From Thalassotalea sp. PP2-459 (GTDB taxonomy: Bacteria > Pseudomonadota > Gammaproteobacteria > Enterobacterales > Alteromonadaceae): a stretch of 40,138 nt of DNA. The position numbers and the translations under genes were made by a program. Below are positions 1-40,138 of the stretch, piece after piece. The notes beneath the pieces were generated by a model. The model made no database searches and had not been told where the DNA came from. It was given only the letters and a program-made list of their open reading frames with translations. Numbering within the stretch: the first letter of the stretch is position 1; each line of letters starts with the position of its first letter. The stretch spans positions 1 through 40,138 of the forward strand of contig NZ_MKQD01000007.1 in the NCBI RefSeq assembly GCF_001913705.1, written 5' to 3'.

Positions 1-385
1 GATGTAGCTTATTAGAGAACGCAGGAGCACGTTCTCCTGAATAACCATTCTCTGCAATCAACGCCGTGCCTCTAAAGCGTTTAATTCTCGCTGAGTGACC
101 GAATATTTATGCGAATTGGTATAAGGTAATCCAAAGCAGTAGGTTTTGTGAGATATATCTCAAGCTGCTGTCAGCATTTTGATTATTCTCTATCATATAT
201 ATCCAGTAGTGCTTTTTAACCTTTTAATTTTAATAGGTTTTTCTTTTTTTTGAATCTTGGTTTGTGTTTTCTGATAACTTAAGGATATTAATACTCGCTG
301 GCTGAATGCTCATTCACTGCTACACTTATTTCCATAGTAAATACCTGAACTTGAATGCTATGGAGTGGTTAGCAGGGGTGTAGTA
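1..385. other. Intergenic leader with hairpin and repeat copy
   Basis: No gene is visible here. A hairpin with 7-bp arms (gagaacg 15-21, cgttctc 30-36) precedes the repeat copy at 39-122. A 12-bp palindrome GAGATATATCTC lies at about 150-161, flanked by short complementary arms (agcag/ctgct). A T-rich stretch follows at 219-252. A weak sigma-70 candidate, TTGAAT-17-GATAAC (250-278), could drive the small genes that follow. Confidence 0.4.
39..122 (+). repeat. Dispersed repeat, copy 1 (right part)
   Basis: These 84 bases are identical to 9846-9929 except for one base (ctgaGtgacc here, ctgaAtgacc there). Only the right module of the element is present. The left module seen in copy 2 (starting GCTCCCAA) is replaced here by an unrelated hairpin. 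The same right module is recognisable, more diverged, on the minus strand at 27451-27510. There is no coding potential. Confidence 0.85.
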
Positions 386-565
386 ATGGAAAGAAATAAC
401 ATAAACAGGTTAAATGTGCTTTTTGAAAAAGCGATGTCTAACCAAGCAAACTTACTGGAGCGTAAAGAACTGAATCGGCTTTATCAAGCGTTTATTGATG
501 ATGGACGTGATAAGCCAAAAGCTACGGCTATTAGACATGAACATATAAAAGTAGCAATTGGATAA
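386..565 (+). CDS. Small helical hypothetical protein (59 aa)
   Basis: I do not recognise this family. The ATG at 386 is preceded by AGGGG at a good distance, so I prefer it to the in-frame GTG at 365. The product is short, charged and probably all-helical, with no signal peptide or membrane segment. Its pattern (LFEKAM, ERKELNRLYQAF, IDDG) resembles that of the next small protein (LFRDGQ, VKELSELLASI), so the two may be distant paralogues. The gap to the next gene is 38 bases with the same orientation, so they may be co-transcribed. Confidence 0.6.
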   Translation: MERNNINRLNVLFEKAMSNQANLLERKELNRLYQAFIDDGRDKPKATAIRHEHIKVAIG

Positions 566-603
566 GAGAATTATCATAACAATAACGATAAAAGGAATTA
601 AAG

Positions 604-783
604 ATGTCTCCTGAGCAACTTAAAAAGCTGCATTCACTAAGCCAACTCTTTAGGGATGGGCAAGCAGGAAGTGAGCAAGTGAAAGAGTTATCTGAGCTGC
701 TAGCCTCGATAAATCATCATTTTGATCCAGATAATGATCTCGCGAGTGAAGAAAGATTAACGATAAGAAACAGAGTAAATTAA
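604..783 (+). CDS. Small helical hypothetical protein (59 aa)
   Basis: A complete short reading frame runs from ATG 604 to TAA 781-783, preceded by AAAGGA at ideal spacing. The product begins MSPEQLKKLHSLSQLFRDG, is predicted helical and acidic at the end, and has no membrane segment. Function unknown. It lies directly downstream of another 59-residue protein with a similar hydrophobic pattern. Its stop codon sits inside a perfect palindrome shared with the convergent DUF2959 gene. Confidence 0.6.
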   Translation: MSPEQLKKLHSLSQLFRDGQAGSEQVKELSELLASINHHFDPDNDLASEERLTIRNRVN

Positions 784-795
784 TTTACTCTGTTT
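768..795. terminator. Bidirectional terminator containing both stop codons
   Basis: Two perfect 13-base arms, aaacagagtaaat (768-780) and atttactctgttt (783-795), are separated by two bases and followed by more T on the plus strand; A-rich sequence on the other side gives U on the minus strand. The palindrome contains the stop codon of the plus-strand gene (781-783) and that of the minus-strand gene (785-787). This is a compact shared terminator. Confidence 0.75.
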
Positions 796-1438
796 TTAAT
801 GTCTCAATAAATGCTTGAGAATCATCAATTGAACGATTCATTTGTTCTATTAATTGAGCAACATTTTGTTTGATACTCGTATATTCAGCGTTTAATGAAC
901 CAATTGCTTTAGCGTTTAAGTTATGTTTCAAATATAACATGTTGTCTTGTAAAGCAGATAAAACCGGTTGCATTTTATCTTTGGCACGATGCATTGCTCG
1001 GATAACATTCTTATAACGACGTTCTGTGTCACGAAGTTGCGCTTGGCTTTGTTGTTTGTACTGCTGATTAGAAAATTGTTCTATCTCATCTTGCCATTCA
1101 TCAAAGAGTGCCTGAGCCACATCTTCAATGAGTGAAATGCGTTCGGCAACATCCTCTGCAGCTTCTTTACTTGATTCATAATGATCTTTACTACGTTCAT
1201 AGTGTGATTGTAGCTCGCCACCTTCAAAATTCATCAACTTGGTAAATTGCTCAAGTGCATCTTGAAACTCTTGTTTAGCCTCTTCCTGCGAGTCTGTCGC
1301 TTTTTCTACGCGATCAATGAGAATGTCACGTTTATGTGTACCGACTTTTTCCATCGCAGAATAATAGGCGGATTGACAACCGACGAGAATAAACAGCGAT
1401 ATTATTCCCATCAATTTAATAGATTTATTACAGAACAT
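785..1438 (-). CDS. DUF2959 family lipoprotein
   Basis: A 217-residue protein with a lipoprotein signal: a basic N-terminus, a hydrophobic stretch, then the lipobox LVGC with the acylated Cys at about residue 21. Asp is absent at +2, so outer-membrane sorting is possible. The mature part is almost wholly charged and coiled-coil-like, with the SAMEKVGTHKRDIL segment typical of DUF2959 proteins. The molecular role of that family is not established. The gene lies 5 bases downstream of a small membrane protein gene on the same strand, so the two are likely one operon. Confidence 0.8.
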   Translation of the reverse strand: MFCNKSIKLMGIISLFILVGCQSAYYSAMEKVGTHKRDILIDRVEKATDSQEEAKQEFQDALEQFTKLMNFEGGELQSHYERSKDHYESSKEAAEDVAERISLIEDVAQALFDEWQDEIEQFSNQQYKQQSQAQLRDTERRYKNVIRAMHRAKDKMQPVLSALQDNMLYLKHNLNAKAIGSLNAEYTSIKQNVAQLIEQMNRSIDDSQAFIETLKTE

Positions 1439-1443
1439 GATAA

Positions 1444-1671
1444 TTAGCTTCTAAATTTAGCGGCATCAATAATTGCCCATACGTGAAAAATAAATCCTGG
1501 TATCGCCATAAAAAATAAAATTCCTGTTGCCGCTAGAGAGTAATTTACCCACGTGAGCAAGAAAAAAATAATCGCTGCAAGTATTCTCCCTTGTACTAAT
1601 TGACCCAAGCCTGCGATAAAAAAACTACAGATAGCGGCTAATACATTACCACCAGAACCTTGACTAGACAT
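1444..1671 (-). CDS. Small TM2-like membrane protein (75 aa)
   Basis: The protein is mostly hydrophobic, with two or three predicted membrane segments (about residues 8-24, 29-48 and 50-68). The turn motif GLGQLVQGR resembles that of TM2-like small membrane proteins. The start is supported by AAAAGGAGA upstream of ATG 1671. It is the first gene of a minus-strand pair with the DUF2959 lipoprotein. Specific function unknown. Confidence 0.7.
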   Translation of the reverse strand: MSSQGSGGNVLAAICSFFIAGLGQLVQGRILAAIIFFLLTWVNYSLAATGILFFMAIPGFIFHVWAIIDAAKFRS

Positions 1672-1774
1672 AATTTCTCCTTTTGTATTTTTAAACTACA
1701 GTAAAGCTATGGTAGGCTTTCATCAGTAAACCATCATATACTCTATCATTAAACGATGTCACTAATTATGCAAT

Positions 1775-2635
1775 ATGAGCTTTGTAAATAAAATTGTAAA
1801 TTCTCAACAATGGGTCTCTATAAGCCAATTTATCGTGTTTTTTGTTAAACGTTTGTTCGTTGAACAAATTCATGTCAATGCTGGCTATTTAGCCTATGTC
1901 ACTTTAATGTCATTGGTGCCATTAGTGGTCGTTATGTTATCTGTGATGACGGCATTTCCAATTTTTAGTGAAATTAAAATTCTTATTGAAAATTTTGTCT
2001 ATCAAAATTTCTTACCTGCTGCCGGTGATGTTGTGAGAGAGCACATTACTGGATTTGCAACGAATGCTTCTAAAATGTCAGCAGTGGCAATTACCTTCTT
2101 ATTTGTGTTTGCTCTGATGTTGATTTCAGCTATTGATAAAACATTGAATAAACTATGGCGAGTGACTAAAAAAAGACGTTTGATCACTGCTTTTTCGATG
2201 TATTGGATGGTATTAACATTAGGCCCTGTTCTGGTTGGTAGTAGTATTGCTGCAACATCTTATGTCGTTTCATTTATGTCATTAGATGGCTATGAACTGT
2301 TTGGACTTGATCATATTTTAATGCGTTTAGTGCCATTACTTACATCGGTCGCGGCTTTTCTGATCATTTATTTAGTGATCCCAAATAAATATATTCCTTT
2401 TAAATATGCAATATCTGGTGCAACACTTGCGGCAATACTATTTGAAATTGCAAAGAAAGGGTTTGCTTTCTATGTTACACAACTTCCTTCCTATCAAGCT
2501 ATCTATGGGGCTTTAGCAACAATACCTATATTGTTTTTATGGGTTTACTTGTCTTGGCTTATTGTGCTGTTTGGTGCAATTTTTACTGTGTGTTTGCAAG
2601 ATTTTAAAACAGAATCTGCCGCAGAGGAGCAATAG
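1775..2635 (+). CDS. yihY: YihY/BrkB family inner membrane protein
   Basis: A 286-residue polytopic membrane protein of the YihY (UPF0761) family, once linked to ribonuclease BN; that assignment was wrong and no enzymatic role is accepted. It shows the family arrangement: an amphipathic N-terminus, the [17 protein letters not shown] segment at about 37-55, and about six membrane helices in all, ending in [12 protein letters not shown] short polar tail follows. It starts a tight run, yihY-pip-dtd, with 3 and 2 bases between genes. In E. coli yihY also lies next to dtd and yiiD, which supports the call. Confidence 0.9.
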
Positions 2636-2638
2636 AAA

Positions 2639-3601
2639 GTGACTAGAATATTAAACCCAAAAATATCTCCATTTCATACTGAGTTTGTTGATGTAGGTGA
2701 TCAACATCAAATTTACCTAGAACAAGCAGGTAACGCAGAAGGGATCCCTGTTCTTTACTTGCATGGTGGGCCTGGTGGCGGCACAAGTGAGAATCATCGG
2801 CGATATTTTGATCCTGAAAAATATCACTATATAAGTTTTGATCAACGAGGCTGTGGTCAATCTACACCTGCGGCTGACATTGAGAATAATACCTCTAACA
2901 AACTCATTGATGATATCGAATTTATTCGCCAACATTTAAAGATAGAACAATGGTTAGTGGTTGGTGGTTCTTGGGGAACGACTCTGGCTTTATTATATGG
3001 CATTGAACATCCTCAACGTGTCTTAGGTTTTATATTACGAGGTGTGTTCTTAGCAACTCAGCAAGAATATAACTGGTTGTATCAACCCGATGGTGTGCAA
3101 GGTTTTTTTCCTGACTATTATCAAGATTTCTTATCACCTTTAGATGAAACTCAAAAGTTAGATCCTATTAAAGGGTATGGAGATATTTTCGCGAGTGATA
3201 ATGAATTAGCGATAAGCGCAGCCTGTAAAGCCTGGTATTTATGGGAGCTGAGGCTTTCAAGTATTGAGTATCCTCCATTAGGTCTTGCCCACGTTGAAGA
3301 CTTTCATCAGGCCTGTTGTATGGCGAAAATATCACAGCATTACTTTCAACAAAAAAGCTTTATTAAAGAAAATCATATTATTGAAAATATTAAGAAAATC
3401 TCTAATATACCTGCCATTGTTATACATGGCCGCTATGATATGGTTTGCCAGCTTCAGCAAGCGCATAGACTTGTTGAACATTGGCCTAGTGCTCGTTTGC
3501 AAATTTTACCGCAAGCAGGGCACAGCGGTTTTGAAAGCCAGACAATTGACGCGATGTGTAAAGCAACAGATGTAATGGCAGATTTTTTAAGAGATAAGTA
3601 A
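2639..3601 (+). CDS. pip: Prolyl aminopeptidase
   Basis: An alpha/beta-hydrolase of 320 residues in the proline iminopeptidase family (S33). It releases N-terminal proline from peptides in the cytoplasm. Visible landmarks are the oxyanion loop LHGGPGGG (about residues 41-48), DQRGCGQS, the nucleophile elbow GGSWG with its Ser (about 110), the acid in HGRYDMVC and the catalytic His in QAGHSGFE. The GTG start at 2639 is preceded by GAGGAG within the end of yihY, so translation is probably coupled. Length is normal for the family. Confidence 0.93.
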
Positions 3602-3603
3602 TC

Positions 3604-4041
3604 ATGATTGCATTAATTCAGCGTGTGAGCCAAGCTTCAGTTGACGTTGATCACAACACTGTAGGTAAAATAGAAAAAGGTTTGTTGGTGTTATTAGCGA
3701 TCGAACCAGAAGATAACGAGATGAAAGCAGCTCGGCTTGCTGAGCGTGTGGCCGGTTACCGAGTATTTGAAGATGAAAATGGAAAAATGAACCTCAATGT
3801 TGGCCAAGCAGAAGGGGACATTTTAGTGGTATCTCAGTTCACTCTTGCGGCAGATACCTCTAGAGGTATGCGTCCAAGCTTTACAGGTGCAGCAGCGCCT
3901 GAATTTAGTAACACATTATATCAATATTTTTGTCAGCGACTACGAGACAAAGGTTTTCGTGTACCAACTGGCATTTTTGGCGCAGACATGAAAGTTAGTT
4001 TGCTTAACGACGGACCTGTTACTTTTCAATTAACGATCTAA
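3604..4041 (+). CDS. dtd: D-aminoacyl-tRNA deacylase
   Basis: This 145-residue enzyme hydrolyses D-aminoacyl-tRNA (and Gly-tRNA-Ala), recycling tRNA mischarged with D-amino acids. The family motifs are clear: [13 protein letters not shown] at the N-terminus, the SQFTL motif in the middle, and the NDGPVTF motif near the C-terminus, which carries the Gly-cisPro that excludes L-amino acids. It is the last gene of yihY-pip-dtd. Its 3' end overlaps the convergent methyltransferase-like gene by 12 bases. Confidence 0.96.
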
Positions 4042-4767
4042 GCTACGGTGTAACCAAAGTTTACGTGCACGATTTAAGTATCGTGAAGGAATATGCTTAT
4101 TTTCAATTTCGTGTGCATCACTAGGGTGCAAGTGAACAATAATGTTTTTATAGTATGGTACTTGAAAGTAAATCAGTGAACGTGTTCGTTTTATTTTATT
4201 GAGCTGCTGTAAAACTTCATTTATTTTAATATTTGAGTGATTTGAAATGTTTAACGTAATCCAACTTTGTTCATTTGATTGGCGTATTATTGAGTCAATT
4301 AACGGCCATTCATCATCATTTTTTTGTGAAGAAAAGATATCGTAAATGAGCCAATTTGTGGCTGACGTTGAATGATTCAACAGCCATCGTTTAGCAGGTT
4401 GTTGATGAATTAAATATGGATGATTATCAGGGTTAAAATACTGATGAAAGCACTCTATCACCTCATTACTCTGCTCAATACTTTCGATGACACTGTTTGG
4501 CGATATTTGCGACAGAAAACGTAATAAATTTCCACCGCCTAAGCCAAATTCCACTACACGTTTAGGCATGATAAAAAGTAAAGGCAACATCATAAAATAT
4601 TGGTGTGGTAATGTTAAAACGAAAGGTTTGCGTTTTAACATAATACTTTGTGTGGTTTGTCCGAAGTTCAACCAACGGTAGTGTGAATTTTCTACAATAG
4701 ATAACGAGAAGTTGTTATTTAGATAATAACGTACTTTTCCTTGTTGTAAATGTGATTCTAATTTCAT
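4030..4767 (-). CDS. Spermidine synthase-like protein
   Basis: A 245-residue protein with one Rossmann-type nucleotide site, [14 protein letters not shown] at about residues 72-85, followed by an acidic residue region (IESIEQ). This is the layout of spermidine synthase-like and SAM-dependent methyltransferase-like proteins. The polyamine-binding acidic residues of true SpeE cannot be assigned with confidence, so the reaction is unknown. It is transcribed divergently from fabY with only 41 bases between them and overlaps dtd at its 3' end. Confidence 0.65.
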
Positions 4768-4808
4768 TTAATACTATATTAACGACACTCTATATTACAG
4801 CATAGACA

Positions 4809-5702
4809 ATGATTTCATGTATCGCCCCTCAAACGCAGGAACAATTTAAACAGTACTATTCTTTACGTTGGCAAGAGCTGAGATCTCCGTGGCGACAACC
4901 TAAAGGTAGCGAGCAAGATGAACTAGAAGCGATAGCTTTCCATCGAATGCTAGTTGATGAGCAAGGTAAAGTTTATGCTGTTGGTCGACTGCATATTGAC
5001 AACGAATGGCTTGGCCATATCCGTTATGTAGCGACAGACAATAATCAACAAGGAAAGGGGTTTGGCAAAACAATAATGCTGGCGCTAGAGCAACTAGCTA
5101 AAACGCACGGTGTGCATACTATCTGTTTGAATGCACGTGAAAATGCATTAATGTTTTATCAGAATATTGGCTACACAACTAAATCCATCGCTCATAAACT
5201 TTACGATGACATTCAACATTTTTCGATGGAAAAAAAGTTAGCTGAAATTCCAGAGAATCAATGTTCATTGATTAAATCGTTACAGCAAAAATGGCATAAC
5301 ACCATACCGCTAAGTAAAGTGATGGGTATTACAGCCGATTTTTATGATGGTAATACTTTTTTAACACATTGTGATATTGCAATTAATAAGAATATTCATC
5401 AAACAATGTTTGCTGGCAGTATTTATACTTTAGCTACTTTAACCGGCTGGGGATGGGTTTATCTACAAATTAATGCACAAAATATTCAAGGTGATATTGT
5501 ACTTGCAGATGGCAAAATCAAATATTATAAACCGATTCCAGATGGAGCAAATGGGGTGATTAAACGTGAGAATACTTCAGGTGATGCATTGCAAAAAGAG
5601 CAAAAAGGTAAGACAAGTTTTATTGTTGAAGTGGGTATATATACAGGAGATAGCTTAGCGGCTCAATTTACTGGTAAATATGTTGTGGTGAAGAAACAAT
5701 GA
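4809..5702 (+). CDS. fabY: GNAT acyltransferase/hotdog thioesterase, FabY (YiiD) type
   Basis: A two-domain protein of 297 residues. Residues about 1-145 form a GNAT domain with the acetyl-CoA loop in VATDNNQQGKGFGKT. Residues about 155-295 match the YiiD C-terminal hotdog thioesterase-like domain (HCDIAINKNIH, MFAGSIYTLATLTGWG). E. coli YiiD, renamed FabY, can supply fatty acid initiation when FabH is missing; Pseudomonas FabY is an unrelated enzyme. The yihY-dtd-fabY neighbourhood agrees with E. coli. The next gene overlaps by four bases (ATGA), so this begins an operon. Confidence 0.85.
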   Translation: MISCIAPQTQEQFKQYYSLRWQELRSPWRQPKGSEQDELEAIAFHRMLVDEQGKVYAVGRLHIDNEWLGHIRYVATDNNQQGKGFGKTIMLALEQLAKTHGVHTICLNARENALMFYQNIGYTTKSIAHKLYDDIQHFSMEKKLAEIPENQCSLIKSLQQKWHNTIPLSKVMGITADFYDGNTFLTHCDIAINKNIHQTMFAGSIYTLATLTGWGWVYLQINAQNIQGDIVLADGKIKYYKPIPDGANGVIKRENTSGDALQKEQKGKTSFIVEVGIYTGDSLAAQFTGKYVVVKKQ

Positions 5703-6157
5703 AAAGTCTTTGGTTAATTTTTTCTTTTATTTCGTGCTTTAGTTATGCTCAACAAAGCATAGAGCAAGTACTAAATGATTTTCATAAAGCAGCGGGTGAA
5801 GCTAACTTTACAAGCTATTTCGCTTTATTGGCTAACGACAGTATTTTTCTTGGTACTGATGCGACAGAGCGTTGGGATAAAGCGAGTTTTAAAGCCTTTG
5901 CAAAACCACACTTTGATAAAGGAAACGGTTGGCTTTATCAGCCGACACACAGAAATATTACCATCATAGAAGCGAATAAAATCGCAATGTTTGATGAGTT
6001 ATTAGAAAATGAATTTTATGGTCAATGTAGAGGATCAGGAATCATTGTAAAACGTGAAGGACGTTGGAAAATTTTGCAATATAATTTATCAATTCCTGTA
6101 CCAAATAAGCTTTCAAAGCAAGTTGTATCCATCATAAACGGTTCAAAAAACAAGTGA
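5699..6157 (+). CDS. Secreted NTF2-like (SnoaL/DUF4440-type) protein
   Basis: A 152-residue protein with a signal peptide (MKSLWLIFSFISCFSYA, cleavage about 17/18). The mature part has the NTF2-like fold pattern: an N-terminal helix (IEQVLNDFHKAAGEANFTSYFALL), the FLGTDATERW segment, a middle FDKGNGW segment, and the closing GRWKILQYNLSIPVP strand. Proteins of this type in Alteromonadales are usually periplasmic and of unknown function. Its ATG overlaps the fabY stop, which indicates translational coupling. Confidence 0.75.
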   Translation: MKSLWLIFSFISCFSYAQQSIEQVLNDFHKAAGEANFTSYFALLANDSIFLGTDATERWDKASFKAFAKPHFDKGNGWLYQPTHRNITIIEANKIAMFDELLENEFYGQCRGSGIIVKREGRWKILQYNLSIPVPNKLSKQVVSIINGSKNK

Positions 6158-6169
6158 GATTAACGAGCA

Positions 6170-7033
6170 ATGGCTAATAAGCGAGACGCTATCAATATAA
6201 AAAAACCATCTGTTGGGATTATCGGCTGTGGCTGGTTGGGCTTAGCGTTAGCGAAAAAATGTATAGAAAAGTCAATTAACGTGTTAGTTACAACACAAAG
6301 TGAAACAAGTTTAACAAAAGTGAAAGCGAACGGCTTGCATGGTCATATGTTAAGTTTACCTTTAACACCTGATGATACTAATCACTACGCTGTTTTTGAT
6401 CAGGATGTTTTAATCATTTGCATTCCCCCTAAACTTCGTCACGGTCAGAAGAATTATGCTGAAAATATCAAAAGTATCGTTAAATTATCGAAAAATAATC
6501 ATGTTCGAAAAGTTGTGTTGATTAGTACGACTGCAGTTTATCAAGGGTACATTGGCGAAGTTGATGAAGACACGCCATTAAAACTTGATATTGAAAAGGT
6601 AGCGATTTTATCGGAGGCTGAGCAGGAAGTTTGTTCGTTTAGTGATAACAGTGTCGTGCTGAGATGTGCAGGGCTGGTAGGCCCTGGAAGGAATCCAGGA
6701 AACTTTTTTGTTAAAGATAAAGTGGTACAATCACCAAATGCATACGTTAATTTAGTGCATCAGTTCGATGTTGTTGAGCAAATATTTGCTTTTATCACAC
6801 AGCAATTACCTGGCGGTATATATAACTGTGTCAGTGATATGCAGGTTACCAAACAACATTTTTATGAAGTAGCTGCTAAATCAGCGGGAAGGCCAATTCC
6901 TGTATTTGATCAATTATCTGAGCTTGATTTAGGTAAATATGTTTTAGCAAATAAGTTACGTCAAACATCACCTGTACAACATCGGTATGACGATCTGATC
7001 GCTTGGCTATCTACTCCCCAGAATGATGTATAG
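6170..7033 (+). CDS. YeeZ-like NAD(P)-binding epimerase/dehydrogenase
   Basis: This 287-residue Rossmann protein has the dinucleotide loop VGIIGCGWLGLALA at residues 15-28. Other parts match E. coli YeeZ-type proteins: ISTTAVYQG in the middle, LRCAGLVGPGRNPGNFF at about 165-181 and NLVHQFDVV. It is therefore an atypical short-chain dehydrogenase/epimerase relative whose substrate is unknown. It follows the NTF2-like gene by 12 bases and precedes a small membrane protein gene by 9 bases, so it is inside an operon that begins with fabY. Confidence 0.8.
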   Translation: MANKRDAINIKKPSVGIIGCGWLGLALAKKCIEKSINVLVTTQSETSLTKVKANGLHGHMLSLPLTPDDTNHYAVFDQDVLIICIPPKLRHGQKNYAENIKSIVKLSKNNHVRKVVLISTTAVYQGYIGEVDEDTPLKLDIEKVAILSEAEQEVCSFSDNSVVLRCAGLVGPGRNPGNFFVKDKVVQSPNAYVNLVHQFDVVEQIFAFITQQLPGGIYNCVSDMQVTKQHFYEVAAKSAGRPIPVFDQLSELDLGKYVLANKLRQTSPVQHRYDDLIAWLSTPQNDV

Positions 7034-7042
7034 GACGTGTTA

Positions 7043-7336
7043 ATGTCAAAAACCAAACAAACGTGTTTTTTTAGTCTTTGCTTATTTTTCCATGTATTTT
7101 TATTTAACTTAGTCATGGTAAATAGCAATGGGCTTCATTTTTATTGGCAAGAAAACTTAAACCTTAAAGCCCTTTTGGTGTATTTATTGACGGCGCTATC
7201 AGGAGGTGGTGTGTATTTTATCACGGGGTATATAAGGAAAGTAATCGTTCAGATGGAAAAAACAAACTCTGATCATATTTGGCCAATATTGTCAGTAGTC
7301 GTGTTAAGCCTATTAATTTTATTATTAGTTTTTTAA
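7043..7336 (+). CDS. Small membrane protein (97 aa), unknown
   Basis: I do not recognise the family. I prefer ATG 7043 to the in-frame GTG 7037 because TAGGA lies 8 bases upstream. Three hydrophobic segments are visible (about residues 6-24, 41-58 and 79-96), the last at the extreme C-terminus. A short charged loop (YIRKVIVQMEKTNSDH) separates the second and third. It is the last gene of the fabY operon. Confidence 0.6.
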   Translation: MSKTKQTCFFSLCLFFHVFLFNLVMVNSNGLHFYWQENLNLKALLVYLLTALSGGGVYFITGYIRKVIVQMEKTNSDHIWPILSVVVLSLLILLLVF

Positions 7337-7370
7337 GCCTACCTGTAATGAATTATCACCAAGTAGGCTT
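7335..7370. repeat. Inverted repeat between convergent genes
   Basis: The arms AAGCCTAC (7335-7342) and GTAGGCTT (7363-7370) enclose a 20-base loop between two convergent operons. Neither side is followed by a T tract in the direction of transcription, so I do not call it an intrinsic terminator, although its place suggests a 3'-end role. Confidence 0.4.
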
Positions 7371-7391
7371 GAGGAGCAATGGTTAAGCTGT

Positions 7392-8327
7392 TTATACGGG
7401 TTTACTACCTAATGTTTTAAGCCACTGTTCAAAGTCTAATAAATTTGCAGGTAGAATTACCTTTCTACTTTTATCGCTTAAACCTGACAGCTTACTAAGG
7501 TATTGTTCGTTCAACTGCATTTGAATTGCTTGATCGCCACCAGGTTGTTCTATCGCTTTAGCCACTTTTTCAATGGCATTACCCGTTGCTGTCGCAATCG
7601 CTAAAATTTCAGCGGCTTTACCTTCCGCACTGTTAATTCTGCGTTGTTTCTCACCTTCCGAAATATTGATCATTTCGGTCATTTCACCTTCAGAACGATT
7701 TATTCTACTTTCTTTTTCGCCCAAACTTTTTGCTAAAATAGCGCGTTTTTCACGTTCAGCATTCACTTGTAATTCCATCGCGTTAGTTACCGTTAATGGA
7801 GGTGAAATGTTTTTTATTTCATAACGATGAACGCGTATTCCCCAGAGTTCTCCGGCTTTATCTAATACTTCGACTACTTTAGCACTGATAATATCGCGTT
7901 CTTCGAAGGTACGATCTAAATCTAAAGTGCCAATGACTGAACGGGTTGTGGTTTGAGCTAACTGCATGGCAGCAAAACGATAGTCAGTGATGCCGTAACT
8001 TGCTTTTAAAGGGTCAGTAACCTGTATATAGATAACCCCATCAACTTCGACATTCACTTCATCTTTTGAAAAGCATTCTTGAGGGGGTACATTTATGGTT
8101 TCTTCTTTTAAATCTTGTATAAACGCAACGCGGTCAATAAAAGGTAATAAAACATGAAATCCTGCCTCAAGGGTACAGCGATATTTACCTAATCGCTCAA
8201 TCACGTACGCTGATTTTGTAGGTACTAAGCAAATAGCCTGAATAAATTTATAGGCTAAGTATAAAAAAATAGCGGCCCAAATACCTAGTACAATGAGATC
8301 TAATTGTGAAATATTATTGGGGATCAT
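7392..8327 (-). CDS. SPFH/stomatin-like membrane protein (second of pair)
   Basis: A 311-residue paraslipin/stomatin-type protein. One N-terminal membrane segment (about residues 9-33) is followed by an SPFH domain (VIERLGKYRCTLEAGFHVLLPFIDRVAF onwards, in two parts). A helical flotillin-like region then carries repeated SEGE/GEKQRRINSAEGKAAE units. Such proteins oligomerise in the inner membrane as microdomain scaffolds. It overlaps the upstream SPFH gene by four bases and is last in nfeD-SPFH-SPFH, so the two are likely translationally coupled and may form a heteromeric complex. Confidence 0.85.
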   Translation of the reverse strand: MIPNNISQLDLIVLGIWAAIFLYLAYKFIQAICLVPTKSAYVIERLGKYRCTLEAGFHVLLPFIDRVAFIQDLKEETINVPPQECFSKDEVNVEVDGVIYIQVTDPLKASYGITDYRFAAMQLAQTTTRSVIGTLDLDRTFEERDIISAKVVEVLDKAGELWGIRVHRYEIKNISPPLTVTNAMELQVNAEREKRAILAKSLGEKESRINRSEGEMTEMINISEGEKQRRINSAEGKAAEILAIATATGNAIEKVAKAIEQPGGDQAIQMQLNEQYLSKLSGLSDKSRKVILPANLLDFEQWLKTLGSKPV

Positions 8328-9244
8328 TTCGTCACTCCTTGTACGTTTTGCGTCACTTTATCCATACCTTCAAAAAAACCTTCAAGTTTTGCAAGCTCGG
8401 TAGGTAAAACGGAAACATCGGCGGTTTTCAATATATCACCAGTTTGTTGAATAAATTGTTCTAATAAGCGCATTCTAATCGCTTTATCACCGCAGGGTTT
8501 TGATGCCGCATTGGCAATTAATGAAATCCCTTCAGCCGTCGCTTGGGTTAAAATTTCAATTTCTTCTGCACGCCCATGTGCCTCGTTTATTTGACGTTGT
8601 TTGTCACCTTCCGATAAATTGATGGCCTCTTGTCGTTGACCTTCGGATAAGTTAATGGTTGATTCTTTTTCAGCAAGCGCTAAGGTGATTTCTGCTCTTT
8701 TTTGTCGTTCAGCTTCCATCTGTTTTTCTAAGGTATGAATAACATTGTCAGACGGGGTAATATTTCTTAGTTCGTAACGTAGTACTTTAATACCCCAAGG
8801 ATCAGAAGCTTTGTCAATTTCACGAACAATGGTTTCATTGAGCGTATCACGCTCTGAAAAGGTTTGGCTTAAATTTAATTTACCGATTTCACTTCGCATG
8901 GTGGTTTGAGCTAAATTGATGCTGGCACGCTTATAGTCTTCAATACCATAACTTGCTTTTGCACCATCCATTACTTGAATATACACTAAGCCATCGACAC
9001 TAATTTGAATGTTATCTCTTGAAATACAGCTTTGAGCAGGAATATCTAGTACTTGCTCGCGTGTTTCATGACGGTAAGCGACACGATCGATAAATGGAAT
9101 AAGAAAATGGATTCCAGGTTCCATAACCGCACGAAATTTTCCGAGGCGTTCTATCACACAAACTTCTTTCATTTGTACAATCAACACCAACTTTACCACA
9201 ATAAAAAGTAACGCAAGCAGTGCGAAAGTAAGCGTGGCTAACAT
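8324..9244 (-). CDS. SPFH/stomatin-like membrane protein (first of pair)
   Basis: A 306-residue SPFH protein with an N-terminal membrane segment (residues 2-24), then VCVIERLGKFRAVMEPGIHFLIPF, which opens the SPFH domain. The same helical repeat region (LSEGQRQEAINLSEGDKQRQINEAHGRA, here split by pseudo-repeats) follows. It is clearly paralogous to its downstream neighbour, though well diverged. The start is fixed by a strong GGAGGG upstream of ATG 9244. Family knowledge places it in the QmcA/stomatin group paired with NfeD. Confidence 0.87.
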   Translation of the reverse strand: MLATLTFALLALLFIVVKLVLIVQMKEVCVIERLGKFRAVMEPGIHFLIPFIDRVAYRHETREQVLDIPAQSCISRDNIQISVDGLVYIQVMDGAKASYGIEDYKRASINLAQTTMRSEIGKLNLSQTFSERDTLNETIVREIDKASDPWGIKVLRYELRNITPSDNVIHTLEKQMEAERQKRAEITLALAEKESTINLSEGQRQEAINLSEGDKQRQINEAHGRAEEIEILTQATAEGISLIANAASKPCGDKAIRMRLLEQFIQQTGDILKTADVSVLPTELAKLEGFFEGMDKVTQNVQGVTK

Positions 9245-9291
9245 AAAAACCCTCCAGGTTTTAAGGTAGAAGTAAAATTAAAAATTAGACG

Positions 9292-9744
9292 TTATTTAAT
9301 TGGTTCAACAACTAAAGAGATGTTATCTTTGCAAACGATAGTGGCTTGGCAGCCAGCTGGAATTTCAGAACCGTCACTTAGTGCTGTCCAATATGTTCCT
9401 TGAAACGAAACTCTACCGGCATGTGTACCGGGGCCAATATTTTCGGTCACTACAACTTTTTTGCCATAGATATCGAGTTCCTCATAAATGTTGCCAATGG
9501 TTTGCTCGCCTTTGAAGAACTTTTCGGTGAAAAAATAAAGCACAAACAGCAGCACAGTTGCGCTAATAAACCAAGCGGTGAGAGTTAATACCCAAGTATC
9601 AAGAATGTTTTGTTGTACGCCAATGGCAACAAGTAAAGAGGCGATGCCAAGGTTCAGTAAAATTCCGCCAGGTATAAAAATTTCAAGGCAAGAGAATAAA
9701 ATTGCAAGTACAATCCACGTTTCAAAATACAAAATATATTCCAC
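9292..9744 (-). CDS. NfeD family membrane protein
   Basis: A short-form NfeD protein (150 residues). Hydrophobic segments cover about residues 8-75, and a soluble C-terminal OB-fold-like domain spans about 90-148 (GPGTHAGRVSFQGTYWTA and the closing CQATIVCKDNISLVVEPI). NfeD proteins are encoded with SPFH proteins and are thought to anchor or organise them. The start is GTG with AAGGAGTGA upstream. It is the first gene of the minus-strand operon. Confidence 0.87.
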   Translation of the reverse strand: MEYILYFETWIVLAILFSCLEIFIPGGILLNLGIASLLVAIGVQQNILDTWVLTLTAWFISATVLLFVLYFFTEKFFKGEQTIGNIYEELDIYGKKVVVTENIGPGTHAGRVSFQGTYWTALSDGSEIPAGCQATIVCKDNISLVVEPIK

Positions 9745-9789
9745 TACTCACTCCTTGTTTTCTAGCTGGAAAATCGTCGCCTCTAATAC

Positions 9790-9930
9790 GCTCCCAAAGG
9801 GCGAGTTTAAACGCTTCATAGCCTGTGTTGTTGATTTTGAAAAGGGAATAACCATTCTCTGCAATCAACGCCGTGCCTCTAAAGCGTTTAATTCTCGCTG
9901 AATGACCGAATATTTATGCGAATTGGTATT
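9790..9930 (+). repeat. Dispersed repeat, copy 2 (both modules)
   Basis: This is the most complete plus-strand copy. The left module (GCTCCCAAAGGGCGAGTTT onward, 9790-9845) matches the reverse complement of about 27558-27612. The right module (9846-9929) matches 39-122 with one difference. The ending AATTGGTAT is shared by all three full right modules. It begins about 45 bases upstream of nfeD, so the nfeD promoter must lie within or beyond the repeat. Confidence 0.85.
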
Positions 9931-10110
9931 AACCCTAGTATAACGTAAAAAAAATGTTTCACTAGTGTAATTTAAACGTTATTGTTTTTTTAGCTAAGAT
10001 AACGAAGTGTCACTATATCAAGTGTTTATGAATATACGTTACACCGACCGTAAAATAGGGGCGAACACAAGTGATAGTCGGTTACAACAAATTGTTTGCA
10101 ACTCATACCA
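9931..10110. other. Intergenic, nothing further recognised
   Basis: This region lies between repeat copy 2 and the hutH terminator. It is AT-rich, with a short unsupported reading frame (from about 10007) that runs through the terminator and the end of hutH. I see no gene, RNA or clear promoter. Confidence 0.4.
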
Positions 10111-10135
10111 AAAAGCCGACAATTTGTCGGCTTTT
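10111..10135. terminator. Terminator of the hut operon
   Basis: A perfect hairpin, AAAAGCCGAC-aattt-GTCGGCTTTT, gives a U tract on the minus strand just beyond the hutH stop and also on the plus strand (CTTTTGTTTTT). This is a typical intrinsic terminator for hutC-hutU-hutH. Confidence 0.85.
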
Positions 10136-10160
10136 GTTTTTGCATTTTATTTAAAGCAAC

Positions 10161-11696
10161 TTAAAAGCTGGGTAGCATCCCTTGAGGGATAAGTGAGTTT
10201 AAATCTGCTTCAGCAATAATACCGGATGCTTCAGCAATATCCGGAGCAAAATAACGGTCTTTATCATAATAAGCGACATACTCACGTAAAATAGCTTTAG
10301 CTTGCTCGATAACAGTTGAGCTTTTCAGTGGTGCTCTAAAGTCAAGGCCTTGTGCGGCAGCAAGATACTCAACAGCAAGTACACCATTGGTGTTTTCTGC
10401 CATATCTGTAAGTCGACGTCCGGCAAAAGCTGCCATTGATACATGATCTTCTTGATTAGCAGAGGTTGGCAAACTATCAACAGATGCCGGGTGGGCAAGT
10501 GACTTGTTTTCCGATGCAAGCGCCGCTGAGGTAACTTGTGCGATCATAAAGCCAGAATTAACCCCGCCATTTTCGACTAAAAATGGTGGTAACTTACTTA
10601 AGTTTGCATCAATTAATAATGCCATTCTGCGTTCAGATAGCGAACCAATTTCTGCAATAGCGAGTGCTAAGTTATCTGCTGCCATTGCAACAGGTTCTGC
10701 GTGGAAGTTGCCAGCAGAAATAAAGTCACCTTCATTAGCAAATACTAGCGGGTTGTCAGTCACCCCATTTGCTTCCACCAACAATACGTCTGCAGCTTGG
10801 CGAATTTGTGTTAAACAAGCGCCCATGACCTGTGGCTGGCAGCGTAGAGAGTATGGGTCTTGCACTTTTTCACATTCAAAGTGAGATTGACCAATTTGAG
10901 AGTCATCACCTAACACGTGACGATATGCAGTTGCCGCATCAATTTGTCCTTGCTGCCCACGCACTTGATGTACTCTATCGTCAAATGGGGCGCGAGAGCC
11001 CAGTGCAGCTTCTACGGTCATTGAACCAATCGTTATACCTGCAGCATATAAATCTTCCGCTAAAAATAACCCTTCCAAAGCAAATGTAGTCGATGCTTGT
11101 GTGCCATTTAATAGCGCTAAACCTTCTTTAGCTGCAAGTGTAATAGGTTGTAAACCAGCAATTTCTAATCCTTCTTTAGCTGAAATTACTTGATCTTGAT
11201 AAGACATTTCTCCTTCACCTAATAAAGGTAGCACCATGTGAGACAATGGTGCCAGGTCTCCAGAGGCACCAACAGAACCTTTTTTAGGAACGCAAGGATA
11301 CACTTCTGCATTTAACAACGTAATTAACGCTTGAATCACCTCTAGTCTAATGCCTGAAAAACCACGAGCTAATGAATTAATTTTCAAGACCATCATTAAA
11401 CGAACAGTAGCATCTTCCATGTATTCGCCAAAGCCGGCAGAATGAGATAAAACAATAGAACGTTGTAAAAGTTCTAACTCATCTTTTTTGATGCGGGTAT
11501 TTGCTAACAAGCCAAAGCCAGTGTTGATACCGTATACGACTTGATTTTTCTCAATAACTTCTTGTACTGCCGCGGCACTTTTATTGATGTTGTCAAAGGC
11601 ACTTTCGTCTAGTGCATATTCAATACCATCATAACGGCTTACTGCACGTAGTGCTGTTAATGTTAGCTGGCCTGGCACTATGGTTAATTGATTCAT
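10161..11696 (-). CDS. hutH: Histidine ammonia-lyase
   Basis: This 511-residue cytoplasmic lyase converts L-histidine to urocanate and ammonia, the first step of histidine degradation. The Ala-Ser-Gly triad that cyclises to the MIO cofactor is at residues 144-146 within [12 protein letters not shown]. The conserved YGINTGFG (55-62) and the NQEDHVSM region near the C-terminal third are present. Length is normal. It lies 2 bases downstream of hutU, so it is the last gene of the minus-strand hut operon, and is followed by the hairpin terminator. Confidence 0.97.
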
Positions 11697-11698
11697 GA

Positions 11699-13396
11699 TT
11701 AAGCTCCTCTCTTACCGTTTGCGCCATCAACCATGGGCAGATCTAGGCCTTGTTCTTTTGCACAATTTATCGCAATGTCATAGCCAGCGTCAGCATGACG
11801 CATGACACCGGTACCAGGATCATTCCATAAAACACGAGCGATACGTTTTTCTGCTGCGTCTGTACCGTCAGCAACGATAACAACACCAGCATGTTGGCTA
11901 AAGCCCATGCCTACACCACCACCATGATGTAAACTTACCCAAGTAGCGCCCCCCGAAGTGGATAATAATGCGTTTAATAATGGCCAGTCTGAAACGGCAT
12001 CTGAACCGTCCATCATACTCTCTGTTTCACGATTTGGAGATGCAACAGAGCCTGAATCTAAGTGATCTCGACCAATAACAACAGGGGCTTTAAGTTCACC
12101 ATTTTTTACCATTTCATTGAAAGCAACAGCAAGACGAGCGCGATCTTTCAAACCAACCCAGCAGATCCTAGCGGGCAAACCTTGAAAAGCAATACGCTCT
12201 CGCGCCATATCCAGCCAGTTATGTAAATGAGGGTCATTGGGAATTAATTCTTTTACTTTTTGATCTGTTTTGTAAATATCTTCAGGATCACCAGATAATG
12301 CAACCCAACGGAATGGGCCAATACCTTCACAGAATAAAGGTCGTATATAGGCTGGTACAAAACCAGGAAAATCAAAAGCATTCTTGACGCCTTCCTCAAG
12401 TGCCATTTGACGAATGTTGTTTCCGTAATCGGTAGTCGCAGCACCTGCAGATTGCATGGCTAACATTGCTTGTACTTGAACGGCCATCGATAATTTCGCC
12501 GCTTTTACAACGGCTGCTTCATCTTTTTGACGCATTTCAGCGGCATATTCCATGCTCCAACCTTGTGGAAGATAGCCATTTAGTGGGTCATGAGCAGATG
12601 TTTGATCGGTGACAACATCAGGGGTAATGCCACGTTTAACTAATTCAGGATAAACGTCTGCTGCATTACCAACTAAGCCTACTGAGATTGCTTCGCCTTT
12701 TGCACAAGCGTTATTGATGATCGACAATGCTTCATCTAAGTCTGTTGCTTTTACATCAACATATCGAGTATTCAAGCGGAAGTCGATGCGTGATTCATCA
12801 CATTCAACAACAAGCGCGGAAAAACCAGCCATGGTTGCAGCAAGCGGTTGTGCACCACCCATGCCACCTAAACCACCAGTTAATACCCATTTCCCGGTTG
12901 CATCACCATTAAAGTGCTGTTTAGCCATCGCAACAAAGGTTTCATAGGTTCCTTGAACAATCCCTTGAGAGCCGATGTAAATCCATGAACCAGCGGTCAT
13001 CTGGCCATACATCATCAAGCCTTGTTTATCTAACTCATTGAAGTGCTCCCAATTGCCCCAATTAGGTACAAGATTCGAGTTTGCAATAAGCACTCTAGGT
13101 GCATCAGCATGGGTGCGAAAAACACCGACTGGTTTGCCAGATTGCACCAGTAAGGTTTCATCATCTTCAAGGCGGTCTAACGTTTCTACAATTTTGTCAT
13201 AACATTGCCAATCACGAGCAGCGCGGCCAATTCCACCATACACAACTAATGATTGTGGATGTTCGGCAACTTCATCATCTAAGTTATTCATTAGCATGCG
13301 TTTTGCTGCTTCAGTTAACCAGCTTTTTGCGGTTATTTCACTGCCACGTGCAGCACGAATTTTTCGAGTAGTATCTAATCTATTGTCGATAGTCAT
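11699..13396 (-). CDS. hutU: Urocanate hydratase
   Basis: This NAD-dependent enzyme converts urocanate to imidazolonepropionate, the second step of histidine degradation. The family signatures are clear: [17 protein letters not shown], the NAD loop in [17 protein letters not shown], and the C-terminal [17 protein letters not shown] with its essential Cys nearby (ARICWVG). I choose ATG 13396 (565 residues), preceded by GGAAAA, over an in-frame TTG four codons upstream. The gap to hutC upstream is 25 bases and to hutH downstream 2 bases. Confidence 0.96.
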
Positions 13397-13421
13397 GGTT
13401 TTTTCCAAACGATTGAGTGCG

Positions 13422-14132
13422 TTAAAAAGTTAAATGGCTGCCAAGGCGATATTTATCACCAGGTGCCGTTAATGTTGCTAAGCTAACTACGCCTTGACTT
13501 GACCAAGTACGACGCTTTACTTGTAAGCAAGGGGTGCTTGGTGCTATTTCGAGTAATGTGCAGTTTTCTGGTGCAGCAAGTACTGCTTCTATTTCGTGTG
13601 TTGCCTCTGTTAAAGGCGCTTCATTTGATAAATATTCATGTGGTGTAATGTTAGCGAAGTCTTGCAATAAGTATTCAGGCACTAATCGTGGGTTAACAAA
13701 CCGTTGTTCGAGTTGAATAGGTTGTTTATTTTCAAGATGTAACACTTCAGAATAGAATGCACGTTCTCCTTGTTTCATGCCTAGCAGTATTGCAAGTTCT
13801 TCGGTTACATCAACGGTGGTTAATTGAAGTTGCATTGCCTGATGTTCGTGTCCACGTTCGCCTATTTCATCAGCGATATTCCTAATTTCTAACACAGATG
13901 ATTGTGATTTAAATGTCGCAACAAAAGTACCCGCACCTTGAGTACGTACTAACAAACCTTGTTCCGTAAGTTCTTGTAAAGCTCTTCTTGCGGTCATACG
14001 ACTCACTGAAAATTGCTCAGCAAGTTCATTTTCTGAAGGAACTTTGCTATGTTGCTGCCAAACACCTGATTCAATATTTTGGCAGATATGCTCTTTTATG
14101 ACGGTAAACTTAGCGGCTTTTGCTTGACTCAT
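13422..14132 (-). CDS. hutC: HutC, GntR-family repressor of histidine utilisation
   Basis: A GntR/HutC regulator of 236 residues. The winged-helix domain covers about 5-75 ([26 protein letters not shown], here in two motif halves, and the GAGTFVA wing). The UTRA effector domain covers about 95-230. Family members bind urocanate and release the hut promoters. I choose ATG 14132 because the open frame upstream (to 14228) runs through the operator. It is the first gene of the operon, so it is autoregulated. Two matching palindromes lie upstream. Confidence 0.93.
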
Positions 14133-14176
14133 GATGGCTTCACCTAAACACTGTAAATTAATAGTAGAACTATATC

Positions 14177-14188
14177 TTGTATATACAA
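14177..14188. promoter_or_regulatory. HutC-type operator 1
   Basis: The perfect palindrome TTGTATATACAA lies 44 bases upstream of hutC. It matches the TGTATATACA-type core known for HutC sites. It overlaps the likely -10 region for leftward transcription; a TTGACC (rightmost base 14212 area, minus strand) lies upstream. Confidence 0.8.
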
Positions 14189-14216
14189 TCTCATGTTTTA
14201 TTGAATGGGTCAATAG

Positions 14217-14228
14217 TTGTATATACAA
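14217..14228. promoter_or_regulatory. HutC-type operator 2
   Basis: This is the same perfect palindrome TTGTATATACAA, exactly 40 bases from operator 1 centre to centre, about four helical turns. It is nearer hutI. The pair could control both divergent hut transcripts, or allow cooperative or looped binding. Confidence 0.8.
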
Positions 14229-14292
14229 GTTTGCAATGTCTTTGTTTATTCGTTAGAGTTGCGACAATTAAAAATGTATTGTTGAGAATGTT

Positions 14293-15534
14293 ATGAGCTT
14301 TAATGTTGCGAGTTGGCAAACCCTTTTTATCCATGTAAATATTGCCACGATGTCACAAGGTGGCGAAAACTATGGCGAAATAAAAAATGCAGCTTTGGCG
14401 ATCGCACAAGGGAAAATTGCATGGCTTGGTACGATGGAAAGCTTACCTGCTTATGACGTCAATAATGTAGATGTCATCGATGGCCATGATCAATGGTTAA
14501 CGCCAGGGTTAATAGACTGTCATACTCACTTGGTTTACGGCGGAAACCGTGCCAATGAATTTGAAATGCGCTTACAAGGCGCGAGTTATGAACAAATTGC
14601 TAATGCTGGCGGTGGTATTGTTTCTACCGTATCTGCAACAAGAATAGCTTCTGAAGAACAATTGCTTAATAGTGCATTACCCCGACTAAAAGCACTACAT
14701 AACGAAGGTGTCACCACCGTCGAAATCAAATCGGGTTATGGTTTAGATACTGAAAATGAAATAAAAATGCTAAGGGTGGCTACAGCGCTTGCGAAGCATT
14801 TACCTGTTACCGTAAAACGCACGTTTCTTGGCGCTCATGCGTTACCTGTTGAATATAAAAACATGCCTGATGAATATGTTGAACTTGTTTGCAAAGAGAT
14901 GCTGCCGAAAGTTTCACAAGAAAAGCTCGCTGATGCTGTGGATGTGTTTTGTGAACATATTGGTTTTTCTAAAGTGCAAACTGAAAAGGTTTTTCAGGCT
15001 GCTAAACAGGCGAATTTACCCGTAAAAATACATGCAGAACAGCTTTCGAATTTAGGTGGCACTGAATTAGCAGCAAGTTTTCATGCGTTATCAGCTGATC
15101 ATATTGAATACTTAGACGAGCAGGGCATCAAAGCCATGAAGGAAAGTGGAATGACCGCCGTGTTACTGCCGGGGGCATTTTATTTTTTAAGAGAAACTCA
15201 ACAACCACCGATAGATTTACTGCGTAAATATAATGTGCCTATGGCAATAGCGACAGACGCAAATCCAGGCTCATCACCCATAAATTCTCTGCAATTAATG
15301 TTACATATGGCTTGTACATTGTTTCGTTTAACACCAAGTGAAGCGCTTGCTGGAGTGACATGCAATGGTGCAAATGCGCTTGGCATTGCTGACTCGAAGG
15401 GGAAGCTTGAAGTTGGCTATGATGCGGATATAGCGATGTGGAATATTCAGCAACCTGCAGAGCTTTGTTATCAATATGGTGTAAACCCTTTGACATTACT
15501 TGTAAAAGCGGGGAATACTGTTCTTTCTCGCTAA
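14293..15534 (+). CDS. hutI: Imidazolonepropionase
   Basis: A 413-residue amidohydrolase that opens the imidazolone ring to give formiminoglutamate, the third step of histidine degradation. Metal and substrate residues are visible in [12 protein letters not shown] (about 76-87), [21 protein letters not shown] and [10 protein letters not shown]. It is transcribed divergently from hutC-hutU-hutH across the operator region. The enzyme for formiminoglutamate breakdown (hutG or hutF/hutG) is not in this window. Confidence 0.96.
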
Positions 15535-15607
15535 TTTGCGTACTAATAATACAACGATTAGTATTGTTAAGCTTACTTTTGCTCCGGCTTGCTGTTGAAA
15601 GGTGTTT

Positions 15608-17170
15608 ATGGTGATGATTGCTAATCGTTTTATTTTGCTGTTAATGATGCTTACTTTAGCGCCTTATGCCTTTGCAGCAGACAGTTTGTTCGTTGCTACT
15701 TTCCAGTTTTTTCATCTTATTATTGCTTTAGTCGTCGGAGCACTACTCGCATTATTGTTAATGCAACTCATAACCTACGGCAAAAGGCGTCAAATTCGTC
15801 AAACAAAACACTTAGCTACTACACAGACTTTTGCTCGAGATGCGGTTACTAATTTACCTGTGATGCAGCGTGGCTTAACAGTGCTTAAAAACGTAATAAA
15901 AGAAAAAGGCGCAAATAATATCGCGGTTATCGTTTTTAAACCGGTAAATTTTGATCAAGTGAATGATGTGCTTGGCCACCAAAACTCTGATCTAATACTA
16001 CTTCAATTTGCTTATAAAATGCAGCAAGGTTTGCAAGATAAAGCGCTATTAATCAATTTGGGGAATGATCAAAATGAGCAAATAAAATTGTGTCGTTTAC
16101 AAGGGTTAGAATTTGCTGTGCTTGTTGATAAAAGTGCTTTTCAACATCCTGAAAAAATAGTTCTTGAAGATTTATGTCAAACATTAATTAATATTGTGCC
16201 TAAAGCGATAAGTGTGAAAAGTTGCTCGTTAAATTTTGAATTAATGCTAGGTATTTGTTCTGGCAACTCGCAGCATCATGCCTCAAGTATGATGACAGAT
16301 GCGTGCGATGCACTATCACTTGCTGAACGCACGGGGGAAACGTTCCGCTATTATGAAACAGGTCATGCTATACATAGCAAACGTCAACTTGCTCTTATGG
16401 AAAAATTACGCCAATGTCATCAACGAGGTGAGTTAACATCACTTATTCAGCCACAAGTATCTTTCATTCAAGATAAAATCATCGGTTTTGAGATGAAACT
16501 TGATTGGCGTAAACATGTTGATGAAAAGTTATCACAAGCAGAGTTTGAACAATTAGCATCATATAGCAACGTATTATATCCATTGACTAAAATGTTATTT
16601 AGCGATGCCTTTGAAATCCTCGCATTAACCAAAGCGAATGGTATAACGGCGACGGTTTCGGTGAACTTAAGTAGTGGTGCGTTATTAGAAACTGAACTTG
16701 CTGACTTTATTGCACTGCAAGCAGAACAAAATGACATACCGTTAAACCAGCTTATTGTCGAGTTACACGAAAAGGTATTACTGAGTAATGCCTACAGAGC
16801 GCGCATGATGATAGATCAATTAAAGGCGCTCGGTGCTAACATTTCAGTAGATGAATTTTCAGGCAGCTATGAAGCGTTAAAGTATTTACGTCGAGCATCA
16901 GTTTATCAAGTGAAAATTGATTGCAGTCATATTGATGATATAGCAGGTTATCGGGTTGATAAAACGATAGTGAATGCGTTGATAAATTTGATCAGGAAAA
17001 TGGACATTTCAGTAGTAGGGAAAGGTATCGATAAATTATCATTGAAAGAAAATTTTGTCGCTATTGGTGGAGATACCGCTCAAGGAAACATTATTCACCC
17101 TGGTTTACAAAAAGAACAAATTATAGATTGGTGTGTTAGCTGGCAAAACAAAGCCAAACAGCTGGGTTAG
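15608..17170 (+). CDS. Degenerate GGDEF/EAL protein, likely non-catalytic
   Basis: About 520 residues: a signal-anchor or signal peptide (ending APYAFA), a membrane segment (about 30-55), a GGDEF-like domain (about 75-235) and an EAL-like domain (about 260-515). The GGDEF signature is replaced by LQGLEF. In the EAL part, EALxRW reads EMKLDW, DDFGTGYS reads DEFSGSYE, and AEGVE reads GKGID. Diguanylate cyclase activity is very unlikely and phosphodiesterase activity unlikely. A regulatory role by protein or RNA contact, like that of E. coli CsrD, is possible but inferred. ATG 15608 is preceded by AAAGG; an in-frame GTG is two codons upstream. Confidence 0.8.
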   Translation: MVMIANRFILLLMMLTLAPYAFAADSLFVATFQFFHLIIALVVGALLALLLMQLITYGKRRQIRQTKHLATTQTFARDAVTNLPVMQRGLTVLKNVIKEKGANNIAVIVFKPVNFDQVNDVLGHQNSDLILLQFAYKMQQGLQDKALLINLGNDQNEQIKLCRLQGLEFAVLVDKSAFQHPEKIVLEDLCQTLINIVPKAISVKSCSLNFELMLGICSGNSQHHASSMMTDACDALSLAERTGETFRYYETGHAIHSKRQLALMEKLRQCHQRGELTSLIQPQVSFIQDKIIGFEMKLDWRKHVDEKLSQAEFEQLASYSNVLYPLTKMLFSDAFEILALTKANGITATVSVNLSSGALLETELADFIALQAEQNDIPLNQLIVELHEKVLLSNAYRARMMIDQLKALGANISVDEFSGSYEALKYLRRASVYQVKIDCSHIDDIAGYRVDKTIVNALINLIRKMDISVVGKGIDKLSLKENFVAIGGDTAQGNIIHPGLQKEQIIDWCVSWQNKAKQLG

Positions 17171-17191
17171 TTAGTATCAATTAAATTGACA

Positions 17192-17677
17192 TTACTCTAT
17201 ATCCAGAGGATCAGGCGATAAAATGATACCGGTATTGTCGGCATATATATGATCATCGGGTAAAAATGTAACACTGCCAAAATTGATTGGCAGATCTGTT
17301 TCGCCATGCGCTTCGTCGCTTGCACCGACAGGTATTGCAACTAAACCTTGAATACCTAAGTCGATATCTTCTAATAAGTCGACATCTCTCACACTACCAA
17401 AACACACAATACCTTCCCAGTTGTTTTTTGCAGCAGCTTCAGCGATATAGCCATCGATCAGTGCACGTCGTGTGGAACCGCCACCATCAATCACTAATAC
17501 TTTGCCGGTGCCATCCGTTTCAACCATCTGTGAAATTAAGCCATTTGTTTCAAAACACTTAACTGTAACTACTTGACCTCCAAAAGAACTTCTACCACCG
17601 TAATTACAAAATAGAGGTTCTACTACGTCAATTACATCGGCATACAAATTACATAATTCTGAGGTGTTGTATTCCAC
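17192..17677 (-). CDS. rraA: Regulator of RNase E activity, RraA
   Basis: A 161-residue RraA-family protein. E. coli RraA forms a trimer that binds RNase E and inhibits RNA decay. Family landmarks are the N-terminal [43 protein letters not shown], and [12 protein letters not shown], whose Arg-Asp is conserved across the fold. The start is GTG 17677 with AAGGA upstream. It stands alone on the minus strand between two c-di-GMP-type genes. Confidence 0.95.
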
Positions 17678-17834
17678 GGGTGAGTCCTTTTGTGGTTAAT
17701 GATCTTACGTTAGCGTTTAGTATACAGGGCTTACGACACTTAACAAGTCGACAACAGAAATTGCACTTGTAATCAAATGTAAAAGTCGATTTAATGCGTT
17801 AATTCAAAGTAAAGATAAATTAGGTAATAGTGTA

Positions 17835-19841
17835 GTGATGCCTGAGAGCACATATACGGTAGGCTTTTTGTACACGTTTCAAATGTGTACTTCATTCGTG
17901 CTGGCATTTTTTCTTTATGAATATTTTAAGGATGTTGATAAAGGTTTTGTGAAATATTGGGGGCTTGCTTTTACGGGGTTAGCGGTAAAATACCTAGCAC
18001 TAGCATGTCAAAATTTCACGCCACATATTGCAGATACAGCGTGGCTTAAAGTTATCATAGCGTTTATTACGCAAATTGGCGCTTACACATTCGCGTTATT
18101 TTTTATCTTAGGGTTTTTAGCCGCACTCAAGAAGTCTCCTATTATTTTTAAGCATCAACGTTGGTTACTCGGTTTGGTGCTTACGTTTTCTTTAGCGACA
18201 TCTTTTGTTTTTGCTTTTGACGTAAACGCTGCATTTAATCGTTTTTATATACGGGTAAGCTTATTAGATTTCATTTTATCTGGGGTGTTTCTCGCTGTTG
18301 CTATTTTATTGATGAATAGTCAAAAACGTTTTTTAGCTGCGAAGGTGATGGTTGTTATTTGCTTACTGTTTAGCGCCCGTTATCTGATTTGTTCATTTTT
18401 GACTGTGGTGATGCTGCGTGAAAATAATTTCGCTCAGATAGAGCTTATTTTTCGTTATTTTGATTTTGCTTGTTATACCCTATTAGGTGTTAATTTGATG
18501 ATATGGATGCAAGGTGCTGAGAGAAGTGCTGCGGAAGTAGCGATAAATCGTGCTAAATATATGGGTAAACACGATTTGCTTACTGGTGCATTAAATCGTG
18601 AACAAGTGATTGAAAACATTCCATTAGCCATATCAACAGCAACCGATAAAAATCTCAAACTGGCAATTTATTTAATTGATTTAAAAAGGTTTAAATTTAT
18701 TAATGATACCTACGGTTTGAAAATAGGAGATTTAGTGCTTGGTAAGGTTGCTAAGCGCTTAAAACAAAGTGTGTTATTACCGCAAGTGATTGGTCGAATC
18801 AGTGGTGACTCTTTTGTTTTTGCGATTGAAATAGGTGATGAAGGGCAACTAGAAAAAGCGGCTCAACATTTACATGATGTGATTTCTCGCGCTTATCGTG
18901 TTAACAACCAAGAAATACACCTTCAAGCGAGTGTTGGCTACTGCTTAGCGCCTAGTGACGGCGATGAAGCAGAAAACTTATTGCATAAAGCCAATTTAGC
19001 GCTGTTTCGCGCAGAAAATAAAAATATTCCAAGCTTACGTTATTCTGCTGGTATGCAAGCAGATGGTAGCCATTTACCTGCGGCAGAGAAAGCGATTAGA
19101 TTAGGAATACAGCGAAAACAGTTTGTATTGTATTTTCAACCACAATTAAATTTAGTTTCTAACCGCATTGAAGGCGTGGAAGCGCTCGTACGTTGGCAAC
19201 ATCCTGAAAAGGGGTTATTGCAGCCCGATAGCTTTTTGCCAGATTTTGAGGCTCTTGGCCTGAATAGTGTACTCGATGGTTATGTGTTAGAGCTTGCTTG
19301 TCAAAAACTAGCTAACTGGTATCAAAGCTTTAAACGACGTTTAACCATTGCTGTTAATGTTAGTGCGGCTGAGTTCCAAGACCCTGCCTTAGTATCAAAA
19401 ATACAAGGGTTGCTGGTTAAATATCAGGTTCCTTCAAAGTATCTTGAGTTAGAAATCACTGAAAATGTTGTGATCACAGATATAGAGTCTGCGATGGATA
19501 CCATTGTCACGCTGCAAAATATGGGGATTAAAGTTTCTATTGATGACTTTGGTACAGGTTATTCCTCTTTGTCTTATTTGCGTGATCTGCCGATAGACAA
19601 AATAAAAATAGATCGTAGCTTTATTACCGATTTCGCTCGCAATGACTCTGACTTAACTATTGTTAAGTCGATGATCAAATTGTCTCATGGTTTAGGTAAA
19701 CGTGTATTGGCAGAAGGGGTTGAGAATCAAGATCAACTTGCCCTCTTAAGAAAACTTGGCTGTGATGCAGTGCAAGGTTTCTATATCAATCGTCCGTTGA
19801 CAGAAGAAAAACTAGTCAGTCAACTTTCTCGTCGCGAATAA
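17835..19841 (+). CDS. Membrane GGDEF-EAL protein, probable c-di-GMP phosphodiesterase
   Basis: A 668-residue protein. Seven or so membrane helices fill about residues 8-225, with no recognisable soluble sensor. A GGDEF domain follows at about 240-395; its signature is degenerate (RISGDSFVF), so cyclase activity is doubtful. The EAL domain (about 410-660) keeps EALVRW, NVSAAEF, ELEITE, IDDFGTGYSSL, KIKIDRSFI and AEGVEN, the metal- and substrate-binding set, so phosphodiesterase activity is likely. The first codon is GTG 17835 or ATG 17838; TAGG at 17821 fits the GTG better. Confidence 0.88.
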   Translation: MMPESTYTVGFLYTFQMCTSFVLAFFLYEYFKDVDKGFVKYWGLAFTGLAVKYLALACQNFTPHIADTAWLKVIIAFITQIGAYTFALFFILGFLAALKKSPIIFKHQRWLLGLVLTFSLATSFVFAFDVNAAFNRFYIRVSLLDFILSGVFLAVAILLMNSQKRFLAAKVMVVICLLFSARYLICSFLTVVMLRENNFAQIELIFRYFDFACYTLLGVNLMIWMQGAERSAAEVAINRAKYMGKHDLLTGALNREQVIENIPLAISTATDKNLKLAIYLIDLKRFKFINDTYGLKIGDLVLGKVAKRLKQSVLLPQVIGRISGDSFVFAIEIGDEGQLEKAAQHLHDVISRAYRVNNQEIHLQASVGYCLAPSDGDEAENLLHKANLALFRAENKNIPSLRYSAGMQADGSHLPAAEKAIRLGIQRKQFVLYFQPQLNLVSNRIEGVEALVRWQHPEKGLLQPDSFLPDFEALGLNSVLDGYVLELACQKLANWYQSFKRRLTIAVNVSAAEFQDPALVSKIQGLLVKYQVPSKYLELEITENVVITDIESAMDTIVTLQNMGIKVSIDDFGTGYSSLSYLRDLPIDKIKIDRSFITDFARNDSDLTIVKSMIKLSHGLGKRVLAEGVENQDQLALLRKLGCDAVQGFYINRPLTEEKLVSQLSRRE

Positions 19842-19868
19842 AATTGTACATAATTATAAAAAAAGCGC

Positions 19869-19895
19869 TTACATTTCTCTCTCTTTTGCCGATAG
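19869..19895 (+). promoter_or_regulatory. Candidate sigma-28 (FliA) promoter for the chemoreceptor
   Basis: TTACATTT (19869-19876), 11 bases, then GCCGATAG (19888-19895). The -10 element matches the FliA consensus GCCGATAA at seven of eight positions, and the -35 element matches TAAAGTTT at five of eight. It lies about 48 bases upstream of the start codon. Confidence 0.6.
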
Positions 19896-19942
19896 AGTCT
19901 ATACTTACCTTGAACAAGTTTTATCATTAAAGGGTTGTATAT

Positions 19943-21796
19943 ATGTTGATCAAACATAAGCTAATCGCCAATACCACAATACTTGGCTTAGCAATGGTTT
20001 TTATGCTGCTGTTAATTTCGTATACCGAGTCATCTTTAGAAAAAGATATAACAGTTGCCAGAACTATCGGAAATATTGAGGTATCCGTTTTACAACTACG
20101 ACGCCATGAGAAGGATTTTCTTGCCCGTAAAGATTTAAAATATAAAGAAAAATTTGAAAATACTTATCAGAAACTCGTGAGTGATATTAATCAGCTCGAA
20201 CAGTCTTTAATAGAAGAGAACCCGCCTGAAATTGGTAGTATGCGCCGTGTTATGGCGGATTATGAACAACATTTCACCAATATGCTTGAGGCTCAGCAAC
20301 GTATAGGGCTTAATCCGAAAGATGGATTGTATGGTAAGTTGCGCGCTGCGGTTCATCATGTTGAAACCTTGATAGGGGATAAAGACCATCAAATGTTGAG
20401 TATGATGTTGCAATTACGCCGTAATGAAAAAGACTTCATGCTGCGTTTAGATGATAAATACATAACGCGTTGGAATAATAATGCTCAGGCATTTGTTAAT
20501 TATGTTAATGCGAGTGAGCTTCCCGCAGAGACACGTGCAAAAATTGTTGATAGCCTAGCTGAATATCAATTGTCTTTTACATCATTAACTGACGCACAAC
20601 GTGAGTTAGGCTTTAAGGCTGATTTAGGGCTAATGGGTAAAATGAGAACAGCGGTACATAAAGTTGATGAAAACTTATTATCATTACTCAATACCAGTAA
20701 AGCATTGGTAGATCAACATACTGATTTTGTGGGTAAAGTGGCGGTGGCTGTTTTTTCTTTTGTTCTTGTGATTGCGGTTGCGTTCACATATTACATGAGT
20801 AAGTCTATTTTAGATGGTGTAAACAATCTGAAAAATACCATGAACCGTGTCGCTGAAACGAAAGATCTTTCCATTATTGTAGAAACCAAAGATAAAGATG
20901 AACTTTCAGAAGTTGCTCGGGTATTCAACACTATGATCGCCAGTTTCAGAAATTTAATAGTAGAAGTGAATCACTCTGTTAGTACTGTTAATACGGCAAC
21001 TCGTAGTTTGTCTGAAAATATTCATCGGGCGAATGAAGGTGTTGATACGCAAGTACAACAAACGGACTTAGTGGCAACTGCGGTAACAGAAATGGTTGCA
21101 ACAGTGGAAGAGATCGCAAAAAATACTCATGAGGCCGCTGACAAAGCCGAAACTACTCACGAAAATGCTCAAGCCGGAAAAACAGGTGTCGATTCGACCA
21201 TAGGTCAAATAGATCATTTATCTGATACATTATTAGAGTCAGAAAATGTCGTCAAAGAACTAGCCAAAGACAGTGATACGATAGGTTCGGTATTAGATGT
21301 TATTCGTGGCATTGCTGAGCAAACAAACTTACTCGCGTTAAATGCAGCTATCGAGGCCGCTCGCGCAGGCGAGCAAGGGAGAGGCTTTGCTGTAGTAGCT
21401 GATGAAGTAAGAACGTTAGCGAGTCGAACGCAAGATTCAACACAAGAAATTGAAACAATAATAAATTCGCTGCAAATGCGTACAAAAGATATTGTAACTC
21501 ATATGGCTGCATGTAGAACGCAAGGACAAGAAAGTGCAGAACAAGCAGCATCAGCGGGTAAAATGCTAGTAGAGATTACTCAAGATGTTTCAACGATTAT
21601 GGATATGAATACAGCCATTGCAAGTGCTATTCAGCAACAAAGTACCGTTGCTCAAGAAGTTAATGAGCACGTTGTTATGATCCGCGATGTTGCAGAAGAG
21701 GCTGGCCAAGCGGCTACCCAAAATGCACAAATGAGTGAAGAGGTATCACAACAAGCGCAAGTACTTGATAAAGAAGTTAATCAGTTTAGTGTGTAA
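19943..21796 (+). CDS. Methyl-accepting chemotaxis protein with HBM-like sensor
   Basis: A 617-residue inner-membrane chemoreceptor: TM1 (about 7-27), a periplasmic helical domain (28-262), TM2 (about 266-288), HAMP (about 290-345), then the cytoplasmic signalling coiled coil with hairpin tip [20 protein letters not shown]. The sensor has two related segments, [18 protein letters not shown] and [18 protein letters not shown], the pattern of helical bimodular (HBM) sensors. Ligand unknown. It lacks a C-terminal CheR-tethering pentapeptide (the end is NQFSV). Start is supported by AAGGG. A sigma-28-like promoter precedes it. Confidence 0.93.
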
Positions 21797-21830
21797 TTGG
21801 TTTTTCACTTTATTTTAATCGCATAGACGA

Positions 21831-21860
21831 AAAAGCCATCGAAATATTTCGATGGCTTTT
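21831..21860. terminator. Bidirectional terminator
   Basis: Perfect 15-base arms, aaaagccatcgaaat and atttcgatggctttt, lie between the convergent chemoreceptor and hslU genes. There is a T tract on both strands. Confidence 0.88.
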
Positions 21861-21879
21861 GTTATTTATGCAATATGAG

Positions 21880-23208
21880 TTATAAAATAAAGCGACTTAA
21901 ATCTTCATCCTGTATGACATTATTCAATGTTTTGTTTACGTAAGCTTCATCAATAACAACGGCTTCGCCACTACGGTCATTAGCAGAAAATGACAGCTCT
22001 TCTGTTAGGCGTTCCAACATGGTATGTAAACGACGCGCGCCAATATTTTCAGTGCTTTCATTTACTTGCCATGCCGCTTTTGCAATCGCTTGAATGCCGT
22101 CTTCGCTGAATGATAAGTCGACGCCTTCAGTGGCTAACAATGCTGTATATTGCTCGGTTAATGAGGCACTCGGTTCGGTTAAAATTCTGACAAAATCTTC
22201 AGTGGTTAACGCTTGTAACTCCACCCGTATAGGTAAACGGCCTTGTAATTCTGGTATTAAATCAGAAGGCTTTGCCATTTGGAAAGCACCTGATGCAATA
22301 AACAAGATATGATCAGTTTTTACCATACCGTGCTTTGTCGATACTGTAGAACCCTCAACTAATGGCAGTAAATCACGTTGTACACCTTCGCGTGACACAT
22401 CTGGTCCTGAGCTATCACCGCGTTTACAAATTTTGTCTATCTCGTCAACAAAAACAATACCGTTTTGTTCCACGGCTTCAAGGGCTTTTACCTTGATGTC
22501 TTCTTGATCAACAATTTTAGCTGCCTCTTCTTCTTGTAACGACTTAAAAGCATCTTTAATTTTTAATTTACGTTTATTGGTTTTTTCTGGCGATAAATTC
22601 TGAAACATATTTTGCAGCTGTGAAGTCATGTCTTCCATGCCGGGAGGTGCCATAATTTCAACGCCCATTTGTGGTGCAGCAAGTTCTAATTCAATTTCTT
22701 TATCGTCTAACTTGCCTTCACGTAACTTTTTCCTAAATACCTGTCGTGTTGCAGTATTCTCTGAAGATTCATCATTACCGTAAGTATCGCGAGGGTTAGG
22801 TATTAACACATCAAGTATTCGTTCTTCAGCGCGTTCTTCTGCAAGGTGTTTCACCCTTGCCATTTCTTGCTCTTTGGTCATTTTGAATGCCATGTCAGCA
22901 AGGTCGCGAATGATCGTTTCTACTTCTTTACCTACGTAACCAACTTCAGTGAACTTTGTTGCTTCAACTTTGATAAAAGGCGCATTGGCTAATTTAGCTA
23001 AACGTCGTGCGATTTCTGTTTTACCAACACCAGTTGGACCAATCATTAGAATGTTTTTGGGTGTAACTTCTTGACGTAGCTCATCATTTAACTGCATACG
23101 ACGCCAACGATTTCTTAACGCAATCGCTACGGCTCTTTTGGCATCTGCTTGACCAACAATATGGCTATCTAATTCATGTACAATTTCACGTGGGGTCATA
23201 TTTGACAT
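21880..23208 (-). CDS. hslU: HslU ATPase subunit of HslVU protease
   Basis: A 442-residue AAA+ unfoldase that feeds substrates to the HslV peptidase. Walker A is GPTGVGKT (57-64), Walker B is VFVDEIDK, and the sensor/arginine region is near NIGARRLHT. The I domain between about 110 and 240 is present, and the C-terminal LSRFIL tail that docks into HslV is intact. It lies 20 bases downstream of hslV in the same operon. Confidence 0.97.
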
Positions 23209-23228
23209 AGATGATTCCTTTTCGCTGG

Positions 23229-23747
23229 TTATAGTTCGTCTAAGGTGTAACTATGATTGGTGAATACACAGATATCACCAGCGATTTTTAATGATTTTTC
23301 AACAATTTCTGAGGCGGTTAGGTCGGTATTTTCAAGTAATGCTGTTGCGGCTGATTGCGCAAAGTTTCCACCACTTCCTATTGCGATTAAATCGTGCTCT
23401 GGTTGAACAACATCACCGTTACCGGTAATGATCAAAGAAGCTGTTTCATCAGCAACCGCTAATAATGCTTCTAACTTACGTAATGCTCGGTCGCTACGCC
23501 AGTCTTTGGCTAATTCAACAGCAGCTTTTGTTAGATGACCTTGGTGCATTTCTAGTTTGCTTTCAAAGCGTTCAAACAAAGTAAATGCATCTGCGGTACC
23601 ACCAGCAAAACCGGCTAATACTTTGTTGTTATACAAACGGCGTACTTTTTTGGCATTGCCTTTCATTACGGTATTACCTAAAGAAACTTGTCCGTCTCCA
23701 CCGATGGCAACTTTACCGTTTCTTCTTACTGATACAATAGTCGTCAC
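23229..23747 (-). CDS. hslV: HslV peptidase subunit of HslVU protease
   Basis: A 172-residue N-terminal nucleophile hydrolase. Thr2, exposed after removal of the initiator Met, is the catalytic residue ([20 protein letters not shown]). The [14 protein letters not shown] segment with its catalytic Lys and the DICVFTNH end are typical. It is the first gene of hslV-hslU. Confidence 0.97.
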
Positions 23748-24076
23748 GTTAAACCTCTACAGGTGTCTGCTAAAACATACTCACCTTAATTGAATAACGG
23801 GAGTATAAATTAGCGAGTTAATTACATTGTAGATTAGATGGGTGCGCTTACGGTTTTTTCAAGATTAAGCGTACAATTAAGCGCAAACAACACGTTCAAA
23901 AGGGAAAAAAGTCTGTTTGGCTGAATTGCCTAGGGCCTATTGATCTTTCGCGTTTATTTTTGCAGCAGCTTATTGGTATTTAGACAAGGTATTGCGATTA
24001 ATATGTGGTTTGTTATTCCACATCAAAAAGCAATAACGATGTATCAATGACAAAAAATGCTGCCCTTTGGGTTCAG
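23748..24076. other. Intergenic between hslV and ftsN
   Basis: No gene. It must hold the hslV promoter, which I cannot place. A small inverted repeat (ATGTGG 24003-24008, CCACAT 24018-24023) lies near the ftsN 3' end without a T tract. The segment attGATCTTTCGcg at about 23938 resembles tGATCTTTCGag near 40038, so a repeat fragment is possible. Confidence 0.4.
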
Positions 24077-24625
24077 CTATCGCCATAACCAAATTTGGCA
24101 GGTGCTAATGCGGTTACCACGTAGTTTATGTTTGTCGCGTTCAGCATCTCGTTTTTTATCATATGGACCTAAGTACACTTTATGCCAAGTGCCATTACTA
24201 CCGCTTGATGCACTAATATGAGATGACAACCCGGCAAAGGCTATGGTTGCCTTCATCTTTTCAGCTTGTTGCTGTGTTCTAAAAGAACCACATTGCATTT
24301 TCCAAGGGCCTCTGTCTTCTACAGTATACTCACCCGCATCCACTTCTTTTTCTTGTAACTGTTGAGGGTAAGCCCATTTTTCTTTTGGCGGCTCAGGTAG
24401 AGTAGTGGCCTTTTTAGTGGCGGGTTTACTATTTACTGTTGTTGTTTCTTCAGGCGTAATGTCTTTAATAGACCATAATAAATAACCAAAACCAATGCCG
24501 AATGTCAGTGCAACAACGATTAACAACTTTAATTTTGCTGTCACTACTTTTGGAGCAGGCGCTTGTTGCTTTTTATAAGGATTCTTTTTATTTTTGGTAC
24601 GGGAAACGTAATCTTGATGTGTCAT
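24077..24625 (-). CDS. ftsN: FtsN-like SPOR-domain cell division protein
   Basis: A 182-residue bitopic protein. It has a short basic cytoplasmic tail with DYVSR (compare DYVRR in E. coli FtsN), one membrane helix (about 31-52), a short Pro/Thr/Lys linker and a C-terminal SPOR domain (about 105-180; WKMQCGSFRTQQQAEKMKA, VYLGPYDKKRDAE). SPOR domains bind denuded septal peptidoglycan. The hslVU-ftsN-priA-rpmE order supports the call. It is much shorter than E. coli FtsN (319 residues). ATG 24625 is chosen because the DYVSR motif then lies at the N-terminus. Confidence 0.85.
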   Translation of the reverse strand: MTHQDYVSRTKNKKNPYKKQQAPAPKVVTAKLKLLIVVALTFGIGFGYLLWSIKDITPEETTTVNSKPATKKATTLPEPPKEKWAYPQQLQEKEVDAGEYTVEDRGPWKMQCGSFRTQQQAEKMKATIAFAGLSSHISASSGSNGTWHKVYLGPYDKKRDAERDKHKLRGNRISTCQIWLWR

Positions 24626-24743
24626 TGGTTTACTACATGATAACTGAAACTTAAAGCGTGAATGGCTTATTGTAACTGAGCAAGTCAAAATTCAAAGTAA
24701 TAATGAAAAATAATCAGTTTTATTTTGTTATTAAAGGCGGTGT

Positions 24744-26957
24744 TTACCAACTTAAATCTATTGGATCAACGTCAATCGACCAGCGTACTTTACTGTGACT
24801 TTCAATACTATCAATTTCAGAAAGTATCATTTGTAAAGATTGATGTAACCGTTTACGTGAGTCAGCTTGCACTAGAAGGTGATAACGATATTTACCTGCT
24901 TTTTTCTCCATCGCGGCTGGCATTGGCCCAGCTAGGTTACAAGCAAGCGATAGTTGGCTGATTTGCCGTAAAAATTGTTCAGGTAAATAGGGCGTGTTAG
25001 CTTCGGCGCGAATCAATGCCTGAAAACTATAAGGCGGTAATTTAGCCCATTTACGTTCTTGCAGACCGGTATTGGCAAACTCAGCATATCCTTGATGCAC
25101 CAGTTGGTGTAATAATGGATGTTGTGGGTATTGGGTTTGAATGTATACCGTACCAGGTTTGCTTGCGCGACCTGCGCGGCCAGCAACTTGTTCTAGTAGT
25201 TGTGCCATATGCTCAGCCGCACGATAATCAATGCTAAATAAAGCGCCGTCAATATCAAGCATAACCACTAATGTAACATCAGGAAAATGATGACCCTTTG
25301 CCAGCATTTGAGTACCAATAAGAATATGATGTTGTTTTGTCGCCACTTGTTCTAATCGTTTACTTAGTTCTCCTTTACGTCTGGTACTGTCACGGTCTAT
25401 TCGTACCACACTATGGTCACTAAAGCGTTCTGTTAACCATTGTTCAACTTGTTCAGTGCCTTGTCCAACAGGGTTGATGCGAATACTGCCACAATCAGGG
25501 CATTGTTTAGGAATACGTTTTTGACTATTACAATGGTGGCAAATTAATAACCCTTGTGATTTATGCAAGGTGTAAGGACGATTGCATCGTTGACAGTCAG
25601 CCACCCAGTGGCATTCTTTACAATTTATTGCGGGTGAAAAGCCACGACGATTAATAAAAACTAATACTTGCTCATCTTTAGCGATGGTTTGACTAATTGC
25701 TTGTACGGTTGCAGGCGTTAATCCACTAGCCATTGATTGGCCATTAACATCAATTAATTTTAGCGTTGCTTGTACACTGTTACCGGGGCGCTTTGTGAGT
25801 TGGTGATAACAATATTTTTTAAGGTTAGCATTTGCCAGTGACTCAAAACTTGGGGTAGCACTGCCTAGTACGATTGGAATATTTTGCTGCCTCGCACGAA
25901 TGATGGCTAAGTCACGGCCGTGATAACGAAAACTATCCTGTTGTTTAAACGAGGGGTCGTGTTCTTCATCAACGATGATCATGCCAAGTTGATTGCAGGG
26001 AGTAAAAACAGCTGAACGTGTACCTATGATTATGGCTGCGTTACCTTGCTTCGCGTGTTGCCAAGTTGCAAACCGTTCTTTATCGTTCAACCCTGAGTGG
26101 TGTAGCACAACCGGCACATTAAAACGTTGTTCAAAACGAGCAAGCATTTGCGGCGTTAAACCTATTTCGGGTACTAATACTAGTACTTGCATGTTTTCAG
26201 CAAGGATGGGCTCCATTGCTTGAAGGTAAACTTCTGTTTTTCCGCTACCGGTAATACCATGTAAAAGGTGGCATTGAAACTTAGTTTTATGCTGTGAAAT
26301 TGCAGCAACAGCTACGGCCTGTTCGGTAGATAGCGACAGTTTATCTGAATTATTGATACTGTTTTCTTGCCAGTTAAATTTCGTTAGCTCTTGCTCAACG
26401 GCATGTATAAATTGCTTTTCTTCTAATGCTGTTAATTGTTGTTTGCTATAACCAAGCGTTCTTAATTCGGGCCAAGTAATGTTTTGATGTTTCGCGATTA
26501 ATAATAATAACGCCGCTTGTTTCATTGCTCGCTTTTTGGTTAATTGTGCTAATAGCAGAGAAACATCGTTAGTTGATGAACGCCAAACCCTTTCTTTTTC
26601 AGGCATTGAAGGCGATATTTGCCGCAATAAAACGGGTAATGCGTGCTGAAATACTTCACCAATAGGATGTTGATAATAATGAGCACTGATGGTTAATAAT
26701 TTTATCAAGTCATTAGGAATTGCATGTTCAGGGTTTACCCGAGATACAATAGATTTAAGTTTTTTAAGATCAAAAGCAATATTTTCATCGGGTTGTAAGC
26801 CAATAATTACGCCGATTACTTGCCGAGAACCAAAGGGAACTAATACCTGCTCACCCACTGAAATTTTAGGGTGTTGTAAAGCTTGTGGTACCAAATAAGT
26901 AAACTGCTGGCGCAGTGGCACAGGAATCGCAACTTGTACAAGAAAACAATCAGACAA
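24744..26957 (-). CDS. priA: Primosomal protein N', replication restart helicase PriA
   Basis: A 737-residue superfamily 2 helicase that reloads the replisome at stalled forks. It contains an N-terminal DNA 3'-end-binding domain (about 1-110), Walker A in GITGSGKTEVYL, the DEEH box in IIVDEEHDPSF, and a zinc-binding insert with eight Cys in four pairs (CKECHW, CQRC, CHHC, CPDC). The helicase C-terminal motif is GRAGRA. E. coli has cytR between priA and ftsN; that gene is absent here. It is divergent from rpmE. Confidence 0.97.
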   Translation of the reverse strand: MSDCFLVQVAIPVPLRQQFTYLVPQALQHPKISVGEQVLVPFGSRQVIGVIIGLQPDENIAFDLKKLKSIVSRVNPEHAIPNDLIKLLTISAHYYQHPIGEVFQHALPVLLRQISPSMPEKERVWRSSTNDVSLLLAQLTKKRAMKQAALLLLIAKHQNITWPELRTLGYSKQQLTALEEKQFIHAVEQELTKFNWQENSINNSDKLSLSTEQAVAVAAISQHKTKFQCHLLHGITGSGKTEVYLQAMEPILAENMQVLVLVPEIGLTPQMLARFEQRFNVPVVLHHSGLNDKERFATWQHAKQGNAAIIIGTRSAVFTPCNQLGMIIVDEEHDPSFKQQDSFRYHGRDLAIIRARQQNIPIVLGSATPSFESLANANLKKYCYHQLTKRPGNSVQATLKLIDVNGQSMASGLTPATVQAISQTIAKDEQVLVFINRRGFSPAINCKECHWVADCQRCNRPYTLHKSQGLLICHHCNSQKRIPKQCPDCGSIRINPVGQGTEQVEQWLTERFSDHSVVRIDRDSTRRKGELSKRLEQVATKQHHILIGTQMLAKGHHFPDVTLVVMLDIDGALFSIDYRAAEHMAQLLEQVAGRAGRASKPGTVYIQTQYPQHPLLHQLVHQGYAEFANTGLQERKWAKLPPYSFQALIRAEANTPYLPEQFLRQISQLSLACNLAGPMPAAMEKKAGKYRYHLLVQADSRKRLHQSLQMILSEIDSIESHSKVRWSIDVDPIDLSW

Positions 26958-27066
26958 AGTGAAAAACTATTATTAATGATCAGAGGCGCTATTTTGCTTA
27001 TTATTGGTGATGATGCCAAGCGATATATTATTTGGTTATTTTTTCACTAATACATTCTTATTTTTC

Positions 27067-27095
27067 TTGAATACCGACGAGTTATCAATTACTAT
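27067..27095 (+). promoter_or_regulatory. Candidate sigma-70 promoter of rpmE
   Basis: TTGAAT (27067-27072), a 17-base spacer, then TACTAT (27090-27095), about 87 bases upstream of the rpmE ATG. The implied 5' leader of about 80 bases would be long enough for regulation, but I see no specific structure. Confidence 0.4.
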
Positions 27096-27181
27096 TCGCC
27101 ACCATTATTTTTTAACACGTATGGTGCTTAGCGAAATTGGTTCGACTGAGTGGCGATACGGCCCATATTTAGAGGTTTTCC

Positions 27182-27394
27182 ATGAAAGAAGGTATCCATC
27201 CTGAGTACGTTGAAATCAAGGCACATTGTTCTTGTGGTAACGTAATCAACACTCGTTCAACGAGAGCGAAAGACATTCACCTTGACGTATGTTCAGAATG
27301 TCACCCATTTTACACTGGTAAGCAAAAAGCTGCTGAAACTGGTGGCCGCGTTGATAAATTCAACAAACGTTTTGGTGCATTAAGCAAAAAATAA
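27182..27394 (+). CDS. rpmE: 50S ribosomal protein L31 (zinc-binding type)
   Basis: A 70-residue ribosomal protein. It carries the four zinc-binding Cys: HCSCG (Cys16 and Cys18) and [10 protein letters not shown] (Cys37 and Cys40), so it is the C+ form, not the zinc-free paralogue. The basic C-terminus ([11 protein letters not shown]) is typical. Zur controls the alternative L31 in many bacteria; zur is in this window but no second L31 gene is. Confidence 0.97.
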
Positions 27395-27418
27395 GCTTAA
27401 TGATGCATTTCGTTTGAG

Positions 27419-27446
27419 AAAAGCGCCTAGTTATGGCGCTTTTTTT
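27419..27446 (+). terminator. rpmE terminator
   Basis: The hairpin AAAAGCGCC-tagttat-GGCGCTTTT is followed by further T residues, 24 bases after the rpmE stop. Confidence 0.88.
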
Positions 27447-27450
27447 ATGC

Positions 27451-27612
27451 CTTATACCAATTAAAATAAACATTTGGTCACTTAGCGAGAGTTAAAAGGA
27501 TTGAGGCACTGGTTAGTTGTTCCTGACCTAGCCTAAGTAGCTTCATCCCTGAAGCGTCCTTGTTAAAATCAATAACACAGCCTATAAGCCTTTTAAACTC
27601 GCCCTTGGGAGC
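27451..27612 (-). repeat. Dispersed repeat, copy 3 (inverted, extra middle)
   Basis: Read on the minus strand, it opens with the left module of copy 2 (GCTCCCAAGGGCGAGTTTAA, then CTGTGTTATTGATTTT) and closes with a diverged right module (GTGCCTC...TCTCGCT, AGTGACC, AATTGGTATAAG). The middle differs from copies 1 and 2 and holds its own hairpin (GCTTCA-ggga-TGAAGC). Left and right ends are thus conserved while the centre varies. It immediately abuts the rpmE terminator. Confidence 0.8.
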
Positions 27613-27754
27613 TCATTAGTCCCCTGATAACTTCCCTAAATAATCAAACCATAGAGTGACTATAGTTAAATTATTTAGCTTGTTCTAAGCGTGCTAATGA
27701 AGCTCTAAGTTGATTAAATCTTTAATTCAATTGCTATTAAAACTTTTTCTTTTA
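27613..27754. other. Intergenic, AT-rich
   Basis: AT-rich spacer between repeat copy 3 and the ECF sigma promoter candidate. I see no gene or clear signal. Confidence 0.4.
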
Positions 27755-27780
27755 AACCTTTTTTATTCATACTGCATCTA
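27755..27780 (+). promoter_or_regulatory. Candidate ECF-type promoter of the sigma operon
   Basis: AACCTT (27755-27760), 16 bases, TCTA (27777-27780), followed by AA. The spacing and elements resemble RpoE-type promoters (GGAACTT-16-TCTGA). It lies about 30 bases before the sigma gene, so autoregulation is plausible but inferred. Confidence 0.4.
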
Positions 27781-27811
27781 AATAATTAAACAGCAAACAT
27801 GGAAAGAGCAT

Positions 27812-28378
27812 TTGAGTAACTCTCAAGTTATTGACGCACAGCAACGCTTTTCTCAAGATCAAGACTTTGAGCTGGTAACACAAGCACAACGCGGAGAGCA
27901 ACGCGCGTTCATTGAGTTATACCAGCGTCATCATAAACGCATCTATGCGTTGTGTTGGCGAATGATTGCTGATAAAGACAGCGCAGAAGATATTTGCCAA
28001 GAAGTATTTGTGCAAATGTGGCAAAAAATTAATCACTTTCGTGGTGATAGTAAGTTTTCTACATGGTTTCATAGTGTCGCGACAAATGTGGTGTTAAATC
28101 ATCTTCGAAAGCAAAAAACATGGATACAAAAAGTATTCAGCGTGGAAGATAAATTTGTTGAAGAACAAACCGTTGCTATGTCTGATCATGTTGAAGTACA
28201 TGAGTTAGATAAACACATTCAACAATTGCCAGAACGAGCGCGTATTGTGTTTGTATTATTTGCGGTAGAAGGCTATCGACACGAAGAAATTGCCAGCATG
28301 ACAGGAATGGCTGTTGGATCAAGTAAAGCTCAATATCACCGAGCTAAAACATTGCTAAAAGAAGCATTAAGTGAGTAG
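27812..28378 (+). CDS. ECF-type RNA polymerase sigma factor
   Basis: A 188-residue sigma-70 family factor with region 2 (about 35-100; ELYQRHHKRIYALCWRM, DAEDICQEVF-like SAEDICQEVFVQMW, FSTWFHSVATN) and region 4 (about 130-185; LPERARIVFVLFAVEGYRHE, SSKAQYHRAK). No earlier ATG is in frame. TTG 27812 with GGAAAGAG upstream is the best start. A six-codon frame (ATG 27799 to TAA 27817) overlaps that start. It is followed by a putative anti-sigma gene and a DUF4097 gene, the usual three-gene layout. Confidence 0.9.
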   Translation: MSNSQVIDAQQRFSQDQDFELVTQAQRGEQRAFIELYQRHHKRIYALCWRMIADKDSAEDICQEVFVQMWQKINHFRGDSKFSTWFHSVATNVVLNHLRKQKTWIQKVFSVEDKFVEEQTVAMSDHVEVHELDKHIQQLPERARIVFVLFAVEGYRHEEIASMTGMAVGSSKAQYHRAKTLLKEALSE

Positions 28379-28382
28379 TAGC

Positions 28383-28877
28383 ATGAAAAAACCGATAACC
28401 GATAGCGAACTACAAACACAAGTAGCGCAATTACCGAGAGAGCGAACTCCTGAGCGAGACCTTTGGCCTGGTATAGAAAAAGCCATTGCGCAACAATCAA
28501 ACAATACAAGTAAACGAAAATCATTTTACCCGGTAGCTTGGGCTGCCAGTATCGTTGTTGCAGTGTTAGTGTCTTGGTTAAGTTTAACGCCGGTCACTGA
28601 CGTAACTGAACAGCAAAGCCTTGCCAAAATAATGAAGCAAGACTTTGAACAACAAAAGCAACTTATGTTAACCAGCTTAGGGCAACCGGATCTTACACAG
28701 TTGTCACCTAAAATGAAAACCCAGCTAATTGAGCTGCAAGAAGCACAGCAGGCGATACAAAAAGCACTAGCAAAAGATGAAAATAATGGTGATTTACTTA
28801 ACTTATTACGCTGGACTCAAAAACAAGAGTTAGATTTGATCAAAAAATTATACAGCCCGCAATGGCAAACAATTTAA
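28383..28877 (+). CDS. Putative membrane anti-sigma factor
   Basis: About 164 residues: a charged cytoplasmic N-terminus (about 1-45, including PERDLWPGIEKAI), one membrane helix (about 50-68; VAWAASIVVAVLVSWLSL) and a helical, Gln-rich periplasmic part. Its position directly after an ECF sigma gene and its single-helix topology support an anti-sigma role. No HxxxCxxC zinc motif is present, so it is not a ZAS-type factor. ATG 28383 lies 4 bases after the sigma stop; an upstream GTG (28371) would overlap it. Confidence 0.7.
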   Translation: MKKPITDSELQTQVAQLPRERTPERDLWPGIEKAIAQQSNNTSKRKSFYPVAWAASIVVAVLVSWLSLTPVTDVTEQQSLAKIMKQDFEQQKQLMLTSLGQPDLTQLSPKMKTQLIELQEAQQAIQKALAKDENNGDLLNLLRWTQKQELDLIKKLYSPQWQTI

Positions 28878-28887
28878 AGGAAGGTTT

Positions 28888-29829
28888 ATGAAAACGTTAT
28901 TTTTACTGGTAGGCATATTTAGCGCTATTGTTACCTTACCTGTATTTTCAAAGAATCTAATAGATGAAACCATGTCTGGTGAAGGTGTTAGTAAAGTGTA
29001 TGTTGAAAATATGCGTGGTGAAGTTGCGATAAAGGGTTGGGATAAAAATCAAGTGGTGGTAAAGGGTAAGCTTGATGAACACGCCAAAGCATTCGACTTT
29101 GATAAAAACGGTAGTGTTATTGATATAAAAGTGCGCATGAAAAATCATCATAACTCCCGAAATAATGACGGTTCTGATTTGGTTATTATGGTACCTAAAC
29201 GTATGCGAGTAGAGTTTTCCGGAGTGTCTTCTGATTTTAGCTTAGAAAGTATTACGAAAGGCATCGAAGGAAAAACAGTGAGTGGAGATATCGATATTCG
29301 CGATATTGACCATCAAGTAGAAATTTCAACAGTAAGCGGCGATATTAAAAGTATTAACGCCAAAGGCAAAGTCACCATGACCACTGTCAGTGGTCAAATA
29401 TCAGATAAAGCCTCAAGTGGTCGCTTGCAGCTACGAGCAGTAAGTGGCGAAATTGATACGCAATCAAGTGCGACAGAAGTTGATTTAGGTGTTGTATCAG
29501 GAGATTTAACATTTAATTTGGCAACGGTGGATGAATTAGAGCTATCGTCAGTAAGTGGTGAAATCGAAGGTGAACTAGCGCTAGCAGATAATGGCCGAGT
29601 GAAAATGTCTTCAGTGAGTGGTGACATTGCCCTTAAATTCATTGATGCTGTTAATGCTACTTTTCGATTGAAAACGCATGCAGGCGGTGATTTACTTAAC
29701 CATATTACCAGTGACAAAGCCGTTGAAAGTAAGTACTCACCACGTGCTAAGCTTAATTTTGAAGTGGGGAACGGTAGTGCAACGGTAAAAGCAACAACTG
29801 TTAGTGGTACTATTCGCTTATTAAAATAA
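28888..29829 (+). CDS. DUF4097 beta-strand repeat protein, exported
   Basis: A 313-residue protein with a signal peptide (cleavage about 21). The mature part is a run of short beta repeats built on VSG[D/E/Q]I. VSG triplets lie at about residues 131, 149, 167, 185, 203, 222 and 243, so the period is 18 for the first five. A final TVSGTIRLL closes the protein. This is the DUF4097 fold, a beta-solenoid-like structure of unknown function. It is the last gene of the sigma/anti-sigma operon (10 bases after the previous gene), so it is probably a target or partner of that envelope response. Confidence 0.85.
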   Translation: MKTLFLLVGIFSAIVTLPVFSKNLIDETMSGEGVSKVYVENMRGEVAIKGWDKNQVVVKGKLDEHAKAFDFDKNGSVIDIKVRMKNHHNSRNNDGSDLVIMVPKRMRVEFSGVSSDFSLESITKGIEGKTVSGDIDIRDIDHQVEISTVSGDIKSINAKGKVTMTTVSGQISDKASSGRLQLRAVSGEIDTQSSATEVDLGVVSGDLTFNLATVDELELSSVSGEIEGELALADNGRVKMSSVSGDIALKFIDAVNATFRLKTHAGGDLLNHITSDKAVESKYSPRAKLNFEVGNGSATVKATTVSGTIRLLK

Positions 29830-29984
29830 GTTTACCTTGAGCGGCTCATTAGCAGTCGCTCATAATCTTCTTCGCTTATTCTTTACTTAAAACGTTCTTC
29901 TAAGCCATAATACTCGCCTTAGCTTTCAGTGAATTAAACGTTAGCAATGATCACTGATTCCGATAAATCAACACAGGTGTATGA

Positions 29985-31400
29985 ATGGCAGATCGCAAGC
30001 CAGCAAATTTTTCCAAAAACAATAAGAAGCATGACCAACTTGTCGACGAGTTAAAGGTGCCACCACATTCGCTTGAAGCCGAACAGTCTGTATTAGGCGG
30101 CTTATTGCTTGATAACGAAGCGTGGGATCGTGTTTCTGAACGTGTTGTTGCTGAAGATTTTTATAGCCGCTCTCACCGCATTGCGTTTGAAACAATTGGT
30201 TCATTGATTGAGCTTGGCGACCCTGTTGATTTGATCACGCTATCAGAAGCGTTAGAAAATGATCAAAAGCTTGATGATGCCGGTGGTTTTGTTTACCTCG
30301 CTGAAATGATGAAAAACACGCCAAGTGCAGCCAACATAACAGCCTATGCAGCCATTGTTCGAGAACGTGCAGTAACGCGTGAAATGATCGCAGTGGCTAA
30401 TGAAATCGCTGAAGCCGGTTTTGATTCTCAAGGGCGCAGCAGTGCTGAACTGCTAGATTTAGCTGAAACGCGCGTGTTTCAGATTGCCGAAAAAAGGGCG
30501 AATAAATCTGAAGGCCCAGAAAACATTAATAACGTGCTAGAAAAAACTGTTGACCGTATAGAAAAACTTTATCAACAACCGCACGATGGGGTAACAGGTG
30601 TAACCACAGGCTTTTCTGATCTAGATAAAATGACCGCAGGTCTACAGCCTTCTGATCTTATAATTGTTGCTGCTCGTCCTTCAATGGGTAAAACAACTTT
30701 TGCAATGAACTTGTGTGAAACGGCGGCGATGACTTCAGATAAACCCTGTTTGATCTTTTCTCTCGAGATGCCTTCAGAACAAATCATGATGAGGATGTTG
30801 GCGTCATTAGGCCGAATAGACCAAACCAAAATACGAACTGGACAATTAAATGACGAAGATTGGGCACGTTTGTCTTCAACTATGGGGTTGTTACTTGAAA
30901 AAGGTAAAATGTTTATTGATGACTCTGCAGGTTTAACGCCGACAGAAGTTCGCTCTCGGGCGAGGCGTGTTGCGCGAGATCATGGTGGCTTAAGTATGAT
31001 CATGGTTGATTACCTTCAACTTATGCGGGCACCACAGTTCTCTGATAACCGTACCTTAGAAATCGCTGAAATTTCTCGCTCGCTTAAAGCCTTAGCAAAA
31101 GAATTAGAGATCCCCGTCGTTGCATTATCACAGCTAAACCGTAGTCTAGAGCAACGCTCAGACAAACGTCCTGTTAACTCAGATTTACGTGAGTCAGGCT
31201 CAATTGAGCAAGATGCCGATTTAATTATGTTTATTTATCGTGATGAGGTATATCACGATGACTCTGAATTTAAAGGTATGGCCGAAATTATCATTGGTAA
31301 GCAACGTAATGGCCCAATTGGCCGAGTACCGTTAACCTTCCAAGGGCAATTTTCTCGCTTTGATAATTATGCTGGCCCTCATGTATTAGAAGAAGATTAA
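29985..31400 (+). CDS. dnaB: Replicative DNA helicase DnaB
   Basis: A 471-residue hexameric replicative helicase. The N-terminal collar domain is at about 25-130 (KVPPHSLEAEQSVLGGLL). The RecA-like domain contains Walker A ARPSMGKTTFA, Walker B (IMVDYLQLM), RSLKALAKELEIPVVALSQLNR and the end LTFQGQFSRF. No intein is present. ATG 29985 gives the expected length. alr follows after 7 bases, the arrangement seen in E. coli. Confidence 0.97.
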   Translation: MADRKPANFSKNNKKHDQLVDELKVPPHSLEAEQSVLGGLLLDNEAWDRVSERVVAEDFYSRSHRIAFETIGSLIELGDPVDLITLSEALENDQKLDDAGGFVYLAEMMKNTPSAANITAYAAIVRERAVTREMIAVANEIAEAGFDSQGRSSAELLDLAETRVFQIAEKRANKSEGPENINNVLEKTVDRIEKLYQQPHDGVTGVTTGFSDLDKMTAGLQPSDLIIVAARPSMGKTTFAMNLCETAAMTSDKPCLIFSLEMPSEQIMMRMLASLGRIDQTKIRTGQLNDEDWARLSSTMGLLLEKGKMFIDDSAGLTPTEVRSRARRVARDHGGLSMIMVDYLQLMRAPQFSDNRTLEIAEISRSLKALAKELEIPVVALSQLNRSLEQRSDKRPVNSDLRESGSIEQDADLIMFIYRDEVYHDDSEFKGMAEIIIGKQRNGPIGRVPLTFQGQFSRFDNYAGPHVLEED

Positions 31401-31407
31401 TTTAGCG

Positions 31408-32490
31408 ATGAGTATTCGAAGCGCGACTGCATTAATTGACCTTGCCGCGTTACAACAAAACTATGCAGCGATAAAAGCGCAAGCACCTAACAGCAAAATT
31501 CTCGCTGTGCTGAAAGCAAACGCTTATGGCCATGGGTTAGAGCGTATTGCAAAGGCGTTACCGCAGGCCGACGCTTTTGGGGTGGCACGAATCGAAGAAG
31601 CATTAGCACTAAGAACAGATGGTATAGTCAAACCCATAGTGTTGCTTGAAGGTTTTTTTACCGCGCAAGATTTACCGATTTTAGCCGTTAACAATTTACA
31701 AACGATTGTACATAATGAACAACAACTAACGGCTATTTTAAACGCTGATTTAGATAAGCCGTTAAAAGTATGGTTAAAAGTTGATACGGGGATGCATCGT
31801 TTAGGCGTAAATCCTGAGCAATTTGAAGATTTCTATCAACAATTAACCGCGAGTGACAATGTACAAAATGATATTGTTGTGATGAGCCACTTAGGCTGTG
31901 CTGATGATACTCAAGATACTGCCACCACCGAGCAACTTGCTCGCTTTAATCAGTTAACCGCCTCTTTTGGTAATGAAAAAAGCTTGGCCAATTCCGCGGG
32001 CATTTGGGCATGGCCGGAATGCCATTTTCAATGGGTTCGCCCTGGGTTAATGTTGTATGGTGTTTCCCCAATGATCCATGATACCAATAATAATGCTCAT
32101 GACATTGTGCCGGTAATGACCTTGCAAGCAAGCTTAATTGCCATTAGAGACATTAAGGCTGGGGAAGGCGTTGGCTATGGTGCTAATTGGCGTAGTGATA
32201 AAGATACCACTATTGGTGTTATTGCCATTGGTTACGGTGACGGTTATCCACGTCATGCTGCTAATGGTACACCAGTGTTAATAAATGGTCGCCGTGTCCC
32301 CTTAGTTGGTCGCGTATCAATGGATATGATAACCGTGGATTTAGGCCAAACATCAACGGATAACCTTGGTGATGTTGCAACACTTTGGGGCGAGTCATTG
32401 AGTGTTGCAGAGGTTGCCGCGCATGCAACCACTATTCCCTACGAATTATTATGTAATATTAGTAAGCGCGTAAATTCACGCCTTAAATAG
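31408..32490 (+). CDS. alr: Alanine racemase
   Basis: A 360-residue PLP enzyme that interconverts L- and D-alanine for peptidoglycan synthesis. The PLP Lys is K36 in VLKANAYGHG. The second catalytic Tyr lies in GYGANW, and the phosphate-binding and SMDMITVDLG motifs are present. It lies in a dnaB-alr operon and is followed by a terminator that includes its stop codon region. Confidence 0.96.
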   Translation: MSIRSATALIDLAALQQNYAAIKAQAPNSKILAVLKANAYGHGLERIAKALPQADAFGVARIEEALALRTDGIVKPIVLLEGFFTAQDLPILAVNNLQTIVHNEQQLTAILNADLDKPLKVWLKVDTGMHRLGVNPEQFEDFYQQLTASDNVQNDIVVMSHLGCADDTQDTATTEQLARFNQLTASFGNEKSLANSAGIWAWPECHFQWVRPGLMLYGVSPMIHDTNNNAHDIVPVMTLQASLIAIRDIKAGEGVGYGANWRSDKDTTIGVIAIGYGDGYPRHAANGTPVLINGRRVPLVGRVSMDMITVDLGQTSTDNLGDVATLWGESLSVAEVAAHATTIPYELLCNISKRVNSRLK

Positions 32491-32502
32491 CGTGAAATTT
32501 TT
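32475..32502 (+). terminator. alr terminator overlapping the stop codon
   Basis: The arms TTCACGC (32475-32481) and GCGTGAA (32490-32496) are followed by ATTTTT. The left arm is inside the last alr codons. Confidence 0.7.
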
Positions 32503-32507
32503 AACAA

Positions 32508-32888
32508 TTACCTAGCAAATAAACAGTTAGCGAGTGTTTTTTGAATAGCGACAATGTCGTCACCTTTTCTTAGTTCTCTAGTGATTGGCGTATCGTGACC
32601 AGAAATATAAATTTTTAAATCTGAGTCGAGATCAAAGTGGCCGGCACTTTCAATTTTAAAGTGAGTAATGGCTTTATATGGCACAGAGTGATATTCAACT
32701 TTACTACCTGTTAGACCTTGTTTATCAATTAAAATTAATCGATCACTGGTGAAAATAAATTTATCACGAATTAATTTAAATCCAAGTTCAATCGTTTCAT
32801 TGTTTGCTAAAATAGGTGAGAGTTCTTCGGCTAGCTCATTTACATCAACCTGTGATGCATTGCCCATTAATCCTGATAAAAAACCCAT
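32508..32888 (-). CDS. Bacterial PH-domain protein (126 aa)
   Basis: A single bacterial pleckstrin-homology-like domain, recognisable from DKFIFTSDRLILIDKQG followed by VEYHSVPYKAITHFKIESAG and DLKIYISG. Such small cytoplasmic proteins are common and mostly of unknown role. A glycine-rich N-terminus (MGFLSGLMGNA) is typical of this family. It stands alone on the minus strand, convergent with alr. Confidence 0.8.
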   Translation of the reverse strand: MGFLSGLMGNASQVDVNELAEELSPILANNETIELGFKLIRDKFIFTSDRLILIDKQGLTGSKVEYHSVPYKAITHFKIESAGHFDLDSDLKIYISGHDTPITRELRKGDDIVAIQKTLANCLFAR

Positions 32889-32935
32889 AAAATTTCCTTG
32901 TTATTGATGATTTGTCATTAATACCATAAAACAAA

Positions 32936-33355
32936 TTATTGTCCTTGAATAGTGGCGATGATGGTTCTTGCTTCTGCGAAATTGCGGTGCTCACCAAGAT
33001 AAACTCCTTGCCAAATACCTAGGTTTAACCGTCCATTGGTAATAGGAATAGATACGCTACTACCTAATGTACTCGCTTTTATATGAGCTGGCATATCGTC
33101 GGCACCTTCGTAAGTGTGTTGATAATATGGCGCATTTTCGGGGACAAAGGTATTAAAGTGGCGTTCTAAATCTGATCTTACTGTTGTATCGGCGTTTTCA
33201 TTAATGGTTAATGAAGCGGAAGTATGTTGAATGAAAAGGTGTAACAAACCACATTCAATGGCTGATATGTGCGGTAGATGGTTAATTATCTCATCGGTGA
33301 TCAAATGAAACCCTCGTGATTTTGCGGGTAGCTGAAATGTTTTTTGTTGCCACAT
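32936..33355 (-). CDS. yjbQ: YjbQ family protein (UPF0047)
   Basis: A 139-residue protein of the YjbQ family, trimeric and described as having weak thiamine phosphate synthase activity in E. coli; its physiological role is unclear. The signatures are [34 protein letters not shown] and [13 protein letters not shown]. The His of QHTSAS and the Asp/His of DDMPAH form the conserved metal-like site. In E. coli yjbQ is also in the dnaB/dusA chromosomal region. Confidence 0.92.
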
Positions 33356-33560
33356 AATATTGATTACTTAAGTTCCTTAAAAGATTAACACGCCCTAATT
33401 GGATAATACTGCAATATCTAAATGAGCCATTGTGTAGCTATGTTAAAAACGACTGATCACTATATCAAAAGGCTATTATCGATTCATTCCCGCGAACAAA
33501 CAGTCTTGGTATACTTCGATCAGACTGGCGACAAGGAACCATTGATGATGGGCAATACCA

Positions 33561-33588
33561 AAAAAGTTAATCGTACGATTAACTTTTT
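33561..33588. terminator. Terminator of cheX
   Basis: Perfect palindrome: aaaaagttaatcgt and acgattaacttttt. It lies 36 bases beyond the cheX stop on the minus strand and also carries a T tract on the plus strand. Confidence 0.8.
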
Positions 33589-33623
33589 TATGGGGGTACA
33601 ATAAAGCTTAGTAAGAGGGCTTA

Positions 33624-34088
33624 TTATTTATCGAAACTGAATTCGATATACGCTTTGCCCTCTGGCGCGCTCAGCGAAATAATAACAATAGGGCCGTCTG
33701 CTTTATGGTTAATTGTATGGTTATTGCCAGACACAACCATAGGAGTTGCCATATCAAATTCGAAGCCTTTTTCGCTTAGCATTCTTTTGGCGCCACCTGT
33801 TACCATATTGGTAATTTCACCTACCAAGTCGGTAATTTCTTCATTGACCTCATCAGGTGCTTCGCCAACCATATTTTTCATGGTTGCTAATGCTAATGGA
33901 GCATCAAATGTAATGGATAATGAGCCCTTTGTTTGCTCACTCACCATACCAATTAGACCTGATACGTCGCCCATGGCTACTTCATTTTTCTTAAGCTTAG
34001 GCTTTTCTGGGGTCAATTCCATCTGAGCCATTGTTGACATTACATTTAGCATTGACGATAAAAATGGGTTAATAAACTCTACATTCAT
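33624..34088 (-). CDS. cheX: CheX-like chemotaxis protein
   Basis: A 154-residue protein beginning MNVEFINPFLSSMLNVMSTM, the usual start of gammaproteobacterial CheX-like proteins. The central helix with EITDLVGEITNMVTGGAK (E and N of the CheX/CheC ExxN phosphatase motif appear in VGEITNMV) supports CheY-phosphate phosphatase function. An in-frame GTG 15 codons upstream (34133) lengthens the frame, but the ATG gives the family-like N-terminus. It stands alone, away from other chemotaxis genes. Confidence 0.8.
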   Translation of the reverse strand: MNVEFINPFLSSMLNVMSTMAQMELTPEKPKLKKNEVAMGDVSGLIGMVSEQTKGSLSITFDAPLALATMKNMVGEAPDEVNEEITDLVGEITNMVTGGAKRMLSEKGFEFDMATPMVVSGNNHTINHKADGPIVIISLSAPEGKAYIEFSFDK

Positions 34089-34339
34089 GAAGGTACTCAA
34101 AGCCTTATCAGTTCTAGTATTCTGATTTTGCACATATAATTAGTAAATGTAAATCGAGAATACCAATTGTTATTCTAAGATACTAGCAACTTTATGCTCT
34201 TTGGCAAAAGTTATGTAAACATTTACTTCAGATTCTTGAAAATTCACATTAATTACCTAGTTGCCTGTAAGTATCGACGAGTATTGCTAATTTTACCAAT
34301 AATAGTATGAAAATTTTATCATTTATCTGTGAGTAACTA

Positions 34340-34774
34340 TTATTGGCAATCCATGCAAGCACCGTGTGCTTCTACAATTTGATGATGAACCGTGAAGCCT
34401 TTTTGCCCAGCCATTTCTTTTAATGCCATATCAAAATCATTAGATTGAATTTCTTCAACTAAACCACATTTATCGCATATTAATAATTGTACAGGGTGGT
34501 TACAGTCACCAAAGTGATGACATAAAACGAATGCATTAATAGATTCAATTTTATGCACAAACCCTTGCTGGCTGAGAAAGTCTAATGCACGATAAATCGT
34601 TGCAGGCTTTGCGGCTGGGTCGGTTTCTTTAAGTTCATCAAGTAAATCATAAGCACCTACAGCTTTATTTCTATCTGCTAATAATTTAAATACTTGCTCT
34701 CTCGTTGGAGTAAACCTAACTTCTCTTTTTACACAATAGGCTTTTGCTTGCTCTAACAATTTTTCAATATTCAT
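34340..34774 (-). CDS. zur: Fur-family zinc uptake regulator Zur
   Basis: A 144-residue Fur-family repressor with a winged-helix domain (about 20-85; FTPTREQVFKLL, KPATIYRALDFL). The dimerisation domain carries CHHFGDCNHPVQLLICDKCG, including the structural CxxC, and ends in CMDC. That C-terminal Cys pair and the HHFGDCNH segment favour Zur over Fur. zur lies next to dusA in E. coli, as here. A Zur box upstream was not evident to me. Confidence 0.88.
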   Translation of the reverse strand: MNIEKLLEQAKAYCVKREVRFTPTREQVFKLLADRNKAVGAYDLLDELKETDPAAKPATIYRALDFLSQQGFVHKIESINAFVLCHHFGDCNHPVQLLICDKCGLVEEIQSNDFDMALKEMAGQKGFTVHHQIVEAHGACMDCQ

Positions 34775-34914
34775 TACATTATCGATATTTTCACTGTTTT
34801 AAATGAGTCTACCATAGAGAAAAAAGGTTACCCAGCGTTTCAATGAAAACTCTTTAAATGATTGTTAATACATAGTGATTATTTTGCTTTTCTGTAATAA
34901 GAGCCGATGTACTT

Positions 34915-34943
34915 TTGTTTAACGCATATAAAAAACGTATAAT
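34915..34943 (+). promoter_or_regulatory. Candidate original dusA promoter
   Basis: TTGTTT (34915-34920), 17 bases, TATAAT (34938-34943), about 70 bases before the disrupted dusA start at 35012. It now drives only the 5' fragment unless transcription crosses the insert. Confidence 0.6.
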
Positions 34944-35011
34944 TACTGCTGAAGTAGCCCGATATCTTAAGAGGCTGACGTAATACTTTTATAGGCTTTT
35001 AATTTAACGTT

Positions 35012-35065
35012 ATGATTTCTCATAAACTATCTATTGCACCCATGCTCGATTGGACTGCTTTCTAG
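35012..35065 (+). pseudogene. dusA: Severed 5' end of dusA
   Basis: The frame from ATG 35012 reads MISHKLSIAPMLDWT, then two foreign codons and a stop at 35063-35065. LSIAPMLDWT equals the [10 protein letters not shown] of the intact dusA downstream, so this is the original N-terminal coding end, cut off by an insertion between it and the rest of the gene. It is not functional alone. Confidence 0.85.
35034..35055 (+). repeat. attL-like direct repeat (dusA segment)
   Basis: 22 bases (TTGCACCCATGCTCG... to TTGGAC) identical to 36309-36330. They encode APMLDW of DusA. Sequences on either side differ between the two copies, so the identity ends sharply. Confidence 0.9.
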
Positions 35066-35103
35066 GTTTATCAGGGACTGCGAGCTAGTTTGGGGTTCCT
35101 GTA

Positions 35104-35131
35104 GGGTGACCAATTGATATTGAGGGTGACC
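35104..35131 (+). repeat. GGGTGACC pair, left end of element
   Basis: Two copies of GGGTGACC at 35104-35111 and 35124-35131, 20 bases apart. The same word occurs twice near the right end. They could be recombinase or excisionase binding sites; that is inference. Confidence 0.6.
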
Positions 35132-35184
35132 GAATTCAGGAGGCTAGATTGTTCGTTTGTGTTATTGGTAATATGGTTTTTAAC

Positions 35185-35940
35185 TTAACGTGTAAACTTT
35201 CTAAAATTAGTAATTTCTAAATCAATTTTACTTAGCATTGAATGATCATTAAACCTATCTCCAGTGATAATTTTTGTGGGTTTTAAGTAATCTGGCATCG
35301 TAATAGGTTTACCACTTTCACCTTCTTTAAAGGGGAATAACTCAACTAAACGAAATTCTTTTTCATATTGCCAGTGTGACGTTTTTGCAGTAACTATTCT
35401 TGTTATTGTTTCTTCAGGGCACAACGCGATCTCTCGTGCAGAAATAATAGGGAGAGTAGTTGAATAGACTACGGGTAAAATTTTAGTGTTAGGAAGTTCA
35501 TTATATTCATATTCGACACAAAAACCTTCATGATTTTCAGCGTAGTGAGCCCATAATAAAGGGTCGTTAACTTCTCCAGAGAAAAAACAACAAATACCAA
35601 CTGAGTTAAGAATATTGTGTCTGATGTTTGCAACTGATAATTCACGTTCTAAGTTTTGTATTGCATCAGCATTAATGCAGTTTTCAATATAGATTTTTAT
35701 TTCTTGAATAATTTCTTTCGAAAATACCGCATTTTTATAGTCAAAATTTTCAGGATAAACAGTATTAATAGTAGATATTAATGTCTGTAAATATATATCC
35801 GAAAGAGGAGGCATATAAAGAGCCTGAATTTTACAGTCATTTAAATCATTAAACATTTTTGGGGAGGAAAGCCAAAGTTGATTGTTAGCAAGCGTGTCAC
35901 AACGCTCGTCATCCAGCTTTTCAAAACGATATAGTTTCAA
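35185..35940 (-). CDS. DUF2971 protein, cargo of the dusA element
   Basis: A 251-residue DUF2971 protein: KLYRF start, LWLSSPKMFNDLND near residue 22, the LLWAHYAENHEGFCVEYEY motif in the middle, and the WQYEKEFRLVE motif near the end. The biochemical role of the domain is not established. The family is common on accessory islands. The start is TTG 35940 with no good ribosome-binding site, and the gene is AT-rich. It is the sole gene inside the element, facing away from the functional dusA. Confidence 0.75.
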   Translation of the reverse strand: MKLYRFEKLDDERCDTLANNQLWLSSPKMFNDLNDCKIQALYMPPLSDIYLQTLISTINTVYPENFDYKNAVFSKEIIQEIKIYIENCINADAIQNLERELSVANIRHNILNSVGICCFFSGEVNDPLLWAHYAENHEGFCVEYEYNELPNTKILPVVYSTTLPIISAREIALCPEETITRIVTAKTSHWQYEKEFRLVELFPFKEGESGKPITMPDYLKPTKIITGDRFNDHSMLSKIDLEITNFRKFTR

Positions 35941-36159
35941 TGAGTTAAATTCTTATGAAATTTTCAAAAGGTAAATACTATATTACAGAGTCTTTATTTT
36001 GAAACCAATGAATAAAATAATGTCCACATCGATTCGCGGGTTAAAGTCTATCAGTTTAAAAATAGTAGTTAAGTTATTATCCATCAGTTTTTTAGAAATT
36101 ACACTTATTCTTAATGTATAATCGCCACAATATTTTAAGCTCAAAATCCTACTTTCTGA

Positions 36160-36178
36160 GGGTGACCAAAGGGTGACC
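36160..36178 (+). repeat. GGGTGACC pair, right end of element
   Basis: Two copies of GGGTGACC at 36160-36167 and 36171-36178, one helical turn apart, just before the re-started dusA coding region. They match the pair at the left end. Confidence 0.6.
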
Positions 36179-36202
36179 GCAAAGGAAACTCAAGGTAATT
36201 CT

Positions 36203-37252
36203 ATGCGATTCAGAGCAATTGAAAGCGTCAAATATATGAATAAAGAAACTATTGAACCTACCGGAAAATCTAAAACTCCCGTAAATAGGGGGCTACATGC
36301 ACTTTCCGTTGCACCCATGCTCGATTGGACCGATCGCCATTGTCGTTATTTTTATCGAACCATGTCTAAAAACGTGGTGCTGTATACGGAAATGGTGACA
36401 ACAGGCGCTATTTTATTTGGTAAAGGTGATTACTTAGGGTTTAACGAAGAAGAGCATCCTGTTGTTTTGCAGTTAGGTGGTAGTGATCCTGAAGCGATGA
36501 CTAAATGCGCGATAATCGCCGAGCAGCAAGGTTATGATGAAATAAACATTAATGTAGGGTGCCCTTCTGACCGTGTTCAAAACGGCAAGTTTGGTGCCTG
36601 TTTGATGGCTGAACCTGCTCTAGTATCTCGCTGTGTAGAGCAAATGCAAACAGCAGTAAATATTCCTGTTACCGTGAAATCGCGCATTGGTATTGATGAT
36701 CAAGATAGCTATCAGTTTTTACATCAATTTATCAGTGAGGTATCTCAAGCGGGTTGTGAACATTTTATTGTACATGCTCGTAAAGCATGGTTAAGTGGTT
36801 TAAGCCCTAAGCAAAACAGGGAAGTACCACCACTTGATTATGATCGGGTTTACCAAATTAAACGCGACTTTTCGTCGTTAAACATCTCTATTAATGGTGG
36901 GATTAAATCTTTTCAAGAAGTAAATCAACATTTAACCCATATTGATGGGGTAATGATCGGCCGAGAGGTGTACCAAAACCCTTATTTATTGTCTCAAGCG
37001 GATCAGCAAGTTTGGCATGAAAACACTGTGGTGAAAACACGAGCGCAAATTATTGAAGAAATGGCTGCGTATATTGATAATTATGTCGCCAATGGTGGTC
37101 GTGTATGGCATGTTGTTCGGCATATGCTTGGTTTATGCAACGGTTTACCAGGGGCAAAACAATATCGTCGTTACTTAAGTGAAAATGCTAACCGTGAAGG
37201 TGCAAATAGTCGTGTTCTACTTGAAGCGTTTGGTAAAGTGAAGGGTATTTAA
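36203..37252 (+). CDS. dusA: tRNA-dihydrouridine synthase A with replaced N-terminus
   Basis: This FMN enzyme reduces uridine 20/20a of tRNAs. The family features are [17 protein letters not shown], the [19 protein letters not shown] block with the Cys taken as the catalytic acid, [13 protein letters not shown] and [16 protein letters not shown]. About 35 residues before the conserved start come from the inserted element and replace the seven residues of the original N-terminus. I choose ATG 36203 (AAGG upstream). Other possible starts are GTG 36173 and ATG 36236. The extra tail is low-complexity and probably tolerated. A TATAAT at 36117-36122 may be the new promoter. Confidence 0.92.
36309..36330 (+). 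repeat. attR-like direct repeat (dusA segment)
   Basis: Second copy of the 22-base repeat, inside functional dusA. It marks the crossover point between the element-derived N-terminus and the native coding sequence. Confidence 0.9.
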
Positions 37253-37263
37253 TGACGACAAAG

Positions 37264-37299
37264 TTCCGAAATCGGGAAGTGTATTCCCGTATTCGGGAA
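37264..37299. repeat. Phased TTCCCG/CGGGAA cluster downstream of dusA
   Basis: Arms ttccg (37264), cgggaa (37273), ttcccg (37284) and cgggaa (37294) start about 10 bases apart. The second can pair with the third, or the third with the fourth, so two hairpins compete. No T tract follows. It could be a dusA 3'-end structure. It could also be an activator site about 170-200 bases upstream of the sigma-54 promoter. Confidence 0.5.
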
Positions 37300-37468
37300 A
37301 CTAATTAAGTTGTTAACTCTCAATAAAACAATAATTAGCAATTTTTTTACTAACAAATAGTGAAATTCACCAACTGGTTATGATAATTAAAAACCTGTTT
37401 CGAAAACTAATTTTTTGTAAAAATTAACTTTCTTTATAATTCAATGGTTTATGTTTTTTTTGCTGTAA

Positions 37469-37483
37469 TGGCACAACCTTTGT
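37469..37483 (+). promoter_or_regulatory. Candidate sigma-54 promoter 1 (psp-type)
   Basis: TGGCACAACCTTTGT: GG at -24 and GT at -12 with exactly 10 bases between. It matches the sigma-54 consensus except T for C at -12, the variation I recall from enterobacterial pspA. It lies about 50 bases before the microprotein start and is nearly identical to 38336-38350. Confidence 0.7.
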
Positions 37484-37531
37484 TTACTTTCTTGCATCTT
37501 ACTCACTATAACCTTATTAAAGGACAAGAAG

Positions 37532-37663
37532 ATGCTAAGTTTATTAACCATTTCTATGATCATGATGATCCCTGCTGCAGCGGTGCTTGCCTGCTCAGTG
37601 GTGATTCGGTTTTTTGAAAAAAAGCTCAATACAAGTAAGCGAATATCTGTTTGTGATATTTGA
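37532..37663 (+). CDS. 43-residue membrane microprotein, Psp-linked
   Basis: Short frame from ATG 37532 to TGA 37661-37663, with AAGGACAAGAAG just upstream. The product begins MLSLLTISMIMMIPAAAVL, giving one membrane helix (about 3-26), then a basic tail (RFFEKKLNTSKR). I find no recognisable family; it is not the 80-residue PspG. However, it lies directly after dusA and behind a sigma-54 promoter, where E. coli has pspG. A role as a small Psp effector or sensor is inferred. Confidence 0.6.
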   Translation: MLSLLTISMIMMIPAAAVLACSVVIRFFEKKLNTSKRISVCDI

Positions 37664-37795
37664 TTACTTGAAAGAAAAACGAATTAAATATCTTAACTAA
37701 TGTGCCTTTTTCATCAAAGTGAATTATTTTTATTAAGCATAATAATTACTATCAATGTATACACATGCTTCTCTTGAGCCATTAACGACAACGCA

Positions 37796-38068
37796 TTATT
37801 GAGTTCTTTGCTCCTCTCGGTTTTGTACTATCATCCGGCGAAACATAATACCTACTCCTGATATTTTACCTGTTAAATACCATACTTGTGCAGTTACATT
37901 CTTTTTCGTGCCATTAATTAAATTGAAGCCTCCCAATGTCATCTGAACAATTGTTTTTCTATTAAGCAGCACAGATTTACTTAGTTGATAATAAAGTAGA
38001 AAGCTGTACCACATTGGCAGGCATAAAAAACGCAATGCTAAAGAATAATACCTTCTCTTTGCTCTCAC
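37796..38068 (-). CDS. Possible small membrane-associated protein (90 aa)
   Basis: An open frame with GTG start at 38068 and no strong ribosome-binding site. The product is basic (MRAKRRYYSLALRFLCLPMW...) with a hydrophobic N-terminal third that could be one membrane segment. It stands opposite to its neighbours in a 750-base gap. It may be a real gene or chance. I recognise no family. Confidence 0.35.
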   Translation of the reverse strand: MRAKRRYYSLALRFLCLPMWYSFLLYYQLSKSVLLNRKTIVQMTLGGFNLINGTKKNVTAQVWYLTGKISGVGIMFRRMIVQNREEQRTQ

Positions 38069-38335
38069 CCAATTGCTAAATAATAGCGTTCATTGGTCAG
38101 AGGTATCGATAGCTATGAGGGCTCAGAACCTAGATCAAACAAGGTAATTGTCTCGGCGTATCTATTACGTGAAGAGTCTTACTCATCAGTCAAATAGTCA
38201 TATTGGTCAATTAGACTAAATCGGTAGTTATATTCACTATAATTTCGTTTGACATATTATGTCGTGAATTGTTGAGGATTTAGTGATTATTTAAATATTT
38301 GTTATAAAACAAGTGGTTAAATAAATTTACGCTGT
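38069..38335. other. Region upstream of the psp operon
   Basis: AT-rich, no gene. It holds repeated TCA/GTC words (cagTCAaatagTCAtattggTCA at about 38188-38210) with a partial inverted pair TAGTC/GACTA. It is the natural place for the PspF-type enhancer sites of the sigma-54 promoter, but I cannot define them. Confidence 0.35.
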
Positions 38336-38350
38336 TGGCACAAGCTTTGT
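38336..38350 (+). promoter_or_regulatory. Candidate sigma-54 promoter 2 (psp operon)
   Basis: TGGCACAAGCTTTGT: GG and GT separated by exactly 10 bases, differing from 37469-37483 at one base only. It lies 63 bases before the first gene of the operon. PspA operons of gammaproteobacteria are classically sigma-54/PspF-dependent. Confidence 0.75.
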
Positions 38351-38413
38351 AATGTATAGATTAATGAAGGATAAGTTTTTAATTTTTAGATGACACACAC
38401 TCAGGAGAGCAAC

Positions 38414-38695
38414 ATGAACCGTCAACGTTTTTCATTATTATTGACTTCACTTGTTATAGGACTAACGACAATTACGAGTGCATCGGCAAATCAAAGCAGT
38501 ATTGAAGATAGCGTAAATAAAGCGGTAGCAGAACAAACTAAACAAGTGTCACAGCAGATATCAAAAGCATTGAAAGATAATATTCAAGCGCAACTTAAAT
38601 TAACCATCGCCTTAGCTGATAAGCCAGTTGTTCATACTGAGCAAATGATCGCTCAGGTGTCACCATCATCAAAAAGAACCATAGAAGAAGAGTAG
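38414..38695 (+). CDS. Small secreted protein upstream of pspA (93 aa)
   Basis: ATG 38414 is preceded by CAGGAG, so I prefer it to the in-frame ATG 38390. A signal peptide (MNRQRFSLLLTSLVIGLTT, cleavage after ASA at about 25) leads to a mature part of about 68 helical, Gln/Lys-rich residues (IEDSVNKAVAEQTKQVSQQI...). I recognise no family. It is the first gene behind the sigma-54 promoter, 10 bases before pspA. A periplasmic member of a Psp operon is unusual; it may report periplasmic or inner-membrane stress. Confidence 0.75.
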   Translation: MNRQRFSLLLTSLVIGLTTITSASANQSSIEDSVNKAVAEQTKQVSQQISKALKDNIQAQLKLTIALADKPVVHTEQMIAQVSPSSKRTIEEE

Positions 38696-38705
38696 GAGAA
38701 ATACC

Positions 38706-39368
38706 ATGGGAATGTTTTCACGATTTACAGATATTATAAATGCCAATATTAACAACATGCTAGATAAGGCAGAAGATCCAGAAAAAATGGTCAGATTAAT
38801 CATTCAAGAAATGGAAGAAACACTTGTTGAAGTAAGAGCGACAGCGGCAAAACATATTGCTGAGAAAAAGTCGGTGTTACGACATATTCGCCAGCTAGAA
38901 AAATCTGTTGGTAATTGGCAAGAGAAGGCTGAAACAGCAATAGCAAAAGATCGTGATGATCTTGCAAAAGCAGCCTTAGTTGAAAAACATAAAGCACAGA
39001 GTGAACAAGAAAACTATGAACAAGAGCTATCTCAATTAGAAGAGTTTTTAACTGCAGTGCAGGAAGATAGTCAGCGTTTACAAAGTAAGTTATCAGAAGC
39101 AAAACGCAAACAGGAAGCCTATGTGTTAAGACAAGAATCAGCAACGGTGCGTTTAAAAGTAAGAGAAAGCGCACAAGTGCATAATATTGAAGATGCGATT
39201 AGCAAGTTTGAACGTTACCAGCAAAAAATTGATGACGTTGAAGCGCAAGTTGAAGCATTTGATTTAACGGCTAATCAAGATCTTGCAAGCCAAATATCAG
39301 CGTTGGAAACAGATGAACGTATTGACGAAGAAATCGCAAATTTGAAGAAGAAAACAGTCAATAGCTAA
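38706..39368 (+). CDS. pspA: Phage shock protein A
   Basis: A 220-residue PspA/IM30 protein. The N-terminal amphipathic helix (MGMFSRFTDIINANINNML) binds damaged inner membrane. A long coiled coil follows (about 30-185; RLIIQEMEETLVEVRA, KRKQEAYVLRQES), then a charged end. In E. coli it also inhibits PspF. Ribosome-binding site AGGAGA. It is the second gene of the sigma-54-driven operon. Confidence 0.96.
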   Translation: MGMFSRFTDIINANINNMLDKAEDPEKMVRLIIQEMEETLVEVRATAAKHIAEKKSVLRHIRQLEKSVGNWQEKAETAIAKDRDDLAKAALVEKHKAQSEQENYEQELSQLEEFLTAVQEDSQRLQSKLSEAKRKQEAYVLRQESATVRLKVRESAQVHNIEDAISKFERYQQKIDDVEAQVEAFDLTANQDLASQISALETDERIDEEIANLKKKTVNS

Positions 39369-39436
39369 TGACCACGTTGCCATGACACCTTACGTTCAAG
39401 GTGTCATGTTTACCCATTAATTAGAAGGAAAAACAC

Positions 39437-39649
39437 ATGAAATATCAACGTCAATATACTCATCAGTCTACTTTATCAAAAGATCAATTGTATAAGAAAG
39501 TATCAGGTGTTTGTGCTGGTATTGCTCGACATTACGAATTTCCACGTTGGGGAGTAAGAATTGCAGCGGTTGTATCTTTATTTGCATTTCCTGTCGTTAC
39601 AGCGGTTGCTTATATTTGTGCAACAATTTTACTTCCAAATCATTATTAG
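39437..39649 (+). CDS. pspC: Minimal PspC-domain protein (70 aa)
   Basis: The only recognisable unit is the PspC domain: LYKKVSGVCAGIARHYEFPRW, then a hydrophobic stretch (about 43-66) ending ICATILLPNHY. E. coli PspC is about 119 residues and has a C-terminal cytoplasmic/coiled-coil part used with PspB. That part is missing here and no pspB is present. It may only anchor PspA at the membrane. Start preceded by AGAAGGA. Confidence 0.88.
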   Translation: MKYQRQYTHQSTLSKDQLYKKVSGVCAGIARHYEFPRWGVRIAAVVSLFAFPVVTAVAYICATILLPNHY

Positions 39650-39689
39650 TCCTTGTTAAGGCAGTACTTTCAAACGATAGGAGTAGGCT

Positions 39690-40028
39690 ATGTCATTATT
39701 TAAATCACTGTTACTTGCCATTATTGCCACGTTGTTTCTTACTTATGTTTTAGGGACGAGTTTTGTCGAATATTTTGACGTTGACGTATACATGGGAGAA
39801 GAACTTATTGAACCTTTAAAGGCGATCAGTATCTCAGCGTTAGTTGTTGTGATATTGACGCTTGTTGCCGTGGCGATAGTTGTCAGTGTGTTTGGTACGG
39901 TGATTTTTCTTGCGATGCTTGTTTTTGGTGCAGTTGCTATGGCATTACTTGGTGCCTTTTGGCCGATATTCATGATAGCCGGCGTTATTTGGTTATGTAC
40001 GCGAAACAAACAACGACAATATAATTAG
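39690..40028 (+). CDS. Polytopic membrane protein of the psp operon (112 aa)
   Basis: An unrecognised protein with three or four membrane helices (about 4-24, 44-66, 66-88 and 88-105) and an acidic stretch after the first (YFDVDVYMGEELIEP). The end is basic (CTRNKQRQYN). It is last in the psp operon, 40 bases after pspC, with AGGAG upstream. It may replace PspB/PspG-like partners; that is inference. Confidence 0.75.
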   Translation: MSLFKSLLLAIIATLFLTYVLGTSFVEYFDVDVYMGEELIEPLKAISISALVVVILTLVAVAIVVSVFGTVIFLAMLVFGAVAMALLGAFWPIFMIAGVIWLCTRNKQRQYN

Positions 40029-40038
40029 GATCTGTTGA

Positions 40039-40115
40039 TCTTTCGAGATTAAATTTTGTTCGAACTAAACGCTTTTTGTTCAAGACGTGAGCAATGTCGC
40101 ATGGTTATTCCATGT
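40039..40115 (-). repeat. Possible diverged member of the repeat family
   Basis: On the minus strand, GGAATAACCAT (40101-40111) and AAAGCGTTTA (40066-40075) occur in the same order and near-same spacing as in copy 2 of the repeat. Between them the sequence is unrelated. The GATCTTTCG at about 40038-40046 also recurs near 23940. Moderate to weak support; the window ends here. Confidence 0.45.
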
Positions 40116-40138
40116 AAATTGCGAACAACGATGAAGAA

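Follow-up and report, generated by a model that had tools for sequence, protein, structure and literature searches.

A small integrase-less unit at the dusA gene of Thalassotalea sp. PP2-459 and elements of similar layout with different cargo

The dusA gene of Thalassotalea sp. PP2-459 (genome G000), which encodes a tRNA-dihydrouridine synthase and is thus a tRNA-modification gene, is interrupted by a 1,275-bp unit with a 22-bp copy of the dusA 5' core on either side, the two copies being identical. We interpret this unit, with a probability of about 0.65, as an integrative element that is non-autonomous and makes use of the attachment system otherwise employed by dusA-specific islands and prophages. 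The best reading of this unit and of the other integrase-less elements described below is a family of non-autonomous units, most of them carrying a single gene, which exploit the sites where dusA prophages and islands attach. The initial annotation had offered a decayed island and a non-autonomous element as two readings of the unit. We prefer the latter, because two other genera have elements with the same ends and unrelated cargo and because none of the five integrase-less elements contains a remnant of a dusA-associated integrase (DAI); a decayed island is a less probable reading.

The window, i.e., the whole stretch of 40,138 nucleotides that was analysed, is contig C7 of the G000 assembly (4.08 Mb in 85 contigs), and its relevant features are listed in Table 1. 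The two copies of the core, TTGCACCCATGCTCGATTGGAC, are spaced 1275 bp apart, and the coordinates confirm the earlier description of a dusA gene split by an identical repeat with 15 native codons left behind. After the second core, the body of dusA is in frame again. We chose the ATG at 36236 as the start of the restored gene because it is the sole start that is also present in the related element of genome G079 (see below); a longer ORF from 36173 to 37252 is possible too. The new start of dusA in G000 is therefore probably the one at 36236 and supplied by the element. The element perhaps supplies dusA with a promoter as well, to judge from a promoter-like site upstream of the new start. A scan of the stretch returned six sites of this kind against 6.8 expected, so the scan alone is no evidence for a promoter.

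Table 1. Positions of the features at the interrupted dusA locus in the window.
Feature	Position	Strand	Remark
dusA native-start stub	35012..35065	+	15 native codons, two more and TAG (17 codons); read from the sequence
attL, left attachment core	35034..35055	+	22 bp, same as the right core
Left end of the element	35056..35187	+	found in G079 and G084 too; depending on the pair, local homology reaches +101 to +180, counted from the core
Left arm word GGGTGACC, copy 1	35104..35111	+	
Left arm word GGGTGACC, copy 2	35124..35131	+	start-to-start spacing 20
Cargo gene, 251-aa DUF2971 protein	35185..35940	-	Pfam PF11185, E 5.2e-7; TTG start
Right end of the element	36061..36308	+	also in G084 (155/192) and, at 91.2% over the final 205 bp, in G079
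Promoter-like site toward dusA, TAGAAA-18-TATAAT	36093..36122	+	TATAAT at 36117-36122 also in G079 and G084
Right arm word GGGTGACC, copy 1	36160..36167	+	offset equal to that of DAI-island arm pairs
Right arm word GGGTGACC, copy 2	36171..36178	+	start-to-start spacing 11
dusA restored ORF, 338 aa	36236..37252	+	Pfam Dus, E 5e-94; start and N-terminus from the element
attR, right attachment core	36309..36330	+	opening codons of the dusA body

The unit is an insertion, because a genome of the same species (G066, a single contig) has an empty site. This site contains one core and the native start, and the zur ORF ends 262 nt before the core. The same dusA start is found there 24 nt ahead of the APMLDW codons. 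G000 and G066 share 916 of 936 positions in dusA (97.9%) and 265 of 269 in the upstream region (98.5%). Two further genomes of the genus, G021 and G128, also look empty, with zur at 227 and 328 nt, and the same dusA site is occupied by a DAI-bearing island in the congener G099. The five genomes of the genus that were read comprise three empty sites (G066, G021 and G128), one integrase island (G099) and one integrase-less element (G000). An empty site in close relatives, which the initial annotation had proposed to look for, thus exists within the species. Nor do all relatives share one layout lacking both empty and integrase-bearing sites, as G066 is empty and G099 carries an integrase island. 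Site-specific insertion of the unit in dusA is well supported.

Inside the unit, the word GGGTGACC forms one pair near each end. It occurs four times in the 40-kb window, every copy lying within the unit, against 0.19 copies expected, and none of 100 shuffles reached four. Genome-wide, the word is not enriched in G000 (32 copies versus 34 for the reversed control word), and nowhere in the assembly except at the two pairs of the unit do two copies lie within 30 bp of each other on one strand. The paired words at both ends and the presence of a DUF2971 gene as the sole gene were recognized correctly from the start: this gene is the single ORF of at least 80 aa between the cores, and the unit has no integrase or replication genes of its own. 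Among 395 genomes of the family, pairs of GGGTGACC occur at chance level (11/395 genomes, compared with 15/395 for the reversed control word), and a pair at the dusA core was found only in G000 and G079. The word is also part of a 34-bp tandem repeat in another genome (L024; G160 C51:10253-10362), whose 3-kb locus lacks a dusA core.

A search of genomes for the core repeat with arm pairs and without an integrase, as suggested in the initial annotation, revealed elements in G079 and G084 that share the ends of the G000 element and have unrelated interiors. The element of G079, which belongs to another genus, is 2,982 bp long and carries one gene. The element of Pseudocolwellia agarivorans QM50 (G084), a member of the same family, is 1,776 bp long, also carries one gene and has degenerate arm words. 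The shared ends extend from the left core to +101 to +180 and toward the right core from -235 to -261. In between, the best local scores among the three interiors are 14-18, compared with 15-16 for the reverse-strand comparison. Over the 205 bases that precede the dusA body, G000 and G079 agree at 187 positions (91.2%), whereas the dusA bodies match at only 649 of 900 (72.1%). Between G000 and G084, the right end matches at 155 of 192 positions (26 gap columns) and the dusA body at 631 of 900. The left ends, which match that of G000 at 65 of 85 positions in G079 (76%) and at 60 of 84 in G084, are not clearly above dusA identity. The similarity between G000 and G079 at the right end fades at the core with no sharp break, since dusA itself matches at 106 of the first 120 bp and at 571 of the remaining 810 bp. 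These sequence comparisons make a spread of the element ends between genera well supported, with the contrast at the right end as the strongest sign.

Elements with these particular ends number only three (G000, G079 and G084). A query with the right end against the 395 family genomes returned these three together with weak matches in G217 (71% over 110 bp) and in the DAI island of G280 (84% over 37 bp). Against 394 genomes of the order, the only new match was in G395, where the DAI is broken by an insertion sequence. The genera of G079 (two genomes) and G084 (three genomes) yielded no new element. A scan for GGGTGAC pairs suitably spaced from a dusA core, in records among which those near the window may be absent, found one place, the G084 element, which does not differ from L067 over the 1,500 bases compared. 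Two more integrase-less elements have the same layout as that of G000 and other arm words. One, in G039, is 1,063 bp long, encodes a 246-aa protein and shares the arm word GGGGCAC with the DAI island of G025. The other, in G217, is 2,095 bp long, with ORFs of 60 and 216 aa and the arm words GGGTGCC and GGGGGCC.

Altogether, 140 dusA loci of the family were examined whatever their content (the window, L037, L040-L159 and L179-L196). These came from the best-matching of the 390 family genomes with a DusA match, so that distant genera are under-sampled, and several are short as a result of contig ends. The survey left out three genomes in which the start of dusA is cut off or lies at a contig edge (G076, G112 and G032) and seven listed matches (G247, G082, G004, G123, G157, G111 and G153). 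A full-length DAI was found beside dusA in 22 loci, a DAI at a contig end in one (L093) and DAI fragments in six. Four of the 140 loci lack an integrase and have two cores and, at each end, arm words, a count that is a lower bound because calling needs a recognizable second core and arm pair. The fifth integrase-less element, that of G217, and the locus of G395 came from the right-end search outside these 140 loci. In 15 of the first 122 loci, zur lies within 350 nt, as in the empty site. Five loci were left uncounted, namely L058 (G101), L070 (G046), L103 (G190), L104 (G092) and L138 (G352); they have one to three extra dusA 5' cores upstream, with no arm pair and no integrase match, and could represent further integrase-less elements or else a stacking of dusA starts. 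The survey material also includes two loci with two DAI-like integrase genes in tandem beside dusA (L059 in G209 and L127 in G338). In L178 (G395), the DAI ends where the ORFs of an insertion sequence start, which is IS3-like by inspection. G025 has a second DAI-like gene with one internal TAG (C9:3461-4402) on a contig other than that of dusA.

In most DAI loci, a word of about 8 bp stands in tandem close to -150/-140 relative to the core, spaced by 11-13, and these are the positions seen in the window. The words vary among loci, including GGGGTAC, GGTGTAC, GGGGCAC, GGAACAC and others, and the pair is degenerate, differently spaced or missed by our script in L059, L110, L127 and L137. For 21 of 23 DAIs (L127 and L137 were dropped because their arm pairs had fewer than 6 of 8 matches), identity correlates modestly with the similarity of the arm words (r 0.32, a value attained in 46 of 5000 permutations). 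We regard the tandem words as putative arm-type sites of the integrase.

We also looked for the integrase and for the excision factor RdfN in the genomes with integrase-less elements. A tblastn search with 23 DAIs detected no remnant in any of the five elements. The same search detected remnants in all seven loci that had been chosen for their DAI pieces, which serves as a sensitivity control only. The DAI of phage L161 gave short matches, or matches of 28-30% identity and 44 bits at best, in the genomes of G000, G039, G079 and G084; the 28-30% matches in G084 are ORFs of 357 and 359 aa. The same query matched G099 with 56% identity and 428 bits. No match was obtained in a DAI search of the G217 genome. 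The best tyrosine recombinase of G000 itself scored 67 bits, compared with 437-619 for intact DAIs, which are part of the model by construction. The RdfN/PrtN family PF11112 was not found in G000, G039, G079, G084, G217 or G066, and was present in G048, G099 and G280, the three genomes with intact DAI islands that were queried. The DAI and RdfN searches of the five element genomes therefore found no helper.

Possible helpers were seen among viral sequences. Two IMG/VR contigs have a GGGTGAC pair before the dusA core, and both encode a DAI. One of them has portal, terminase, scaffold and major head protein families, a set that we take to be P2-like. A GGGTGAC pair precedes the DAI in six of the 37 IMG/VR loci examined, including these two contigs; the 37 are those of the 80 DAI loci returned that had a flank before the integrase. 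The right ends of the GGGTGAC phages are not close to that of G000, with 106-113 matches over 168-179 aligned bases. At the left end, the arm words are spaced by 20 in G000, G079 and G084 and by 11 in phage L161 and the islands L049, L131 and L137, so the fit of the element to a known helper is uncertain. An IMG/VR search with the conserved right-end and left-end words of the element gave 0 and 0 matches, and thus no helper with the whole end is known. In G217, the right end of a GGGTGAC-armed DAI phage lies directly to the left of the element (L177, bases 570-741 in dusA orientation). It is 82-91% identical to L229 and L230 and contains what reads as a truncated DAI start. This arrangement indicates that a remnant of an integrase element and an integrase-less element have stood in tandem at dusA at least once.

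The cargo genes of the five elements differ. The DUF2971 protein of G000 matches the PADLOC family PDC-S31 (E 8.2e-41) and PHROG 1762 (E 9.2e-32). Its structure model is weak (pLDDT 66), and no solved fold matched it. The 736-aa cargo protein of G079 matches PADLOC PDC-S46 (1e-258) and has a sub-threshold match to SMC_N. The cargo of G084 is a 245-aa protein with no family, and that of G039 looks membrane-bound by eye; PADLOC gave no match for the cargo of G039, G084 and G217. The PDC label denotes candidate phage-defence families, and a literature search for PDC-S31 or PDC-S46 as whole words returned no paper. These matches make anti-phage defence by the cargo plausible in two of the five elements. 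DUF2971-like genes are also found in four Vibrio phage records. One is a distant relative of the G000 cargo gene (L198; PQ189304.1, 8762-9451), in a Vibrio phage annotated with a PM2-like capsid.

The unit could instead be a relic resembling a CIME: deletion would have stripped a larger dusA island of its integrase and of most other content, and what was left would have become fixed in place, in which case the ends would be common by island ancestry. Decayed DAIs are indeed common at the dusA site, with fragments or a broken gene in seven loci, and a helper gene was not found in the five element genomes. CIMEs are defined as keeping attL and attR after loss of the integration and transfer genes (PMC5704250), and between genera, left-end similarity barely exceeds that of dusA. 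However, the right ends of G000 and G079 are far more alike than their dusA bodies, and the homology stops at similar points in three genera with no trace of a DAI in between. The DAI island of the congener G099 was considered as a direct source and rejected, since its arm words differ (GGTGTAC) and the element is therefore not its deletion product. Such a relic is the main rival reading, and for one that spread at some time and moves no longer we see about one chance in four.

An old relic could also have been spread by ordinary homologous recombination of the dusA region, with no integrase involved. This would agree with the lack of a sharp drop in the similarity of G000 and G079 at the right core (106/120, then 571/810), but selection on the first codons may have produced such a gradient within dusA. 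Moreover, the flank upstream of the left core is 98.5% identical to G066, and the ends are common to several genomes while the cargo is not, which makes exchange of this kind improbable. Very improbable, too, are an assembly artefact and a duplication in place of the dusA 5' end; the repeat itself is all that speaks for them. The right copy differs from the native one in both its upstream context and its start codon, and the same structure is present in other assemblies, including the 3-contig assembly of G079. The initial annotation had named a 22-bp identity arising from local duplication as a possible objection; we rejected it on the grounds of the foreign context upstream of the second core and the empty site in the same species.

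If the unit is a non-autonomous element, its movement might proceed as follows. An incoming or co-resident phage or island with a DAI would provide the integrase (Int) for integration, and a GGGTGAC-armed DAI from such a source would bind the paired words and recombine core with core. Excision would be carried out by Int/DAI together with RdfN from the helper. The element could then travel as a circle or in tandem fusion with the phage or island, tandem fusion being the simplest route between cells, and it would persist through repair of dusA and carriage of a defence gene. A broader picture, which we consider possible rather than likely, is that one-gene defence cassettes with standard ends and no recombination genes move among marine Gammaproteobacteria by means of the integrase and RdfN of dusA prophages with matching arms, through tandem fusion, and that cargo is swapped between the ends. 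The published survey of dusA islands started from the integrase (PMC4482086), and an integrase-first survey would miss elements such as that of G000. If the arm words act as address labels of integrases, the site and two short words would suffice to find passengers and to name their likely helpers. Such addressing, if true, would give a testable route for the movement of single defence genes.

Several known systems are close to the G000 element, among them the DAI islands and prophages. They resemble the G000 element in the insertion point at the 5' end of dusA, the type of core repeat and the replacement of the dusA start (PMC4482086), as well as in the tandem words before the core in most of the DAI loci we examined. 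The 94 dusA islands described measure 4,758-184,808 bp and have the integrase as the only gene common to all (PMC4482086), whereas the G000 element is 1.3 kb long, with no integrase match and no RdfN found. Other users of dusA are tailless Vibrio prophages, which likewise repair the gene (PMC11630473). The G000 element is like a CIME, in which the att sites are kept and integration genes are absent, in having both att sites and no integrase or transfer genes. CIMEs can stand in tandem with an integrase element (PMC5704250), and the G217 element adjoins a remnant of one. The elements described here differ in mostly having one gene, with ends that are common across genera around different cargo. 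Descent from an ICE or IME is a trait of CIMEs and would be conjectural for the G000 element, which contains no DAI remnant and for which the right-end query found no parent island with the same ends in the 395 family and 394 order genomes. MITEs and CALINs are hitchers of transposons and integrons that use recombinases in trans (PMC11389934). They share with the G000 element recognition ends and a recombinase from elsewhere, if the latter indeed acts in trans on the element. In contrast to a MITE, the G000 element has direct core repeats at one chromosomal site instead of terminal inverted repeats, and one coding gene. PICMI are small marine phage-dependent satellites that protect their hosts from other phages (PMC10803314), and both phage dependence and host protection may apply to the G000 element. 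PICMI lie beside fis and have three core proteins for excision and replication, none of which the G000 element encodes. A precedent for the proposed movement is the mini-IE of IMEVchUSA3, a laboratory construct with cargo between attL and attR at dusA that was excised by Int and RdfN alone (PMC8409611). The construct keeps int, whereas the natural G000 element has neither int nor RdfN. A full-text literature search returned no description of an integrase-less dusA element in the titles or abstracts shown. Non-autonomous elements flanked by att sites are known as such, and those described here are small, mostly one-gene elements with shared ends and different cargo.
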